Of a stretch of DNA of 64,000 bases, positions 1-64,000 are shown one piece after another (positions within the stretch are counted from its first letter, which is position 1; each line of letters starts with the position of its first letter). This DNA comes from Pseudomonadota bacterium (GTDB lineage Bacteria > Myxococcota_A > UBA796 > GCA-2862545). The stretch is taken from NCBI GenBank assembly GCA_023954855.1, contig JAGSGY010000012.1, positions 1 to 64,000 of the forward strand, in the 5' to 3' direction. The notes under the pieces are model-generated. The model was not told the origin of the DNA, did not search any database, and was given only the letters and a program-made list of their open reading frames with translations. The position numbers and the translations under genes were made by a program.

Positions 1-1
1 G

Positions 2-481
2 ATTGGCTCCGGCGGCCTTGGCTCTCGTGGGTCAGGCCTCGGCGGCGGCGGCACTGCAGAGGGCCTCGGCGGCCTCGGTACCAAGGGTGTCGGCTCTGGC
101 GGAAGCGGCTACGGCTCCGGCGGCGGCAACTTCGGCGCCAAGGGCGAAGGCGGCATCGGCCGCGTCGGTGGCGACCCGATCATCCTCGGCGCCCTCGACC
201 GCTCGCTCATCGACGAAGTCATCAAGCGCCACATGAACGCAATCCGCTACTGCTACCAGCGTGAGCTCACCAAGTCGCCCTCGCTGGCTGGCAAGGTGGT
301 CATCAAGTTCGTCATCGCCAAGGACGGAAGCGTCTCGAGCGCCAACACCAAGACGACGACCATGAACAACTCCGCGGTCGAGTCCTGCATCGTCGGACGC
401 TTCATGCGCATGCAGTTCCCGCAGCCCAAGGGCGGCGGTATCGTCATCGTCTCGTACCCCTTCCTCTTCTCCCCCGGCTGA
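2..481 (+). CDS. AgmX/PglI C-terminal domain protein, 5' truncated by the window edge
   Basis: The frame is open from the first bases, so this is the 3' part (159 codons) of a longer gene. It begins with a Gly/Ser-rich linker of about 55 residues. The compact C-terminal domain that follows has Cys in YCYQREL and ESCIVGRF and ends in an FPQP...GGG...YPF.F pattern. That pattern (basic helix, CYxxxL, GxVxxxFxI, C...FPxP, GG, YPF.F) is the TonB-C-like AgmX/PglI C-terminal domain, common in Myxococcota gliding and envelope proteins. By family knowledge such proteins are anchored in the inner membrane and reach into the periplasm. The N-terminal part (often a zinc ribbon, FHA or GYF domain and a TM helix) lies outside the window, so the specific paralogue cannot be named. 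Confidence 0.85.
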   Translation: MGSGGLGSRGSGLGGGGTAEGLGGLGTKGVGSGGSGYGSGGGNFGAKGEGGIGRVGGDPIILGALDRSLIDEVIKRHMNAIRYCYQRELTKSPSLAGKVVIKFVIAKDGSVSSANTKTTTMNNSAVESCIVGRFMRMQFPQPKGGGIVIVSYPFLFSPG

Positions 482-501
482 TCCTAGGGAATCGAGGAGT
501 C

Positions 502-529
502 AAGGGCTCGCCTCTCGAGGCGGGCCCTT
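502..529 (+). terminator. Hairpin downstream of the AgmX-like gene
   Basis: An inverted repeat AAGGGC-T-CGCCT / AGGCG-G-GCCCTT with a CTCG loop lies 21 bases after the stop. It forms about 12 pairs, including one G-U. No T-run follows, so it may be a processing or stability hairpin rather than a canonical intrinsic terminator. Confidence 0.4.
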
Positions 530-671
530 CGTGCGTTCGGGGCAAATCGCGATCCCGAGTCATCGAATAAATGTCAGGACATCGTGACTGCGTGCAAGAC
601 GGGTTCCGGTCGCGACAAGCCTATGCTAAACGTGCGTGTCACTGCGGACCCAACTCCGCCGAGGATCGTCT

Positions 672-1391
672 ATGCTCAAGAAGCTCTCCCCGCTCTTCCT
701 CGCCCTACTGGCGACTCCGCTCGTCACGTCGACGGCGATGGCCCAGTCCAGCATCGAGGATCTCGACGCTGACGGCGGCAAGAAGGCGAAGAAGAAGAAG
801 GCCGCCGCCGGCGCCGCCGCAGAGACTGAGGTCATCCGCGAGATCGAGCGCGGCGTGTACCTCAAGGCCGGCATGGGCAGCACCATGTACCTGCTCGACT
901 ACGCAGGTACCCTCCGCGCTGGCACCACCATGGGCCTTTCCTTCGGTCAGGACTTCTTGGACCAAGAGCGTCGCTCGATGGCCTGGGAAGTCGGCTTCGT
1001 CACCGGTCTCCACAACGGCCGCCGCTGGGATCAGCAGGACCTCGCCCGCAAGGTCATCCAAGGCGATACCCGGACCTTCTCGGGTCAGGTGGCCTACGAG
1101 TTCTCGGCCTACCCCACCCGGCGCATCGGCGTCGGCATCCGCGTCGGCGGTGGTGTGATGCTCTCCCCGCTGCTCATCCACGAGCAGTCGTGGAACGAAG
1201 AAGTGCTCCCGTCCTTTGGACGCGGAACCAACGTGCACTCGAGCCCGCATCCCTTCGGCTTCGGTGGCCCGACCTTCGAGTACTACACGAAGCTCTCCCA
1301 CTTCTCGATTGGTGCGGACGTCGACGTGTCCTACGCGGTGGGCTTCGACCTCGGCCTCGTTGCCACGGGCTACGCGAAGTTCAGCTTCTAG
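672..1391 (+). CDS. Small outer-membrane beta-barrel-like protein, possibly CglE-type gliding protein
   Basis: Encodes 239 residues. I chose the ATG at 672 over an upstream in-frame start because GAGGA lies 6 bases before it and it gives a good signal peptide (MLKKLSPLFLALLA... ending AMAQ). The mature protein starts with a Lys/Ala-rich segment (KKAKKKKAAAGAAA). It continues as about 180 residues of alternating Gly/aromatic strands ending in YAKFSF, a C-terminal Phe typical of outer-membrane barrels. It sits between an AgmX-like gene and an OmpA-family gene. Size, signal peptide and neighbours fit the small myxobacterial adventurous-gliding outer-membrane proteins such as CglE, but that name is inference. 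The barrel prediction comes from composition only. Confidence 0.7.
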   Translation: MLKKLSPLFLALLATPLVTSTAMAQSSIEDLDADGGKKAKKKKAAAGAAAETEVIREIERGVYLKAGMGSTMYLLDYAGTLRAGTTMGLSFGQDFLDQERRSMAWEVGFVTGLHNGRRWDQQDLARKVIQGDTRTFSGQVAYEFSAYPTRRIGVGIRVGGGVMLSPLLIHEQSWNEEVLPSFGRGTNVHSSPHPFGFGGPTFEYYTKLSHFSIGADVDVSYAVGFDLGLVATGYAKFSF

Positions 1392-1411
1392 GGCTCGCAC
1401 TCTGCGAAATC

Positions 1412-1436
1412 GGGACGCTACGGCGTCCCTTTTTTG
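1412..1436 (+). terminator. Intrinsic terminator after the outer-membrane protein gene
   Basis: A perfect 7-bp stem GGGACGC/GCGTCCC with a stable TACG tetraloop is followed at once by TTTTTT. It lies 20 bases after the stop codon. This is the most canonical rho-independent terminator in the window. The remaining 1437-1676 interval shows no gene, only the AGGAG ribosome-binding site of the next gene. Confidence 0.88.
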
Positions 1437-1676
1437 TTTGTCGGATCCGCGTCGACTCGTCCCGCCGCGTCATGCAGACGAAAGCCACCTAGGCCTGGCG
1501 CGCATGGCGCAGGCAAACCCCCGGCCAACCCCCGCTACACGCTCGGAGTACAGTCGACGCGCATGGCAGATGAAGGCAGGCGGGTCGAGGTTACCGAACA
1601 GGTGTTGCGATCGGACCACGCAGCGGGCTACACAGCGGCCGGAGTCCTTTGACTTCGTCTTTTCAGGAGCCGCTCT

Positions 1677-4600
1677 ATGCGTATCTTCTCTGCACTTCCG
1701 CTCTGTCTTGCCCTCGCCACGCCAGCGAGTGCCGCAGACTTCCTTGATGGCTCGCTCCTCCGCGCCACCTACAGCTCGGACAAGGGTCTCTGGTACGACC
1801 AGTCCCGCGGCACCGGCCTCGAGGTCTACAACTCGACGGCGACGGCGTGGCACGACATCACCACCCCCGGTGTCGTCGGCGAAGGCATGGCCATCAGCTA
1901 CCGCCGCGCGGGCATCGAGTCGCGCTACGGCTTCAACAGCCACACCGCGCCGTCCGGAGGCACCACACCGCTAACGCTGACGAGCTCGGCGGTCGTGGCC
2001 AGTACCGCCACTGAGAAGTTCATTCGCCACACCTATGACGCGGGCGACCTGCAGCTCACCAAGTGGGAGTGGCGCGAGACGAACGGCCAGTCGCTCTACA
2101 TCCACTTCACCGTCAAGAATGTCAGCAGCGCCTCGCTGACCGACATCTACGTGCAGCGCGGCCTCGACAACGATGCCGACTACGTGGACTCCGATGGCGA
2201 CGGCGACGGCGAGACTGGAACCTTCGAGTCCTACGACGACTTCGACCCGGCTCTCGGCCTTGCCACGTCGTCGAGCCCCATCACCGACACCACCCTCGCG
2301 ATTGGCCTCTGCGACACGCAGACGGGCATCGCCGGCGGTCGGAGCCTGAGCTACTCGCCCACCAACCTCGGTTCGGGCGCACCCGCAATCAACGGCGACT
2401 TCGATTCCGCCTTTGGCGACCGCTACCTGATGTGGCGCAACGACGCCCCCGACCTCAAGCCCAGCCAGGAAGCCGACATGGGCTTCGTGCTTGTCGGCGC
2501 GGTCGGCGTCGCGAACGCCCGCTCAGCATGGGCCGTCGACTACGCCATGTGCTCGCACTGGGATGAAGACGACGACGGTGTTCGCAACGAGGACTACGAC
2601 GGCACCGACTGCGACGACACGAACCCGAACGCCTACCCCGGGGCGACCGAGATTCCGTACAACGGCGTGGACGAAGACTGCGACGGCTCGGACCTTGTCG
2701 ACGTCGACGGTGACGGCTTTGACGGCCCCAGCGACACCGGCGAAGACTGCAACGACTACGATCCGACCATCAACCCTGACGCCTTCGACATCCCCGGCAA
2801 CGGAATCGACGAAGACTGCGACGGCGCGGACACGATTCCCGATCCCGAAGACAGCGACAACGACGGCCTGCTCGACGAAGAAGAGGACGTCAACGACAAC
2901 GGCATCGTCGATCCGGGCGAGACCGACCCCTTCGACGCCGACACCGATGATGACGGCCTGCTCGACGGTCAGGAGCAGCCGAACGGTACCGGCACCGACC
3001 CGCTCGACCCCGACAGCGACAACGACGGCGTGCAGGACGGCACCGAGTCCGGCGTGTCCGACGCCCCCTCGCCCGACACCGGCAACAGCTTCGTTCCCGA
3101 CGACGACCCCTTCACCACCACCGACCCGCTCGACCCCGACACCGACGACGACGGGCTGAACGACGGTGACGAAGACACGAACGGCAACGGCCAGGTCGAC
3201 ACCGGCGAAACCGATCCCCTCGACCCCGACAGCGATGACGACGGCCTGCTCGATGGCGAAGAGGTTCACGGCACCGACAACTGGGACCCGACCGACCCGC
3301 TCGACCCCGACAGCGACGACGACGGCCTGCTCGACGGCGAAGAGGTTCACGGCGAGCGCGGCGACACCACCTGGGTGCCCACGAACCCGAACGACGCCGA
3401 CACCGACGGCGACGAAATGGACGACGGTACCGAAGTTGACGTCACCGCCGATCCGCACGACACCGACACCGACGACGACGGTATTCTCGACGGCCCCGAT
3501 GGACTCGGTGACGAAGACGGCGACGGCATCATCAACGTGCTCGACCCGCTGGCCCGCGACGAGCTCTACCTCACGGGCGGACGAGTCACGTGCAACCAGG
3601 GTGTCGGTGGAGTGGGCCTCCCCGCACTGCTGATTGGCCTCGTCGGACTCTTCCGTCGCCGTCGCACCGCCGTCGTGGCCGCCGCGCTGCTCTCGACGAC
3701 CGCCGTGGCCCAGGAGACCGGACCGACGACGAACGCTCAGCGTCTCGACACCGCCGGTCTCGGCACCGGCTTTGCGCTGACCCCTGCTGCCGTGCAGATG
3801 GAGCAGGGCCAGGTCACCGGGCACTTCGTGTTCGACTACGCATGGAGGCCACTTCATCTAGCGACCAGCGACGGCGCCGGTGGGCTGGAGTCCCGCGTGA
3901 GTGGCATCGAGCACCTGACCGCCTTCCATCTCGGTGGAGCCGTCGGCGTGACCGACTTCTTCCAGATCGGTCTTCGCGCTCCCCTGCTGCAGATCGTCAG
4001 CCCCACCCTCGAGCACGCCGCGTTCCTCGGCGAAGCACCGCCCGCCGCCGGGCTTGGCGATGTCAGCGTGGACCTCGGACTGCTAGCGATGAGTGAAGAG
4101 AAGGGCGTGGGCATCGCCATCACCCCGTTCCTGTCCCTCCCGACGGGCAACCGCTCCGCGTACCTCACCCACGGCGTGGTCACGGCCGGAGCGCGCCTTG
4201 CCGTGTCCGACCATGTGGGGCCCGTGCACCTCGCAGGCTTTACCGGCTACCGCATGAAGCCGAAGTCGACCGCCCAGTTCGGCACCGTCGCCGTCGATGA
4301 CGAGGTGTTCTACGGAGCGGGTCTCGGCATCGACATCCAAGAAGACCTCGTTCGCTTCAACGTCGAGGGCTTCGGCTCGACGACCGTCGGCCCTGGCCGC
4401 GCGATCATCGTCACCAGCGACATCACTGGCCTGCTGCACACCTCCTTCGAGTTGGATGGCGACTTCGTCTGGCACCTCGACAACGGCGTGCTGCTCACCG
4501 CTGGTGGCGGCATGGGCTTGACCCCTGCAGCAGGCGTTCCCGTTGCGCGCGCCTTCGGCGGCGTTGGCTGGGCCCCACCGGCCGACCGCACCCCGCTCGA

Positions 4601-5465
4601 CACCGACGGTGACGGCTTTGTCGACCCCGAAGACGACTGCATCGAAGACCCCGAGGACTTCGACGGCTTCGAAGACACCGACGGCTGCCCCGAGGCCGAC
4701 AACGACCGCGACCGCGTGCTCGATGTCGACGACAGCTGTCCCCTCGACCCCGAGGACCGTGACGGCTTCGTCGACGATGACGGCTGCCCCGACCCCGACA
4801 ACGACCGCGACGAGATCCTCGATGTCGACGACCGCTGTCCCGACGATCCAGAGGACTACGACGGCGACCAAGACCACGACGGCTGTCCCGAAGAGGACGG
4901 TGACCGCGATAGCGACGGCGTGATCGACACCCGCGACGAGTGCCCCGACGACCCGGAAGACCTCGATGACTTCGAGGACCTCGACGGCTGCCCCGACTTC
5001 GACAACGATCAGGACACGATCCTCGACGTCATGGACACCTGCCCGAACCTGCCCGAGAACTTCAACGGCTTGGATGACGCGGACGGCTGCCCCGATGAGC
5101 AGAAGGCCGTCATCGTCAACAACCGCATCGTGATCCTCGAGAAGATCCTCTTCTACGTGAACGAAGCCCGCATCAAGCCCGAGTCGCACGATGTTCTCGA
5201 CGCCGTCGTCATGACGGTCATGGACAACCCACACCTCGAGCACGTGCGCGTCGAAGGCCACACCGACAGCGATGGCTCCGAGCGCTACAACCAGGACCTG
5301 TCCGAGCGCCGCGCCGCCGCCATCGTCGACTACCTCGTCGAGCATGGCATCGAGCCCGAGCGCCTCGAGTCCAAGGGCTACGGCGAGATGTACCCCATCG
5401 CCGAGAACAACACGCGGGACGGAAAGCAGAAGAACCGCCGCGTCGAGTTCGTCATCGTCGAATGA
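1677..5465 (+). CDS. TSP3-repeat surface protein fused through an internal sorting-type tail to an OmpA-family protein
   Basis: Encodes 1262 residues; ATG preceded by AGGAG. Order: signal peptide (1-19, ASA/AD), secreted N-terminal domain (about 20-290), a first Asp-rich TSP3/MopE array (about 295-630), then C639 followed by a hydrophobic helix (648-659) and RRRR (660-663). Directly after the arginines comes a second signal-peptide-like stretch ending TTAVAQ (to 679). Then come a beta-barrel-like region (about 680-970), a second TSP3 array (about 972-1140) and an OmpA C-terminal peptidoglycan-binding domain (about 1150-1262, with GHTDSDG and NRRVEF). Each half looks like a complete exported protein, so the gene appears to be an in-frame fusion of a MYXO-CTERM-type protein and an OmpA protein. 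No stop or frameshift separates them. The halves could be separated by proteolysis at the junction. Its role is envelope structure or adhesion, probably calcium-dependent. Confidence 0.85.
3591..3665 (+). other. Internal MYXO-CTERM-like tail (Cys, hydrophobic helix, Arg cluster)
   Basis: Residues 639-663 of the fusion protein read Cys, a short Gly-rich stretch, a Pro-containing hydrophobic helix, then four arginines. This layout normally occupies the extreme C-terminus of myxosortase substrates. Here about 600 further residues follow, beginning with a signal-peptide-like segment. Only one Cys is present, whereas classical tails often have two. Confidence 0.6.
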
Positions 5466-5484
5466 TGTGAGCGGGTTGAGCGCT

Positions 5485-5508
5485 GGGGCTTGCTCGAAGG
5501 CGAGCCCC
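5485..5508 (+). terminator. Hairpin after the fusion gene
   Basis: GGGGCTTGC / GCGAGCCCC pairs over 9 positions (one G-U) around a 6-base TCGAAG loop, 19 bases downstream of the stop. No T-run follows, so termination strength is uncertain. Confidence 0.4.
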
Positions 5509-5591
5509 GGATTAACTGCGGGCGTTCTCGCGAATGATCGCGACAGTCACGTACGACGGCCCGCTGGGTCGTCCAATGCGGAGAGACCAAG

Positions 5592-6248
5592 ATGGCAAAC
5601 GAATCGATGGGCCTTGTCGGCCGTAAGCTCGGAATGACCCAGATCTACAGTGAGGACGGCCACGTGCAGCCCTGTACTGTCGTGCAGTGCGGTCCCAACA
5701 CCGTGCTCCAGGTCAAGACCACCGACGGCCGCGACGGCTACAACGCCCTTCAGCTCGGCTTCGGCGAGCAGAAGCCGCAGCGCCTCACGAAGGCCGAGCT
5801 CGGCCACTCCAAGAAGGCCGGCGTCGAGCACGGCGTTCGCTACATCCGCGAAGTTCGCGTCGATGCCGACACCGTCGCCAACAACGAGCCTGGCAAGACC
5901 CTCGGCCCCGCCGACGTCTTCACCCCTGGCGAGACGGTCGATGCGACCGGCATCAGCAAGGGCAAGGGCTTCGCTGGCGTCATGAAGCGCCACAACTTCC
6001 AGGGCTTCATCCGTAGCCACGGTACCCACGAGTTCTTCCGTCATGGTGGTTCCATCGGTTGTCGTCTCACCCCCGGCCGCGTGGCCAAGGGCAAGAAGAT
6101 GCCGGGTCACATGGGCGCCCGTCAGGTGACCGTGCAGAACATGGAAGTCGCGAAGATCGACGCCGAGCGCAACCTGCTCTACGTCGTCGGTGGCGTGCCC
6201 GGTGCGACCGGCAGCATCGTGACCATCCGCAAGGCAGTCAAGGCCTGA
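5592..6248 (+). CDS. rplC: 50S ribosomal protein L3
   Basis: Encodes 218 residues, the normal bacterial length; start ATG with GGAGAG just upstream. L3 binds 23S rRNA near the peptidyl-transferase centre and is an early assembly protein. Diagnostic segments are the N-terminal GLVGRKLGMTQIY, the central extended loop with HNFQGF and SHGTHEFFRHGGSIG, and the GRVAKGKKMPGHMG...VTVQN region. All are present and uninterrupted. The location is odd. rplC usually sits in the S10 operon after rpsJ and before rplD, but here it follows an OmpA-type gene, and its stop codon overlaps the start of an acetoacetyl-CoA synthetase gene by one base. Whether it is the only copy or a second copy cannot be told from this window. 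Confidence 0.96.
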   Translation: MANESMGLVGRKLGMTQIYSEDGHVQPCTVVQCGPNTVLQVKTTDGRDGYNALQLGFGEQKPQRLTKAELGHSKKAGVEHGVRYIREVRVDADTVANNEPGKTLGPADVFTPGETVDATGISKGKGFAGVMKRHNFQGFIRSHGTHEFFRHGGSIGCRLTPGRVAKGKKMPGHMGARQVTVQNMEVAKIDAERNLLYVVGGVPGATGSIVTIRKAVKA

Positions 6249-8200
6249 TGCCCGCGCCCCTCTGGACGCCGTCCGAGGAGCGCATTCGCTCGACCCAACT
6301 TGACCGCTTTCGCCGCGAGGTGAATGCGCGTCACGGACTCGAGCTTCAGACCTACGATGACCTCCACACCTTCTCGGTGTCGGAGGTTTCGTCGTTTTGG
6401 GAGCAGGTCTGGGACTTCACCGAGCTGAAGCGCTCGAGCGAACCCAGCGAGGTCCTGGCTGACGCCTCCATGCCCGGTGCCTCTTGGTTTCCGGGTGCCC
6501 GCCTCAACTTCGCCGAGAACCTGCTTCGTCACAGCACCTCCGACCGCGTCGCGATCTGGGCTGTGCGCGAGGGCGATGGCGATCCAAAGCCGGTCACATA
6601 CCGCGAGCTGGCTGACCAAGTCGCCGTTCTGCGCACCTACATGCAGGACCGGGGCATTGGCGCGGGCGACCGGGTTGCCGCGTTCATCAGCAACATTCCC
6701 GAGGCCATCGTCGGCATGCTTGCTGCGGCTAGTCTCGGCGCGATCTGGTCCTCGTGCAGCCCCGACTTCGGCTTCAACGGCGTGATGGACCGCTTCGGCC
6801 AGATCGAGCCGAAGCTGCTGATCGCGATCGATGGCTACCGGTACAACAACAAGCCCTTCGACACGCGAGACCGCATCGCGCGGGTCGCTCGCGAGATCGA
6901 CAGTATCGAGTCCGTGCTGGTTGTCCGACAGCTCGATCCAGACGCAGACCTCAGCGACATTGCGGGTGCAGTGCCGTGGTCCGCGGCCCTCGAGACGGAA
7001 GCCCGGCCTATGGCCTTCGCGCAGCTCCCCTTCGATCACCCGCTCTACATCCTGTACTCGTCGGGCACCACGGGCGTGCCAAAGTGCATCGTTCACGGAG
7101 CCGGCGGCACACTCGTGCAGCATGCGAAGGAGCTGGTGCTCCACACCGACGTCACCTCGGACGACGTCGTCTTCTACTTCACCACGTGTGGCTGGATGAT
7201 GTGGAACTGGCTGGTCAGCTCACTGCTGACTGGCGCGGCCATCGTGCTGTTTGACGGTTCTCCCGCCCACCCCGACATGCGGGTGCTGTGGCGCATGGCC
7301 GAGCGGGTCAAGGTCAGTGTCTTTGGCACGAGCCCGAAGTTTCTCACCCTGTGCGAGAAGACCGGCATCCGGCCGGGCACCGAGTTTGACCTCTCGGCGC
7401 TGCGCACAATGCTCTCCACCGGGGCCCCCCTCTCGGTCGAGTCCTTCGAGTACGTGTACCGCGAGATCGGCGACGTGCAGCTCGCCAGCATCAGTGGCGG
7501 CACGGACATCGTGTCGTGCTTCATGCTCGGAAGCCCGATCAGCCCTGTCTACGCGGGCGAGATTCAGAAGCGCGGCTTGGGCATGGACGTGCAGGCGTGG
7601 GATGACGCCGAGAAGCCCGTCGTCGGCGTGAAAGGTGAGCTCGTCTGTGCATCCCCCTTCCCCTCCATGCCGGTCGCGTTCTGGCAGGACCCCGACGGAT
7701 CCCGCTACCGTGGCGCCTACTTCGACCACTTCCCCGGCGTTTGGCGCCATGGTGACTACGTCGAGGTGACCGAGCGGGGCGGTGTCATCGTCTACGGCCG
7801 CTCAGATGCGACGCTCAACCCCGGCGGCGTCCGGATTGGTACCGCCGAGATCTACCGGCAGGTCGAAGCTCTCGACGCAGTGGTCGACGCGCTGGTCGTG
7901 GGCCAGCAGTACCGAGACGACGTTCGCGTGCTGCTGTTCGTGGTGCTTCGCGACGGAAACGTGCTCGACGACGACTTCGTACAAGTGATCAAGCGCCAGA
8001 TCCGGGCCAACACCACGCCCAGGCATGTGCCGGCGCGGGTGCATCAGGTCCCCGCTGTTCCGCGCACCATCAGTGGAAAGCGCGTGGAGCTCGCGGTGCG
8101 GCGCATCCTGCACGGGGAGGCGGTCACCAACCGAGACGCCCTCGCGAACCCCGAAGCGCTCGACGCCTTCGAGGCCCTGCGCGCAGAGCTGACGGCCTAG
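6248..8200 (+). CDS. aacS: Acetoacetate--CoA ligase (acetoacetyl-CoA synthetase)
   Basis: Encodes 650 residues, the usual AacS length. The ATG overlaps the rplC stop (TGATG), so translation is probably coupled. It is an ANL-superfamily adenylating enzyme converting acetoacetate, ATP and CoA to acetoacetyl-CoA, AMP and PPi in the cytosol, in ketone-body or PHB-linked metabolism. Visible landmarks are the family N-terminus ([26 protein letters not shown]), the AMP-binding P-loop [10 protein letters not shown], the HGAGG that follows it, [10 protein letters not shown], and the C-terminal HGDYVEV...[20 protein letters not shown] region with a catalytic Lys near TISGKRVE. I separate it from acetyl-CoA synthetase by the N-terminal signature. 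The 3' end overlaps the convergent membrane-protein gene by 4 bases. Confidence 0.95.
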
Positions 8201-8696
8201 GCGGGTAGCTGCGGCGACACGAGCGGCCTGTCGGTCACAAACGCCCACCACATCATCGAGAGCAGGCCGGCACTCAGGCCAAGCACGACGCCCACGTCGA
8301 GCACGCCTCGCCACGGCTGGGGCAGCTGCCGAACCACGATGACCACGGCGATGACGGCAAAGGTGACCCCCCAGGAGCGAATCAGCCGGCCCCGCGTCGC
8401 GTGAAACCAGCCCATGCAGTAGGCCGGCGCCAGAAGACGGTGCCAGAGCGGAGCGTCTGACGTGAGCGTCTCCGCACGCGCGACCACCATAGGCGAGAAC
8501 CGCAGGTGAAAGCCGCGATAGCCCTCGGTGTAGAGCATGAAGCCGCACCAGCCCACGAGAATGCACCACTGCACCGCGCTCAGACCGCCCGCAACCGCCT
8601 CGTAGCCAATCGGCGCCAGACGGGTAATCGCCCGGCCCACGAAGACCGTGACGCCGAACAGACCCCACCACGAGGCGAGGCCGAGCCGCCTATGCA

Positions 8697-8697
<1 letters not shown>
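8197..8697 (-). CDS. Hypothetical membrane protein coupled to guaB
   Basis: Encodes 166 residues with about four hydrophobic segments (near 8-28, 38-58, 108-128 and 132-155), so it is an inner-membrane protein. I do not recognise a family. The start codon overlaps the guaB stop by one base (ATGA arrangement seen on the minus strand), which implies translational coupling with guaB. The 3' end overlaps the end of the acetoacetyl-CoA synthetase gene by 4 bases in a convergent arrangement. No catalytic motif is visible. Confidence 0.75.
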
Positions 8698-10241
<1,544 letters not shown>

Positions 10242-10396
10242 CTACCAGGCGGACTTACGCCCGGTGCGCCTCGAAGACGCCACACAATGTCGCCAAAAGG
10301 GAACAAGACAGTGCCCTGGCGCATTGACAGAGCTGCACGGGAACCCTAATGAAGCGGTCACGCCGGATACTCCGGTGCGCAGTTCTTGGAGGGACA

Positions 10397-11257
10397 ATGC
10401 GCCACATCACGATCGCAGCTGTGCTGTTCATGGCCGCTTGCGGCGGCAAGGGACCCGCAAACTACTCGGCCGTCGAAAGCGCCGCGACCTCAGGCGGAAA
10501 GGCCGAGGCCAAGCTGGCAGAAGCCGATGCCCTGTGGGCGGAGCGCGGCGATGCCGACAAGCTCCTGTCCGCTCTGACCGCCTACGAAGAGGCCGTCGCC
10601 CTGGACCCAAGCAACCGCGGCGCCTACGAGCACCTCGTTCGCGGCTGGTACTTCTACGGTGACAGCCACACTGACGACGTCGACACCAAGGTCGAGCGCT
10701 GGGGCACCGCCATCGAGTGGGGCGCCAAGTGCATGGCACTCAACGACGACTTCCGCGGCCAGATCGAAGCCGGCGAGAAGGAGAAGGACGCCGTCCTCTC
10801 CGCTACCGCCGACGACGTTCCGTGTCTGTACTGGCTCGCTTCCGCCCTCGGAAAGTGGGGCAAGGCCCAGAGCCTGTCGAAGACCCTCAAGCACCTTCCC
10901 ACCGTGAAGGCGTACATCACCAAGGTCGAAGAGCTCGACCCGACGTACAACAACTACGGCCCCGCTCGCTACTGGGGCGTCTACTACTCGGCGCTCCCGA
11001 GCTTCGCCGGCCGCGACTTCGAGAAGTCCGCTGAGTACTTCGAGGCCTCCATCCAGGGTGCCCCCGGCTACCTCGGCACCCGCGTGCTGCGCGCCGAATA
11101 CCTCGCCGTCGGCACCGGCGACGAGGCCATGTTCGATGCCGACCTCGCCGCCGTGTTGGCAGCCGATCCCAACACCGTCGAGGGCTTCGAGCCCGAGAAC
11201 GGCAAGGAGATCGAGAAGGCCAAGGCCATCCAGGCCAAGAAGTCAGAGCTCTTCTAA
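10397..11257 (+). CDS. tatT: TatT-like lipoprotein (TRAP-associated T component)
   Basis: Encodes 286 residues. The ATG at 10397 has GGAGGG just before it and gives a lipoprotein signal (MRHITIAAVLFMAAC, Cys15 as lipidation site). The mature protein is helical with TPR-like segments, e.g. ADALWAERGDADKLLSAL, AYEEAVALDPSNRGAYEHL and KVEELDPTYNN. Size, lipobox, helical repeats and position before DctP and a fused DctQM match the TAtT family. That family forms the TPAT (tetratricopeptide-repeat-protein-associated TRAP) transporters, described in Treponema pallidum, where TatT trimers dock the periplasmic binding protein. It is the first gene of the operon, divergent from guaB. It probably acts at a membrane facing the periplasm; the ligand is unknown. 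Confidence 0.88.
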   Translation: MRHITIAAVLFMAACGGKGPANYSAVESAATSGGKAEAKLAEADALWAERGDADKLLSALTAYEEAVALDPSNRGAYEHLVRGWYFYGDSHTDDVDTKVERWGTAIEWGAKCMALNDDFRGQIEAGEKEKDAVLSATADDVPCLYWLASALGKWGKAQSLSKTLKHLPTVKAYITKVEELDPTYNNYGPARYWGVYYSALPSFAGRDFEKSAEYFEASIQGAPGYLGTRVLRAEYLAVGTGDEAMFDADLAAVLAADPNTVEGFEPENGKEIEKAKAIQAKKSELF

Positions 11258-11266
11258 GGAGGATTG

Positions 11267-12283
11267 ATGAAGCGTCTTGCCACAGCCATGGGCGGCCTCG
11301 CCGCTGCCGCGCTGCTCGTTGTCACCTCACCCGTCGAGGCCCAAGGCCCCTACGAGTTGAACATCGGCAGCCTCGCCCCGAAGGGCACTCCCTGGTACCG
11401 CCTCCTTCAGAAAGCTGAGAAGCAGATCGAAGAGGGCTCGCAGGGTCGAATCAACGTGATTCTCCGCCCGCCTGGACAGATGTCCGAAGTCGAGATGGTG
11501 CGTGAGACGCGCCGTGGAGAGCGCCTGCAGGGCTGTGCGGTCACCACCGCCGCTCTGGCTGAGGGTGGAAACATCCCTCAGCTTCAGTTGGTCGAGCTCC
11601 CGTACTTGTTCAACTCGAGTGCCGAGGCCGACCACATTCTCGACAACGTGCTCTGGGAGCCCACCTCCGAGATCCTCGCGCGTCGTGGATTCGTGATGGG
11701 CGTCTGGTCCGAGAACGGCTGGCGCTCGTTCGCCACCCGCGGCAAGGCGATCAGGACCCCTGATGACCTCAAGGGCTACAAGATGCGCTCGCAGGAGAGC
11801 GATGTGCACATGGCGATGTACAACGCCTTTGGTGCAAACGCTGTTCAGAAGCCGATGACGGAAGTCCTCACCGCACTGAACAGCAACGTCGTCGACGGCC
11901 TCGACAACACCGCGCTCTATATCAAGACCGGTGGCCTCTCCGAGCCGCTCGAGTACTTCACCAAGACGAACCACATCTACCAGCCCGCGCTGATCACGTA
12001 CTCGAAGCGTTGGTACGACGAGCTGCCCGAAGACCTTCAGGCCGTCGTCATGGCGCCTCGTTCATTGGCTGCCAGTGGACGCGCCGAAATCCGCGAAGAG
12101 GACGAGGCGATCACTATGCTGCTCGCCGAAGACCTCGAGGTCGTTGAGCTCTCCACGGATGAGCGCGAGGCCTTCGCGACCACGGCTCGAGCCATCCACG
12201 CTGGCTTCGCCGCAGAGATCGATGGCGGAACCGAGTTGCTCGGGAAGATCAACACGGCCCTTGCCGAGTACCGCAGCAAGTAG
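11267..12283 (+). CDS. TRAP transporter periplasmic solute-binding protein, DctP family
   Basis: Encodes 338 residues. The ATG at 11267 is preferred to an adjacent TTG because AAGGAGG at 11256-11262 leaves it suitable spacing. Signal peptide ends VEAQ. The fold signature is clear: early PKGTPWYRLLQKAEK, central GYKMRSQES with R174 in the position of the carboxylate-binding arginine of DctP proteins, then GANAVQKPMTEVLTALNSNVVDG. By family knowledge it binds an organic acid or related hydrophobic anion in the periplasm and delivers it to the QM permease. The gene lies 9 bases after tatT. A strong hairpin follows it before the permease gene. Confidence 0.93.
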   Translation: MKRLATAMGGLAAAALLVVTSPVEAQGPYELNIGSLAPKGTPWYRLLQKAEKQIEEGSQGRINVILRPPGQMSEVEMVRETRRGERLQGCAVTTAALAEGGNIPQLQLVELPYLFNSSAEADHILDNVLWEPTSEILARRGFVMGVWSENGWRSFATRGKAIRTPDDLKGYKMRSQESDVHMAMYNAFGANAVQKPMTEVLTALNSNVVDGLDNTALYIKTGGLSEPLEYFTKTNHIYQPALITYSKRWYDELPEDLQAVVMAPRSLAASGRAEIREEDEAITMLLAEDLEVVELSTDEREAFATTARAIHAGFAAEIDGGTELLGKINTALAEYRSK

Positions 12284-12303
12284 AATCCGCTTCCGGAGCA
12301 CAT

Positions 12304-12351
12304 CGCCCCGTGCGCGTTCCTCTCACGAGGAGCGTCTCGGGGCGTCGTTTT
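12304..12351 (+). terminator. Strong hairpin between binding-protein and permease genes of the TRAP operon
   Basis: Outer stem CGCCCCG/CGGGGCG (12304-12310 with 12338-12344) encloses an 8-bp inner stem CGTTCCTC/GAGGAGCG with a TCAC loop. TCGTTTT follows. It sits 20 bases after the binding-protein stop and about 20 bases before the permease start. It would act as a partial terminator or a 3' stabilising hairpin, giving more binding protein than permease. Confidence 0.65.
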
Positions 12352-12368
12352 GATCGGCTGGAGGAATC

Positions 12369-14693
12369 TTGGAGTTCATCGGCGCTATCTTCGCCGCGTT
12401 GGATCGGGTCACCCGTACCATTTCCGACGGGTTTCGAAACGTTGCGCGGTCCTTTGTTGATGGGCCTCTACAGGGCTTTGTCTTCGCGCTGATCGTCGGG
12501 TTCACGGGCTTGCTGATCTTGATCGAGGATGCCTTGTCGCTTGCCGACAGGGTCGCCAGTGCGATCGAGCGTGGCCTCGTATTCTTCGCGATGATGGGCA
12601 TGACCTTTCTCGCGTTCAATGAATACACGCGCCGCGAGTTCACGACCTTCTCGGTCGATATCGACGGCGGAATGAACTTTGCGCTGCTGCTGATGGTCGT
12701 GGTCGGCTTCCTCGGAGCCAGCCTTGCAACGCAGCAAGAGAAGCACATCGCGATCGACGCGATCGACCGTGTGCTCTCTGCCGGCCCCGCGCGCCAAGTG
12801 CGTCGCATCACCTCGCTGGTCGCCGCTGGCCTGTCCTACATGCTGATGAAGGGTTCCTGGCACTACGCGCTCGAGCACAGCCACGATGCGTTCGAGGGCG
12901 TGAAGGTTTGGTCCTGGATGGTGGCGCCCATCAACTGGGCGGTCGGTCTCATCCCCGGCGAGAAGTACGGCTGTGGACCCGGCGGCGAAGAAGCCTGCCT
13001 CACGGCCATGCCCGAGATGGCTGACTGGGAAGACGCCCAGTTCGACGCCGGCATCGACTTCACGGACTTCCCGGTCGCGTTCGCCTACGTGGCCGAAGGC
13101 GACAAGTTCCCGCTATGGCTCGCGGTCATGGTGCTGGTCATGGCGTTCGGCTTCATGTCCGCCAGGTTCGGCGCTCGCGTGTTCTCGCCCAAGGCGGCGG
13201 AGAACCCCCGGGTCACCACCACAGGCACTCGACGTCCCGCAGACGTCATCCTCGCCGGTGTGTTCCCCGGAGCGCTCCTGGCGATGGGTGCTGGCGCCTA
13301 CTTCGGCACGCCGATGATGATTGTCTTCGGCTCCATCCTGCTGGTGTTCTTGGGCTCCCCGCTGTTCGTCGCGATCGGCGTCGGAACCGTCGCCTCCTGG
13401 CTGCTGATCCGCAACGGCAGCACCGAGTCAGTGGTCGCCGACATGTTCGAAGCGACCAAAAAGCAAGAGCTGCTCGCCATTCCCTTCTTCGTGCTCGCCG
13501 GAAACCTGATGACGCGAGGCTCGATCAGCCAGCGCCTCATCGACTTCGCCCGTGCCCTGCTCGGCCACCTTCCCGGCGGTCTCGGCGTGGGCGCGGTCCT
13601 ATCCTGCGCCCTGTTCGCGGCGATCAGCGGCTCGAGCCCCGTCACGGTCATCGCCATCGGCTCGCTGCTGTTCCCGATGCTTGTGAAGGACGGCTACTCC
13701 GAGTCCTACTCCATGGGCGTTCTCACCACTGCAGGCGGTCTCGGCATCATCATTCCGCCCTCGATTCCCATGATCGTCTACGCCATCGTCGTCGGCGGCA
13801 TGCCCGGAATCTCTCCCGAAGTGGTCGGCGAGAACGGCCACCCAGACCTCGGCACCATCGGCGTCGACCCGGCCACGCTGTTCAAGGCCGGCATCCTGCC
13901 AGGCTTCTTCATCGCATTCATGCTGATCCTATACACCTTCTACGTCACGTGGCCTCGCGGCGACGTCGGCATGAAGCGGGTGACAGAGCCCTTCCAGGCG
14001 GGCCCGTACGCGATGTCTGTGGCCACCGCGCTACGCAAGGGCATTCTCTCGCTGATGCTGCCCGTGCTGATTCTCGGTGGCATCTACGGCGTGCTCCAGA
14101 TCCCCGGCACCGACATCGGCATTCGCTTCACGGTGACCGAGGCCGCCGCCGTCAGCGTCGTCTACGCGCTGTTCGTCGAGCTGATCGTTCACCGCGAGCT
14201 GAAGTGGAAGGACCTGCCCGACGTCGTCACCGAGTCCGCGGTCATGATGGGCTCGCTGTTCCTGATCCTCGTCATCGCGATCAGCCTGAACCGCTTCCTC
14301 TCCTTCCAGCAGGTGCCCGAGGCCGCGACTGAGTGGATGCTCGCCCGCGTCGACTCGAAGATCACCTTCCTGATCATGGTCAACCTGTTCCTGCTCGCCC
14401 TCGGCTGCGTCATGGACATCTTGTCGGCCATCCTGATCGTCGCGCCTCTGCTGGCACCGATCGCCGCCCAGTACGGAATTCACCCCGTGCACTTCGGCAT
14501 CATGTTCATCGTCAACCTCGAGCTCGGCTACCTCACGCCTCCGATGGGAATCAATCTCTTCGTCGCGTCTACGGTCTTCGAGCGATCCATTCTCGACGTC
14601 ATCAAGGCTGTCGTGCCCTTCCTTCTCGTGATGCTGGTCTGTCTGTTCGGCATCGTCTGGTTCGAAGGGCTCTCGATGGCTCTCCTCAGGTAG
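12369..14693 (+). CDS. TRAP transporter fused small and large permease (DctQ-DctM)
   Basis: Encodes 774 residues starting at a TTG codon, with GGAGGA 3 bases upstream; no better ATG is in place. The N-terminal part (about 1-175) has four membrane helices and is the DctQ-like subunit. A soluble periplasmic-looking insert with two Cys (about 185-245) follows. The rest (about 290-774) is the 12-helix DctM ion-transporter subunit, with GNLMTRGSISQRL, LFAAISGSSPVTVIAIGSL and the GYLTPPMGINLF signature near the end. It uses a sodium or proton gradient to import the DctP-bound solute. Fused QM permeases are typical of TPAT systems. The next gene starts 4 bases later. Confidence 0.93.
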   Translation: MEFIGAIFAALDRVTRTISDGFRNVARSFVDGPLQGFVFALIVGFTGLLILIEDALSLADRVASAIERGLVFFAMMGMTFLAFNEYTRREFTTFSVDIDGGMNFALLLMVVVGFLGASLATQQEKHIAIDAIDRVLSAGPARQVRRITSLVAAGLSYMLMKGSWHYALEHSHDAFEGVKVWSWMVAPINWAVGLIPGEKYGCGPGGEEACLTAMPEMADWEDAQFDAGIDFTDFPVAFAYVAEGDKFPLWLAVMVLVMAFGFMSARFGARVFSPKAAENPRVTTTGTRRPADVILAGVFPGALLAMGAGAYFGTPMMIVFGSILLVFLGSPLFVAIGVGTVASWLLIRNGSTESVVADMFEATKKQELLAIPFFVLAGNLMTRGSISQRLIDFARALLGHLPGGLGVGAVLSCALFAAISGSSPVTVIAIGSLLFPMLVKDGYSESYSMGVLTTAGGLGIIIPPSIPMIVYAIVVGGMPGISPEVVGENGHPDLGTIGVDPATLFKAGILPGFFIAFMLILYTFYVTWPRGDVGMKRVTEPFQAGPYAMSVATALRKGILSLMLPVLILGGIYGVLQIPGTDIGIRFTVTEAAAVSVVYALFVELIVHRELKWKDLPDVVTESAVMMGSLFLILVIAISLNRFLSFQQVPEAATEWMLARVDSKITFLIMVNLFLLALGCVMDILSAILIVAPLLAPIAAQYGIHPVHFGIMFIVNLELGYLTPPMGINLFVASTVFERSILDVIKAVVPFLLVMLVCLFGIVWFEGLSMALLR

Positions 14694-14697
14694 CCCT

Positions 14698-15531
14698 ATG
14701 ACTGATCTCACGAAGAACTCTGCGGATGGCACCCCCCTGTTTGGACGCCTCTGGGAGCCCGAAGGCGAAGTCAAAGCCGACGTGCTGCTCGTGCACGGCC
14801 TCGGTGAACACATCGCCCGCTACGACCATGTCGCCGCCGGACTGAACGCCCTCGGAATCCGCGTGCGAGGGGTGGACTTTCGCGGACACGGAAAGTCGGG
14901 TGGAAAGCAAGGCTACGTCGACCGCTGGACGCGCTTTCACGAAGACATCGAGACGGTGGCCAAGGACATCCCTGGCAAGTTCTTCATCTACGGCCACTCG
15001 ATGGGAAGTGTCGTCACGATGGACTGGCTTCGGTCCAACGAGGACCGCGTGCACGCGGCTATCATCTGTGCACCGCCCTTCGAGAACGCCGTCAAGGTGC
15101 CGAAGTGGAAGTCCGGAGCCGCCGGCCTGCTGTCCAAGCTCTGGCCGACGCTGAAGATGGACAACGAGCTCGACTCAAGCATGATCGCTACCGACTCGGC
15201 AGTGGTCGCAGCCTACGACGCCGACCCACTGGTTCATGGCTGGGTCACGCCGCGGTGGTTCGTCGAGTTCCTCGCCGCCATCGAGCGCATCCTCGAGCAC
15301 AACGGCCGCTACACCTCGCCGCTGCTCGTGACCTGGGGAACCGAGGACCCGATCATCGCGAACCGCGGCGTCGACAAGTTCATCGACCACTACCACGCCG
15401 CCGCGACCTCCATGCCGCGAGACGGCCTCAAGCACGAGGTCCACAACGAGCCCGGAAACGAGGCATTTACCGCCGAGATCGGTGCCTGGATCCTCGACCA
15501 ACTTGACGGCTCCCCCTCAGCAGAGGCATGA
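14698..15531 (+). CDS. Alpha/beta hydrolase, monoacylglycerol-lipase/S33 type
   Basis: Encodes 277 residues. The order LLVHGLGEHIARYDHVA (oxyanion region), GVDFRGHGKSGG and YGHSMGSVV (nucleophile elbow, Ser in GHSMG) is that of the serine aminopeptidase S33/monoacylglycerol lipase family. The acid is likely Asp in WGTEDPII and the base His in the C-terminal LKHEVHNEPGNE segment. No signal peptide, so it is cytosolic. It lies 4 bases after the TRAP permease and 7 bases before pyrE, which suggests co-transcription and a possible link to processing of the imported solute. The true substrate (lysophospholipid, glyceride or other ester) cannot be read from the sequence. Confidence 0.88.
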   Translation: MTDLTKNSADGTPLFGRLWEPEGEVKADVLLVHGLGEHIARYDHVAAGLNALGIRVRGVDFRGHGKSGGKQGYVDRWTRFHEDIETVAKDIPGKFFIYGHSMGSVVTMDWLRSNEDRVHAAIICAPPFENAVKVPKWKSGAAGLLSKLWPTLKMDNELDSSMIATDSAVVAAYDADPLVHGWVTPRWFVEFLAAIERILEHNGRYTSPLLVTWGTEDPIIANRGVDKFIDHYHAAATSMPRDGLKHEVHNEPGNEAFTAEIGAWILDQLDGSPSAEA

Positions 15532-15538
15532 GGGCCCC

Positions 15539-16087
15539 ATGAGTGAACACAACGACCTGCTCGCCCTGCTTCGAGAGAAGTCGGTCCGCTACGGAACCTT
15601 CACGCTCGCGAGCGGAAAGACGTCCGACTTCTACGTCGATGCCCGTCAGACCACGCTTCACGCCCGCGGATCCTCACTCGTGGCTTCGCTGATCCTCGCC
15701 CGGCTCAAGCCGGACGTCGTGGCCGTCGGCGGCCTCACCTTGGGTGCCGATCCGATCGCGTCGTCCGTCGCCACACTCTCTGGCGTACGCGGCGGCGACA
15801 TGCATGGCTTCCTGATTCGCAAGGAGCCGAAGGGACATGGAGTCGGCGCCTACGTCGTGGGCCTCGGCAACATCCCGACCGGCAGCAAGGTCTGCGTGGT
15901 CGAAGACACCACCACCACCGGCGGTTCGCTGCTCCTGGCCGTCGACCGCGCCCGCGAGGCCGGACTCGAGGTGGTGCAGTGCATCACCGTCGTCGATCGT
16001 GAGGAAGGGGCCGCAGAGCGCCTCACCGCGGCGGGCCACGTACTCGAGGCGCTCACCACGCGTACCGAGCTCGAGGCCACCCGATGA
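15539..16087 (+). CDS. pyrE: Orotate phosphoribosyltransferase
   Basis: Encodes 182 residues from the ATG at 15539, just after GAGGG. The enzyme makes orotidine 5'-monophosphate from orotate and PRPP in pyrimidine synthesis. The PRPP-binding motif VVEDTTTTGGS is intact. The N-terminus has the family pattern GTFTLASGKTSDFYVDARQTT, and FLIRKEPKGHG supplies the flexible catalytic loop. It sits inside the TRAP/hydrolase run, 7 bases after the hydrolase, and its end overlaps the next gene by 4 bases (ATGA). No other pyrimidine gene is nearby. Confidence 0.92.
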   Translation: MSEHNDLLALLREKSVRYGTFTLASGKTSDFYVDARQTTLHARGSSLVASLILARLKPDVVAVGGLTLGADPIASSVATLSGVRGGDMHGFLIRKEPKGHGVGAYVVGLGNIPTGSKVCVVEDTTTTGGSLLLAVDRAREAGLEVVQCITVVDREEGAAERLTAAGHVLEALTTRTELEATR

Positions 16088-16635
16088 AGCGAGGCCTCGC
16101 CGTGCTGGTCGCCACCCTGCTGTTCACCGTGGCAGCGACTCCGTCACGCGACTACCGGCGAAGCCTCAAGACTCACACCCGTCAGCTCAATGTGCACCAG
16201 GGCTTCGAGACCGCGCTCATCATGCGCGCCACCCTGCTCACGGAGTCCTTCCGGCGTGAATACGCCGATGCCCGACGGGACCTCACCGGGACGACCGACG
16301 AAGACCACGCAGACTTCGTGCGCCGCAACGCGGAAGACGCCGCCGTCTACCACGAGGTCGTTTTTTCTTCTGATTCTCCAAAACCCGGGCACAGCTTTGG
16401 CAGCACCGATGACGGGTGGATTGTCCGGCTCACCGCCGATGGCCAAGACCAGGCCCTCGTCTCGGTTCACGAGGTCGACAAGCCGACGACGGTACAGCGA
16501 GCGCTGTTCACCCACCTAAACATCTGGTCCGAGCTCTGGATTGCGCGCTTCGCCTCCACGGTTCCCGCGCCCGCTCGCGTCGAGATGCACGTCGGGTCGG
16601 GCTACGGCAACGGCTCGCTCCTCTGGGAGCTCTAG
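16084..16635 (+). CDS. Hypothetical secreted protein
   Basis: Encodes 183 residues; the start overlaps the pyrE stop (ATGA). The first 19 residues (MKRGLAVLVATLLFTVAAT) form a signal peptide or anchor. The mature region is soluble, starting with a basic stretch (SRDYRRSLKTHTRQLNVHQGF). The middle holds many charged residues and ends in a strand-rich segment (RVEMHVGSGYGNGSLLWEL). I do not recognise a family; no catalytic motif is seen. It is the last gene of the TRAP-hydrolase-pyrE run and probably periplasmic. Confidence 0.7.
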   Translation: MKRGLAVLVATLLFTVAATPSRDYRRSLKTHTRQLNVHQGFETALIMRATLLTESFRREYADARRDLTGTTDEDHADFVRRNAEDAAVYHEVVFSSDSPKPGHSFGSTDDGWIVRLTADGQDQALVSVHEVDKPTTVQRALFTHLNIWSELWIARFASTVPAPARVEMHVGSGYGNGSLLWEL

Positions 16636-16800
16636 TCGCTCGAACCCTCGGTCACCCCTGACATACCGAGACATTCTCTCGACAGGGCGCTGAGATGGGC
16701 CTCCCAGGCGGATGTCTGCCTCCACGCTCGCGTGGACATTGCGGACGTTCCCAGAAGACTCTCCCCCCATGTTAGGGTTATTTGCACTTAGGGGGCAGTG

Positions 16801-17004
16801 ATGCCGAAAGACCGTTGGGACCTCGCAGAAGCACCAGACGCCGTGCGTCCGTACCCCAACGATCTGCCCTCACCGACTGAACAGGCACGTCGCGACCTCG
16901 TCGAGCGGGCGAGTGTGTCTGTCGTCGGCGATCAAGAAGACTCGATGGTGGGTCGCTTGGTCAAAGATGTGCGGCCTTTCCATCGGCGCCTGCTCCGCTA
17001 CTGA
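16801..17004 (+). CDS. Small hypothetical protein, 67 residues
   Basis: ATG at 16801 with AGGGGG 5-6 bases upstream. The product is charged and soluble, rich in Asp, Arg and Glu (e.g. MPKDRWDLAEAP, PTEQARRDLVERA), with no membrane segment. It overlaps the end of the convergent membrane-protein gene by 7 bases. The good ribosome-binding site supports it, but there is no recognisable domain, so it could be a chance reading frame. Confidence 0.5.
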   Translation: MPKDRWDLAEAPDAVRPYPNDLPSPTEQARRDLVERASVSVVGDQEDSMVGRLVKDVRPFHRRLLRY

Positions 17005-17594
17005 TCGCCCTCGGCGAACCACGCGACCACCGCCTCGTTCCGAAAACGCGACCATGCGTATGCGTAAAGTCCGAGCTTCAGCGTCAACCACGCAAGCGAC
17101 GCCACGAGCGCCACGCCGGTGATCACGAGAATCACCAGGGGCAGCGAGCCAAACCAGGGCGGGAGTGAGCCCGGCGGGACTGCGTGCATCGAAGCCGTGA
17201 GCAGCTCCTGGGTCGGGCCGAGCATCCACGCCTGAATCGTCAGCCCGAAGCCCGTGATCAGGAGCTCGACCAGCGGTGCGGCCATGAGCGCGCTTCGCAG
17301 CACCGGAGCGCCGAGGGGGTGGCGGTAGACGACCAGAAACGCCCCGCCCACCAGCGCCAAGCCAGTCGGCACCTGAAGCACGAGTGCGAGGACCATCGAG
17401 CCCATGGCAATCCACTGGGCCCGCTCCATCAGCGCATCGAAGGGCACGTCGAGGGGGGGCGGCATCGCCACTGAAGGCTGGCTGCTCACGCTGGCCACAC
17501 CGAGGCAGGACCCGAGGCCGCTCGCGATGTTCATGACACCAAACAGCATCGCCACTACGAGGGCGAGGACCAGCGGCGTCGGCATTCCCTTCAT
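16998..17594 (-). CDS. Hypothetical four-helix membrane protein
   Basis: Encodes 198 residues from the ATG at 17594 (MKGMPTPLVLALVV), which has GGGAG 7 bases upstream. An upstream in-frame extension is low-quality Arg/Gly-rich sequence and was left out. Hydrophobic segments lie near 7-27, 57-85, 105-125 and 155-180. A short extracytoplasmic-looking loop has PSVAMPPPLDVP. No family recognised. It is divergent from the RlpA gene (81-base gap) and convergent with the small hypothetical gene. Confidence 0.7.
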   Translation of the reverse strand: MKGMPTPLVLALVVAMLFGVMNIASGLGSCLGVASVSSQPSVAMPPPLDVPFDALMERAQWIAMGSMVLALVLQVPTGLALVGGAFLVVYRHPLGAPVLRSALMAAPLVELLITGFGLTIQAWMLGPTQELLTASMHAVPPGSLPPWFGSLPLVILVITGVALVASLAWLTLKLGLYAYAWSRFRNEAVVAWFAEGDQ

Positions 17595-17675
17595 GACGGC
17601 TCTCCCGGGGCGCACAGCACCCTCGGGTCCCCATAACTCTGCTACGATCCGGGCCCCTCCCCTCCCCGCTGTGCC

Positions 17676-18044
17676 ATGCGCCTCCTCCTCCTCGCCCTCC
17701 CGCTGCTCGTGGCCTGTGCAAAGGCCCCCATCTCGACCGGAAAGGCATCCTGGTATGGCCCCGGTTTTCGCGGCAAGCCCACTGCCAGCGGAGAGCGCTT
17801 TCGTCCCGGTCGCCGCACCGCAGCCCACAAGACCCTGCCGTTTGGGACGGTGGTGAAGGTCAGGAATGCCGACAACGGCAAGACCGTGCGGGTGGTGATC
17901 AATGACCGCGGTCCCTACGCGGGAGGGCGTGTCATCGACCTCTCGAAGAAGGCGGCTCGACGCGTCGGCATGCTCGATGCCGGCGTCGCCACGGTCGAGC
18001 TGCGGGTGGTCGGCTGCAAGAACCGCTTTGACAGATGTCAGTGA
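17676..18044 (+). CDS. rlpA: RlpA-like septal ring lytic transglycosylase lipoprotein
   Basis: Encodes 122 residues. The lipoprotein signal MRLLLLALPLLVAC puts the lipidated Cys at 14. The rest is a double-psi beta-barrel: GKASWYGPGFRGKPTASGE, AAHKTLPFGTVVKV, and VINDRGPYAGGRVIDLSKKAA, which holds the conserved Asp of the active site. RlpA cleaves glycan strands lacking stem peptides at division or envelope sites. This copy is minimal, with no C-terminal SPOR domain, so septal targeting by that domain is not expected. It heads a plus-strand run with the following three genes. Confidence 0.93.
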   Translation: MRLLLLALPLLVACAKAPISTGKASWYGPGFRGKPTASGERFRPGRRTAAHKTLPFGTVVKVRNADNGKTVRVVINDRGPYAGGRVIDLSKKAARRVGMLDAGVATVELRVVGCKNRFDRCQ

Positions 18045-18104
18045 GGCGTGAATCAGGTGGCGACCCGGGCCTACTTCCGGTATCTCCGCCTCATGAGAGG
18101 CTCC

Positions 18105-18968
18105 ATGACCCGACTGCTCCCCCTGCTCGTTCTGCTTGGTTGCGCCGATGCTTCCTCCGAGGATGACTCCGAGAACGCCCTGCCTCAGCCCGTCGCCCTC
18201 GCGGAGCTGTCGAATGGGGCCTGCCCTGATCTGACCGTGACCGGCAGCGAGGTGTCGTTCACCTCAGCAGACGTCGAACGAAGTGTTCGGGTGTACCTGC
18301 CGGCCGGAGAGACCACCGACGCGCCGCTGCTCTTCATGTGGCACCCGCTCGGAGTCAGCGCCGCTGAGATCGCGCAGTACACCGATGCTCAGACGCTCGC
18401 CAATGACCTCGGCATGGTCATTCTCGTGCCACTCGCCATCGAGTCGAACACCTTCGAGTGGGAGTTCGCCGGCAACGGTTCCGACCAGGACATCGTGCTC
18501 TACGACGACCTGCGCACCTGCGCGGCCAACGACCTCGGCATCGACGTCCGGCGCGTCTACACCACCGGCATGAGCGCGGGTGCCCTGTGGAGCACCTACC
18601 TGACCATGCATCGCGCCGACACCCTCGCGGCGTCGCTGATCATGTCCGGCGGAACGGGCGCCATCATCCAGTATGAGAGCCCCGAGGCCGAGGTTCCGGT
18701 CCTGATGTTCTACGGCGGTGCCACCGACACCTGGGGCGGAGGCGGCTTCACCGTCGACTTCACCGCCGCCACCCTCGAGTTCGCCGACGACGTCGCAGAC
18801 GACATCGAGACCCTCATTCTCTGCAACCACAACCGCGGTCACGTGCTGCCTCCGAGCGGCATGGCCACCGTGGAGTCGTTCCTGCTGCGGCATGCGTACG
18901 GCGAGCCCTCCCCCTTCGCAGATGGAGACCTCAACGGACTGCCCACCATCTGCGAGATGGCCTGGTAG
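18105..18968 (+). CDS. Secreted esterase-like lipoprotein, PHB-depolymerase/feruloyl-esterase type
   Basis: Encodes 287 residues from the ATG at 18105 (AGAGG 4 bases upstream); the longer GTG form would bury the signal. Lipobox LLGC. The central part is an alpha/beta hydrolase: LLFMWHPLGVSAAEI (oxyanion), RRVYTTGMSAGALW (nucleophile Ser in GMSAGA), VPVLMFYGGATDTWG (acid region) and CNHNRGHVLPP (catalytic His). This layout is that of the COG3509 LpqC/poly(3-hydroxybutyrate) depolymerase and feruloyl esterase group. The substrate is unknown. It is probably anchored at the membrane and faces the periplasm or outside. Confidence 0.82.
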   Translation: MTRLLPLLVLLGCADASSEDDSENALPQPVALAELSNGACPDLTVTGSEVSFTSADVERSVRVYLPAGETTDAPLLFMWHPLGVSAAEIAQYTDAQTLANDLGMVILVPLAIESNTFEWEFAGNGSDQDIVLYDDLRTCAANDLGIDVRRVYTTGMSAGALWSTYLTMHRADTLAASLIMSGGTGAIIQYESPEAEVPVLMFYGGATDTWGGGGFTVDFTAATLEFADDVADDIETLILCNHNRGHVLPPSGMATVESFLLRHAYGEPSPFADGDLNGLPTICEMAW

Positions 18969-18988
18969 ACACCGCCGGAGGCTCTCGA

Positions 18989-19381
18989 ATGCAAGCCATC
19001 CGCGCATTCATCGCAGGACAGCTGCGCCAGCCCCCGATCTGGCAGCTCTGGGCCGGCATGCTGTGGATCGTGAACGGCGTGGTTCCGCTCTTCTTTCTCG
19101 GCCACACCGAGGCCTTGGTCGTCCCCGCGGTGTTCGCCCTGTGCGTCGCCATCGGTGTGGGACTCGCACAGAAGCAGCAGGGCTTCACGAAGCTGATTGG
19201 CCTGATGCACTTCCCCTGGTTCGGCCTGGTCTTCTGGCTGCTTCCACGGCTTGCGCATGCACCCGCAGACACGAACTTCGGCCAATGGCTGCGCATGTTG
19301 CTCGCCATGAACCTGACCTCGCTGGTGATCGACGTGGTCGACGTCGCACGCTACGTCCTCGGAGACCGGGCACCGACCTGA
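18989..19381 (+). CDS. Hypothetical membrane protein, four helices
   Basis: Encodes 130 residues with hydrophobic segments near 18-38, 42-62, 70-90 and 103-123. The start ATG lies 20 bases after the esterase gene and the end is 15 bases before the SDR gene, so it is part of the same run. The short loops have no catalytic motif. It resembles unnamed small inner-membrane proteins; no function can be assigned. Confidence 0.75.
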   Translation: MQAIRAFIAGQLRQPPIWQLWAGMLWIVNGVVPLFFLGHTEALVVPAVFALCVAIGVGLAQKQQGFTKLIGLMHFPWFGLVFWLLPRLAHAPADTNFGQWLRMLLAMNLTSLVIDVVDVARYVLGDRAPT

Positions 19382-19396
19382 TCGCTGGGAGATACC

Positions 19397-20182
19397 GTGA
19401 AGATCAACGGAAAGGTCGCCGTCGTCACCGGCGCAGCTTCGGGCATCGGACGCGCCACCGCCGAGGCCTTCGGCCGTGCGGGCGCCAAGGTCCACGTCGT
19501 CGACATTCGTGAGCAAGAGCTCGAGAAGACGGCTCATGAGCTCGGCGCCACCGCACACACGGTCGACGTCACCGATCCAGACGCGGTCGCCGCGCTTCAC
19601 GACCGCATCGTCGAGCGGGAGGGCCGGGTCGACATCCTGCACAACAACGCCGGCATCGCGGTCGGCGGACCCATCGAGCAGATGTCCCTGGCCGACTGGG
19701 ACCGGACCCTGAACGTCAACCTGCGAGGCGTCGTGCACGGCGTTCACCACTTTGCGCCAGCGATGATCGAGCGGGGCTCTGGCATCATCGTAAACACCGC
19801 GAGCATCTTCGGCCTCGTCGGCATGCCGTACTCGTCAGCCTACTGCACCAGCAAGTTTGCAGTCGTCGGGCTCTCGGAATCACTCGATGCCGAGCTCTCC
19901 CCCAAGGGCGTGCGGGTGTTGTCGGTCTGTCCGGGACTCATCGACACCGGCCTCGTCGCCCGCGGAGATGTGAACGTACCGGGCCGCTCGCAGGCCCAAC
20001 TCGAAGACCGCTGGAAGACTGGGTCGTCACCAGATGTGGTGGCGAGAGCCGTGATCCGCGCCGTCGAACGCGAGAAGGCTCGCACGCTGGTTCCCTATGA
20101 CGCACACCTGCTTCAGCTCGTGGGCCGCCTTCCCGCCTGGGTGCGCCACCGCCTGTATGTGTTGGCGCGCGGCCGCCTCTAG
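19397..20182 (+). CDS. Short-chain dehydrogenase/reductase
   Basis: Encodes 261 residues from a GTG start with GGGAG upstream. Classical SDR: the Rossmann motif TGAASGIGRAT near the start, D in VVDIREQE (suggesting NAD preference), HNNAGIAVGG, IIVNTASIFG (catalytic Ser) and YCTSKFA (Tyr and Lys). The C-terminal 30 residues are basic and hydrophobic (LVGRLPAWVRHRLYVLARGRL), perhaps a membrane-associating tail. It overlaps the end of the convergent Lrp-type regulator by 4 bases. The substrate is unknown. Confidence 0.92.
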   Translation: MKINGKVAVVTGAASGIGRATAEAFGRAGAKVHVVDIREQELEKTAHELGATAHTVDVTDPDAVAALHDRIVEREGRVDILHNNAGIAVGGPIEQMSLADWDRTLNVNLRGVVHGVHHFAPAMIERGSGIIVNTASIFGLVGMPYSSAYCTSKFAVVGLSESLDAELSPKGVRVLSVCPGLIDTGLVARGDVNVPGRSQAQLEDRWKTGSSPDVVARAVIRAVEREKARTLVPYDAHLLQLVGRLPAWVRHRLYVLARGRL

Positions 20183-20643
20183 ACCTCGTAGATCGGCAGC
20201 CGACGCCGGTCCACGCCGAAGATGATCGAGGTCTCGATGTGCCCGATCTCAGGACGGACCGCGAACGCATCCATCGTGACCGCGCGAAGGTGCTCGGCAT
20301 CGCGCACCGCAACGTGAGCCATGAAGTCATCCGCCCCGGAGAGTTGGTAGAGCGCAACCAGCTCCTCGAGTTCGAGAAGGTAGGCGCGGAACGAAGCGAA
20401 CGCATCACGCTCATGGGTTCGTAGGCGCACCGACACCATGGCCTCGAGGGCCACGCCCGCCGCCTTGCGGCTCACATCGGTGCGGACCTCCCCAAGCACA
20501 CCCTCGCTCCGGAGCCGTCGCACCCGCGACAGGCACGAAGACGGCGCCAGACCGACCAAAGCCGCGAGCTCCTTGTTCGACAGCCGTCCATTGTTCTGTA
20601 GAGCTCTCAAAATCTGGTAATCGATTCGATCGAGTGCGCTCAC
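20179..20643 (-). CDS. Lrp/AsnC-family transcriptional regulator
   Basis: Encodes 154 residues from a GTG at 20643 preceded by AAGGGG; that length fits the family. The N-terminus is the winged helix-turn-helix (LDRIDYQILRALQNNGRLSN, then KELAALVGLAPSSCLSRVRRL). The C-terminus is the RAM ligand-binding domain (ALEAMVSVRLRTHERDAF..., YQLSGADDFMAHVAVRD, IETSIIFG). It is divergent from a threonine/serine exporter gene across only 61 bases. By analogy with other Lrp-exporter pairs it probably senses an amino acid and controls that exporter and itself. Confidence 0.93.
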   Translation of the reverse strand: MSALDRIDYQILRALQNNGRLSNKELAALVGLAPSSCLSRVRRLRSEGVLGEVRTDVSRKAAGVALEAMVSVRLRTHERDAFASFRAYLLELEELVALYQLSGADDFMAHVAVRDAEHLRAVTMDAFAVRPEIGHIETSIIFGVDRRRLPIYEV

Positions 20644-20704
20644 GGCCGCCCCTTTTCGTATTCTATTCGAGTGAAGGCACCCAATAACGCGGATAGTTTG
20701 GTGC
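20644..20704. promoter_or_regulatory. Divergent control region between the Lrp regulator and ThrE-type exporter
   Basis: This 61-base interval is the only non-coding DNA upstream of both genes. It is notably AT-richer than its surroundings (TTTTCGTATTCTATTCG), which suits promoters and Lrp binding. No exact operator palindrome could be fixed by eye. Confidence 0.45.
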
Positions 20705-21973
20705 ATGCTCGAAGTCTCCGCACCAAACTCAAGCACGCCGTTCCTGGTCACCCGCCAGGTCTCGCCGAGATCGCAGGCGGTACCTCGGGATCGACGGGTG
20801 CTGCTCGCCACTCGCCTCGCAGCTGGACTGCACCGCGCCGGTGCGCCCGCCCACCGGCTCGAGAGCGCCATGAGGGACTTCGCCCGCTCTTGGGACCTCG
20901 ACGTCGACTTCTTTGCGCTGCCCACGGCGGTGTTCGTCTCGGCTGGCGGCGAGCAGCTCACCCTGCAGCAGTCGAATCCAGGAGAGCCAGACCTGACGAG
21001 GCTCGCGGCACTCACCACCCTGTCGGCAGATGTACTCTCGGGCGCCATCTCGGTGGAAGAAGCCCTGCCCGCACTCGATCAGATCGAGGCGGCTCCCGAG
21101 CCGTACAGCGACGCCACCACCCTTGCGGCCTTCGCGTTGACAGGGGCCTCGGCGGCCGTCGTCTTTGGTGGCGGGGCGGTCGAGCTGTTCGCGTCCTGTG
21201 TGACCGGCACCGTGGCCGGTGCAGCCACGGTCTTGGCATCGCGTGGCCCCAGCTCGCGGCTGGCGACGACCGTTGCGGCGCTGGGCGTAGGCTTGGCGAT
21301 CACCGCCATGGTCTCGCTCACGCCGGTCGACTCGCGCATTCCGATTCTCGCCGGCCTGCTGGTCCTGCTCCCCGGCTTCTCGCTCACTGTGGGCATGACC
21401 GAGCTGGCCACCGGCCATCACCTGACCGGCTCCTCTCGCGTGCTCGGTGCTTTCCTCGCGCTCCTTCAGCTCGGATTCGGCGTCGCTCTAGGCAGTCGGC
21501 TGCTCGCCCACCTAGGTGCTGTCGACCCGGTCATCGTGACGCCTCTCCCCGCCTGGGCCGTCGGCATCGCGTTGCTTGGCGTATCCACGGCCTTCACGGT
21601 CCTGCTCCGGGCGCCCGGGTGGGCCTGGCCTCGCATTACGCTGGCCACCTTCGTGGCCACCGCCGGCTCACATATCGGCACATGGCTCCTCGGCGCCGCG
21701 CTCGCTCCCGCCATGGGTGCGCTCGCCGTGACCTTGCTCTCGAACACGCTGAGTCGCTGGACGGGTCGCTCGGCCGCCCTCACCCAGGTGCCGGGCATCC
21801 TGCTCTTGGTCCCCGGAAGCCTCGGCTTCGAGGCCGTGCGCGCCCTCACCCAGAACGACGCACTCGCCGGCGTTCAGGGGGCGTTCTCGACGGCACTCGC
21901 CGCTACGGGACTCGTGGGCGGCATGTTGCTCGGACACACACTCGTCCCACCGGACCGCACGTCAATCGGATAG
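20705..21973 (+). CDS. Threonine/serine exporter, fused ThrE type
   Basis: Encodes 422 residues. An N-terminal soluble region (about 1-120) includes RLAAGLHRAGAPAHRLESAM and VDFFALPTAVFVS, typical of the DUF1212/ThrE hydrolase-like part. About ten membrane helices follow. The C-terminal half (about 270-415, with GALAVTLLSNTLSRW and QVPGILLLVPGSLGF) matches the second ThrE_2 module. The single protein thus carries both halves that are two proteins in some bacteria. Family role is proton-driven export of threonine/serine or small peptides across the inner membrane. The divergent Lrp gene supports amino-acid control. Ribosome-binding site before the ATG is weak. Confidence 0.9.
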   Translation: MLEVSAPNSSTPFLVTRQVSPRSQAVPRDRRVLLATRLAAGLHRAGAPAHRLESAMRDFARSWDLDVDFFALPTAVFVSAGGEQLTLQQSNPGEPDLTRLAALTTLSADVLSGAISVEEALPALDQIEAAPEPYSDATTLAAFALTGASAAVVFGGGAVELFASCVTGTVAGAATVLASRGPSSRLATTVAALGVGLAITAMVSLTPVDSRIPILAGLLVLLPGFSLTVGMTELATGHHLTGSSRVLGAFLALLQLGFGVALGSRLLAHLGAVDPVIVTPLPAWAVGIALLGVSTAFTVLLRAPGWAWPRITLATFVATAGSHIGTWLLGAALAPAMGALAVTLLSNTLSRWTGRSAALTQVPGILLLVPGSLGFEAVRALTQNDALAGVQGAFSTALAATGLVGGMLLGHTLVPPDRTSIG

Positions 21974-21996
21974 TTTGCCGGCGCTGCGGAGGACCC

Positions 21997-23007
21997 ATGC
22001 AACCCGTTCGTCTCGGCCACTCCGGCCTGAAGGTCTCGCCCCTCTGCCTGGGCACCATGATGTTTGGCGGCCAGGCCGATCGCGCGACCTCACGCTCGAT
22101 CGCCGACCTCGCGCTCGAGCGAGGAGCCTTCTTCTGGGACACGGCGGACATGTACAACTCTGGAGGGTCTGAGCGGGTGCTGGGCGAGCTTCTCAAGGGA
22201 CGTCGCAACGAGGTGGTCGTGGCCACCAAGGGCTGGGCAAAGATGAGCCCGAGTGCGAACAGCGGCGGACTCTCCGCGCGCCATCTCATCCACGCCTGCG
22301 AGGACTCACTCACGCGCCTGGGCACCGACTGGATCGACCTGTACTACCTGCACCTCCCAGACCGCGGCACGCCCCTCGAGGAGACGCTCCGCGCTGCCGA
22401 GGACCTCGTGCGGTCAGGCAAAGTTCGCTACCTCGGGTGCTCGAACCACTGGTCTTGGGAAGTTGCCCGTCTCGTCGAGACCGCCCGCCAGCATGGTTGG
22501 CAGCCGATGACCGCCGTGCAGCCGCTCTACAACGCAGTGAACCGCGACATCGAAGTCGAGATGCTTCCGATGACCGAGGCCTATGGACTCGGGGTGGTGA
22601 GCTACTCCCCGCTGGCTCGCGGCATGCTCACCGGAAAGTACCTAGGCAACCGAGAGGTCCCCGCAGGCTCACGCCTCGAGAGGCAGAACGGCCGCTTCCT
22701 GGCTGCGGAATGGAGGCAAGAGTCGCTCGAGATGGCGGATATCTTCGTAGAGGCGGCCAAGAGCCGGGACGCGACGCCGGGACAGCTCGCGACCGCGTGG
22801 GCGATGCGCAACCAGCTCGTGCACAGCGTGACCATCGGTCCGCGCACGCTTGAGCAAGCCGAAGAGGCGCTTGGGTCTGCTGAGGTCCACATCGATGACG
22901 AGCTCGAAGCCGCGGTGGACGCGGTGGTGCCTCCGGGGACGCACTCTGGGAAGGCGTGGCCAGACCCCGACTACTACGCAGTTCGAGGTCGCGTAACCCC
23001 CAGTTGA
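21997..23007 (+). CDS. Aldo/keto reductase
   Basis: Encodes 336 residues from the ATG at 21997, with GGAGGA 3 bases upstream. A much longer open frame runs upstream over the exporter gene but is only a shadow. The catalytic tetrad is visible: Asp and Tyr in FFWDTADMYNSG, Lys in VVVATKGW, His in LYYLHLPD. LGTMMFGG at the N-terminus and GSRLERQNGRF with the C-terminal NADPH-binding helix fit the AKR11/12 group (YajO/Tas-like). It reduces aldehydes or ketones with NADPH in the cytosol; the substrate is unknown. Confidence 0.93.
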   Translation: MQPVRLGHSGLKVSPLCLGTMMFGGQADRATSRSIADLALERGAFFWDTADMYNSGGSERVLGELLKGRRNEVVVATKGWAKMSPSANSGGLSARHLIHACEDSLTRLGTDWIDLYYLHLPDRGTPLEETLRAAEDLVRSGKVRYLGCSNHWSWEVARLVETARQHGWQPMTAVQPLYNAVNRDIEVEMLPMTEAYGLGVVSYSPLARGMLTGKYLGNREVPAGSRLERQNGRFLAAEWRQESLEMADIFVEAAKSRDATPGQLATAWAMRNQLVHSVTIGPRTLEQAEEALGSAEVHIDDELEAAVDAVVPPGTHSGKAWPDPDYYAVRGRVTPS

Positions 23008-23062
23008 CGGTCCCGGCGGAATGAGTGAGGTTGCGACGGTTGACTCACCATTTGGAGATGCC

Positions 23063-24688
23063 ATGCGCACGCTGTCCGCCTTGACCCTACTCGCTCTCAT
23101 CGGCTGCGGTTCGGAGTCCGAATCCCGCCTCGACGCGCTCGAAGCGTCACTCGCCGCCCTCGAGACCGAAAACAGCAGCCTGCAAGAGCAGCTCACGGCA
23201 CTCAACGATGCGGATCTCGCTGCACGGCTTGCGCTCGCAGAGACCGCCATCGCAGAGCACGACCAGCGCCTTGACGACCTCGAAGCCGACATGCTCGATG
23301 TCGATGATCGCGTCGGAGACATCGAAGCGATCGGAAGTGCGGACCACGAGGACCGAATCACCGCCCTCGAAACGCTCACAACCGGGCACACCACCAGCAT
23401 CGCTGCGAACACGAGCGGGGTCGCGGCGAATGGCGCCATCATCGGCACCCACACGACGAATATCTCCACGCTGACCGGCGACGTCGGTGGACTGCAGACG
23501 ACCAGCACGGCCCACGACGGACGCCTGACGGCGCTCGAGAGCACCGTGGGTGGCAACACCACGGCGATCAGCGCGCTGCAGTCCTCTTCGACGACAATGG
23601 GCACCACCCTGGCCACCGTTCAGACGGACCTCACGGCTGTCGCGAGTGAAGTCACATCCCTGGGGACCGATCTCGCCACCGCACAGAGCGACATCACCAC
23701 CCTTCAGACCGACTTGGGTGCGGCCGAGACGGACATCGCCACGCTTCAGACGGATCTGGGCGCAGCCGAGAGCGACATCACCTCGCTGCAGACGGACCTC
23801 GGCACGGCGCAGACCGACATCGCCACGCTGCAGACAGACCTTGGCTCCGCCGAGACCGACATCGGCGATCTGCAGACGACGTCGACTGCGAACGCCGAGG
23901 ACATTGCCGCGGCAGAGGTGGACATCGCGAGCAACCAGAGCGCCAGCAGCACAAACGCGACCGACATCGGCAACATGCAGACGGATCTGAACGGCGTCCA
24001 GGACAAGACCGCGTCGATGACGGCGAGCACCATCGGCGGCAAGCCTTCGGTGGTCTTCTCTGGCGTCAACGTGTGGGTGCAAGACGGCACCGGCAGCACG
24101 GACTGCGGCGGACAGACCTGCGGTGGCCTCGGAAACCTAATCGTCGGCTACAACGAGAACGGGAGCTTCGCGACCGGCTCGCACTCCGTCGCTGTTGGTA
24201 CCGCCCACGACTGGTCGAGCTTCGGCGGCCTCCTCGCGGGACTCAATCATCAGGTCGATGCGCAGTACGGAACGGCAGTCGGCGGCTCAAGCCACACCGT
24301 CACCGACAGCGGAGCGTCGGCAATTGGTGGAATTGGGGGCACCGCCTCCAACCCCCTCGCAACAACTCTTGGGGGCAGCGGTGCCATCGCCAGCGCAAGA
24401 AATGCGACTGCCATCGGTGGACGCGACAACGTCGCATCTGGCCTGAGCGCGGTGAGTGTCGGGGGCCGCGACAACGATGCTACGGGTGACTACAGCATGG
24501 TTGCAGGTGGACAGCTCAGCACCTCGGCCGGTGACTACGCGCTCACGGCAGGAGGCGTGGACAACCACAGCGACGGAAAGTGGGCCACCTGTGCGGCCGG
24601 ATCGGCCAACTACGCCACCACAGACGGCTCGGCCATCTTCGGCGGCACGAGCCAGACCGCGACTGCACCGTGGGAAGTCCTTCCCTAG
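23063..24688 (+). CDS. Lipoprotein with long coiled-coil stalk and YadA-head-like C-terminal repeats
   Basis: Encodes 541 residues. The ATG at 23063 has GGAGAT upstream and gives a lipoprotein signal (LALIGC). Residues about 20-300 are heptad-rich coiled coil, including five tandem 14-residue units (202-271). Residues about 325-541 hold Gly/Ala-rich repeats such as HSVAVGTAHDW, ATAIGGRDNVASG and SVSVGGRDNDATG-like units, the pattern of the left-handed beta-roll head of trimeric autotransporter adhesins and of phage tail-fibre tips. The polarity is reversed relative to YadA: a lipid anchor at the N-terminus, then stalk, then head, with no C-terminal barrel. It would form a trimeric fibre projecting from the membrane. 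Function is probably adhesion; partner unknown. Confidence 0.8.
   Translation: MRTLSALTLLALIGCGSESESRLDALEASLAALETENSSLQEQLTALNDADLAARLALAETAIAEHDQRLDDLEADMLDVDDRVGDIEAIGSADHEDRITALETLTTGHTTSIAANTSGVAANGAIIGTHTTNISTLTGDVGGLQTTSTAHDGRLTALESTVGGNTTAISALQSSSTTMGTTLATVQTDLTAVASEVTSLGTDLATAQSDITTLQTDLGAAETDIATLQTDLGAAESDITSLQTDLGTAQTDIATLQTDLGSAETDIGDLQTTSTANAEDIAAAEVDIASNQSASSTNATDIGNMQTDLNGVQDKTASMTASTIGGKPSVVFSGVNVWVQDGTGSTDCGGQTCGGLGNLIVGYNENGSFATGSHSVAVGTAHDWSSFGGLLAGLNHQVDAQYGTAVGGSSHTVTDSGASAIGGIGGTASNPLATTLGGSGAIASARNATAIGGRDNVASGLSAVSVGGRDNDATGDYSMVAGGQLSTSAGDYALTAGGVDNHSDGKWATCAAGSANYATTDGSAIFGGTSQTATAPWEVLP
23666..23875 (+). repeat. Five tandem 42-bp coding units (14-residue double heptads)
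   Basis: Units read TDLxxAxxDIxxLQ five times in a row (TDLATAQSDITTLQ, TDLGAAETDIATLQ, TDLGAAESDITSLQ, TDLGTAQTDIATLQ, TDLGSAETDIGDLQ). Each equals two heptads, so copy-number change by recombination would lengthen or shorten the stalk in frame. Confidence 0.9.
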
Positions 24689-24793
24689 CCTCTCACTCAG
24701 CGGCCGCCGCTCGCCTCCGTGACACTTGTTGACGGCCCTGTACGGCGGTAGGGTGACCAAGAGCCCACAAGGCGCGGGGATTCTGGGGAACAC

Positions 24794-25750
24794 ATGATTT
24801 TTCGCACTCTCGCGGTGCTGGCGCTGTTTGCGCCGGCTGCCGCGCTCGCCGACTCTTGCCCGACCGCCACGACGGTGGCCGAGCTCGACGAGACCCTAAG
24901 CGGCGCCGAGGCTTCGTACCGCTCGGTCGACCTCGACGGATTCAACCTTGCGGTCGACTCGGCGGTGTTCCTGATCCCGTGCCTGGGCGAGCGTCTGACC
25001 CCCACGGTGGCGGCACACTTTCACCGCATGCAGGGACTCAGCGCGGTCATTCGCCGCAAGAATGACAGAGCGGCGCAGGCCTTCACCTCGGCCAAGGCCG
25101 CGGACCCAAGCTACGCCTGGCCCGACGAGCTGATTCCGCCCGGACACATCATCCGCACCACCTACGACGACGCCGACCCCGAGGCCTCGAAGTACGCGAC
25201 ACCCGCCCCTCCCGTCGCCGGAGCATTGATCTTCGACGGCACTCCCTCGGATCGCCACCCCACCTCGCGGCCGACGGTGTTCCAGCTCACCGATGCGGAC
25301 GGCGTCGTTCTGAAGACGTTCCTGGTTCGCGCCGGAGCCGACCTGCCCGAGTACGAGGCCAAGGTGGTTCCCGTCGCAGCCCCAGAGCCTGCAGAGCCAG
25401 TCGCTGTAGGCACCGAGGAACCGAAGCCCGTGAAGACCGGGGATTCGTCGGGCGCCGTCGCACTGCCTGCAGCCATCACCGGAGGCGCGGTTGCCCTCGG
25501 CGCCGGATCGGCCGTGCTCTACTTTGGCCCCACCAAGTCCGCGTTCAGTGAGTACCAGACCATGCGCAGCAGCGGCGACTACGCCGGAGCCGACACGCAC
25601 TTCGACGAGAAAGTCGTACCGCCCCGCACCACCGCTCAAGTGCTCGCCGGGGCTTCCATCGTGGCGCTCGGCGTCAGCGGCTACCTCTGGTCCCAAGCGG
25701 TCAGCGTCAGCCCCACCCCGAACGGCCTGCTGGTCATGGGGAGCTTCTAG
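24794..25750 (+). CDS. Hypothetical exported protein, partner of the giant surface protein gene
   Basis: Encodes 318 residues; ATG with GGGGAA upstream. Signal peptide ends AALADS. A helical region (about 30-120, with two Cys) is TPR-like in spacing and is followed by a proline/glutamate linker (APEPAEPVAVGTEEPKPVK). Two hydrophobic segments (about 223-250 and 285-305) suggest a membrane hairpin near the C-terminus. I do not recognise a named family. Its stop codon is immediately followed by the ATG of the 2423-residue protein, so they are translated together, which points to a shared job such as export, anchoring or assembly. Confidence 0.75.
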   Translation: MIFRTLAVLALFAPAAALADSCPTATTVAELDETLSGAEASYRSVDLDGFNLAVDSAVFLIPCLGERLTPTVAAHFHRMQGLSAVIRRKNDRAAQAFTSAKAADPSYAWPDELIPPGHIIRTTYDDADPEASKYATPAPPVAGALIFDGTPSDRHPTSRPTVFQLTDADGVVLKTFLVRAGADLPEYEAKVVPVAAPEPAEPVAVGTEEPKPVKTGDSSGAVALPAAITGGAVALGAGSAVLYFGPTKSAFSEYQTMRSSGDYAGADTHFDEKVVPPRTTAQVLAGASIVALGVSGYLWSQAVSVSPTPNGLLVMGSF

Positions 25751-28700
25751 ATGTGGCTTCTACTTCTCGCCAACGCATTCGCCTGCCCCGCCGGCGGGCG
25801 CGCCTACTGCAATGAAGGTCCAAGCGAGATCAGCTCTGACAACCAATGGGCCGCGCACCCTGCCTGCAGCAGTGGGCTCACGCCGAGCCCGGACTACACC
25901 GCCGCGCTCGGTCTGTTTGGAGAGGGCAACGATGTGCACGTCATCGCCGAAGCGGGCTACACCATGGTCTACCCCGTCGAGGATACGTGCGGCCAGACCC
26001 AGGTCGCCTGCGCGACCGATGGCAACGCCGAGTGGTCCGGTGCCGACTCGACCGGTACGCTCTGGGCCGCCGTCGAGTTCCCCGGCGGCACCGCGTCCAC
26101 TCTAGACGTCGAGGTCGTCTGCGAGACCGAGCTCACGACACACGATGTTGAGCTCAACTGCACCGACGACGGCTCGAGCTTCGAGTACAACAGCGCGAAC
26201 ACCAGCATCTACAACGACATCGAGGGCTATGAATGTGGAGGCCAGGCCCCGTTCTATGGCCTCGGCGATGAGTGGATCGGCAAGTTCGTCGCACCCACCA
26301 CGGGCATCGTCACCTTCACCGTGACACCGGAGAACGACGACATCGACGTATTCGTGCTCAACAGCTCCGGGCAGACCTTCGACTGCCTGTCGAGCAACGT
26401 CGGCGGGATGGGAGAGCGGAGCCTGACGGTGACGGCCTCCCAGGCCCAGACCCTGTACCTGGTGGTCGAGAGCTACGGTAGCGGCAGCGACTTCAGCGTC
26501 GCGATCAGCGAGGGCGCCGCGCACGCCTGCAAAGAGGACTGCGACAACAACGTCGACGACAACGGCAACAACAAGACCGACTGCGACGAGACGAACTTCT
26601 GTGACAAGGCCTCGCAGTGCTACGACGACTGCACCCTCGCCGATGACGACGGGGACGGCGAGGTCGATGAGTCCTGCGAGGACCGCTGCGACGGCATCGA
26701 CAACGACGGCGACGGCGAGACCGATGAAGGATACGCCGACGAGGATGCGGACGGCGTGAACGACTGCCTCGACGTCTGTCCAGGCGCGGACGACCTCGAA
26801 GACCAAGACTTCGACGGCTTCCCCGACGAGTGCGACTTCTGCCCGCGTACCTCCACGGTGAACAACGACGACCTCGACGAAGACGGCGTGGGCGATGCCT
26901 GCGACAACTGCATCGACGTGCCCAACCAGGTCCAGTTCGACTCCGACACCGACGGTGTTGGCAACGCCTGCGATCTCTGCGAGGGCTTCCCCGACTCGGC
27001 AGACCTCGACAGCGACGGCATCCCGAATGGTTGCGACAACTGCCCCAGTGTCGGCAACAGTGACCAGTTCGACAACGACTTCGATGGCCTCGGCAACGCC
27101 TGCGACAACTGCGACGACGTGCAGAACGAAGGTCAGGAGAACGCCGACGGCGACGGGTTCGGCGACGCATGCGACCCGTGTACCGACACCGACAACGACG
27201 GTCTCGGCAACGCCGGCTATGCCGCCAACACCTGCGACGAGGACAACTGCCCAGACGAGGCGAACATCCAGCAGAACGACCCCGACAATGACGGCTGGCC
27301 CAACACCTGCGACAACTGCCCCAACGACGCCAACAACTCGCAGACCGACGCGGACTTCGACGGTGTGGGCGACACCTGCGACAACTGCCCGGCCGAGGCG
27401 AACGACACCCAGGTCGACTCGGACGGCGACCTCGTCGGTGACCTCTGCGACAACTGCGCAGTCGCAAACCCAAGCCAAGACGACGACGACAGCGACGGAC
27501 AGGGCAACGCCTGTGACACCTGCACCGACTTCGACGTGTTCGTCTCAGGTGTGCTTGGCGATGGCTACGCCGACGTCGTCGTGCAGGGCACCACGACCTG
27601 CCCGACCGACACCTGCGACGGCTACGACGACGCCATCGACCTCGACGGCGACGGCATCCCCGACGACTGCGACAACTGTCCCGTCAGCAACGCCGACCAA
27701 GACGACACAGACGGCGACGGGATTGGCGATGCCTGCGACCCCGAGAGCTGCACCGACGGCGCCGACAACGATGGGGACGGCCTCACCGATTGCCACGATG
27801 CGGACTGTGCGAGCGACGATGCCTGTGCGCTCACCTGCTCACTCGCCAACGACAGCCTGAGCTGCGGCCAGGTCGCCAGCGGCACCGTAGACACGAGCTC
27901 CTTCGAGGACCACTGCGGCGTGTCAGGGCTCACGGGCCCGGACCACACGATGTCCCTGCCCACCCTAGCGAATGGGCGTACCCTCGTCGTCGACGCGGCG
28001 AGCACGGCGGCGTCGAATGTGTACATCACGGAAGACAACTGCTGGGAGTACGCGTCTTGCGCGGCGCACAGCACGAACAACACCGGCGTGAGTCACCTCA
28101 CGCTCACCTCTGACGGCAGCACCAGCTACTACGCCACCATCGACAGCGTCACCGGTAGTGCGTTCACTGGCGTGATCGGAATCGGCTGCCCCACTGACGA
28201 CTGCTCGAGCGACGTGGATGGCTCGCTGACTTGCTCCACCCCCATCACGGCGAGCACTGCAGGCGGCGGCAACAACAACGACTACTACGCGAACTCCGGC
28301 ACCATTGCGCATGCAAAGCGTTTTCAGCCCGGAAACGAGCGCATCTACACCCTCGAACCGCAGCAGAGCGGCACCATTCAGGTCGGCATCGCCGGCATGT
28401 CCGTCGACCTCGATCTCTTCGTCCTCGAAGACGCATGCCACTACGACTCCGTCATCGCGCAGTCGGTGGCCGTCGGCACCGCCGCTGAGAGCGTCAGCTT
28501 TACCGTCGACGCCGGCAAGACCTACTACGTGGTCGTCGAGGGCCGTGGAGGCGACTCGAGCTTCGCCTTGGCCGTCGCCTCTGCAGGAAGCGGTGCCTGT
28601 CCCGAGGACTGCGATGACGGCGCCGACAACGACGGCTCCAACGGTATCGACTGCGTCGACCCCATCTGCAGCGGCACGCCCGAGTGCGGCGCATGTGACG

Positions 28701-31700
28701 TCGACGGAGACGGCTTCATCGCCGTGGCCTGCGGCGGCACCGACTGCGATGACTCCACAACCAGCACCGACACCGACACCGACGGCATCCCCAACGAGTG
28801 CGACAACTGCGAGACCGTAGCCAACCCAGGCCAAGAAGACCCCGACGGCGACGATGTCGGCAGCGCCTGCGACAACTGCCCCGACGCCTCGAACGGCACT
28901 CAGTCCGACCTCGACGGCGACGCGACCGCCACCAGCAATGGCGATGCCTGTGACGTCTGCACCGACACCGACAACGATGGCCACTACGACGACTACGTCG
29001 AGGGCGTCACGACCTGTGACCCAGACATCTGCCCGGGTGTGGACGACACCATCGACGACGACAACGACGGCTCACCGGACTGCATCGACAACTGCGTGGG
29101 CCTCGCCAACGGCGACCAGGCCGACGGTGACGGCGACGGCGTGGGCGACAGCTGTGACAACTGTTCGGGCGACCCGAACGCCGACCAAGCCGACCCCGAC
29201 GGTGACGGCGTGGGCTCGGTCTGCGACATCTGCCCCGACCACTCGGATGCGGATCAGACCGACAGCGATCAATCGGTGAGCAGCGACACGAAGGGCGATG
29301 CCTGCGACCCCTGCACCGACACCGACAATGACGGCTACGCCGACATCAACGTCTCGGGCATCACCACCTGCGCGCTCGACACCTGCCCCGCCGGCGATGA
29401 CGATCTCGACGGCGACAGCGACGGCGAGGCTGATGCTTGTGACAACTGCCCATCGGCACCGAACGAAGCACAGACCAACTCCGACGGCGACACCTATGGC
29501 GACGCCTGTGACAACTGCCCCTCCGACGACAACGAGGCGCAGACCAACAGCGACAGCGATCTGTACGGCGACGCCTGCGACAACTGTCCCGACGACACCA
29601 ACGCCAGCCAGGACGACACCGACGGCGACGACATCGGCGACACCTGTGACCCGTGCACCGATACGGACGGCGACGGATACGGCAACAGCGGGTACACCAA
29701 CGACGGCTGCGAGACCGACAACTGCCCCAACGTCTCCAACGTCGACCAAGAAGACAACGACAACGACGGCATCGGCGATGCCTGCGACACGGAAGAGTGC
29801 GACGGCGTCGACAACGACGGCGACGGCGCGACCGACGAGGGCTTCGACGACATCGACGGCGACAGCACCGCAGACTGTGTGGACACCTGCGTCGACACCG
29901 ATGGCGACGGCAAGGGACAGCTCGGCGACGACTGTGGCGTCGACAACTGCCCGACCACGGCAAACGCCGACCAGGCCGACGAAGATGGCGACGCCATCGG
30001 CGATGCCTGCGACACCTGCACCGACAGCGACGGCGACACCTGGGGCGACAACGGCTTCACCATCACGGGCTGCACCGGCAGCACGACGGTCGCCGACAAC
30101 TGCACCGACGACGTGAACGTCGACCAGGCCGACACCGACACCGACGGAACGGGCGATGCCTGCGACACCGAAGAGTGTGACGGCGTCGACAACGACGGCG
30201 ACGGACAGGTCGACCAGGGATTCCCCGACGCCGACAATGACGGCACCAAGGACTGTGTGGACACCTGCACCGACACCGACGGCGACAGCTTCGGAAACAC
30301 GGGCTTCGCAGCCAACACCTGTGCCGAAGACAACTGCTCTCTCATCGCCAATGGTGGCCAGGAAGATGCCGACAACGACGGCCTGGGCGACGTCTGCGAC
30401 ACCTGCACCGATATCGACGGCGACGGACGAGGCGACCCGGGCTTCGGCAACAACACCTGCGCCCTGGACAACTGCCCTGCCATCGCCAATGTCGACCAAA
30501 GCGACGTCGACGACGACAACATCGGCGACGTGTGCGACACCTGCACCGACCCCGACCTCGACGGCTACGGCAACGCCGGTCTCGACCTGTCGACCTGCAC
30601 GTCGACCACGGTCCCCGACAATTGCCCGAACACCGACAACGCTGACCAATCCGACCTCGACGCCGATGGCGACGGCGACCTCTGCGACACCTGCACCGAC
30701 CCCGACAACGACACGTACGGAAGCCCTGGGTTGGCGCTGACAGGATGCACGGGCTCGGCGACAGACGCCGACAACTGCCCCGACGACACCAACGTGGACC
30801 AGGCCGACGCCGATACCGACGGGCAGGGCGATGTCTGCGACTCTGGCGAAGACTGCGACGGCATTGACAACGACGGCGACGGCGACACGGATGAGGGCCT
30901 GCCCGACGTCGACAATGACGGCATCTGCGACGAGCGCGACACCTGCATCGATGTCGACAACGACAACTGGGGCACCGGATCGGATCTCTCGGGCTGTACG
31001 GGCTCGACGACCGTCGTGGACAACTGCCCGACCACCAGCAACGCCAGCCAGACGAACACCGATGGTGATGAGAAGGGTGATGCCTGTGACACCTGCGTCG
31101 ATACCGACGAGGACGGCTTCGGTGACCCTGGCTTTGCCGGCAACCTCTGCGCCCTCGACAACTGCGCCTTCGAGGCCAACCGCGACCAAGAAGACGCCGA
31201 CAGCGACCAGATCGGTGATGCCTGCGACACCTGCACCGATGTCGACGGCGATGACTACGGCGACCCCGCCTACTTCCTGACCGACTGCACCAGCACGACT
31301 GATGGCGACAACTGCCTGACGGTGGCGAACGCCGACCAGGCCGACCTCGATGGCGACGGCGAAGGCGATGCCTGCGACAGCTGCACCGACTCCGACGGCG
31401 ACGGCTACGGAAACCCGGGGCTAGCCGCAAGCACCTGCACCCCCGACAACTGCCCTGATCTCGCGAACATCGGTCAAGACGACCGCGACGTCGACGGTAT
31501 TGGCGACAGCTGCGACACCTGCACCGACTCCGATGGTGACGGCGTCGGCGACCCGACCTTCGACCAGTCGAGCTGCACCACCCCCGACATCGACGACAAC
31601 TGCCCCGCCGCCGCCAACAGCGACCAAGCCGATGCAGACAGCGACAGCGTGGGCGACGCCTGCGACACCTGTACCGACACCGACACCGACGGCTTCGCAG

Positions 31701-33022
31701 ACCCTGGCTACCCCGCATCGACCTGCGACACCGACAACTGTCCTGACGTGATCAACGAGCAGGAAGACGCCGACAACAACGGCGTTGGTGATGCCTGCGA
31801 CACCGAGAACACCTGCTCGGACCGCATCGACAACGACGGCGACGGTCTCGTCGACTGCGACGATGATGAGTGCGTGGATAGTGGCGTGTGCGACTGCCCG
31901 ATCATCGACCTTCAGATGACCTGCGGCGACTTCATCGCCTACACGGTCGACGTGAACGACTACGGCGTGAACAGCGCCTGCTCGACCGTTCCGCAACCCG
32001 GTCTGGACGTGGTGGCCGAAGTCAGTGCGCCCTCCGGCTCTGAAGTCGTCGTTCTCGCCGAGGGCCCGACCGCGACCCACGACCTGTCGATCTTCGCCAA
32101 CGCCGGAGGCTGTGGCACAAGTGGCAACGCGCAGTGCCTCGACAGCAGCGAGTCGCACGCCGCGCTTCAGGAAGTCACCTGGACCTCGGACGGCACCCCT
32201 GCCCTCGTCACCGTCGACGACCTCGCCTCGGGCGCGTACAACGTCGACCTCACCGTCGCCTGCCCTGCGGCCTGCGAAGCCATCGACATCGAGGCGGACC
32301 TCGACTGCACGGTCGACCTGCAAGGCAGCACGTCGGGAGGCTCTGCAACCACGGCGCTCGACTACTACGAGTGTGGTGCAGCCATTGGGGGCGCCGACCG
32401 CCTTCAGCCCCATCCCGAGCAGATCTACAGCTTCACTCCGCGCCGCGATGGCGTGGTGACCGCCCGAATCAGCAACGCGAGCGAGCCGCACTCGCTGGCA
32501 CTCCTCGACTCGGCTTGCGATGGGCGCAACTGTCTGAACTGGGCTGACGGAGGCAGCGACACCACCTCGGTGACCTTCTTCGGAAGCCAAGGCTCCACCT
32601 ACCACATCGTCGTGGAGGCGAGCACCGGCACCACCGGCACCTTCGACATCGAGCTGGTCACGAACGGCGCGGGCTGCCCGGAAGACTGCGACGACGGCCT
32701 CGACAACGACCTCGACGGCGACTTCGACATGGATGATGCCGACTGCCAGGAGGCGGACGCCGACACCGACGCAGACGCCGACACCGACGCCGACACCGAC
32801 GCGGACACTGACTCCGACACCGATGCGGACACCGACGCCGACACCGATGCGGACTCCGACACCGATGCAGACACCTCCGACACTTCGGACAGCAGCGGCC
32901 AGGACAGTTCGGCGTACCCCGAGCGAGGCATCTGCAGCTGCTCGACCCAGACGCCCGCACAGGCGGCATGGGTGTTGCTCGCTCTACTCGCCATTCCGGC
33001 CCGCCGTCGGCGTAGCGCCTAG
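25751..33022 (+). CDS. Giant TSP3/MopE-repeat surface protein with triplicated beta-sandwich pairs and MYXO-CTERM-like tail
   Basis: Encodes 2423 residues; ATG directly abuts the previous stop, GGGGAG upstream. A short signal peptide (MWLLLLANAFA) precedes three copies of a two-module block at about 12-255, 694-950 and 2043-2317. In each block the first module is Cys-bracketed and the second is like bacterial pre-peptidase C-terminal (PPC) domains (e.g. NERIYTLEPQQSG, EQIYSFTPRRDG). Between the blocks lie two acidic arrays (about 260-690 and 955-2040) of TSP3/MopE-type units such as DNCPxxxNxDQxDxDxDGxGDACD, expected to bind calcium and form stiff rods with disulfides. A DTDAD-type linker (about 2336-2377) leads to CSC, a hydrophobic helix and RRRR. 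Probably a calcium-dependent cell-surface adhesin or stalk, sorted by a myxosortase not in this window. Confidence 0.9.
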   Translation: MWLLLLANAFACPAGGRAYCNEGPSEISSDNQWAAHPACSSGLTPSPDYTAALGLFGEGNDVHVIAEAGYTMVYPVEDTCGQTQVACATDGNAEWSGADSTGTLWAAVEFPGGTASTLDVEVVCETELTTHDVELNCTDDGSSFEYNSANTSIYNDIEGYECGGQAPFYGLGDEWIGKFVAPTTGIVTFTVTPENDDIDVFVLNSSGQTFDCLSSNVGGMGERSLTVTASQAQTLYLVVESYGSGSDFSVAISEGAAHACKEDCDNNVDDNGNNKTDCDETNFCDKASQCYDDCTLADDDGDGEVDESCEDRCDGIDNDGDGETDEGYADEDADGVNDCLDVCPGADDLEDQDFDGFPDECDFCPRTSTVNNDDLDEDGVGDACDNCIDVPNQVQFDSDTDGVGNACDLCEGFPDSADLDSDGIPNGCDNCPSVGNSDQFDNDFDGLGNACDNCDDVQNEGQENADGDGFGDACDPCTDTDNDGLGNAGYAANTCDEDNCPDEANIQQNDPDNDGWPNTCDNCPNDANNSQTDADFDGVGDTCDNCPAEANDTQVDSDGDLVGDLCDNCAVANPSQDDDDSDGQGNACDTCTDFDVFVSGVLGDGYADVVVQGTTTCPTDTCDGYDDAIDLDGDGIPDDCDNCPVSNADQDDTDGDGIGDACDPESCTDGADNDGDGLTDCHDADCASDDACALTCSLANDSLSCGQVASGTVDTSSFEDHCGVSGLTGPDHTMSLPTLANGRTLVVDAASTAASNVYITEDNCWEYASCAAHSTNNTGVSHLTLTSDGSTSYYATIDSVTGSAFTGVIGIGCPTDDCSSDVDGSLTCSTPITASTAGGGNNNDYYANSGTIAHAKRFQPGNERIYTLEPQQSGTIQVGIAGMSVDLDLFVLEDACHYDSVIAQSVAVGTAAESVSFTVDAGKTYYVVVEGRGGDSSFALAVASAGSGACPEDCDDGADNDGSNGIDCVDPICSGTPECGACDVDGDGFIAVACGGTDCDDSTTSTDTDTDGIPNECDNCETVANPGQEDPDGDDVGSACDNCPDASNGTQSDLDGDATATSNGDACDVCTDTDNDGHYDDYVEGVTTCDPDICPGVDDTIDDDNDGSPDCIDNCVGLANGDQADGDGDGVGDSCDNCSGDPNADQADPDGDGVGSVCDICPDHSDADQTDSDQSVSSDTKGDACDPCTDTDNDGYADINVSGITTCALDTCPAGDDDLDGDSDGEADACDNCPSAPNEAQTNSDGDTYGDACDNCPSDDNEAQTNSDSDLYGDACDNCPDDTNASQDDTDGDDIGDTCDPCTDTDGDGYGNSGYTNDGCETDNCPNVSNVDQEDNDNDGIGDACDTEECDGVDNDGDGATDEGFDDIDGDSTADCVDTCVDTDGDGKGQLGDDCGVDNCPTTANADQADEDGDAIGDACDTCTDSDGDTWGDNGFTITGCTGSTTVADNCTDDVNVDQADTDTDGTGDACDTEECDGVDNDGDGQVDQGFPDADNDGTKDCVDTCTDTDGDSFGNTGFAANTCAEDNCSLIANGGQEDADNDGLGDVCDTCTDIDGDGRGDPGFGNNTCALDNCPAIANVDQSDVDDDNIGDVCDTCTDPDLDGYGNAGLDLSTCTSTTVPDNCPNTDNADQSDLDADGDGDLCDTCTDPDNDTYGSPGLALTGCTGSATDADNCPDDTNVDQADADTDGQGDVCDSGEDCDGIDNDGDGDTDEGLPDVDNDGICDERDTCIDVDNDNWGTGSDLSGCTGSTTVVDNCPTTSNASQTNTDGDEKGDACDTCVDTDEDGFGDPGFAGNLCALDNCAFEANRDQEDADSDQIGDACDTCTDVDGDDYGDPAYFLTDCTSTTDGDNCLTVANADQADLDGDGEGDACDSCTDSDGDGYGNPGLAASTCTPDNCPDLANIGQDDRDVDGIGDSCDTCTDSDGDGVGDPTFDQSSCTTPDIDDNCPAAANSDQADADSDSVGDACDTCTDTDTDGFADPGYPASTCDTDNCPDVINEQEDADNNGVGDACDTENTCSDRIDNDGDGLVDCDDDECVDSGVCDCPIIDLQMTCGDFIAYTVDVNDYGVNSACSTVPQPGLDVVAEVSAPSGSEVVVLAEGPTATHDLSIFANAGGCGTSGNAQCLDSSESHAALQEVTWTSDGTPALVTVDDLASGAYNVDLTVACPAACEAIDIEADLDCTVDLQGSTSGGSATTALDYYECGAAIGGADRLQPHPEQIYSFTPRRDGVVTARISNASEPHSLALLDSACDGRNCLNWADGGSDTTSVTFFGSQGSTYHIVVEASTGTTGTFDIELVTNGAGCPEDCDDGLDNDLDGDFDMDDADCQEADADTDADADTDADTDADTDSDTDADTDADTDADSDTDADTSDTSDSSGQDSSAYPERGICSCSTQTPAQAAWVLLALLAIPARRRRSA
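26540..27800 (+). repeat. First Asp-rich TSP3/MopE array (approximate limits)
   Basis: Repeated coding units contain GACAACTGC (DNC) and GGCGATGCCTGCGAC-like (GDACD) segments at a spacing of roughly 70-80 bases. This is a protein repeat with codon-level homogeneity, not a CRISPR array. Confidence 0.85.
28610..31860 (+). repeat. Second, longer Asp-rich TSP3/MopE array (approximate limits)
   Basis: The same unit type recurs over about 3.2 kb, with insertions of CTDTDxDGxGxxGF units and several MopE-like CDGVDNDGDGxxDEG units. Near-identical units (e.g. around 29.46-29.60 kb) indicate recent internal duplication. Confidence 0.85.
32753..32885 (+). repeat. DTDAD-type low-complexity linker
   Basis: Alternating GAC/GCC/ACC codons encode Asp-Thr-Asp-Ala repeats for about 40 residues, just before the C-terminal sorting tail. 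It is a flexible acidic spacer, like the SD repeats before Gram-positive sorting signals. Confidence 0.9.
32933..33019 (+). other. C-terminal MYXO-CTERM-like sorting tail
   Basis: The last 29 residues read CSC, a short linker, a hydrophobic helix (AAWVLLALLAIPA), then RRRR. This is the tripartite layout of myxosortase-processed proteins in Myxococcota. Confidence 0.8.
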
Positions 33023-33048
33023 GGCCGGCGAGAGTCGGCTCGCGGTCC

Positions 33049-33071
33049 TTACGGCTTTAGAAAGGCCGTAA
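33049..33071. terminator. Candidate bidirectional hairpin between convergent genes
   Basis: TTACGGC...GCCGTAA pairs over 7 positions around a 9-base loop, overlapping the 3' end of the minus-strand hydrolase gene and 26 bases after the giant gene. No long T-run is present, so it is only a weak candidate. Confidence 0.3.
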
Positions 33072-33627
33072 TCGCTGCGAGCGCGGCGTCGTCGGCGTCG
33101 GCCTGCGTGCCACCGGTCTGCTTCTGCCAGGTCTTGGTCACGCGCAGGGAGTGGTCCCCAGCCTCGACCACGTGCAGTGACGATGGCGCCGTCATGCGGC
33201 CGCGCACGTCATCAAGCCGGTCCAAGGGACACATGCGGTCCCGAGTGCCCTGCACGAACAGAATGGGCGTGCGCAGGGCGAGCAGGACTTCGTCGCGGAC
33301 GGGGCTTTTCTTGCTGATCCCCACCAGCGGGTAGCCCAAGCAGACAAGGGCATCGACCGACTCTTCGAGTGCGAGGTGGCAGCCTACGCGTGAGCCCATG
33401 CTCTTGCCCGCGAGTACGACCCGCTCCCCTTCTCGCCTCTCGGCTGCGAGACGCTCACGGTGGGCCTCGATCAACTTCGGAAGGCGATCGGGAGCCCGTC
33501 GCCCCTTCGCCATGTACGGGTAGTCGAAGGGCACCACCCGTCCGAGCGTGCCGAGGCGAGTCGCCCAGGCCTGCATCCAATCCGAATCCGAGCCCTTGCC
33601 AGCGCCATGCGCAAAGAGAATCAGCAC
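33049..33627 (-). CDS. Alpha/beta hydrolase, KANL3/Tex30-type
   Basis: Encodes 192 residues from a GTG start 2 bases after the upstream gene's stop. MLILFAHGAGKGSDSDWMQ at the N-terminus and LAGKSMGSRVG (nucleophile Ser) are the signature of the Tex30/KANL3 small hydrolase family. PILFVQGTRDRMCP gives the acid, and VEAGDHSLRV the catalytic His. No signal peptide, so cytosolic. Its natural substrate is not known for the family. It is co-transcribed with the phosphatase-like lipoprotein gene upstream. Confidence 0.88.
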   Translation of the reverse strand: MLILFAHGAGKGSDSDWMQAWATRLGTLGRVVPFDYPYMAKGRRAPDRLPKLIEAHRERLAAERREGERVVLAGKSMGSRVGCHLALEESVDALVCLGYPLVGISKKSPVRDEVLLALRTPILFVQGTRDRMCPLDRLDDVRGRMTAPSSLHVVEAGDHSLRVTKTWQKQTGGTQADADDAALAAITAFLKP

Positions 33628-33629
33628 GT

Positions 33630-35333
33630 CTAGTCGCCCTGTACGGTGAATTCGTGGAGTGCAAAGCCGTCGGGGCGGCGTGCGGTCACGTCAATGGTCT
33701 TGCCGTCGACGTGGACCTCCAGGAAATGATGTTCGTGGTGGGTAAGCGCGATGCCGTCCCAGGTACCCGTGCGCCAACCATCGTTGTCGAGCCCGCCACC
33801 GCCACCCCCCGTCGTCACCCACGCAGTGGACGAGTATGAGCCGGCTGGCGTGTAGTTGTAGAGGTGGTTGTGCCCGTTGAAGACCAGGTCCACACCGGCG
33901 TCGGCAAACATCGGCTCGAGGGTCTCCCGCACGTCGTCATCCCCGTCGTAGATGGAGATGCCGTCGTAGAAGTACCAGGTCCAGAACTCGATGCGCGGCG
34001 GGTAGTGGAACAGCGCAAATTGCACATCAGCGGCCGCAAACTCTGGGGATGCAAGTTGCGCGGCGATGCACTGATGCTGTCCACTGCCGGCGGTCAGGTC
34101 GAGCTCGGTGTCGATGAACAGGAAGAAGGCGCCCGCGTAACTCCAGCCAAAACAGTGCTCATCGCCAGGCTGCGCGAGGTGTAGGTCGAAGAGCTCGCCG
34201 TCACTGTCACCGTAGCGCTCGTGGTTTCCCGCAGCGACGAGGAAGGAACGGTCGGACGCAAAGGCCGCGAGAGGCGCGAGCAGTTGGTCGCGGTAGTCGC
34301 CCTCATCGCCGTTCTGCACGATGTCGCCCACAGAGACCGCAAACTCCGCTGGGGAGGCGGCAATACGGGCGGCGACGTGCACGAAGGTCTCGGGCCCATC
34401 CTGGTTGTCACCCCAGACCGCAAAGTCGAAGGCGACCTTCGACGCGGGTGCCGTCCGAAAGCTGTAGATCTCGCCCGCAGCGTCGTCCGAGAGCACTCGG
34501 TAGTGGTAGGTCGTGTCCGCTTCGAGGCCGGTGAGTCGGACCTCGTGGTGGTCGCGAGCGAGCGTCTCCGAGACCGACTCGTCGAAGGACTTGTCCGTGC
34601 TGTACTCGACAGAGCCCGTCACATCGCCCTGTGTCTCCCAGAGAACGCTGATCGCCGAGGGCGTCACGAAGTTCAGCCACGGTCCCCTCCGAAGATCGGT
34701 GAGCGTCGGTGGAGGCTGCTCGTCAATACACAGGTCGACCTTGTCGAAGTAGGCGTCGTTGTCGTTGCCGGACTCGCGCTCGCCAATCAGGTCGACGCGA
34801 AGCTGTCGCGTGCCAGCGGGGAGGGCCTGATGCACGCGGCGCTCGCGGTAGAAGGACGCGGTGAATGGCCCCTCGGTCTGGCCCTGGAGCTCGGCCCCAT
34901 CCTCGTCGAGCGCGGTGACGCGCAGCGAGGCTTTATCGTCGCCGTCCCAGTCGCGGACGTGTGCTGTGACGTGGCCGGTCCAGCCTCCCTCGTCGATGGC
35001 CGCAGCCCAGTCGGAGACGTCGACCGTCTGCGCCATGACCGACCGCGCGGCGGAGCCCGCGAAGAACTGGTAGTCGCCGCTGATGGGCGTCGGTGTCGAG
35101 CCGCTCGCACCCACTGCCGTAAACGCGCCGTCGAGTGAGTCCCAGCCCGTCAAATCTCCAGTCTCGGCATCGCCATTGACGAGCAGGCCGCAAGCGGGCA
35201 CCGTGCCGGGCTCGACCTCGCCGGTGTCGGTACTCGCATCCGTGTCGCCGGAGTCGACGCCCTCCGAGCCCAAGTTGGAGTCGCGGCAGCCGAGGAGAGC
35301 GACCGTCAGAAGCGTGGGAACGAGAATTCGCAT
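33630..35333 (-). CDS. Purple-acid-phosphatase-like metallophosphoesterase lipoprotein
   Basis: Encodes 567 residues. I chose the ATG at 35333 because it begins a lipoprotein signal (MRILVPTLLTVALLGC). A linker rich in Thr/Asp, then a carbohydrate-binding-like beta region (about 40-200), then a fibronectin-III-like purple acid phosphatase N-terminal domain (GPWLNFVTPSAISVLWET...LTGLEADTTYHYRV). The catalytic metallophosphoesterase domain follows: FAVWGDNQ, SVGDIVQNGD, AGNHERYGD, LFHYPP and NGHNHLYN supply the metal ligands. It hydrolyses phosphomonoesters or diesters outside the inner membrane. It is divergent from a Ser/Thr kinase gene. Confidence 0.92.
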   Translation of the reverse strand: MRILVPTLLTVALLGCRDSNLGSEGVDSGDTDASTDTGEVEPGTVPACGLLVNGDAETGDLTGWDSLDGAFTAVGASGSTPTPISGDYQFFAGSAARSVMAQTVDVSDWAAAIDEGGWTGHVTAHVRDWDGDDKASLRVTALDEDGAELQGQTEGPFTASFYRERRVHQALPAGTRQLRVDLIGERESGNDNDAYFDKVDLCIDEQPPPTLTDLRRGPWLNFVTPSAISVLWETQGDVTGSVEYSTDKSFDESVSETLARDHHEVRLTGLEADTTYHYRVLSDDAAGEIYSFRTAPASKVAFDFAVWGDNQDGPETFVHVAARIAASPAEFAVSVGDIVQNGDEGDYRDQLLAPLAAFASDRSFLVAAGNHERYGDSDGELFDLHLAQPGDEHCFGWSYAGAFFLFIDTELDLTAGSGQHQCIAAQLASPEFAAADVQFALFHYPPRIEFWTWYFYDGISIYDGDDDVRETLEPMFADAGVDLVFNGHNHLYNYTPAGSYSSTAWVTTGGGGGGLDNDGWRTGTWDGIALTHHEHHFLEVHVDGKTIDVTARRPDGFALHEFTVQGD

Positions 35334-35441
35334 GCCGCAATGTACCCGAGCCCACGAGGGTGCGGGGTTCATTCCGATGATCGGCACACGATGCACACCT
35401 GGGATAGTCTGGGCGTGCGTAGAACCCCAGGCAAGGACCTC

Positions 35442-37079
35442 ATGGAGCTAGATCCCGGAACGGTCATGGACCGCTACACCATCGACTCGCAGCTCGGCGA
35501 GGGTGGAATGGCGATCGTCTACAAGGTCCGTCACAACCAGTTGGGCACCTGGCACGCGCTGAAGATCCTGACGATGTCGTCGCGCTCGATCCGTGAGCGG
35601 CTGCTGCAAGAGGGCCGGGTTCAGGCCGCGCTGCGTCACCCGAACATCGTGGCGGTCACCGACGTCATTACCATCCAGGGCGCCCCCGGCTTGGTGATGG
35701 AGTACATCGCCGGCCCCTCACTCGAAGACCTGCTCCAGAAGACCAAGCTCACGTTGCCGCAGGCCGAGTCACTCGCTCGCGGCATCATCGCTGGCGTCAA
35801 GGCCGCCCATGACCGTGGCCTGATTCACCGCGACCTCAAGCCAGCCAACGTGCTGCTCGACATCACCGACTCGGGCCTGAATCCCAAGGTCACGGACTTC
35901 GGGCTCTCGAAGATCGTCAGCGGCGATTCGGGCATGTCGAAGACACGCTCGGGCGTCGCGATGGGCACGCCGTCGTACATGTCCCCAGAGCAGATCCGGT
36001 CCTCGAAGGACGTGGACCATCGCACCGACGTCTTCGCGCTCGGAGCCCTACTCTACGACGTAGTCTGCAACCAGCAGGCCTTCCCGGGCGACGACCTGCT
36101 CGCCATCTTCTCGAAGGTCACCTCTGGCGACTTCGTGCCCCCGCGTGAGCTGGTCCCTGACCTTCCCGAGCGCGTCGAGAAGGCCATTCTCGGCGCCCTC
36201 GAGACCGACGTCGACAAGCGCATCCCAGACTGCGGCACCCTGCTCGCCGTGCTCGCGGGTCAAGAAGCACCCGCCGCCACCGACGTCACCTCGAGCCTGG
36301 CAAGCTCCGGACCCTGGACCGGCGAGTTCATCTCGTCGGCTCGCTCGCTGAGCACCGCCTCGAACGAGAGCTTCGCCGACATCGTCTCCGGACGGGCTGC
36401 CGAGGCCGCCGCAGCCTCCTCACTCGCGAGCTCGAGCCCATCAAGCGACACCTTTATGTGGGGAGACGCCTCCGAAGAGGTCCCGAAAGGGGCAGCCCCT
36501 TCCTCCAAGAGCGGCGCGTCGATGTCCGGCAAAGGCGCCAAGGCAGGCGCCGCCCTCGTGCTTCTTGGACTGGCGGTCGGGCTCATGGGCATCGTCGGGG
36601 TCGGAGGCCTGTACGCCAGCGGCGTCTTCTCAGAGGCCCAAGAAGTTGCGACTCTCGACACGCCCGAAGTCACTCCAGAGCCGACGGTCGTGCCGAAGCC
36701 CGACCCCACCCCCGAGCCAGAGCCCACGCCGGAACCGGAACCCACACCTGAGCCGGAACCCGCCGTGCCAGCGCCAGCGCCAGCGCCGGTCGCCGCACCG
36801 CGTCCTCGGCCCGCCCCGGCACCGGTTCGGCCCAAGCCCCCGCCGGCCCCCACCATGAAGGCAGGACACGGCATCGTGCGGCTCACCGGCGACACCCTCG
36901 GCGTCTACTTGATCCCGGACGGTAAGCGGTCATTGGTTCGCCCCGGCGAGGTTCCCGCGGGTACCTACCAGATCTCGCAGCGCGTCGACGACGCCTACAA
37001 CCAGCTCGGCAGCATCACCATTGCAGCGGGCGAGACGAAGACGCTCAACTGCAACGCGATGATGATGATCTGCCGCTAG
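35442..37079 (+). CDS. Hanks-type Ser/Thr protein kinase with TM helix and Pro-rich extracytoplasmic tail
   Basis: Encodes 545 residues from the ATG at 35442 (AAGGA upstream). The cytosolic kinase domain (about 10-270) is complete: GEGGMAIVYKV glycine loop, K41 in HALKIL, HRDLKPANVL with D131, DFGLSK, and GTPSYMSPEQI. A linker rich in Ser/Ala leads to one membrane helix (about 367-393). Outside lies a TPEPEP-repeat proline-rich segment, then a small beta domain (about 470-545) that ends in two Cys (LNCNAMMMICR) and resembles PEGA modules. Such kinases sense envelope signals and phosphorylate cytosolic targets. The convergent Kelch gene ends 6 bases downstream. Confidence 0.95.
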   Translation: MELDPGTVMDRYTIDSQLGEGGMAIVYKVRHNQLGTWHALKILTMSSRSIRERLLQEGRVQAALRHPNIVAVTDVITIQGAPGLVMEYIAGPSLEDLLQKTKLTLPQAESLARGIIAGVKAAHDRGLIHRDLKPANVLLDITDSGLNPKVTDFGLSKIVSGDSGMSKTRSGVAMGTPSYMSPEQIRSSKDVDHRTDVFALGALLYDVVCNQQAFPGDDLLAIFSKVTSGDFVPPRELVPDLPERVEKAILGALETDVDKRIPDCGTLLAVLAGQEAPAATDVTSSLASSGPWTGEFISSARSLSTASNESFADIVSGRAAEAAAASSLASSSPSSDTFMWGDASEEVPKGAAPSSKSGASMSGKGAKAGAALVLLGLAVGLMGIVGVGGLYASGVFSEAQEVATLDTPEVTPEPTVVPKPDPTPEPEPTPEPEPTPEPEPAVPAPAPAPVAAPRPRPAPAPVRPKPPPAPTMKAGHGIVRLTGDTLGVYLIPDGKRSLVRPGEVPAGTYQISQRVDDAYNQLGSITIAAGETKTLNCNAMMMICR

Positions 37080-37085
37080 TACCGT

Positions 37086-38276
37086 CTAGAAGCACATCGT
37101 CGTGCAGCCGCCCGCCGATGTGCGAGCGCAGATCTCGCCGGCGGTCGACCGACTCTCGACCGACCAACCCGTCGCACTCGACCAGCTCCACACGTCATTG
37201 AGCACACCGCAGTCCGCCTCACCGCCGAAGATCCGAAGGTCGCCGTCAGCCATCACCGCGAGACCGCCGTTGCGCCGCTCTGGCGCCTCGAGGTCTGGCG
37301 CCACGAAGTCATCGGGGAAGTCGCAGAAGGCGTTCGCTTGGCCAAAGAGGACATCGCCAGTCTCGACGCGCTGCCATGCGTTGCTCGCGAGGCTGAACGA
37401 CCACAGCTCGTTGGTGTTGCCGAGGTCGGTGTCGTCGTGACCTGCCCAGAGCAGGAGCCTATCGTTGGCCGCGTCGTGCACCAGGTTTCCCCAAAAACGA
37501 GGAGCGGGCGCGGTCCCGGTCCCCGCGTGCACTTCGGTCCAAGCGCCCGTCGCGACATCGAGGGCGTGAAGGTCACCGAGGAAGGGCCCGAAGAAGTTCG
37601 CGGTGCCGCCGTAGATCCACATCGTGCCGCCATCTGCGGACATCGTGTAGCCATGAAACAGGCGTGCACTCGGGGTGTTTGTGGTGGTCCACTCGGTCCA
37701 GGTGCCCGTGGCAAGGTCCATCTGCCACACATCGCCGAGGGGAGAGTAGCTCGCGCCATCCGTCGAGTTGTTGCCGCCGAACAGCACGAGCTTGTCACCG
37801 GCCACGCCCAGAGCGTGGTTCACGCGTGCGCCAGGACCCGTCGCCGAGAGCGTCGACCAGCTATCCGTGACCAGATCGAACGCCCAGGTGTCGTCGAACT
37901 GCGTGTAGGTGCCGGTCGTTCCGGCCCGCGTGCGTCCGCCATGCAAGATCATGCGGTTGCCGGACACGTCATGCGCACTGGCCTGCCGACCACGTGCAGC
38001 GGGACCGGTGGCGGGCAGGCGCTGAAAGGCGCCGCACTCGGGGTAGAAGGCCCAGCTGTCGCCGGTGAACGAGGTCTGCGCCTGGCAGTTCACCGGCGGG
38101 CCGATATCGCCACCGTAGAAGACCAGACGGCCCCGGTCCGTATCCCACACGCCCGTCGCCTCGGCGACGGCGGGGGGAAGCTCGAGTGGAAGCGTAGAGC
38201 AGTCGATGCTTCCAGAGTCTTCAGCAGTCGTGCCGTTGCAAGCCACAAAGGCGAGAGCGAGAGCAGCGATTCTCAT
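37086..38276 (-). CDS. Kelch-repeat lipoprotein
   Basis: Encodes 396 residues. Lipobox LAFVAC sets lipidation at Cys13. The rest is about six Kelch blades, each with a GG pair and spaced aromatic residues: RLVFYGGD, RMILHGGR, KLVLFGGN, TMWIYGGT, RLLLWAGH and DLRIFGGE, with W-containing partner strands such as DTWAFDL and DVWQMDL. This makes a beta-propeller on the membrane surface for protein or sugar binding. Cys near the C-terminus (CARTSAGGCTTMC) may form disulfides. The start overlaps the previous gene by 4 bases, so both are one transcript placed between two kinase genes. Confidence 0.9.
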   Translation of the reverse strand: MRIAALALAFVACNGTTAEDSGSIDCSTLPLELPPAVAEATGVWDTDRGRLVFYGGDIGPPVNCQAQTSFTGDSWAFYPECGAFQRLPATGPAARGRQASAHDVSGNRMILHGGRTRAGTTGTYTQFDDTWAFDLVTDSWSTLSATGPGARVNHALGVAGDKLVLFGGNNSTDGASYSPLGDVWQMDLATGTWTEWTTTNTPSARLFHGYTMSADGGTMWIYGGTANFFGPFLGDLHALDVATGAWTEVHAGTGTAPAPRFWGNLVHDAANDRLLLWAGHDDTDLGNTNELWSFSLASNAWQRVETGDVLFGQANAFCDFPDDFVAPDLEAPERRNGGLAVMADGDLRIFGGEADCGVLNDVWSWSSATGWSVESRSTAGEICARTSAGGCTTMCF

Positions 38277-38728
38277 GGGGTCTCCACGTCGGCGATGACC
38301 ACTTCTGCGTCCACCGGTACTTCAATCTGCCGCTCGTCGCGGAGCGAGCCATCGATGACCATGGTCTGGCCCACGAGCGTCGTCGGGTCGACCTCGAAAT
38401 CGAAGAGCAAGAGGATGTTCCAGGCCTGTTGGGTTCCCGTCTCTGGATTGCATCGGAAGTTGAGCCAGGGCTGGCTGCGCGCCACTTCTGTGCCGTCCAC
38501 GGTGCCCACAAACTCGCCAACCACGAGTTCGTCGGAGGAGAGGCCGGTTGCGTCCACCGCAAGGGGCAGGTGGTAGCCGCCTTGAGAGCCGAAGACGAAG
38601 GCCACTTCGCCATCGTCGGGAATCGACTCGAAGCCGTTCTCGCCGTGACCGAGCTCAGCCGTGGGCGTATCGGACACCCGGCATCCGTCCGGAGTCGGAC
38701 AACCGAGCAGCAGTGCGAGGAAGAGCAC
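38273..38728 (-). CDS. Hypothetical lipoprotein upstream of the Kelch gene
   Basis: Encodes 151 residues from a GTG at 38728, chosen because GGAGG lies 6 bases upstream and it gives a clean lipoprotein signal ending LLLGC. The mature part is beta-rich (EVAFVFGSQGGYHLPLAVDATG, NILLLFDFEVDPTTLVG), as in small Ig-like domains. No family recognised. It overlaps the Kelch lipoprotein gene (ATGA) and is divergent from the second kinase gene across 176 bases, so it may act with the Kelch protein. Confidence 0.75.
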   Translation of the reverse strand: MLFLALLLGCPTPDGCRVSDTPTAELGHGENGFESIPDDGEVAFVFGSQGGYHLPLAVDATGLSSDELVVGEFVGTVDGTEVARSQPWLNFRCNPETGTQQAWNILLLFDFEVDPTTLVGQTMVIDGSLRDERQIEVPVDAEVVIADVETP

Positions 38729-38904
38729 GAGAAACCTCCATCGCCCTCCTAGCAGGACCTGCGCCACACGGCATGGTTGTTCGGCGAGGCAACCGAGAAC
38801 AAGCCCGACGACAACGCAGGGGGGCGGCGGCATTCAGACGGGTGCTGACGCGGCCTTTACGCCATTGGTGTCTGTCGGGTACCTTCGGCGCTGGAAGGGA
38901 TTCA

Positions 38905-40005
38905 GTGCCGCGTACGGACAGCGACCCCCTGGTGGGCAAAACATTCGACGGGCGCTACGCGATCGAGTCGCTGATCGCCACGGGTGGAATGGGCGCGATC
39001 TACCGCGCCAAGCAGATCTCCACGGGTCGTCGCGTCGCACTGAAGGTCATCCGCGAGAGCGCGATGTCCAAGCCGAACATCGTAAAGCGATTCACCCGCG
39101 AGATGCGGGCCACGGCCGCCATCGACCACCCGAACACCGTGCAGGTGTACGACTTCGGCCAGACCGAGGATGGCGCCCTGTTCCTCGCGATGGAGCTGCT
39201 CGAGGGCCAGACCCTGTCGCAGATCATCAAGGGTGAAGGCCCGATGAAGGCCGACCGTGCGGCGCGCGTAGGCACCCAGATTGCGCTCGCGCTGGGCGCG
39301 GCACACCGCAAGAAGATCTTGCACCGCGACCTCAAGCCTTCGAACATCATGCTCGTCGACATGCCCGGCCACCCGGACCTGGTGAAGGTCCTCGACTTCG
39401 GCATTGCCCGCTTTCTCGAGTCGGCTCGTGAAGAGGACCTCGAAGCGCTGACCATGAACGGCCGCGTCATGGGCACACCGCAGTTCATGTCACCCGAGCA
39501 GATCACCCAGAAGCCGCTCACCTCTGCAAGTGACTGGTACGCGCTCGGCGTTCTGCTCTACCTCATGGTCACCGGCCGCTCGCCGTTCCGCGGCAAGCCT
39601 CTCGAGATCATGCAGCAGCACGTGCAGAAGGCACCTCGCCCGCCAATCATGCTTCGCAACGAGCTGCCGATCTGGCTGAACTCCGCCATCCTCTCGATGA
39701 TGACGAAGGACCCGGCGAAGCGGCCGCCCGACGCCGAGAGTGTGGTCGACCTACTGAAGCGTCCCCAGCCCGAGGACGACGTGCCCACCGCCGTGCCCGA
39801 CCTCGAGTTGTTCGGTGGTGCCGATGCCCGCGAGCTGCTGACGGCCGGACCCGACGAGTCGACGGTGAAGATTCCCGTCACCCAAGAGACGAGCGCGATC
39901 AGCGTGGGCACCGTCGCCATGGTCGGCTTGCCGGTGCTCTTAGTGGCCATTCTTCTCGGCGTTCTCGCCGCACTGGCCATCGTCTACGCCATCCTCGGCA
40001 CCTGA
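38905..40005 (+). CDS. Hanks-type Ser/Thr protein kinase with C-terminal membrane helix
   Basis: Encodes 366 residues from a GTG with GGAAGGGA upstream; the longer frame upstream is low-quality. The kinase domain (about 12-275) has IATGGMGAIYRA, K47 in VALKVI, HRDLKPSNIM with D142, DFGIAR, and MGTPQFMSPEQI. A short Asp/Glu linker leads to a single hydrophobic helix at the very end (about 335-362), with almost nothing beyond it. It is thus a tail-anchored kinase without a sensing domain outside. It is divergent from the Kelch lipoprotein operon. Confidence 0.95.
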   Translation: MPRTDSDPLVGKTFDGRYAIESLIATGGMGAIYRAKQISTGRRVALKVIRESAMSKPNIVKRFTREMRATAAIDHPNTVQVYDFGQTEDGALFLAMELLEGQTLSQIIKGEGPMKADRAARVGTQIALALGAAHRKKILHRDLKPSNIMLVDMPGHPDLVKVLDFGIARFLESAREEDLEALTMNGRVMGTPQFMSPEQITQKPLTSASDWYALGVLLYLMVTGRSPFRGKPLEIMQQHVQKAPRPPIMLRNELPIWLNSAILSMMTKDPAKRPPDAESVVDLLKRPQPEDDVPTAVPDLELFGGADARELLTAGPDESTVKIPVTQETSAISVGTVAMVGLPVLLVAILLGVLAALAIVYAILGT

Positions 40006-40010
40006 CGCGG

Positions 40011-40796
40011 CTAGCCCATCCACATGCCGTTGTTCACGTCGATGGCCTGCCCGGTCACGCCGCGGCTGTCAGGGCTGACGAGCCAAGCGACCACACCGGC
40101 GATGTCTTCTGGCGCCGACATCCGACGGATGGGAACACCCTTGTAGACCGCCTTGATCTTGGCCTGCAGGTCCCCGTCGACGTTGCGGCCGAACATCTGC
40201 ATGGCCGTCGCACCCATGTCGGTGTCGACGTAGCCGGGACAGATGGCGTTCACCTGGACCTCGAAGCGGCCCATCTCGTGGGCCAACGCGCGCACCATGC
40301 CCAATAGACCCGCCTTGGACGCACAGTAGGCGGTGATTCCGGGGCCACCGATGCGACTGAGCAGCGAAGACATCACCACCACGTGGCGAGCCTCGCTCGA
40401 CTCGGCCAGGTGGCGAATGCCAGCGCGGGTGGTGTAGTACGCACCGACGAGATTGATGTTGAGGATGTCCTCGAAGGCATCGTTCGGGCCTGGGAAGTTC
40501 ATGTTGGCAACACCGGCGTTCGCGACCACTCCCCACATCGGGCCGAGGGCCTCCGCGCCAGCATCAAAGGCCGCATCGATGCTCGCCTTGTCGACCACAT
40601 CGCAGGCCTGCACGAACGTGCCTGTGGCCCCCGCTTCGGTGGCGAGGCGCGCCGTCTCTTCGAGCTTCTCGACGCGCCGGGAGAACAGCGACAAGCGCGC
40701 CCCCTCGGATCCGAGTCGCACGGCCGTGGCCCGTCCGATGCCGGAGCTGGCTCCCGTGATCGCGTAGTGGCGGCCTTCCTGACGTCGTGCGCTCAT
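40011..40796 (-). CDS. Short-chain dehydrogenase/reductase
   Basis: Encodes 261 residues; ATG with GGAGGA upstream. Classical SDR motifs: TGASSGIGRAT, FSRRVEKL (Arg pair after strand 2 suggests NADPH), VVANAGVANM, HVVVMSSLLSR (catalytic Ser) and YCASKAGL (Tyr, Lys). The C-terminus PDSRGVTGQAIDVNNGMWMG is that of FabG-like members. Substrate unknown. It converges on the kinase gene (5 bases apart) and is divergent from a zinc-ribbon membrane protein gene. Confidence 0.93.
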   Translation of the reverse strand: MSARRQEGRHYAITGASSGIGRATAVRLGSEGARLSLFSRRVEKLEETARLATEAGATGTFVQACDVVDKASIDAAFDAGAEALGPMWGVVANAGVANMNFPGPNDAFEDILNINLVGAYYTTRAGIRHLAESSEARHVVVMSSLLSRIGGPGITAYCASKAGLLGMVRALAHEMGRFEVQVNAICPGYVDTDMGATAMQMFGRNVDGDLQAKIKAVYKGVPIRRMSAPEDIAGVVAWLVSPDSRGVTGQAIDVNNGMWMG

Positions 40797-40860
40797 GCAT
40801 CCTCCGAGAAGGCTGAGCTACCACAGCGGACCGTGGTATGTCCGGACTGCTGGAGGATGG

Positions 40861-41310
40861 ATGGCGCTGGTCCCGTGTGCACGCTGTGGTGAAGAGACTC
40901 CCGACGAGAACCTGCTCTACCACCAGCTCGGCCGAATCTGCGCGAGCTGCGAGCTCGACATCGACGAGGCCGACGCGACCTCCCGCGGCGTGTTCGCCAC
41001 CATCCTCGGCGGGCCCATCGTCGCCTTTATCGGCACCATCATGTTCTGCTTCGGCTCGTTCGGCGGCATTCCCATGTGGATTGCAGGGGCCTACGGGTCA
41101 TGGACCGCCGTCACCGCGCTGCGCGAGGCCTACCGCGTGATCAAGAGCGACGACAAGGCCGTGGGTGGCCTGGGTCGCGGAGCGCTCGTTGCCTCCGGCC
41201 TGTTCACCCTGCCGTGGTGCCTGATGCTGATGCTTCTCGGCACGTTTGAGATCATTCGCCTGGTCGGATTCCTCGGCGGGCCGCGCGGAATGATGCAGAT
41301 CGCGATCTAG
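40861..41310 (+). CDS. Zinc-ribbon membrane protein
   Basis: Encodes 149 residues from the ATG at 40861 (GGAGG upstream); the longer form is less likely. The N-terminus has CARCGEET...ICASCELD, a CxxC-x18-20-CxxC zinc ribbon. Three hydrophobic segments follow (about 45-70, 72-90 and 110-140). Proteins of this shape are inner-membrane with a cytosolic zinc knuckle; no specific function is known. Its 3' end overlaps the convergent anti-sigma gene by 4 bases. Confidence 0.75.
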   Translation: MALVPCARCGEETPDENLLYHQLGRICASCELDIDEADATSRGVFATILGGPIVAFIGTIMFCFGSFGGIPMWIAGAYGSWTAVTALREAYRVIKSDDKAVGGLGRGALVASGLFTLPWCLMLMLLGTFEIIRLVGFLGGPRGMMQIAI

Positions 41311-41570
41311 CCCTCGGGGTCCTCGTCACACGGAGCCCCTGCGTCAACCCAGTCGCGAAAACGGCCGACGAGCTCGCTCTTCACGTCCTCGGAGACGGCC
41401 TCGGCGGGAAGCTGCTCCAGAACCTGGCGGGTCATGGCGATCTGGTCCGCATAGGCACGGCAAGGGGGACACAGCCACAGATGCATGCGCACCTGCCCCC
41501 AGTCCGCCATGGACAGCTCGCCATCCACATACTGAGACGCCAGCTCTGCGATTTGTTGGCACGTCTTCAC
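41307..41570 (-). CDS. Zinc-finger anti-sigma factor, soluble ZAS type
   Basis: Encodes 87 residues. MKTCQQIAELASQYVDGELS and MHLWLCPPCRAYADQI give the H-x3-C-x2-C zinc-binding anti-sigma (zf-HC2) signature. There is no membrane helix, so it acts in the cytosol. The start overlaps the ECF sigma gene by 4 bases (ATGA), the usual arrangement for a sigma/anti-sigma pair. Soluble ZAS proteins often respond to redox state through their Cys ligands, which fits the redox genes of this operon. Confidence 0.9.
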   Translation of the reverse strand: MKTCQQIAELASQYVDGELSMADWGQVRMHLWLCPPCRAYADQIAMTRQVLEQLPAEAVSEDVKSELVGRFRDWVDAGAPCDEDPEG

Positions 41571-42181
41571 GAGACTCCCCCGGCCAAGTAGCCCTCGAGC
41601 ACGCCGCGCACCTTATGGCGGGCGCGATGAAGCAGGACTCGCTGGTTCGTCTCACTGATCTCGAGCACGTTACGCACCTCCTCGGAACTCATGCCCTCGA
41701 GGTCCCGCATCCGCAGCACCATGGCCTGTCGCGGCGGGATGGTCTCAATCGCCTCGAGAATGGCCTGATGCATCTCCTTGCGCATCAGCATGCCCGAAGG
41801 CGAGGCGTCCCATTCGCTTGGCGGCTCTTGCCACTTGCCGCTCGCATCGAAGCGCTCCGGCTCCATCGGCCCATCCTCGCCATTGCCCATGGCCGAGAAG
41901 GGCAGCGAGCGGCCTTCCTTGCGCGCACGGCTCCGAGCCCGATTGACGAGGATTCGGTAGATCCAGGTCTTGAGCGCGGACCGCCCCTCGAAGCGTGCGA
42001 GTCCGCGAAGCACGGCCATCCAGGTCTCCTGCACGACCTCTTCCGCAACCCCAGCGCGGGGAAGCATGCGCCGCGCCAATCGAAGCAGCCCCTCGTGGTG
42101 GGCCTCCACCAAGCGCGCGAACGCCGCCTCATCACCTGCAATCAGCGAAGCCACGAGCTCCGCATCTCTTCCCGTGGGCAT
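41567..42181 (-). CDS. ECF-family RNA polymerase sigma factor
   Basis: Encodes 204 residues from the ATG at 42181, with AGGAGG 6 bases upstream; the longer open frame overlaps the polyferredoxin gene and was rejected. Region 2 (LVEAHHEGLLRLARRML, VVQETWMAVLRGLARFEG, LKTWIYRILVNRARSRARKE) and region 4 (AIETIPPRQAMVLRMRDLEGMSSEEV, ISETNQRVLLHRARHKVR) are clear. A loop of about 50 residues separates them. It should redirect RNA polymerase on release from the adjacent anti-sigma. It is third in a four-gene operon behind redox genes. Confidence 0.94.
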   Translation of the reverse strand: MPTGRDAELVASLIAGDEAAFARLVEAHHEGLLRLARRMLPRAGVAEEVVQETWMAVLRGLARFEGRSALKTWIYRILVNRARSRARKEGRSLPFSAMGNGEDGPMEPERFDASGKWQEPPSEWDASPSGMLMRKEMHQAILEAIETIPPRQAMVLRMRDLEGMSSEEVRNVLEISETNQRVLLHRARHKVRGVLEGYLAGGVS

Positions 42182-42191
42182 CGCCTGCCTC

Positions 42192-43274
42192 CTAGAATTC
42201 GATGGTGAGTTGACCGGCATTGGCCTTGTCGGTGTTCTCGTCCCAGGCGTTCTCGAGCTTGAGCACGCCGCGGGGACAGACATGCGCACACATGCCGCAA
42301 CCCACGCAGGAGGACCGTGTGAACGTCTCGTTCTGCTGCGCATAAGCGCGCACGTCGATTCCCATCTCGCAGTAGGTCGAGCAGTTCCCGCAGCTGATGC
42401 ACATGTCTGGCTTCACGGCGATGCGGAACCGCCCCGCCTTCTGGGTGATGCCAAGAATGGCGGCCATCGGGCAGAAGTTCCGACACCAGATGCGCGGCCC
42501 GAGGATGGGGTAGACGCCGGTGCCGATGACCCCAGAGAGAATCGAGCCGACCAGGAAGCCATAGATGTACTTGGTCCACTCGGCCGTCTCGTGAAACCAC
42601 CCGATCTGGTTTCCGCCAAACCAGTCACCGAACATCATCGCCGTCGCAACGAGAATGAACACGAGGACGGCGTAGATGCTGACCTTCTCGAAGCGCCACG
42701 ACTCCGTCGAGGTCGAGGTCATGTGCCGCCATGGGTCGCCAAAGGTGTTGGCGAGCGCACCACAGCCGCAGACCCAGCTGCAGTACCAGCGTTTTCCGAA
42801 GAACAGGGCCCCGAAAGGCACGATGATGAAGGCGCCCACCACCGAATACAGCGCCAGATACCAGGGCAGGTAGTTGAGCGTTCCGGGCATCAGGTAGTCG
42901 TACTTGAGCGGCCAGAAGTAGCTGAAGTAGTAGTCGGGGTGCCCAAAGAAGGCCATGGCGTACGGCAGCGAGAGGCCGAGCACGACCTGAATGGCGACGT
43001 TCACCGCGATGCGGATCTTGTGGTACCGGCTGTTTCCGTGGGCCTTGAGGAAGTAGAGACCGCCGCCAATCATCAGGATGCTGTAGACGGTGCCGTACAG
43101 GAACCACTTGTTCCGCAAGTGCAGCGCCTGCGCGATGGGCTCGAACACGTCCGTGAAGTACAGCGCACAGTACAGGCCGATGATCAGGGCCGAGAGCGCG
43201 TACGTCCGCGGAGAGCGCGTGCGCCACGCACTCCGGTACGTGCTCATCAGTCCATCTTGTCCTTGGGCGTACAT
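42192..43274 (-). CDS. Membrane polyferredoxin, NapH/CcoG-like
   Basis: Encodes 360 residues with about six membrane helices. Cytosolic cysteine motifs are WYCSWVCGCGAL (Cx3CxC), WCRNFCP, and two 4Fe-4S clusters in CISCGNCSTYCEMG and CVGCGMCAHVCPRG. This is the layout of NapH/CcoG/YccM-like electron-transfer proteins that pass electrons across or along the inner membrane. It lies 7 bases after the FAD oxidoreductase gene and 10 bases before the sigma factor gene. The pair probably forms an electron path from NAD(P)H into the membrane; the acceptor is unknown. Confidence 0.9.
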   Translation of the reverse strand: MYAQGQDGLMSTYRSAWRTRSPRTYALSALIIGLYCALYFTDVFEPIAQALHLRNKWFLYGTVYSILMIGGGLYFLKAHGNSRYHKIRIAVNVAIQVVLGLSLPYAMAFFGHPDYYFSYFWPLKYDYLMPGTLNYLPWYLALYSVVGAFIIVPFGALFFGKRWYCSWVCGCGALANTFGDPWRHMTSTSTESWRFEKVSIYAVLVFILVATAMMFGDWFGGNQIGWFHETAEWTKYIYGFLVGSILSGVIGTGVYPILGPRIWCRNFCPMAAILGITQKAGRFRIAVKPDMCISCGNCSTYCEMGIDVRAYAQQNETFTRSSCVGCGMCAHVCPRGVLKLENAWDENTDKANAGQLTIEF

Positions 43275-43281
43275 GCGGTTC

Positions 43282-44664
43282 CTAGGCCTGGGCGCGAACG
43301 TCAGCGGGGACGCTCAGCGCGGGGACGAACTCGGTGTCGAAGGTCGCTTCGGCGAGATGGGCGAGGACATACGCCGGGGAGCGTCGCTCGTTGATCCACC
43401 GCACCAACACAGCGTGATTCCAGCGGCGGCCGAGCAGGTTGAAGCCTTTGACCTGGCCCCGCTGCGAGACAATCCGCACGGTCGAGCGCACCGTCCCCGA
43501 CTCCTCGAAGTACAGCTCGTCCTCGTCCTCGAGATCGAAGCCAACGAGGCCCGCTTGGGTCCACTCGATGTCGAAGAGCTTGGCCGAGTTGTAGAAGGTG
43601 CCGCGCTTGTAGGTCACCTCATCGCCGCAGAGCGCGCGTCCGACGCGCTTGCCCTGGTCTCGGCCCGTGTACCAGAGCTGCTCGGGCCGCTGGATGCCGT
43701 TGAACCACTTGACGGAGGCGCAGTCACCGGCAGCGTAGACATCGGGCACGGAGGTCCGTAGCCCCGCATCGACGACGATGGCGCCACCCTTGTCGAGCTC
43801 CAGATCCGAATCCGCAAGCCAGGCGGTGTTGGGCACGACGCCAATCGCCACGACGACAGCATCGGCTGCCACGGTCCCCTTGCTGGTGCGCACTCCGGAG
43901 ACCAAGCCGTCCACGCTATCAAAGCCTTCCACCTCGGTCTCGAGGTGCATCTGCACGCCATGTTCGGCCATGCGAGCCGCAATCCAAGTCGACTCCTGCT
44001 TCGAGAGCGCCATCGGCCAAAACCACTCTTCGCGAATCAGGAAGTGCGGCTTGAGGCCGGCTGCATGAGCGACCTCAACCGCCTCGATGCCGATGAGGCC
44101 GCCACCAATGACCGCAACCTCTCGCGCTTTGTGGCCCCTGGCTTCGGCAGCAGCGGGTCGTGGCTGGTACGGGGAGTCGGCCGTGGACGAGCTCAGGTGC
44201 GCGTCGGCATTTGGAGGTCCACCCGCAAGCGACGGCCCGCCGTGGACCTCGCGCTCGTACCAAGCCAGGTCCTGGTGGGTGACGAAGTGGCCGACGCCAG
44301 TGAGGTCGCCGTAGCCTTGCCAGAACGGCGCAGGACGCGGCCGAGACCCACACGCAATCAGCAGCCGGTCGTAGGACACATCCTCGAGTTCACCCCCCAT
44401 CTGCACGCGCTTGGCCGCGGTATCCATGCCCACCGCCCGTCCTCGCACGCGGCGGAAGTTCAGGCGTTCGTACACGTCGCGCTCGAGCGGCTCGGTGTCT
44501 CGATGGGAGAGCTGCCCAGAGAAGATCCACATCAGCGCGGTGCGGGAGAAGAAGTGGTCGGACTCTTCGCTGATCAGCGTGATCGACCAATCCGCGTGAC
44601 GCTCGCGCACCGTGAGCGCCGCGTTCATGCCCGCGACCCCGTTCCCAATGATGACGATCTGCAT
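43282..44664 (-). CDS. FAD-dependent pyridine nucleotide-disulfide-type oxidoreductase
   Basis: Encodes 460 residues from the ATG at 44664 (GAGGCGGG upstream). The FAD-binding GNGVAGMNAALTVRE starts the protein, the NAD-binding GGGLIGIEAVEVAHAAG is central, and DVYAAGDCASVKWF closes the second FAD motif. The fold is of the ferredoxin/nitrite reductase (NirB-type) oxidoreductase family, with a C-terminal domain of its own (about 350-460). A low-complexity insert of roughly 45 residues (about 140-185, rich in Ser, Pro, Ala) precedes the NAD motif and is not usual. It heads the operon with polyferredoxin, ECF sigma and anti-sigma. Confidence 0.9.
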   Translation of the reverse strand: MQIVIIGNGVAGMNAALTVRERHADWSITLISEESDHFFSRTALMWIFSGQLSHRDTEPLERDVYERLNFRRVRGRAVGMDTAAKRVQMGGELEDVSYDRLLIACGSRPRPAPFWQGYGDLTGVGHFVTHQDLAWYEREVHGGPSLAGGPPNADAHLSSSTADSPYQPRPAAAEARGHKAREVAVIGGGLIGIEAVEVAHAAGLKPHFLIREEWFWPMALSKQESTWIAARMAEHGVQMHLETEVEGFDSVDGLVSGVRTSKGTVAADAVVVAIGVVPNTAWLADSDLELDKGGAIVVDAGLRTSVPDVYAAGDCASVKWFNGIQRPEQLWYTGRDQGKRVGRALCGDEVTYKRGTFYNSAKLFDIEWTQAGLVGFDLEDEDELYFEESGTVRSTVRIVSQRGQVKGFNLLGRRWNHAVLVRWINERRSPAYVLAHLAEATFDTEFVPALSVPADVRAQA

Positions 44665-44772
44665 CCCGCCTCGCAGCAGCCAAGCCTGGCTAGCTGACCG
44701 AGGATACGCCGCAGGCATCGCCGCGGTTACATCCGGCCAAAGAAAACCGAGCGCACCCACTCTTGGAGCGGA

Positions 44773-45549
44773 TCAGCGAGCCGGTGGCGGCTGCTTGCGA
44801 TGAAACTCCCAGCGCGTCGCCGTCGAGAGTTCGGGCATGAACGAATACCCCATCGCCGTGCAGTCCTTGAGCTGCTCGGCATGGGACACGCGGTTCTGAA
44901 TCGCCCAGCGAACCATCGCACCTCGCGCCTGCTTGGCGAAGAACGAGAGCACCCGCGCCTTGCCCTCCTTGACGTCCTTGAACACCGGCGTGATGACGGT
45001 GGCGTCGAGCGCCTTGGTCTGCACGGCAGAAAAGTACTCATTGCTCGCACAGTTCACGACCTCGCCACCGAGGTCCCGGCCATTCAGTTCGGCGGTGATC
45101 CGGTCGGCCCAGAACGCGTAGAGGTTCTTGCCACGCGGAGTGGCGAGCTTCGTTCCCATCTCGAGGCGGTAGGGCTGAATCAGGTCGAGGGGCCGGAGCA
45201 CGCCGTACAGGCCCGAGAGGATGCCGACGCGGTCTTGGGCCCAAGCGAGGTCATCGGGGGAGAGCGAGCCCGCGTCCAGGCCCCGGTAGGTGTCGCCCGC
45301 GAACAGCAGCGAGGCCTGCTTGGCGTTGTCGGGCGTAAACGGAAACGCGAGGGTCTCGTACCGAGCCGCGTTGAGATCCCCGAGCTTCTCGGAGATCTTC
45401 ATCAGCGACTGTAGATCCGACGAGGACAGCGTGCGCACCGTCGTCAGAAGCTCCTCAGCGTCGGCCCGCATGGCCGGCTCCGTCGCCGCATACTCGGCGA
45501 GGGCGGGGCCTTCGTTTAGGTTCTTCGCAGGCGACAGAAGCATGAACAT
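44773..45549 (-). CDS. yaaA: Peroxide stress protein YaaA
   Basis: Encodes 258 residues from the ATG at 45549, preceded by AGGAG; this length equals E. coli YaaA. MFMLLSPAKNL at the start, FAGDTYRGLDAGSL, GILSGLYGVLRPLDLIQPYRLEMGTKL and VNCASNEYFSAV are strongly family-specific. YaaA is a DNA-binding protein that lowers intracellular iron damage under peroxide stress. It is upstream of the redox/sigma operon (108-base gap, same strand), which makes a shared oxidative-stress role plausible but unproven. Confidence 0.95.
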   Translation of the reverse strand: MFMLLSPAKNLNEGPALAEYAATEPAMRADAEELLTTVRTLSSSDLQSLMKISEKLGDLNAARYETLAFPFTPDNAKQASLLFAGDTYRGLDAGSLSPDDLAWAQDRVGILSGLYGVLRPLDLIQPYRLEMGTKLATPRGKNLYAFWADRITAELNGRDLGGEVVNCASNEYFSAVQTKALDATVITPVFKDVKEGKARVLSFFAKQARGAMVRWAIQNRVSHAEQLKDCTAMGYSFMPELSTATRWEFHRKQPPPAR

Positions 45550-45601
45550 GCGGCACTCCTCGGCCACACGGAATCACACTGAATTCGCCCGGGTGCAAGC
45601 T

Positions 45602-48151
<2,550 letters not shown>

Positions 48152-48204
48152 TCCACCTCCACCCGCAGAGCATCGACCCTGGGGAGAGGTTCGTCAACCC
48201 ACCC

Positions 48205-50256
48205 CTACCTCTCCGGCCGCTCGCCGAGCGCCACCTGCAGGCTCAGCCTTTCGCCATCGCGAATCACGCCGACCGAGATGTCCTCGCCCGCACCGATTCG
48301 AGCCAGCCGCGCTGACAGCGTGCGAAGCCCCACAGGCATGCCGGCTACGCTGATCACGATGTCGCCCGCCTGCAGGCCACCGCTCGCCGCTGGGCCTCCT
48401 TCCATGACTTGGCGAAGCTCGAATCCCTGGTCATCACCTAGGCCGTGCTTCTTTCGAACCTCATCCTCGATGCCGCCGGGAAACACGCCCAGATAGCCGG
48501 TCTTTGCGCGGGTAAGTTCGAAGCTGCGCACTTCGACGCCCCGCTTTACGTCCAGCATCAGCGTCGTACCCGGCTCAACGTCAGCGAGGATGCCGCCCGC
48601 TTCATCGGCCCCCAGCGCCGTCCCGTCGACCGCATGGAGGACATCGCCCTTCTCGAGCCCAGAAGCCGCCGCGCGTCCGTCTGCGTCGACATTGCCAAGG
48701 ACCGCGCCGTCGGGGCTCTGCTTCACACTCACGCCCATCCACGTGAGGTGATGGACGAACCCAGGGGCCTTGTCTGCCGCTGAGATGCGCCGCACGACGC
48801 CATGCGCCGCCTTGAGCAAGCTCGTAGCGCGGCCCACATCCACCTTGTCGGCATGGTCCGAGAGCTGGTGGTAGTCATCATGCAGGCCGGTGAAGAAGAA
48901 CATGAAGGGAACGTTCACCGCGTAGAAAGAGTCGTGGTCCGAGTTGCCCGCGTACTCGGTGCCCAGAAAACGCACGTCGAGGTCTGCTTCCTCGGCCGAC
49001 TCCCGAACGATCGACTCCAGCCCCGTGGCGTAGGCCTCGCCAAGAATGTCCACGGGCTTGTCCCCGTTGCGGCTGATCATGTCCAAGTTGAGCATGAACA
49101 CGACCTTGTCGATGTCAACATGCGCATCGCGAACAAAGGCCTTGGACCCAAGCAAGCCCTTCTCCTCGCCGGTGAAGAGCGCGAAGGCGACGGTTCGCTC
49201 TGGCGGGTCCTCAGCGAGGACGCGCGCGAGCTCCAGAACCCCGGAAGTCCCGGACGCGTTGTCGTCCGCACCGTTGTAGATCGTGTCGCCCTCGCCTTCG
49301 AAAGCTCCGAGGTGGTCGTAGTGGGCACCGATGACAATGATCTCGTCGGCCTTCTCGGGGTTGCTTCCCGGCAAGATGGCCACGACGTTGCGGTCCTGAA
49401 CCTCGATGGGCTCACCGGAGGCCTTGATCGCGATGCTGGCGCGGACGCCCTGGGCCGCGAGTTCCGCTGGAGCGGTACCGGCGTCAACGGCCTCTTGCAG
49501 CTCGACGAGGCTCTTTCCAGAAGACTCGAGCATCTTGGCCACCGCCGTCCGGGATGCGTGCACGGCCAGAAACTGAGGGCCTTCGCTCGGCCCACGATCC
49601 ACCGACTCCGGCTTGTCGAGCCGAAGGCGCTGGCGGCCGCGGAAGTCGTCCCCGCTCTCGTGATGAAGCGGATCGGTCGCGAGGATCATACCGACGGCGC
49701 CGAGCTCCGCAGCGAGCGTGGCCTTGGCCAGGAATGCGGCATGCTCAGTGGTGACGTCACCGTCAAAGCTCTTCCACTCCGAGTCGTTCTCGCGCGGCTC
49801 GTGGCGAAGCAGAACCACGATCTTGCCCTTGACGTCGAGGCCTGCGTAGTCGTCCCACTCGAACTCCGGCGCTTGGATGCCGTACCCGGCAAACACGACC
49901 TCCGCCTCGACCTCCCCTTCGTCTGAGAACGGGAAGGGCTTGAAGTCCTTGCCGAGCTCGAGCGTGTCATCACCAACCTGCACAGCGGTGGACGCATCCC
50001 AGTCGGTGGCCCAAAAGCTGACGGGGGCGAAGTAGTCGTCGTCGCCACCGCGAGGCTTCAGGCCGAGCCCCTTGAAGGTGCGCGCGGCATAGTCTGCGGC
50101 GAGGCGAGTGCCTTCTTCCCCGGTTCCACGGCCGAGGTAGGCGTCGGAAGCCAGCTCCGTGAGGTGCGCCTCGAAGGCCGAGGTCGACACCCCGACTTCG
50201 GGGGCGGTCGCGGCGGGACCACAGGCCACGAGAAGAGCGAGAGGGAGTAGGCGCAT
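48205..50256 (-). CDS. M28-family metallopeptidase lipoprotein with PA and two PDZ-like domains
   Basis: Encodes 683 residues; lipobox LLVAC with Cys12. A protease-associated (PA) region (about 95-270) precedes the M28 zinc aminopeptidase domain. Zinc and catalytic residues are visible in IGAHYDHLG, NGADDNASGTSG, LFTGEEKGLLGSKA, LNLDMIS and DYHQLSDHADKV. The C-terminal third has two PDZ-like modules (SPDGAVLGNVDADGRAAASG-type and GGPAASGGLQAGDIVISVAG). It would trim peptides in the periplasm or outside. It starts 151 bases from the divergent msrC-like gene. Confidence 0.94.
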   Translation of the reverse strand: MRLLPLALLVACGPAATAPEVGVSTSAFEAHLTELASDAYLGRGTGEEGTRLAADYAARTFKGLGLKPRGGDDDYFAPVSFWATDWDASTAVQVGDDTLELGKDFKPFPFSDEGEVEAEVVFAGYGIQAPEFEWDDYAGLDVKGKIVVLLRHEPRENDSEWKSFDGDVTTEHAAFLAKATLAAELGAVGMILATDPLHHESGDDFRGRQRLRLDKPESVDRGPSEGPQFLAVHASRTAVAKMLESSGKSLVELQEAVDAGTAPAELAAQGVRASIAIKASGEPIEVQDRNVVAILPGSNPEKADEIIVIGAHYDHLGAFEGEGDTIYNGADDNASGTSGVLELARVLAEDPPERTVAFALFTGEEKGLLGSKAFVRDAHVDIDKVVFMLNLDMISRNGDKPVDILGEAYATGLESIVRESAEEADLDVRFLGTEYAGNSDHDSFYAVNVPFMFFFTGLHDDYHQLSDHADKVDVGRATSLLKAAHGVVRRISAADKAPGFVHHLTWMGVSVKQSPDGAVLGNVDADGRAAASGLEKGDVLHAVDGTALGADEAGGILADVEPGTTLMLDVKRGVEVRSFELTRAKTGYLGVFPGGIEDEVRKKHGLGDDQGFELRQVMEGGPAASGGLQAGDIVISVAGMPVGLRTLSARLARIGAGEDISVGVIRDGERLSLQVALGERPER

Positions 50257-50406
50257 GGTGTCGAACCTCCGGGGCCATCGATAGCCAGTGTTGGGGCCGC
50301 TGTGGTCAGCGTTCTGTCAGCGTGCGCTGGAGGCCACAGTGCCGCAGCCTCGGCGCTTGTGAACATGCCACTTGCTGACTACGGGCCAGACAACCCAGGA
50401 CGCATC

Positions 50407-50901
50407 ATGCTCGACGCCCTCGACGCCGCATCGCCCCACCGAGCTGCCCACTACGAAGACGCGCTCCTGCGCCTCCGTGGTCTACTCGACGGTGAAGACG
50501 ACTGGACGGCAGCCATGGCCACCGTCAGCTGCGAGCTGCACCACGCCTTCGCCTACTTCCACTGGACCGGCTTCTATCGAGCCGTCACCCAGGACCTGCT
50601 GATCGTCGGTCCCTACCAGGGCGGGCACGGCTGTCTCCGCATTCCCTTCGACCAGGGCGTCTGCGGCGCTGCGGCTCGAACGCGCACGACCCAGCGTGTC
50701 GCCGATGTCGAGGCCTTTTCCGGCCACATCGCCTGCTCCAGCACGACCCAGAGCGAGTTGGTGGTGCCGATCCTACGTCCTGACGGTACCGTCCTCGCGG
50801 TGCTCGACGTCGACTCCGACTTGCCCGACGTCTTCACCGACGTGGACCAACGCGCCCTCGAGACACTCGCCGCCCGCCTCGGCGTCCAGTTCGGCTGCTG
50901 A
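50407..50901 (+). CDS. msrC: Free methionine-(R)-sulfoxide reductase (GAF-domain fRMsr)
   Basis: Encodes 164 residues. The ATG at 50407 gives the family length and has AGGA 6 bases upstream. Longer forms starting at 50302 or 50365 have no ribosome-binding site. Three cysteines, C76, C86 and C110, are spaced 10 and 24 residues apart, exactly as the known Cys84, Cys94 and Cys118 of the E. coli enzyme. They sit in GCLRIPF, GVCGAAAR and HIACSSTTQSELVVP. The enzyme reduces free Met-R-SO with thioredoxin in the cytosol. Another oxidative-stress gene, yaaA, lies 5 kb away. Confidence 0.93.
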   Translation: MLDALDAASPHRAAHYEDALLRLRGLLDGEDDWTAAMATVSCELHHAFAYFHWTGFYRAVTQDLLIVGPYQGGHGCLRIPFDQGVCGAAARTRTTQRVADVEAFSGHIACSSTTQSELVVPILRPDGTVLAVLDVDSDLPDVFTDVDQRALETLAARLGVQFGC

Positions 50902-50935
50902 ATCCTCGATTCGGCCAGCGTCTCAGCTGACCACG

Positions 50936-51547
50936 GTGGACTCGCCCTTCGACGCCGATGGCGACGGCTTCTTCGATGGCGCCAATCCGGGCTGCGCGGC
51001 CACCTACCCGCCCGAGCGTCTCGACTGCCACGACGGAAACGCCGATGCGAATCCCGAGGGGTTCGAGCTGACTTGCAACGGCATCGATGACGACTGCGAC
51101 GAGGAGACCGAGGACTCGGAAGACGAGGTCTGCGACGACGGCGTCGACAATGACTGCGACACTCGCATCGACGAGGGCTGCGGCACCGACACCGGTGGTG
51201 GCGGCGGCGTGTACAGCTTCTCGCCACCGGTCACCTACCAGTGCGCGTACGGCCTCGCGGTCAACATGAACTTTAACGGACTGGTCGTGCAAGACACGGG
51301 CAGCCAGCTGATCATCTCGCCCAGCCCAGGCGCAAACCAGCCGGGCACCATGGTGGGCCCCTCCGGCACCAACTTCACCGTGACCAACGTGCTCCAAGGC
51401 GCGTGCACCGAGACCTACACCCTCGACGGCACCTTCACGAGCGCGACGCAGATCGACGGAACACTCACGATGAGCTTCTCGGAGGTCGGCGGCAACTGCC
51501 TCGACTGCGTCGGGGCCAGCTGGAACATCTCGGCAACGTCCAACTAG
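50936..51547 (+). CDS. MopE-type repeat protein without export signal, possible 5'-truncated remnant
   Basis: The in-frame GTG at 50936 gives 203 residues starting MDSPFDADGDGFFDG. The frame is open much further 5', but there it overlaps the msrC coding region with shadow-like sequence. MopE-type putative metal-binding units (DCHDGNADANPEG..., CNGIDDDCDEETED, DNDCDTRIDEGCG) are followed by a Gly linker and a beta-rich C-terminal domain with several Cys. Proteins of this type are exported, yet no signal peptide is present and no ribosome-binding site precedes the start. It may be a remnant that lost its 5' end, or the true start is unrecognised. Confidence 0.55.
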   Translation: MDSPFDADGDGFFDGANPGCAATYPPERLDCHDGNADANPEGFELTCNGIDDDCDEETEDSEDEVCDDGVDNDCDTRIDEGCGTDTGGGGGVYSFSPPVTYQCAYGLAVNMNFNGLVVQDTGSQLIISPSPGANQPGTMVGPSGTNFTVTNVLQGACTETYTLDGTFTSATQIDGTLTMSFSEVGGNCLDCVGASWNISATSN

Positions 51548-51556
51548 CGCCGAGCC

Positions 51557-52183
51557 TTACTCTTCGACAGCCTCGCTGTACGACGGGATGCAGATGCTCA
51601 CGTCGCCGCCGACCACGCGAAAGCGCATACCGCTCGCGTCCCGACGGTGGGCGTAGGTGACCTCGAAGGGGTACACGCCACCGTCGAGGTAGAAGGCGTG
51701 CAGCTCGGGAAGGAGCGTCTGTGAGGCGGTCACGTCGGCGACCACTTCACCATCCACGCGGACCTCCGCATCGTCTGTGGCACCGAGAACGATCTCGACG
51801 TTGCCATCCGACCAGCCGCGAATCCATCCGACCCAGCGCACGGCAAATCCCTCTGGATCCCCGGCGATGCCGTCGTCGACGGGCCACCAGTTGGCCCCCC
51901 ACTCCAAGGACGGGTCGTAGCGCTCGAACGCAAAGGTGTCGTCGGTGAACAGCTCGGCGAGCTCCGCGCCATCACGCCCTTCGGTCACGTAGGCATGCTC
52001 CGCGGACAGGTTGTGGTAGCGCCCGAGCAGGCCATTCGGGCAGTCGTTCCAGTCTGGCGGGTCGCCATGTACATCGCCGTCGTCCCCTGGAGGGTCAGCG
52101 GGCGGCCGTTCCTCATCATTCACGCGGTACTCAGAGCACCCGGCGAGCAGCAGCGCCGCCGCCAGCCATCGAGCGACGCTCAC
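51557..52183 (-). CDS. PA14-domain lipoprotein
   Basis: Encodes 208 residues from a GTG at 52183 overlapping the previous stop (GTGA). The signal MSVARWLAAALLLAGC gives a lipidated Cys. The PA14-like domain (about 50-200) includes GLLGRYHNLS, FAVRWVGWIRGW, IVLGATDDAEVRVDGEVV and FEVTYAHRRDASGMRF. The pattern is that of carbohydrate-binding PA14 modules. It is the last gene of the six-gene minus-strand operon and probably binds glycans at the cell surface. Confidence 0.85.
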   Translation of the reverse strand: MSVARWLAAALLLAGCSEYRVNDEERPPADPPGDDGDVHGDPPDWNDCPNGLLGRYHNLSAEHAYVTEGRDGAELAELFTDDTFAFERYDPSLEWGANWWPVDDGIAGDPEGFAVRWVGWIRGWSDGNVEIVLGATDDAEVRVDGEVVADVTASQTLLPELHAFYLDGGVYPFEVTYAHRRDASGMRFRVVGGDVSICIPSYSEAVEE

Positions 52184-52539
52184 AGCTCCACGCCCGCGTC
52201 CGGAAAGACCTCGCACTGCATCCACTCGTTGAAGCGAACCAGGTCCTGGTCGGTCGGACCGCCACCCGGAGGCATGTCGCCGGTCTCGTAGGTGCGGATG
52301 TAGGCGCGTTCGGCCCACTCCACCACTCCGGCGTAGGTGTCGAAGTTCACGGTGAGCGGGGAGTCGTTTCGGTTGCCATGGTTCTCAGGCCACTGCGTGC
52401 TGTGGCAGCCCGCGCAGTACTGATCCATGAACCGCTTGCCGAAGGTGTCGTAGTCCAGCGGCGGATCGTGCACGCACACTTCCTCCTCTGCACAGCCCAC
52501 TTGAAACAGAAGTGCCGCTACAAGCAATCGAGAGAACAG
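52180..52539 (-). CDS. Small c-type cytochrome lipoprotein
   Basis: Encodes about 119 residues. No ATG or GTG lies in frame. A CTG at 52539 has GGAGGGG upstream at good spacing, and a TTG at 52527 is the alternative. The hydrophobic start ending FQVGC suggests a lipoprotein. CAGCH binds one heme c, and ETGDMPPGG supplies the axial Met. The fold is like Planctomycete-type mono-heme cytochromes (FGKRFMDQYCAGCHSTQ, then DMPP, then LVRFNEWMQC). It lies 1 base after the DUF1501 gene and overlaps the PA14 gene by 4 bases. Confidence 0.8.
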   Translation of the reverse strand: MFSRLLVAALLFQVGCAEEEVCVHDPPLDYDTFGKRFMDQYCAGCHSTQWPENHGNRNDSPLTVNFDTYAGVVEWAERAYIRTYETGDMPPGGGPTDQDLVRFNEWMQCEVFPDAGVEL

Positions 52540-52540
52540 C

Positions 52541-53848
52541 TCACCCCTCCCGGAGAAGCGCGTCGAGAGGCTGAACGCCCTGAAGGAAGCGGTCGTGGTC
52601 CACGCCACCGAGCTTGAGCAAGGCGGTGCCGACGTGCTCGGTCCCGATGATGTCGCCAGAGGTCGAAGGGAGCCCAGTGGCAAAGTCACAAGGCTCGGCG
52701 ATGAAGCCGTCCGAGGTCTTGCCAACGACGCGGTTGCCCTTCACACCAGAGCCGATGGCCATCATCGAGGTGTACGGCCAGTGGTCTCGACCCATCGCAC
52801 CGTTGAAGCGCGGCGTGCGGCCGAGCTCGGAGGTACAGACAATGGTGACCTCGTCGAGCAACCAAGGCGCCGAGGTTCCCGGCGTCGTGGCCAGGTGGGC
52901 GACCAGCTCGTCGAGCATCGCGAAGAAGCTGTCCATCTGGGTGCCGACGTTCTGGTTGCCGCCATGGGTGTCCCAGCCGCCGCGGATGCCGACCATCGAG
53001 CAGCGCGACAAGCCAAGGCGCATGACCTCGACCGCCATCAAGGCCTGATCGAGCATCGAGCGACCGGTGTCGTCGAGACCCGCCTCGAAGCGGCGGCCTT
53101 CGAGTTCCATGCCTCTCTCGAGGTTGCTGAGCAGGTCCTCGGCGCGCACCTCGCCCAAGCCCCGCGTCCGCGACGCATACTTGGCAGCCCGGTCAAAGAC
53201 GAAGGCATCCATCATCGAGTCCTGCGGCGGTGTGAAGACTGGAGAAGTCTTGTCCGCGCGACCGTTGATGGACCCGTCGATGAGGTCGAGCAGGGTGCCA
53301 CCGCCACCGCGAACCACAGCGGCGCCAAAGTTGCCCGGGTAGCTCGGTCCCGAGAAGACGAGGTGTGGCATCGGGTACTCGGCCACGCCGTTGGCCGCGA
53401 GAATCGTCGGCCAGTCGGGCGTCGACGACGCCGACGTACCCGTCATCATCCACTTCATGCCGGCTTCATGGCCCGCAGAGTGCACGTTGACGCCACGCAT
53501 GAGGGCCGTGCGGCCACCCCAGCGTAGGAAGAAGCGGTCCATCGCTTCGCGGTCTGCACCGGAGGACCAGGACAGGTTTCCGGCTTCGCCGAGAGCGGTG
53601 TCGGGATCCATGTCGGTGGCGCCATCGGCGGTGTCGAGCGGTGAGGCCCCGTCTGGAGCGTACTTCGGGTCGAGCGGCGTGGGGTCCCAGCCTCCGCCCG
53701 CGAAGAAGAACAGGAACTTGCGGTCGGTAGACGCCGCCTTGGCCTGTTGCGAGATCGCGCCAACCGTTCCGAGGGTGCCGAGCGCGGCTGCGCTGGCGAT
53801 GCCCTGGAAGAGGGAGCGACGGGAGAAGCCTTTCGTGTGGTTGCTCAT
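52541..53848 (-). CDS. DUF1501 protein, Tat-exported
   Basis: Encodes 435 residues; AGGAG before the ATG. The N-terminus carries a twin-arginine signal (FSRRSLFQG, then AAALGTLGTVG and AKAA). The mature region fits DUF1501 (alkaline-phosphatase/sulfatase-like fold): KFLFFFAGGGWDPT near the start, GMKWMMTGTSASSTPDWPTI, GGWDTHGGN, and CTSELGRTPRFNGAMGRDHWPY near the C-terminal half. Metal ligands are probably in GGWDTHG and GRDHW. DUF1501 proteins co-occur with DUF1549/DUF1553 or DUF1800 proteins in Planctomycetes and Myxococcota. The reaction is unknown. Confidence 0.93.
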   Translation of the reverse strand: MSNHTKGFSRRSLFQGIASAAALGTLGTVGAISQQAKAASTDRKFLFFFAGGGWDPTPLDPKYAPDGASPLDTADGATDMDPDTALGEAGNLSWSSGADREAMDRFFLRWGGRTALMRGVNVHSAGHEAGMKWMMTGTSASSTPDWPTILAANGVAEYPMPHLVFSGPSYPGNFGAAVVRGGGGTLLDLIDGSINGRADKTSPVFTPPQDSMMDAFVFDRAAKYASRTRGLGEVRAEDLLSNLERGMELEGRRFEAGLDDTGRSMLDQALMAVEVMRLGLSRCSMVGIRGGWDTHGGNQNVGTQMDSFFAMLDELVAHLATTPGTSAPWLLDEVTIVCTSELGRTPRFNGAMGRDHWPYTSMMAIGSGVKGNRVVGKTSDGFIAEPCDFATGLPSTSGDIIGTEHVGTALLKLGGVDHDRFLQGVQPLDALLREG

Positions 53849-53857
53849 CGTCGACTC

Positions 53858-55516
53858 CTAGTAGAACAGAACTTGAGGATCGCGAAGGACCACCGACACC
53901 ACGCCCGACCAGGCGAGCTGTGAGGAGGCTTCGACAGAATAGAGCTGACGCCACAGCTCGATGAGCTGCTCGACCTCTTCGGGCTCTTCGTCGTCTTGGC
54001 TCGCGAGCTTGTGGCCCGTGATGTCGAGGTAGAGCGCCTCGATCTGGGTCGCGAACGCCGCCCGATTGCTCTCGGGGGTGTCCTCGATGGTCACGAACGA
54101 GAGCAGGACCGCCTCACCCTCGCGGTTGGGGTCGAGGTCGTGGCTGGCCACCTGCCAGGCTGCCGACTGTGCGTAGCGCTCCTGGATAAACACCATGCCG
54201 ACCGACGGGTCGTGGCTAGGCGTCGTCACGTACTGGCTGTCGATGCCACCGCCGAGCACGACAAGACCGTCGTCGTTGAAGCGAAGGCCATCGCGGCCAT
54301 CAAACTCCCACACATGGCCCGTCTTTCCGCTGATGATGCCGGAGAGCTGGGTGGTGGAGGCCATCTTGACGGTCGGAAGCCGCTCGCCAAGCTCGGTCTC
54401 GACCGCTTCCACGGCGCGGTATTCCTCGCTCATCACGATCGACTTCACCAGGTCGCGAAGGATGAGGCCTGACTCCGAGAATGCCTCGCGGTGAGACTGA
54501 AGCTCGGTCCAGTCCTCTTCGACCACAGTGCGCTGGGTGAGGCCCTCGAAGACGGTCTGCACTGCGCAGTCGACAAAGCGAGGGTCTTCGGCAATCAGCT
54601 CGGCCATGGCGCCCATACCGCTGGTCGGCACGCCGAAGTAGCCAGTGGACTTGCCCGACATCTCGGGCTCACGCCAGGTGAACTCGTCTTCTGGACGGTA
54701 CGTCGTCTGGTCGTCCAGGCCGCCTTCACGCTCCCACCAGTAGCCGAAGAAGTGGCTGGCGATGGGGTCCATGCTCGAGTGGCAGGACTGACACGTCGGC
54801 GTCTGCCGAATCACATCCTCGGGGTCGCCGCTCGTGAGCGCGTCGATCTGGGTGCGCGAGAATGAGACCGGCCGTGCGAGGTAGTCGTCGCACAGCAGGA
54901 TGCGGCTGACGGTGTTCGCGCGATGGCGGTTCGCGTTGACTCCGGCCGACGGGTAGCGAAGCCACATCGTCGTCGAGGAGAGAATGCCCGCGTGCTCGCG
55001 ACCATCGGTGTAGTGCGCCTGCTGCCAACCCTCGGCCCCTTCGGGGTACTCGATGTTCCACATCGTGGCGACGATCGGATCGGCCATCGTGTAGTCGGCA
55101 AGTACCAACTCGGTGAACGGCAGGTCGTTCTCGACGATGTGTCGAACCAGCTTCAGAGGCTCATCGGCAATCGCAGAGGCGATCCTGTCCTCGGCGTCCG
55201 CGGAGAGCCCAGCTTCTGTGACCTCGAAGTAGGTCTCGCCCGTGCGGGTGCGAATGGTCTGGTTGTAGATCTCTTCGATGCGGTCGAGGAACCTCGGGTC
55301 ATCGAGGTAGCGATCGACAAAGGCCCCGTACAGCTCGGGCTTCAGCTCGATGGCATCGAGTTCATCCCCTGAGGGATGCACGCTGCGAAGGTCGACCGAG
55401 AGCCGGATTAACTGGGAGCGAGCATCGAGCATGACAACACGCTCTCCGACCTCCCCGTCGACGGGTTCCCCGCAGCTGATCAACAGCAGAGCGAGTGTGG
55501 CGAGTGTTCGGGTCAT
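53858..55516 (-). CDS. DUF1549/DUF1588-like heme-binding lipoprotein
   Basis: Encodes 552 residues; AGGGGG before the ATG. Lipobox LLISC. The start LIRLSVDLRSVHPSGDELDAI and GAFVDRYLDDPRFLDRI resembles DUF1549, and the middle TPTCQSCHSSMDPIASHFFGY binds heme c and resembles DUF1588. C-terminal parts (LILRDLVKSIVMSEEYR, SGVVSVVLRDPQVLFY) match the DUF1585/DUF1800-like ends that precede DUF1501 genes. It ends 9 bases before the DUF1501 gene. The two are known partners in Planctomycetes, where their role is unsolved. Confidence 0.85.
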   Translation of the reverse strand: MTRTLATLALLLISCGEPVDGEVGERVVMLDARSQLIRLSVDLRSVHPSGDELDAIELKPELYGAFVDRYLDDPRFLDRIEEIYNQTIRTRTGETYFEVTEAGLSADAEDRIASAIADEPLKLVRHIVENDLPFTELVLADYTMADPIVATMWNIEYPEGAEGWQQAHYTDGREHAGILSSTTMWLRYPSAGVNANRHRANTVSRILLCDDYLARPVSFSRTQIDALTSGDPEDVIRQTPTCQSCHSSMDPIASHFFGYWWEREGGLDDQTTYRPEDEFTWREPEMSGKSTGYFGVPTSGMGAMAELIAEDPRFVDCAVQTVFEGLTQRTVVEEDWTELQSHREAFSESGLILRDLVKSIVMSEEYRAVEAVETELGERLPTVKMASTTQLSGIISGKTGHVWEFDGRDGLRFNDDGLVVLGGGIDSQYVTTPSHDPSVGMVFIQERYAQSAAWQVASHDLDPNREGEAVLLSFVTIEDTPESNRAAFATQIEALYLDITGHKLASQDDEEPEEVEQLIELWRQLYSVEASSQLAWSGVVSVVLRDPQVLFY

Positions 55517-55528
55517 TTGAGTTGCCCC

Positions 55529-56557
55529 CTAGTCGAAGTCGCGGTTGGAGAGGAGAAAGTCATCCGCGCTGGGTGTGGTCAGGGTGTTTCCATCCCAGAG
55601 GAAGGAAAAGTCTGGGCAGACCTCGATTCCCTGCTCCAAACCACGAATATAGATCATGCCACAGCCATCACACTCTGTGTAGGGCTCGTTGGTGTAGCCG
55701 CTGTCGTCCGTGCCGTATCGGGGCTGAAACACGAGATCGTACCAAAACGCGTTCTCATCCCGCAGGCTGATGTGGCCAAGCGGCTCTTCGGGGCAATCGT
55801 TGGCATTGTTGCCTGGGGCGGCATGCGCCAAGTCCATCGCAATCGAGTCAAAGCGATCGGCGATGCGGTGCTCGAAGAAATAGATGTTTCCTCGGGCGTC
55901 ATCGAGCGTCTTCGTGTCACCACCGGTGTAACTAAGCACCAGGTCGGCTCGAAGCCCACCCGCGGGCACGCCATGGGACTCGGGCGCTGAGCCGGTCACC
56001 GTGCCGTCGACGCGGCTGTTGTAGGTCCAGCGCTCGGTCGTGTCCGTCTGAATACGCAGGAACGAGTCGCCGATCGTGCCATCGAGCTCGGAGACGACCG
56101 AGTCCCCCTCACCGACGAGGGCGTTGGTGTACAAGTTCCGGTTTCCGACTGCGGTGAGCCCTTCGAGCGCGGCTACCGACCCGGTGACGGACGCGTGGTT
56201 GTCCCAGAATGTGTAGCCAGCGAACTTGCGGTCTCCCGCGGTGCTGCAGTGATCGGCCCAGGCCATGCCGTCGGCATCATCCGGAATCTCGTCGTTATCG
56301 AGATCGGGAGTGCCGTAGTAGAGGTCGGGGCAGCCGGGCGTGATCAGCTCGAGACTGTCCTTGTGCGCATCCCAAGCGGAGCGAGCGTCGACGGTGAGGG
56401 CGAGCTTCAGGGCGTCGGTCCAGGTCGACTCGAGGTCGAGGCCCGATACGTCTGGCACAGCCAGCTCGACGGGCGGCGCGTAGCCGGTGTCGTCGGACGA
56501 ACTGCCACCAATGAGGCCGCAGCCCGGGAGTATGAGGAGCAGGAGTAGAGAACGCAT
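55529..56557 (-). CDS. Hypothetical lipoprotein of the DUF1501 operon
   Basis: Encodes 342 residues; ATG directly abuts the stop of the previous gene (TAGATG), AGAGGA upstream. Lipobox LILPGC. The mature region is beta-rich with many Asp and Thr (DLYYGTPDLDNDEIPDDADG), several Cys (CPDLYY, DHCSTAG, DCPEEP, ECDGCGMIYI, EVCPDF) and no known catalytic motif. The CDGCG pair near the C-terminus suggests a bound metal or disulfide. It belongs to the operon by spacing (12 bases to the next gene). Not recognised. Confidence 0.8.
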   Translation of the reverse strand: MRSLLLLLILPGCGLIGGSSSDDTGYAPPVELAVPDVSGLDLESTWTDALKLALTVDARSAWDAHKDSLELITPGCPDLYYGTPDLDNDEIPDDADGMAWADHCSTAGDRKFAGYTFWDNHASVTGSVAALEGLTAVGNRNLYTNALVGEGDSVVSELDGTIGDSFLRIQTDTTERWTYNSRVDGTVTGSAPESHGVPAGGLRADLVLSYTGGDTKTLDDARGNIYFFEHRIADRFDSIAMDLAHAAPGNNANDCPEEPLGHISLRDENAFWYDLVFQPRYGTDDSGYTNEPYTECDGCGMIYIRGLEQGIEVCPDFSFLWDGNTLTTPSADDFLLSNRDFD

Positions 56558-57160
56558 CTAGTTGTCGTCCTCTTTGCTGATACCGACCGTCGTGGTGTAG
56601 CTGAACGTCACCTGATCTCCCGCCTGCGTGGCCTGGTACCAGTCAAACCAGAAGTTGCCATGCTGCCACTGGATACGGTTGGTGCCCGCGTGAAAGCCCA
56701 TGCGCCGGACCTGTCCCGCAAAGGGTCGCGCGGGGTCGTTGCACATGCTCAGGTCACCGGAGACCACCTCGTGAAGCACGTCGAAGGTGAAGGCGCAGCC
56801 TGGGCAGTTGGCGACTTCCGAGGGGGTGCCCGTCAGGCTGATCGACACCTGACACGGGGGCGGATCGGTATCGCCCACCTCTGGAGGACCATCGATGTAC
56901 TCGATGATGTTGAGAGTGCCAACGAGGGAGGTGTATGGGCCGCCGATCGGTGACAAGCTCCACGTACCCTGCTCGATGAGCTGGACGGTGTGCTCGGGCT
57001 CTTCGTTGAGCGCGACCTCGCTGGTGTCCACCGGAAATGGGTCCGTGTCCTCGACAACTGCGGACGACGTGTCGACCGGAACACCAATGTCGGTGTCGGC
57101 GACCTCGCCAGCGCAGGCTGTCAGAGCCAGTAGCCATGGCGCCCATGCGCGCAGAACCAT
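56558..57160 (-). CDS. Hypothetical lipoprotein, first gene of the DUF1501 operon
   Basis: Encodes 200 residues from the ATG at 57160 (AGGAGG upstream); a much longer frame upstream is antisense shadow of the divergent gene. Lipobox LALTAC. A Thr/Asp-rich linker (DTDIGVPVDTSSAVVEDTDP) precedes a beta-rich domain with CQVSISLTGTPSEVANCPGC and FHAGTNRIQWQHGNFWFDWY. The paired Cys in ANCPGC may bind a metal or form a disulfide. No family recognised. The next gene starts with zero spacing. Confidence 0.8.
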   Translation of the reverse strand: MVLRAWAPWLLALTACAGEVADTDIGVPVDTSSAVVEDTDPFPVDTSEVALNEEPEHTVQLIEQGTWSLSPIGGPYTSLVGTLNIIEYIDGPPEVGDTDPPPCQVSISLTGTPSEVANCPGCAFTFDVLHEVVSGDLSMCNDPARPFAGQVRRMGFHAGTNRIQWQHGNFWFDWYQATQAGDQVTFSYTTTVGISKEDDN

Positions 57161-57361
57161 CCACCCTCCTGGCCGGAGCATACCCGTCAACATCGCCCAC
57201 AGTGCAACAATACGCGACACCCCATGTGCCGAGATGGCGCACTGGCTGGGGACGAAGGTGCGATCTGCGAAGCCCAAGCGGAACCGGTCGCCGCAACGGG
57301 GCGCGAGGGGCGCGCGGTCCATGCTACCGTTCTGGCGGGCCCGTACGCCCACAGGAGACGC
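57161..57361. promoter_or_regulatory. Divergent promoter region between the DUF1501 operon and the beta-helix genes
   Basis: These 201 bases are the only non-coding DNA between the starts of the two divergent gene sets. No clear -10/-35 pair stands out. The arrangement implies that promoters for both directions lie here and allows coordinate control. Confidence 0.5.
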
Positions 57362-59452
57362 ATGCGCGCAGTTTCGGTCTTGGCCCTTGGCCTGACAAGC
57401 ATCGCCCTCATGGGCTGCAACGGCGGCCCCGAAGGCCCCCCAACCCTGAGCATCTCGGCGTCCGAACTCGAGTTTGGCGACGTGCCAGTGCAGACGAGTG
57501 CCGAGCAGACCTTCACGGTCACGAACACCGGCGCCGAGGAATTCGAGGTGCTCTCGGTCAGTCTCGTGGCCGGCGACTTCGATCTTTGGGAAGTCACCCG
57601 CGACGGCCCGTCGGTGCTGACGTTCGACGACACGCTGACCGTCTCGGTCACGTTCTCGCCCGATGCTGAAGTCGACGAGATCGGACAAGTGCAAGTGCGC
57701 ACCGACGTCGCCGGCTCCGACTTCGTGGACCTGACGGCCACCGGTTCTCCGGGCACGCAAGACGAGGACGAAGACGGCTACAGCCCCGCAGATGGCGACT
57801 GCGACGACAGCCGCGATGACGTGTATCCCGGAGCGAATGAGCTCTGTGACGGCCGCGACAACGACTGCGACGACAGTGTCCCTTCCAATGAGCAGGACAG
57901 CGACTCCGACGGCTTTCGCGTCTGCGAGGACGACTGCGACGACGGCGACGCCAACGTCTACCCGGGCGCACCTGAGATCTGCGACGACAAGGACAGCGAC
58001 TGCGACACGATCAACTCGGACCGCACCGACCGCGACGGCGACGGCCAGACGGTGTGCGACGGCGACTGCGACGACGACGAGATCCTCGCCTATGACGGTG
58101 CCGCTGAGGTCTGCGATGACCTGGTCGACAACGACTGCGATGGCCTGATCGACATCATCGACGAGGACAACGACGGCCACTCACTGTGTGGCGTCGCCGG
58201 CGACTGCGACGACCAGAACTCCACCATTCATCCCGTCCTGGTCGACGGAAGCGGTGTGGCACCTGGCGACGGAACCGAGCTGACGCCCTACGTCGATCTC
58301 GACGATGCCATCGCCAACGTGGTCGCCACTTGTCCCCAGATCTACGTCGCCGCCGGCACGTACGAAGTCTCCTCGTCGGTCACGACGGGCACCTTCTCGA
58401 TCCTCGGCGCTGGCGTGGGCAGCACGATCCTCGATGCTCCCGACGACGACCGCCACTTCACCATCTCCGGGGGCGCGGACGTCACGCTCTCCGACGTGAC
58501 GATCTCTGGTGGAGCTCCACTCTCAGGAGACGGCGGTGCGATCGACGTGAACGCGGCGACGCTGCGACTGGTCGACAGCGAGGTCCGCGACAACGTCGCT
58601 CCCAGCGATGGCGGCGCGGTGGTCGTCTCGAACGGCACCCTCACCGTCGACTCGACCCGGTTCACGCTGAACACCGCGGGCGACGACGGCGGCGCGGTCG
58701 CGCTGTTCTCGTCGACGATGGTCGGCATGGACGACACCTACACCAACAACGATGCCCGCGACGGCGGCGCGATTCTCGCCTCGTCCTCGGACATCTCGTT
58801 GACCGACTCGACAGTGGCTGGGAACTCGGCCGCTCGCCAGGGCGGAGGCCTAAACGTGCTCGGAGCCACCCAAGCGTCGATCCTGCGCGCACGCATCGCC
58901 CAGAACACCGCGACCACCGGTGGTGGTGGTGTGTCGATGGTCAACGCGAGCGCCGGCTCGATCCTCAACTCCCTGGTCCAAGACAACGCCGGCGGAACTG
59001 CGGGTGGCGGCATTCTCATCTCGGGTACCTCGGGCATTGAGGTCCGCAACAACACCGTGGTGGCCAATGATGCGGCAAGCGGCGGCGGCGGCATCGCCGT
59101 GCTCAACGGCACGTCCCAGACGACCGTTCACATGAACATCGTCATGGCGAACGGCGGCACCTCCGGCCTCGAGGTCAGTGGCACCACGAACGCCAGCTTC
59201 AACACGGCGTGGCAGAACACCGGCGTTCCCGCCACCGAGTTCGCAGGCGCGACCGACGGCGTGAACAACAACGTCGTGCGCAACCCCGACTTCACTGCGT
59301 TCACCGACAACGCCAACCCTGCGGACGACGACTTCTCGCTCGCGACGAACTCCCCTGAAATCAACAGCGGCAATCCCGACTCATCCTACGATGACGCCGA
59401 CAGCTCGACCAACGACCGAGGCCACACGGGTGGCCCCCAGGCCACTCCATGA
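57362..59452 (+). CDS. Lipoprotein with choice-of-anchor-D, MopE and right-handed beta-helix domains
   Basis: Encodes 696 residues from the ATG at 57362 (AGGAG upstream). Lipobox ALMGC. Residues about 25-110 are an ASPM/SPD-2/Hydin-type (choice-of-anchor D) Ig-like domain (ISASELEFGDVPV...FTVTNTGAEEFEV). About 115-300 carry MopE-type units (DCDDSRDDVYPGANELCDGRDNDCD and relatives). About 320-690 form a parallel beta-helix with GGGG-turn rungs (DVTISGGAPLSGDGGAI, NTVVANDAASGGGGIAVL), like polysaccharide-active or adhesive helices. It overlaps the next gene's possible start by 4 bases and would be a surface glycan-binding or glycan-modifying protein. Confidence 0.88.
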   Translation: MRAVSVLALGLTSIALMGCNGGPEGPPTLSISASELEFGDVPVQTSAEQTFTVTNTGAEEFEVLSVSLVAGDFDLWEVTRDGPSVLTFDDTLTVSVTFSPDAEVDEIGQVQVRTDVAGSDFVDLTATGSPGTQDEDEDGYSPADGDCDDSRDDVYPGANELCDGRDNDCDDSVPSNEQDSDSDGFRVCEDDCDDGDANVYPGAPEICDDKDSDCDTINSDRTDRDGDGQTVCDGDCDDDEILAYDGAAEVCDDLVDNDCDGLIDIIDEDNDGHSLCGVAGDCDDQNSTIHPVLVDGSGVAPGDGTELTPYVDLDDAIANVVATCPQIYVAAGTYEVSSSVTTGTFSILGAGVGSTILDAPDDDRHFTISGGADVTLSDVTISGGAPLSGDGGAIDVNAATLRLVDSEVRDNVAPSDGGAVVVSNGTLTVDSTRFTLNTAGDDGGAVALFSSTMVGMDDTYTNNDARDGGAILASSSDISLTDSTVAGNSAARQGGGLNVLGATQASILRARIAQNTATTGGGGVSMVNASAGSILNSLVQDNAGGTAGGGILISGTSGIEVRNNTVVANDAASGGGGIAVLNGTSQTTVHMNIVMANGGTSGLEVSGTTNASFNTAWQNTGVPATEFAGATDGVNNNVVRNPDFTAFTDNANPADDDFSLATNSPEINSGNPDSSYDDADSSTNDRGHTGGPQATP

Positions 59453-59463
59453 TGGAGCCCCTC

Positions 59464-60888
59464 ATGCGCACCCTCTTCTTGCTCGCTCTGCTTCCTGCTG
59501 CGGCCCATGCTGCGACCGTGAACATCAACCCCGGCGACGACATCATCACCCTCACCAGCTCCCTAGGGCCCGGTGACGAGGTGTTGATTGGCGCCGGCAC
59601 CTACGACATCGAGGGCACGCTCGTGTGGTCGGGAGCGGGCACCGAGTCCGAGCCCATCGTCATCAAGGCACAGGGGGGCGAGGCCATCATTCGCCAGACC
59701 GTGGGCTCGACCATCGTCCGCATCGAAGACGCTTCGTTCGTCGAGGTCCAAGGCCTCAAGTTCGAGACTACAGACGACATCTACGACGCCAACCGCGTCA
59801 CCGGTATCGACGTCCAGAACTCGACGGATGTGACGCTCCGCAACAACCACCTTCGACATCTGGGCGGCACGGCAATCTACGTCGGCGGCAGCACGGGTGA
59901 GGCCTCCGAGCGGGTCACGATCGAGCACAACCACATCGAAGACATTCGCGATGGATCAGGCATCTACTTGGGCTGCAACGACGTGGCCTGCACGGTCCAC
60001 GAGGTGAGCGTTCAGAACAACTGGGTGCACGACGGCGGAACCGGAACCGGTATCTACCTCGCACACGGCGCACAGGGCTGCTCCGTCGAGGACAACGTCG
60101 TCTACCAAATGGCCTCCTGGGGTCTGCAGACGCAGTCCACGAGCTTTGGCGACTCCAATGTCATCGAGCGGAACGTGTTCTGGAGCGTCAGCGACGGTAT
60201 TCGCGCGGCGGGGCCAAGCGAAGTTCGCAACAACCTCGTGTTCCTGACCGATGGCTACGGAATTCGGGTCGAGAACAACAGCCGCGACGAGTTCTCGGAC
60301 GTGCACGTCTCGCACAACACCGTGTACGGCACCGGGGACGATGGCATTCGTCTGGACAACTGGCTCGATCGCGAGGGAATGGTCCTAGCCAACAACGTGG
60401 TGGCCAACACCGCCGGCCGGGCCTTCGACGCCGACTTTGCCGAGGTCGCCGACCATGGCTTCATCAGCGGCAACGTCTTCTCGGGCTTGGTCGAGAACCT
60501 CGAGGCCGGCACGGGTGCCTACATCCCGGGCGGAGGCGAGTCCGACTTCATGGACGCCGAAAACTGGGACTTCTACCCCACCTCCGCATCGATTCTGCTG
60601 AGCGCAGCAGACCCCGCAGGCGACGCGTACATCCCCAGCGACGACTTCAACCTGGTGACTCGCGATGGCGGCGCACCTACGGTTGGCGCCTACGAGTGGG
60701 TCACCGAGGGCAACCCCGGTTGGGCCATTCGCGAAGCGTACAAGGAGCTCACGACCGTCGACGTCAACGGCGAGGAAGTCGGCGGCTGCTGCAACAAGGA
60801 TCCGGAAGCCGCCGAGGCCGGTCTGCTGATGCTGCCGCTGGTCCTGCTCGTGGGACTGCGCCGCCGCGAAGAAGACACCGAAGCCTAG
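59464..60888 (+). CDS. Right-handed parallel beta-helix protein with MYXO-CTERM-like tail
   Basis: Encodes 474 residues. The ATG at 59464 is preferred (GGAG 6 bases before, clean signal peptide MRTLFLLALLPAAAHA); an upstream ATG overlaps the prior stop. The body is a right-handed beta-helix with NosD/pectate-lyase-like rungs: GTYDIEGTLVWSG, FVEVQGLKFE, VTLRNNHLRHLGGTAIYVGG, VSVQNNWVHDGG and so on. The tail carries CC at 442-443, a hydrophobic helix and RRR, so it is a likely myxosortase substrate. It could be a polysaccharide lyase, epimerase or adhesin; no catalytic triad can be assigned by eye. Confidence 0.87.
   Translation: MRTLFLLALLPAAAHAATVNINPGDDIITLTSSLGPGDEVLIGAGTYDIEGTLVWSGAGTESEPIVIKAQGGEAIIRQTVGSTIVRIEDASFVEVQGLKFETTDDIYDANRVTGIDVQNSTDVTLRNNHLRHLGGTAIYVGGSTGEASERVTIEHNHIEDIRDGSGIYLGCNDVACTVHEVSVQNNWVHDGGTGTGIYLAHGAQGCSVEDNVVYQMASWGLQTQSTSFGDSNVIERNVFWSVSDGIRAAGPSEVRNNLVFLTDGYGIRVENNSRDEFSDVHVSHNTVYGTGDDGIRLDNWLDREGMVLANNVVANTAGRAFDADFAEVADHGFISGNVFSGLVENLEAGTGAYIPGGGESDFMDAENWDFYPTSASILLSAADPAGDAYIPSDDFNLVTRDGGAPTVGAYEWVTEGNPGWAIREAYKELTTVDVNGEEVGGCCNKDPEAAEAGLLMLPLVLLVGLRRREEDTEA
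60787..60876 (+). other. C-terminal MYXO-CTERM-like tail of the beta-helix protein
   Basis: CC, a short acidic linker, a hydrophobic helix (GLLMLPLVLLVGL) and RRR form the standard tripartite tail. Acidic residues after RRR are a slight variation. Confidence 0.75.
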
Positions 60889-61000
60889 CCACCGTTCGCG
60901 GATGCGTGCGCCAAACCTACAAAAGCAGGCGCCCGCGGCCCGCGCGGTGTGCCTCACGAACCCGTTCGACGGTAGAATGCCGCCCAGTCAAGGAGTCCCC

Positions 61001-61387
61001 ATGCACCGTTTGCTCGCTGTCACCGCTACGCTAGGCCTCGCCGTTGGATGCGGTGGCGTTCGCTACGAAAAGGACATCGAGCCGACGTTCACCCGCTCCT
61101 GTGCCGCCGTCGAGTGCCACTTCGACGCCAGCTTCGAGAGCGGGCTGAACCTCTCGGAGGGCAACGGCTATGACGCGCTGGTCGGCGTGGCCGCGACGCA
61201 GTCGACCATGGTTCTCGTCGACCCCGAGAGTCCGGACACCTCCTACCTCTGGCACAAGCTGAACGACACGCATGGTCCCCATGATGACAGTGCCGAGGCC
61301 ACCGACTCCATGCCTCCGGTGGGCCCGCTCTCAGTCGACGATCTCGCCGCCATCGAGGACTGGATCCTGGCAGGCGCGCCAAAGTAG
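61001..61387 (+). CDS. Cytochrome-c-like lipoprotein with a CX4CH motif
   Basis: Encodes 128 residues from the ATG at 61001 (AAGGAG 5 bases upstream). Lipobox LAVGC with Cys17. YEKDIEPTFTRSC and the C-terminal ATDSMPPVGPLSVDDLAAIEDWILAGAPK match the Planctomycete-type cytochrome c pattern. The heme site reads C34-AAVE-C39-H40, a CX4CH spacing rather than CX2CH. CX4CH heme attachment is known but rare. The axial Met is probably in SMPP. It could transfer electrons with the other cytochromes of the region. Confidence 0.8.
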   Translation: MHRLLAVTATLGLAVGCGGVRYEKDIEPTFTRSCAAVECHFDASFESGLNLSEGNGYDALVGVAATQSTMVLVDPESPDTSYLWHKLNDTHGPHDDSAEATDSMPPVGPLSVDDLAAIEDWILAGAPK

Positions 61388-61392
61388 AGCGC

Positions 61393-61689
61393 CTAGGCGA
61401 CCGCCAGCGCTCCAACCAGTACCGCCAACACACTGGCGGCACCCAGAAGCGCACCCAGCGCTCCGACCCAGGCCGTCGCGACGAGATCAACGGTCGGCGG
61501 GAGTGCCGTCGGCGGAAGCGACTGCGTGTGCACCCGGTCCAGCACCATGGTGGGCGTGTCGGCCATCCACTGCGGCAGCACATCGCGAGGCACGGTGGTC
61601 TCGCCGCTTCCGGTCCAACGCGGGGGCGCGGGCTCGAGGGTACGCATCATGGCGAGGGGCTCTACGGGCTCGAGTGGATCGACCAGCAT
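61393..61689 (-). CDS. Small protein with C-terminal membrane helix
   Basis: Encodes 98 residues from the ATG at 61689, with AAGGAG 6 bases upstream. The N-terminal 70 residues are soluble and Pro/Glu-rich (MLVDPLEPVEPLAMMRTLEP). One hydrophobic helix (about 70-97) ends the protein, so it is tail-anchored. It has no recognisable domain. It lies 5 bases from the convergent cytochrome-like gene. The good ribosome-binding site supports it. Confidence 0.55.
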   Translation of the reverse strand: MLVDPLEPVEPLAMMRTLEPAPPRWTGSGETTVPRDVLPQWMADTPTMVLDRVHTQSLPPTALPPTVDLVATAWVGALGALLGAASVLAVLVGALAVA

Positions 61690-61816
61690 CGATGTCTCCT
61701 TCATACCCCAGATACGGACGCCGCCGACCCCCGATTCACGGCGGCGACGTCGTGAGACATCTGGCGACCGGACCGCGACATCCCGTGATGCCCAGCCGCA
61801 CGGGGAAGAAGGCGGT

Positions 61817-63274
61817 ATGCTCCGGCCGATGACACGCGATGACTCGACGCTGTCGGCCGCTGATCTGGTCGGACTGTTCTGCCTCGCAGCATTGCTGCAA
61901 GGGCTGCTGTACGGCTTCGTCCCGTTCCCTGGCGACTACGACCAGGCCTACTACCTCTCGGTCGCACAACACATCGTGGCCGGGGAGGGTGCTCGCATCG
62001 GCGCCGTGTGGAACCACACCTTCACGCCGGCAGAGCTGCCCCACGCCGCGGACGCTCACTGGATGCCACTGCCCTCACGGGTGCTGGTGCTGGGAGAAGC
62101 CCTCTTTCCCGGCGGCTACCGCCTGATTGGCGCCTGCCTCGCGGGGTCGTGGGCTCCCCTCGCCGCGCTGCTCGGTCGCGAGCTCGGCCTCGACCGGCGC
62201 TGGGCCATTGGTGCTGGCGTCGCCGCCGCTGTCGGCGGAGGCTGGGCGGCTCGCATCGCAGCCCCCGACACCTATGGCCTCGTGGGGATGATTGGCGGCC
62301 TGGCTCTCCTCTTCGCGGCGCGAAAGAACACACTCGGCGTCGGCGTCATGGCCTTGTTGATGGCCCTAAGCCGCACCGACGGGGCCCTGTTCGGTCTGGC
62401 GTTGGCCCTCGCCATCCCCGGCGCCCGAGCCCTGGCCCCCATCGCCGGTGCCGCCCTGGGCGCGGCGGGCTGGACCTTGCGCAACCACCTGGTCTTTGGC
62501 GAGGCCTTCTGGCAGAGCCGCTCCGCCGCCACGGCCCACACCGACTACCTGGCTTGGGCCAGCGGTCAGAGCGCGCCTGCCCTCGGCGTCATCGATCGAA
62601 TGGTCATGCTCCCCGCCCACGCCGTGGACGTGCTCGCGCATTGGCTCATGAGCGGCATGGTCGTAGGCACCGCACTCGCAGCGCTCGGCATGCTGGCGAC
62701 CACGGAGAAGCCCTGGGTCCGCGCGGTGACCGCTTACTGGCTCCTGCTTCCCGTGGTGGCCACGGTGCTCGCCCCCGCCGTCGCCTGGCATGGCACCGTC
62801 TTCCGTTCCACCACGGCCATCGCGCCTGCGCTCTGCGCGCTCGGAGCTCTCGGCGCACTGAAGCTAAACCGGGGTCTGGGTGAAGCCCGCGAGCTCCCCC
62901 CGGCGCTGATTCCAACGCTAAGCCTGGCGCTGTTCGCGCTGCTCTCGCTAGGCACCGGAGCCGCGGCCATCGCCCTGCAGGCCCGCGAACCAGACCCGTG
63001 TGCAGTGCTGGCAGACCTTCCGCCCGAGGAGCCCATCTTTGCCTACGACGCGCTCTACGTGGAGCAGCGCTGCCGCCGGCCGGCCGTCACCCTATTCAGC
63101 GAGACCTCTCCCGAAGAACGCGACGCACTGGCTGCGCGGTACGGCATTCGCCACGCCCTCACCGCCCCCAGTGCTGAAACGCAAACCGGCGGCGTGCACC
63201 CCTCCGGCCCGCTCCAGGGCTGGATTCGCGGCGGAAGGCTGTCGAGCGCACCGGACACTCCCGCGCGTCGCTAA
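61817..63274 (+). CDS. Polytopic membrane protein, glycosyltransferase-39/dolichyl-mannosyltransferase-like
   Basis: Encodes 485 residues from the ATG at 61817 (AAGG upstream); a longer frame upstream is antisense of the small gene. About ten hydrophobic segments follow an early loop with PGDYDQAYYLSVAQHIVAGEG, the position of the conserved Asp loop in GT-C/PMT-type glycosyltransferases. Later come GRELGLDRRWA and ALSRTDGALFGLALAL. A C-terminal soluble part (about 390-485) has EEPIFAYDALYVEQRCRRP. GT-C enzymes transfer sugars from polyprenyl-phosphate donors in the periplasm. The assignment is by topology and the first loop, so moderate. Confidence 0.72.
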   Translation: MLRPMTRDDSTLSAADLVGLFCLAALLQGLLYGFVPFPGDYDQAYYLSVAQHIVAGEGARIGAVWNHTFTPAELPHAADAHWMPLPSRVLVLGEALFPGGYRLIGACLAGSWAPLAALLGRELGLDRRWAIGAGVAAAVGGGWAARIAAPDTYGLVGMIGGLALLFAARKNTLGVGVMALLMALSRTDGALFGLALALAIPGARALAPIAGAALGAAGWTLRNHLVFGEAFWQSRSAATAHTDYLAWASGQSAPALGVIDRMVMLPAHAVDVLAHWLMSGMVVGTALAALGMLATTEKPWVRAVTAYWLLLPVVATVLAPAVAWHGTVFRSTTAIAPALCALGALGALKLNRGLGEARELPPALIPTLSLALFALLSLGTGAAAIALQAREPDPCAVLADLPPEEPIFAYDALYVEQRCRRPAVTLFSETSPEERDALAARYGIRHALTAPSAETQTGGVHPSGPLQGWIRGGRLSSAPDTPARR

Positions 63275-63338
63275 GCTTTCACAGTTCATCGACGCGAACG
63301 GCGGGACAGGCGGCTACTTTGCGCCCTCTGGAGAGCCC

Positions 63339-64000
63339 ATGATTCGCGCCATCGCCCTGCTCACGCTCATCGCCTGCACCGGTCCCGAGCCGACCGACGA
63401 CCCGCCAGAGACGGGCGAGACCGGCGAGACTGGCGACACCGCTGTCGAGTCCCTGGCCTGCACCAACTTCTCGGAGCCCGGCCTCGGCGAAGCCAACGAG
63501 CTTCCCACCCTGCTCTCCGAGACCGGCTGCGTCGAAGCCGACAACTGGACCACGGTCGACACCCTTCTCCCCTACGACATCAACGCCCCGTTCTGGTCGG
63601 ACAACGCGGTGAAGACCCGCTTCATCGCCGTGCCGACTGGTGGAACCATCGGCGTCTACGACGACGGTGACTTTGAGTTTCCCAAGGGCACGACGCTGAT
63701 GAAGCACTTCACCCTGAACGGCAGGAAGATCGAGACGCGTCTGTTCATCTTGCACAGCACGGGCATCTGGGGCGGCTACTCCTACGAATGGAACGATGCG
63801 CAGACCGATGCAACTCTCCTCGATGCCGCCAAGGAACGCGATGTCGACGGACAGGCGTGGACCTACCCCTCCCGGGCCGACTGTCGCTTCTGCCACGCGG
63901 CAGCCGCGGGCGGCTCCCTGGGTCCCGAGATCGGGCAGATCAACAAGGACTACACCTACGCCGATGGCACGATGAACCAGATCGAGAAGTGGGCAGCCAT
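63339..64000 (+). CDS. SO2930-family diheme c-type cytochrome, 3' truncated by the window edge
   Basis: The frame opens at the ATG at 63339 (GGAGAG upstream) and runs off the end (220 codons present). Lipobox LLTLIAC. A TGETGETGD linker follows, then the domain with LLPYDINAPFWSDNAVKTRF, FPKGTTLMKHFTLNGRKIETRLFI, GYSYEWNDAQTDATLL and SRADCRFCHAAAAGGSLG. These match the SO2930/HNE_0200 family (TIGR03806). CRFCH is the first heme site; a second may lie beyond the window. By family knowledge these cytochromes occur beside beta-helix proteins, which are indeed found 3-6 kb upstream here. Confidence 0.9.
   Translation, partial: MIRAIALLTLIACTGPEPTDDPPETGETGETGDTAVESLACTNFSEPGLGEANELPTLLSETGCVEADNWTTVDTLLPYDINAPFWSDNAVKTRFIAVPTGGTIGVYDDGDFEFPKGTTLMKHFTLNGRKIETRLFILHSTGIWGGYSYEWNDAQTDATLLDAAKERDVDGQAWTYPSRADCRFCHAAAAGGSLGPEIGQINKDYTYADGTMNQIEKWAA

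Follow-up and report, generated by a model that had tools for sequence, protein, structure and literature searches.

The window described here is the whole stretch of DNA that was analysed, 64,000 nucleotides of contig JAGSGY010000012.1 (GenBank assembly GCA_023954855.1), and at positions 25751–33022 of its forward strand it contains a single intact reading frame encoding a protein of 2,423 amino acids which we refer to as the giant. This frame directly follows the gene for a smaller exported protein, referred to here as U, and the giant itself consists of three blocks (A, B and C) separated by two long arrays and ends in a predicted sorting tail. The features are as follows, with the evidence for each in brackets.

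24794–25750, forward strand: gene U, 318 aa, exported, two C-terminal hydrophobic stretches (TAG/ATG abutment with the giant; sister identity)
25751–25783, forward strand: predicted short Sec-type signal peptide MWLLLLANAFA, n-region without Lys or Arg, cut before Cys12 (sequence)
25784–26530, forward strand: block A, residues 12–260, tandem PPC-like pair at the N-terminal tip, fastest-diverging (BLASTP; AF2; Z 11.1 to 5iku)
26531–27826, forward strand: array 1, residues 261–692, TSP3 units, 40 Cys, units of acidic double-disulfide type at both ends (Pfam TSP_3; COMP; segmentation)
27827–28600, forward strand: block B, residues 693–950, tandem PPC-like pair in the middle (Pfam PPC below the cut-off; AF2; Z 12.0 to 3jqw and 5iku)
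28601–31885, forward strand: array 2, residues 951–2045, TSP3 units, 93 Cys, three internal 'CDGxDNDGDG' units (periodicity; segmentation)
31886–32677, forward strand: block C, residues 2046–2309, tandem PPC-like pair, predicted membrane-proximal, slowest-diverging (BLASTP to block B, 3e-24)
32678–32914, forward strand: unit of acidic double-disulfide type followed by a low-complexity Asp/Thr/Ala linker, residues 2310–2388 (sequence)
32915–33022, forward strand: predicted MYXO-CTERM sorting tail with CSC motif, hydrophobic helix, Arg cluster and stop (TIGR03901)
35340–37079, forward strand: Ser/Thr kinase with a C-terminal extracytoplasmic domain, possible partner with a weak link to the giant (Pkinase 4.5e-44; domain alignment)

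Three tandem PPC-like pairs in one reading frame

A profile built from the blocks finds exactly three copies in the giant, at residues 9–260, 693–950 and 2046–2309, in close agreement with the initial annotation which had placed three homologous blocks at 12–255, 694–950 and 2043–2317. Each is about 255 residues long and they occupy the start, middle and end of the protein. The relationship is visible in plain BLASTP comparisons made with neither profile nor iteration (B–C E = 3e-24, A–B 1.6e-10 and A–C 6e-9), with each alignment spanning both modules of the block, and values between 1e-9 and 1e-24 rule out an explanation of the blocks as chance or low-complexity likeness. The strand order suggested earlier is also borne out, with the SPDYT/GPDHT/PGLDV and GDEWI/GNERIY/HPEQIY strands falling in matching alignment columns. 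A frame error or assembly artefact can be ruled out as well, as two sister genes with 60–62% identity are collinear with the giant over its full length.

Each block had been described as a Cys-bracketed first module followed by a PPC-like second module. Two modules are indeed present and the second is PPC-like, but the first is not a separate kind of domain, since the two modules of a block are homologous to each other (hhalign probability 97.5%, E = 5.8e-12) and agree in strand order, which rules out two different module types per block. As both modules resemble the beta-sandwiches of PPC and collagen-binding domains, what the giant has is a tandem PPC-like pair in each of its three blocks. 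In the AlphaFold model of block B (pLDDT 86.7) the two halves each contain about eight strands, arranged in the same order, and the best structure matches of this model are the ColG tandem 5iku and the ColH collagen-binding domain 3jqw, both with Z 12.0, the latter with an rmsd of 2.3 over 104 residues. Block A, the most divergent of the three, was modelled with a pLDDT of 77.1 (mostly 55–75 in module 1 and mostly above 85 in module 2) and has the same ColG tandem collagen-binding domain as its best match (Z 11.1). Structure prediction, which might have given the blocks unrelated folds, thus places 5iku best or joint best for both A and B. It should be noted that the rmsd of the blocks to 5iku is large (15–17) and that single domains fit at 2–3, so that the large value most likely reflects an inter-domain angle that differs or was not predicted by the models.

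The Pfam PPC family (PF04151, cut-off 25.9 bits) is not reached by the whole protein (19.6 bits, residues 865–931 in block B) or by block B alone (23.8 bits), though a PPC match is found in nine of 14 aligned blocks at E ≤ 0.1 (best 3.1e-10). Given the agreement of the fold and of these aligned blocks, we use the name PPC-like for the sub-threshold blocks of the window. A search of solved-structure sequences with the block profile returned only weak matches, among them the PPC chains of collagenases and metalloproteases. The blocks resemble ColG s3a–s3b (5iku) and PF04151 in being a tandem beta-sandwich pair (Z 11–12 for blocks A and B), but differ in having only 10–13% identity, no attached protease and an extra Cys bracket. 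A PPC segment of one bacterium binds collagen (PMC6168687); however, a modelled fold match to collagen-binding domains does not imply that the giant has collagen, or indeed anything, as a ligand.

Arrays, sister genes and the pattern of divergence

The arrays joining the blocks measure 432 and 1,095 residues (earlier estimates were about 430 and 1090). Their assignment to the TSP3 type holds, with Pfam TSP_3 (PF02412) scoring 31.2 bits against a cut-off of 25 over 14 stretches, and array 1 matching the TSP3 region of COMP (3fby, E = 1.4e-30) and thrombospondin-2 (1.6e-20), but the arrays are not made of TSP3 units only, as they also include acidic double-disulfide or 'CDGxDNDxDG' units. Segmentation places units of the acidic double-disulfide type on the flanks of the blocks and three internal 'CDGxDNDGDG' units in array 2, and the repeats follow a 23-residue register in array 1 and a composite 46-residue period in array 2. 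The giant shares with the thrombospondins and COMP the same Asp/Cys motif and 23-residue register, but has far longer arrays (432 and 1,095 residues), interruptions of the acidic double-disulfide type, and PPC-like domains between them. In the solved structures of thrombospondins, the TSP3 array forms a compact wrap around calcium. By analogy with the TSP3 family the arrays of the giant probably bind calcium, and to call them rods, as had been done, is not justified by the sequence.

The giant has 501 Asp (about 20% of its residues), 10 Lys and a formal net charge of –559, and all of the giants found here fall between about –530 and –560. Together with the many Asp-rich TSP3 and MopE-type proteins encoded in the same genome, this charge would suit a cell-surface or matrix calcium store or shield which cross-links matrix polysaccharide and has no specific partner. 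We consider this highly improbable, as a plain acidic polymer needs neither 170 conserved Cys and a conserved unit number nor three fixed domain pairs.

The NCBIfam equivalog model for MtsC (NF047638) scores 358.7 bits on the giant, just above its cut-off of 350, but this is the sum over 16 partial stretches of which the best covers profile positions 66–266 of 428. As the cut-off is passed by adding repeat stretches, and no single collinear match covers most of the 428-position model, we do not file the giant as MtsC. In Myxococcus xanthus the protein to which this model gives its name is a MYXO-CTERM TSP3 protein for cell-cell cohesion (PMC11980579), and the giant resembles it in having TSP3 repeats and a MYXO-CTERM tail but is more than five times the length of the NF047638 profile and has three PPC-like pairs.

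Searching other genomes for the same architecture, as had been proposed, located it in three genes of a single genus. A sister-species genome of the same genus (G001) has two full-length copies with 62% and 60% identity to the giant, both with three blocks, one in a gene neighbourhood like that of the window and the other elsewhere as part of a paralogous second cassette. In a sample of 379 genomes of the phylum (Myxococcota), complemented by an order-level search, the block profile was found at E ≤ 1e-35 in eight of the 379 and only these three ORFs have three copies. Each part of the giant is already known (TSP3 repeats, MYXO-CTERM tails and PPC-like pairs) and what is new is the three-block arrangement, of which, in keeping with the initial annotation, we found no description in the freely readable literature searched.

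The other full-block proteins we examined contain a single block, which is usually at the N-terminus and precedes a long acidic array, and a MYXO-CTERM-like tail is visible in most of them. These single-block relatives (L031, L032, L120, two in L030, L122, L123 and L124) share the N-terminal PPC-like pair and long acidic array with the giant, but have one block and one array each and none has a middle or basal block. We also note, in the sister genome, two giant ORFs lying side by side, both with long TSP3-type arrays (L029, 1319–9280 and 9319–15270, with 2,654 and 1,984 codons and about 40 bases apart), where the full block was found in the second ORF only, and three ORFs with three to four PPC-like modules in tandem and no arrays between them (L038 2252–3349, L121 1819–5520 and L125 1–2265).

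A tree of 16 blocks places A, B and C each in one clade across the three proteins with full support. This indicates that the triplication and layout arose before the three genes separated, though the long branches make it unsafe to say in what order A, B and C and the single blocks diverged. The arrays have hardly changed in length since (432, 427 and 426 residues for array 1, and 1095, 1086 and 1085 for array 2), with short indels only and no whole stalk unit gained or lost. Each of the three proteins has exactly 170 Cys and all are common to them, with 169 in shared alignment columns and one, in block A, displaced by two columns. The TSP3 Cys and Asp motif is kept in the arrays, and all 133 array Cys are common to the three proteins (40/40 in array 1 and 93/93 in array 2). 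In each of the three pairwise comparisons the identity of the blocks is lowest at the tip, intermediate in the middle and highest at the base (38, 34 and 41% for A; 53, 49 and 56% for B; 66, 59 and 75% for C), with the differences amounting to 5.6–7.9 standard errors between A and C and about 3.4 between A and B.

We compared this with the single-block proteins. Paralogues at 57–58% identity differ by the gain or loss of stretches whose lengths are multiples of 32 residues, but one pair with 68% identity has kept its array and 69 shared Cys. The conserved array length of the giants is therefore notable but not unique, and any claim to uniqueness is weakened accordingly.

The pattern of divergence is consistent with a contact region at the far end that changes quickly on a support that is closely conserved, although the faster divergence of block A may reflect relaxed constraint and not recognition. 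The main rival to an adhesin role for the giant gives the blocks a structural or secretory task instead of a binding one: they would cap and separate the arrays for folding and passage through the type II secretion system (T2SS), and perhaps dock side by side. PPC segments belong to secreted proteases and some are removed on maturation (PMC3327674), which also counts against the adhesin reading, and the blocks of the giant are flanked by the same units of acidic double-disulfide type and include a strongly conserved block C nearest to the membrane. However, the single block of the relatives is usually N-terminal and not a regularly spaced cap, and a part that served folding alone would not usually diverge as fast as the outer block of the giants does; on balance we judge a structural or secretory role to be unlikely.

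Predicted export and anchoring, and the neighbouring gene U

All three giants have a signal peptide without Lys or Arg at its start and a Cys immediately after it; the orthologues begin with MLWLSLLLAQSVQA and MLSLLLALVNPAAA, and in both Cys directly follows the predicted cut as it does in the giant. This residue is also the conserved first Cys of the block itself, so that its presence can be explained without N-terminal lipidation, which is nevertheless possible.

The C-terminus consists, in order, of a Thr/Asp linker, a CSC motif, a hydrophobic helix and ARRRRSA, and the MYXO-CTERM model TIGR03901 (cut-off 20 bits) scores 27.9 bits on it in the genome search and 19.9 bits with hmmscan. The genome has 44 MYXO-CTERM tails (none were found in 14 control genomes), and the Asp/Thr/Ala type of linker recurs in dozens of its other ORFs. 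It also encodes a GspD T2SS secretin (476 against a cut-off of 351) and a CPBP protease bearing the myxosortase core (Mrt_core, 126.2 bits against a cut-off of 100). In M. xanthus the myxosortase MrtX cleaves MYXO-CTERM tails once they have been lipidated (a predicted step), T2SS carries the proteins to the surface, and the majority of these proteins are predicted adhesins or hydrolases (PMC11980579). From the sorting tail and this known biology we predict that the giant is exported to the outer surface and anchored there by lipid.

U and the giant appear from the sequence to be translationally coupled, with a TAG/ATG abutment in the window and a TGATG overlap in both sister cassettes. We considered whether readthrough of the single TAG might fuse U to the giant in frame, but this is ruled out as a conserved feature since the TGATG overlap puts the sister genes in different frames. 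U has 61% and 35% identity to the two sister copies and no match in Pfam or NCBIfam, and no U gene was found beside the single-block proteins among the loci searched. The family is large: genomes throughout the order each encode many members, exported proteins of around 300 residues (loci L100–L119). In 16 of the 20 U-family loci fetched, a Ser/Thr kinase gene follows U at –19 to +4 bases, and some of the remaining loci have a kinase or kinase tail nearby. The U-coupled kinases mostly share a small C-terminal extracytoplasmic domain with two Cys, and a domain of this type also ends the kinase at 35340–37079 (Pkinase 4.5e-44) and kinases in both sister loci.

The giant could on this evidence be the surface arm of a contact-sensing unit, in which binding by the blocks would be passed to U and from U to a Ser/Thr kinase, adding signalling to the adhesin reading. 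U and the giant overlap or abut in all three loci, U-family genes elsewhere are directly coupled to such kinases, and a kinase with the same C-terminal domain lies near the giant in the window and in both sister loci. However, the genome has 141 kinase-domain matches, or about one per 43 kb, so that a kinase within 10 kb is expected at roughly one-third of places, and a kinase beside the giant is weak evidence for signalling where it might have seemed strong; the direct coupling of U to kinases elsewhere is the stronger fact. Furthermore, where a giant is present it is the giant, and not the kinase, to which U is coupled, and the partnership is guessed from gene order. We regard a sensing role as distinctly unlikely, and the more elaborate version, a ruler for cell contact in which calcium-set arrays of conserved length, locked by disulfides, would hold the three pairs at fixed heights over the outer membrane, the fast-evolving tip would set partner specificity and U would report engagement to the Ser/Thr kinase, as very unlikely.

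Several other features of these neighbourhoods are worth recording. Several U genes also abut genes for large secreted Asp-rich (MopE-like), VWA-like or FG-GAP-like surface proteins (L100, L111 and L113), hinting at a recurring neighbourhood of kinase, U and surface protein. In the window, 23021–24688 encodes a predicted lipoprotein with a long coiled coil of approximately 14-residue repeats and a C-terminal YadA-head-like repeat region, with a 43% identical copy at the syntenic place in L027. At locus L028 (4469–4515) the 3' end of the giant gene and a convergent kinase gene overlap by about 45 bases.

A probable surface adhesin with a fast-diverging tip

We propose that the giant is probably an adhesin or recognition protein of the outer surface of this Myxococcota bacterium, calcium-dependent, clamped by disulfides, anchored by lipid and with a fast-diverging tip. 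It would be exported by Sec and then retained at the inner membrane through its MYXO-CTERM tail, where the invariant Cys of the tail would be lipidated and the tail cut by myxosortase, before crossing the outer membrane by type II secretion to remain lipid-anchored with its N-terminus outermost. The TSP3 arrays would fold around calcium and, clamped by disulfides, hold the three PPC-like pairs at fixed distances. The outermost pair A may then form the variable interface to a partner, which could be other cells, prey, or matrix polysaccharide or protein, and the middle and basal pairs may be further binding points or lateral or anchoring domains.

Adhesion, and with it the existence of a ligand, is suggested by the domain types and by analogy with MtsC and other MYXO-CTERM proteins. 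The giant would also work like TraA of M. xanthus, which has a variable recognition domain, a Cys-rich stalk and a MYXO-CTERM anchor (PMC12045341), although the domains and repeats are different and no TraB-type partner was noticed adjoining the giant. Beyond the possible relaxed constraint on block A and the maturation-linked PPC-type appendages of proteases already considered, the net charge of –559 also fits a matrix protein that gathers calcium and to that extent speaks against an adhesin.

The U family is of interest as an envelope component which has no name in Pfam or NCBIfam and is elsewhere coupled to Ser/Thr kinases, and the giant, at 2,423 residues, is a very large MYXO-CTERM client with which the exit of folded giants through the T2SS could be tested. 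Bacterial TSP3 arrays are usually seen as filler stalks; in these three proteins array length, unit number and every Cys have been kept through about 40% divergence while the outer head has changed fastest, and this makes the distance between heads a testable property.
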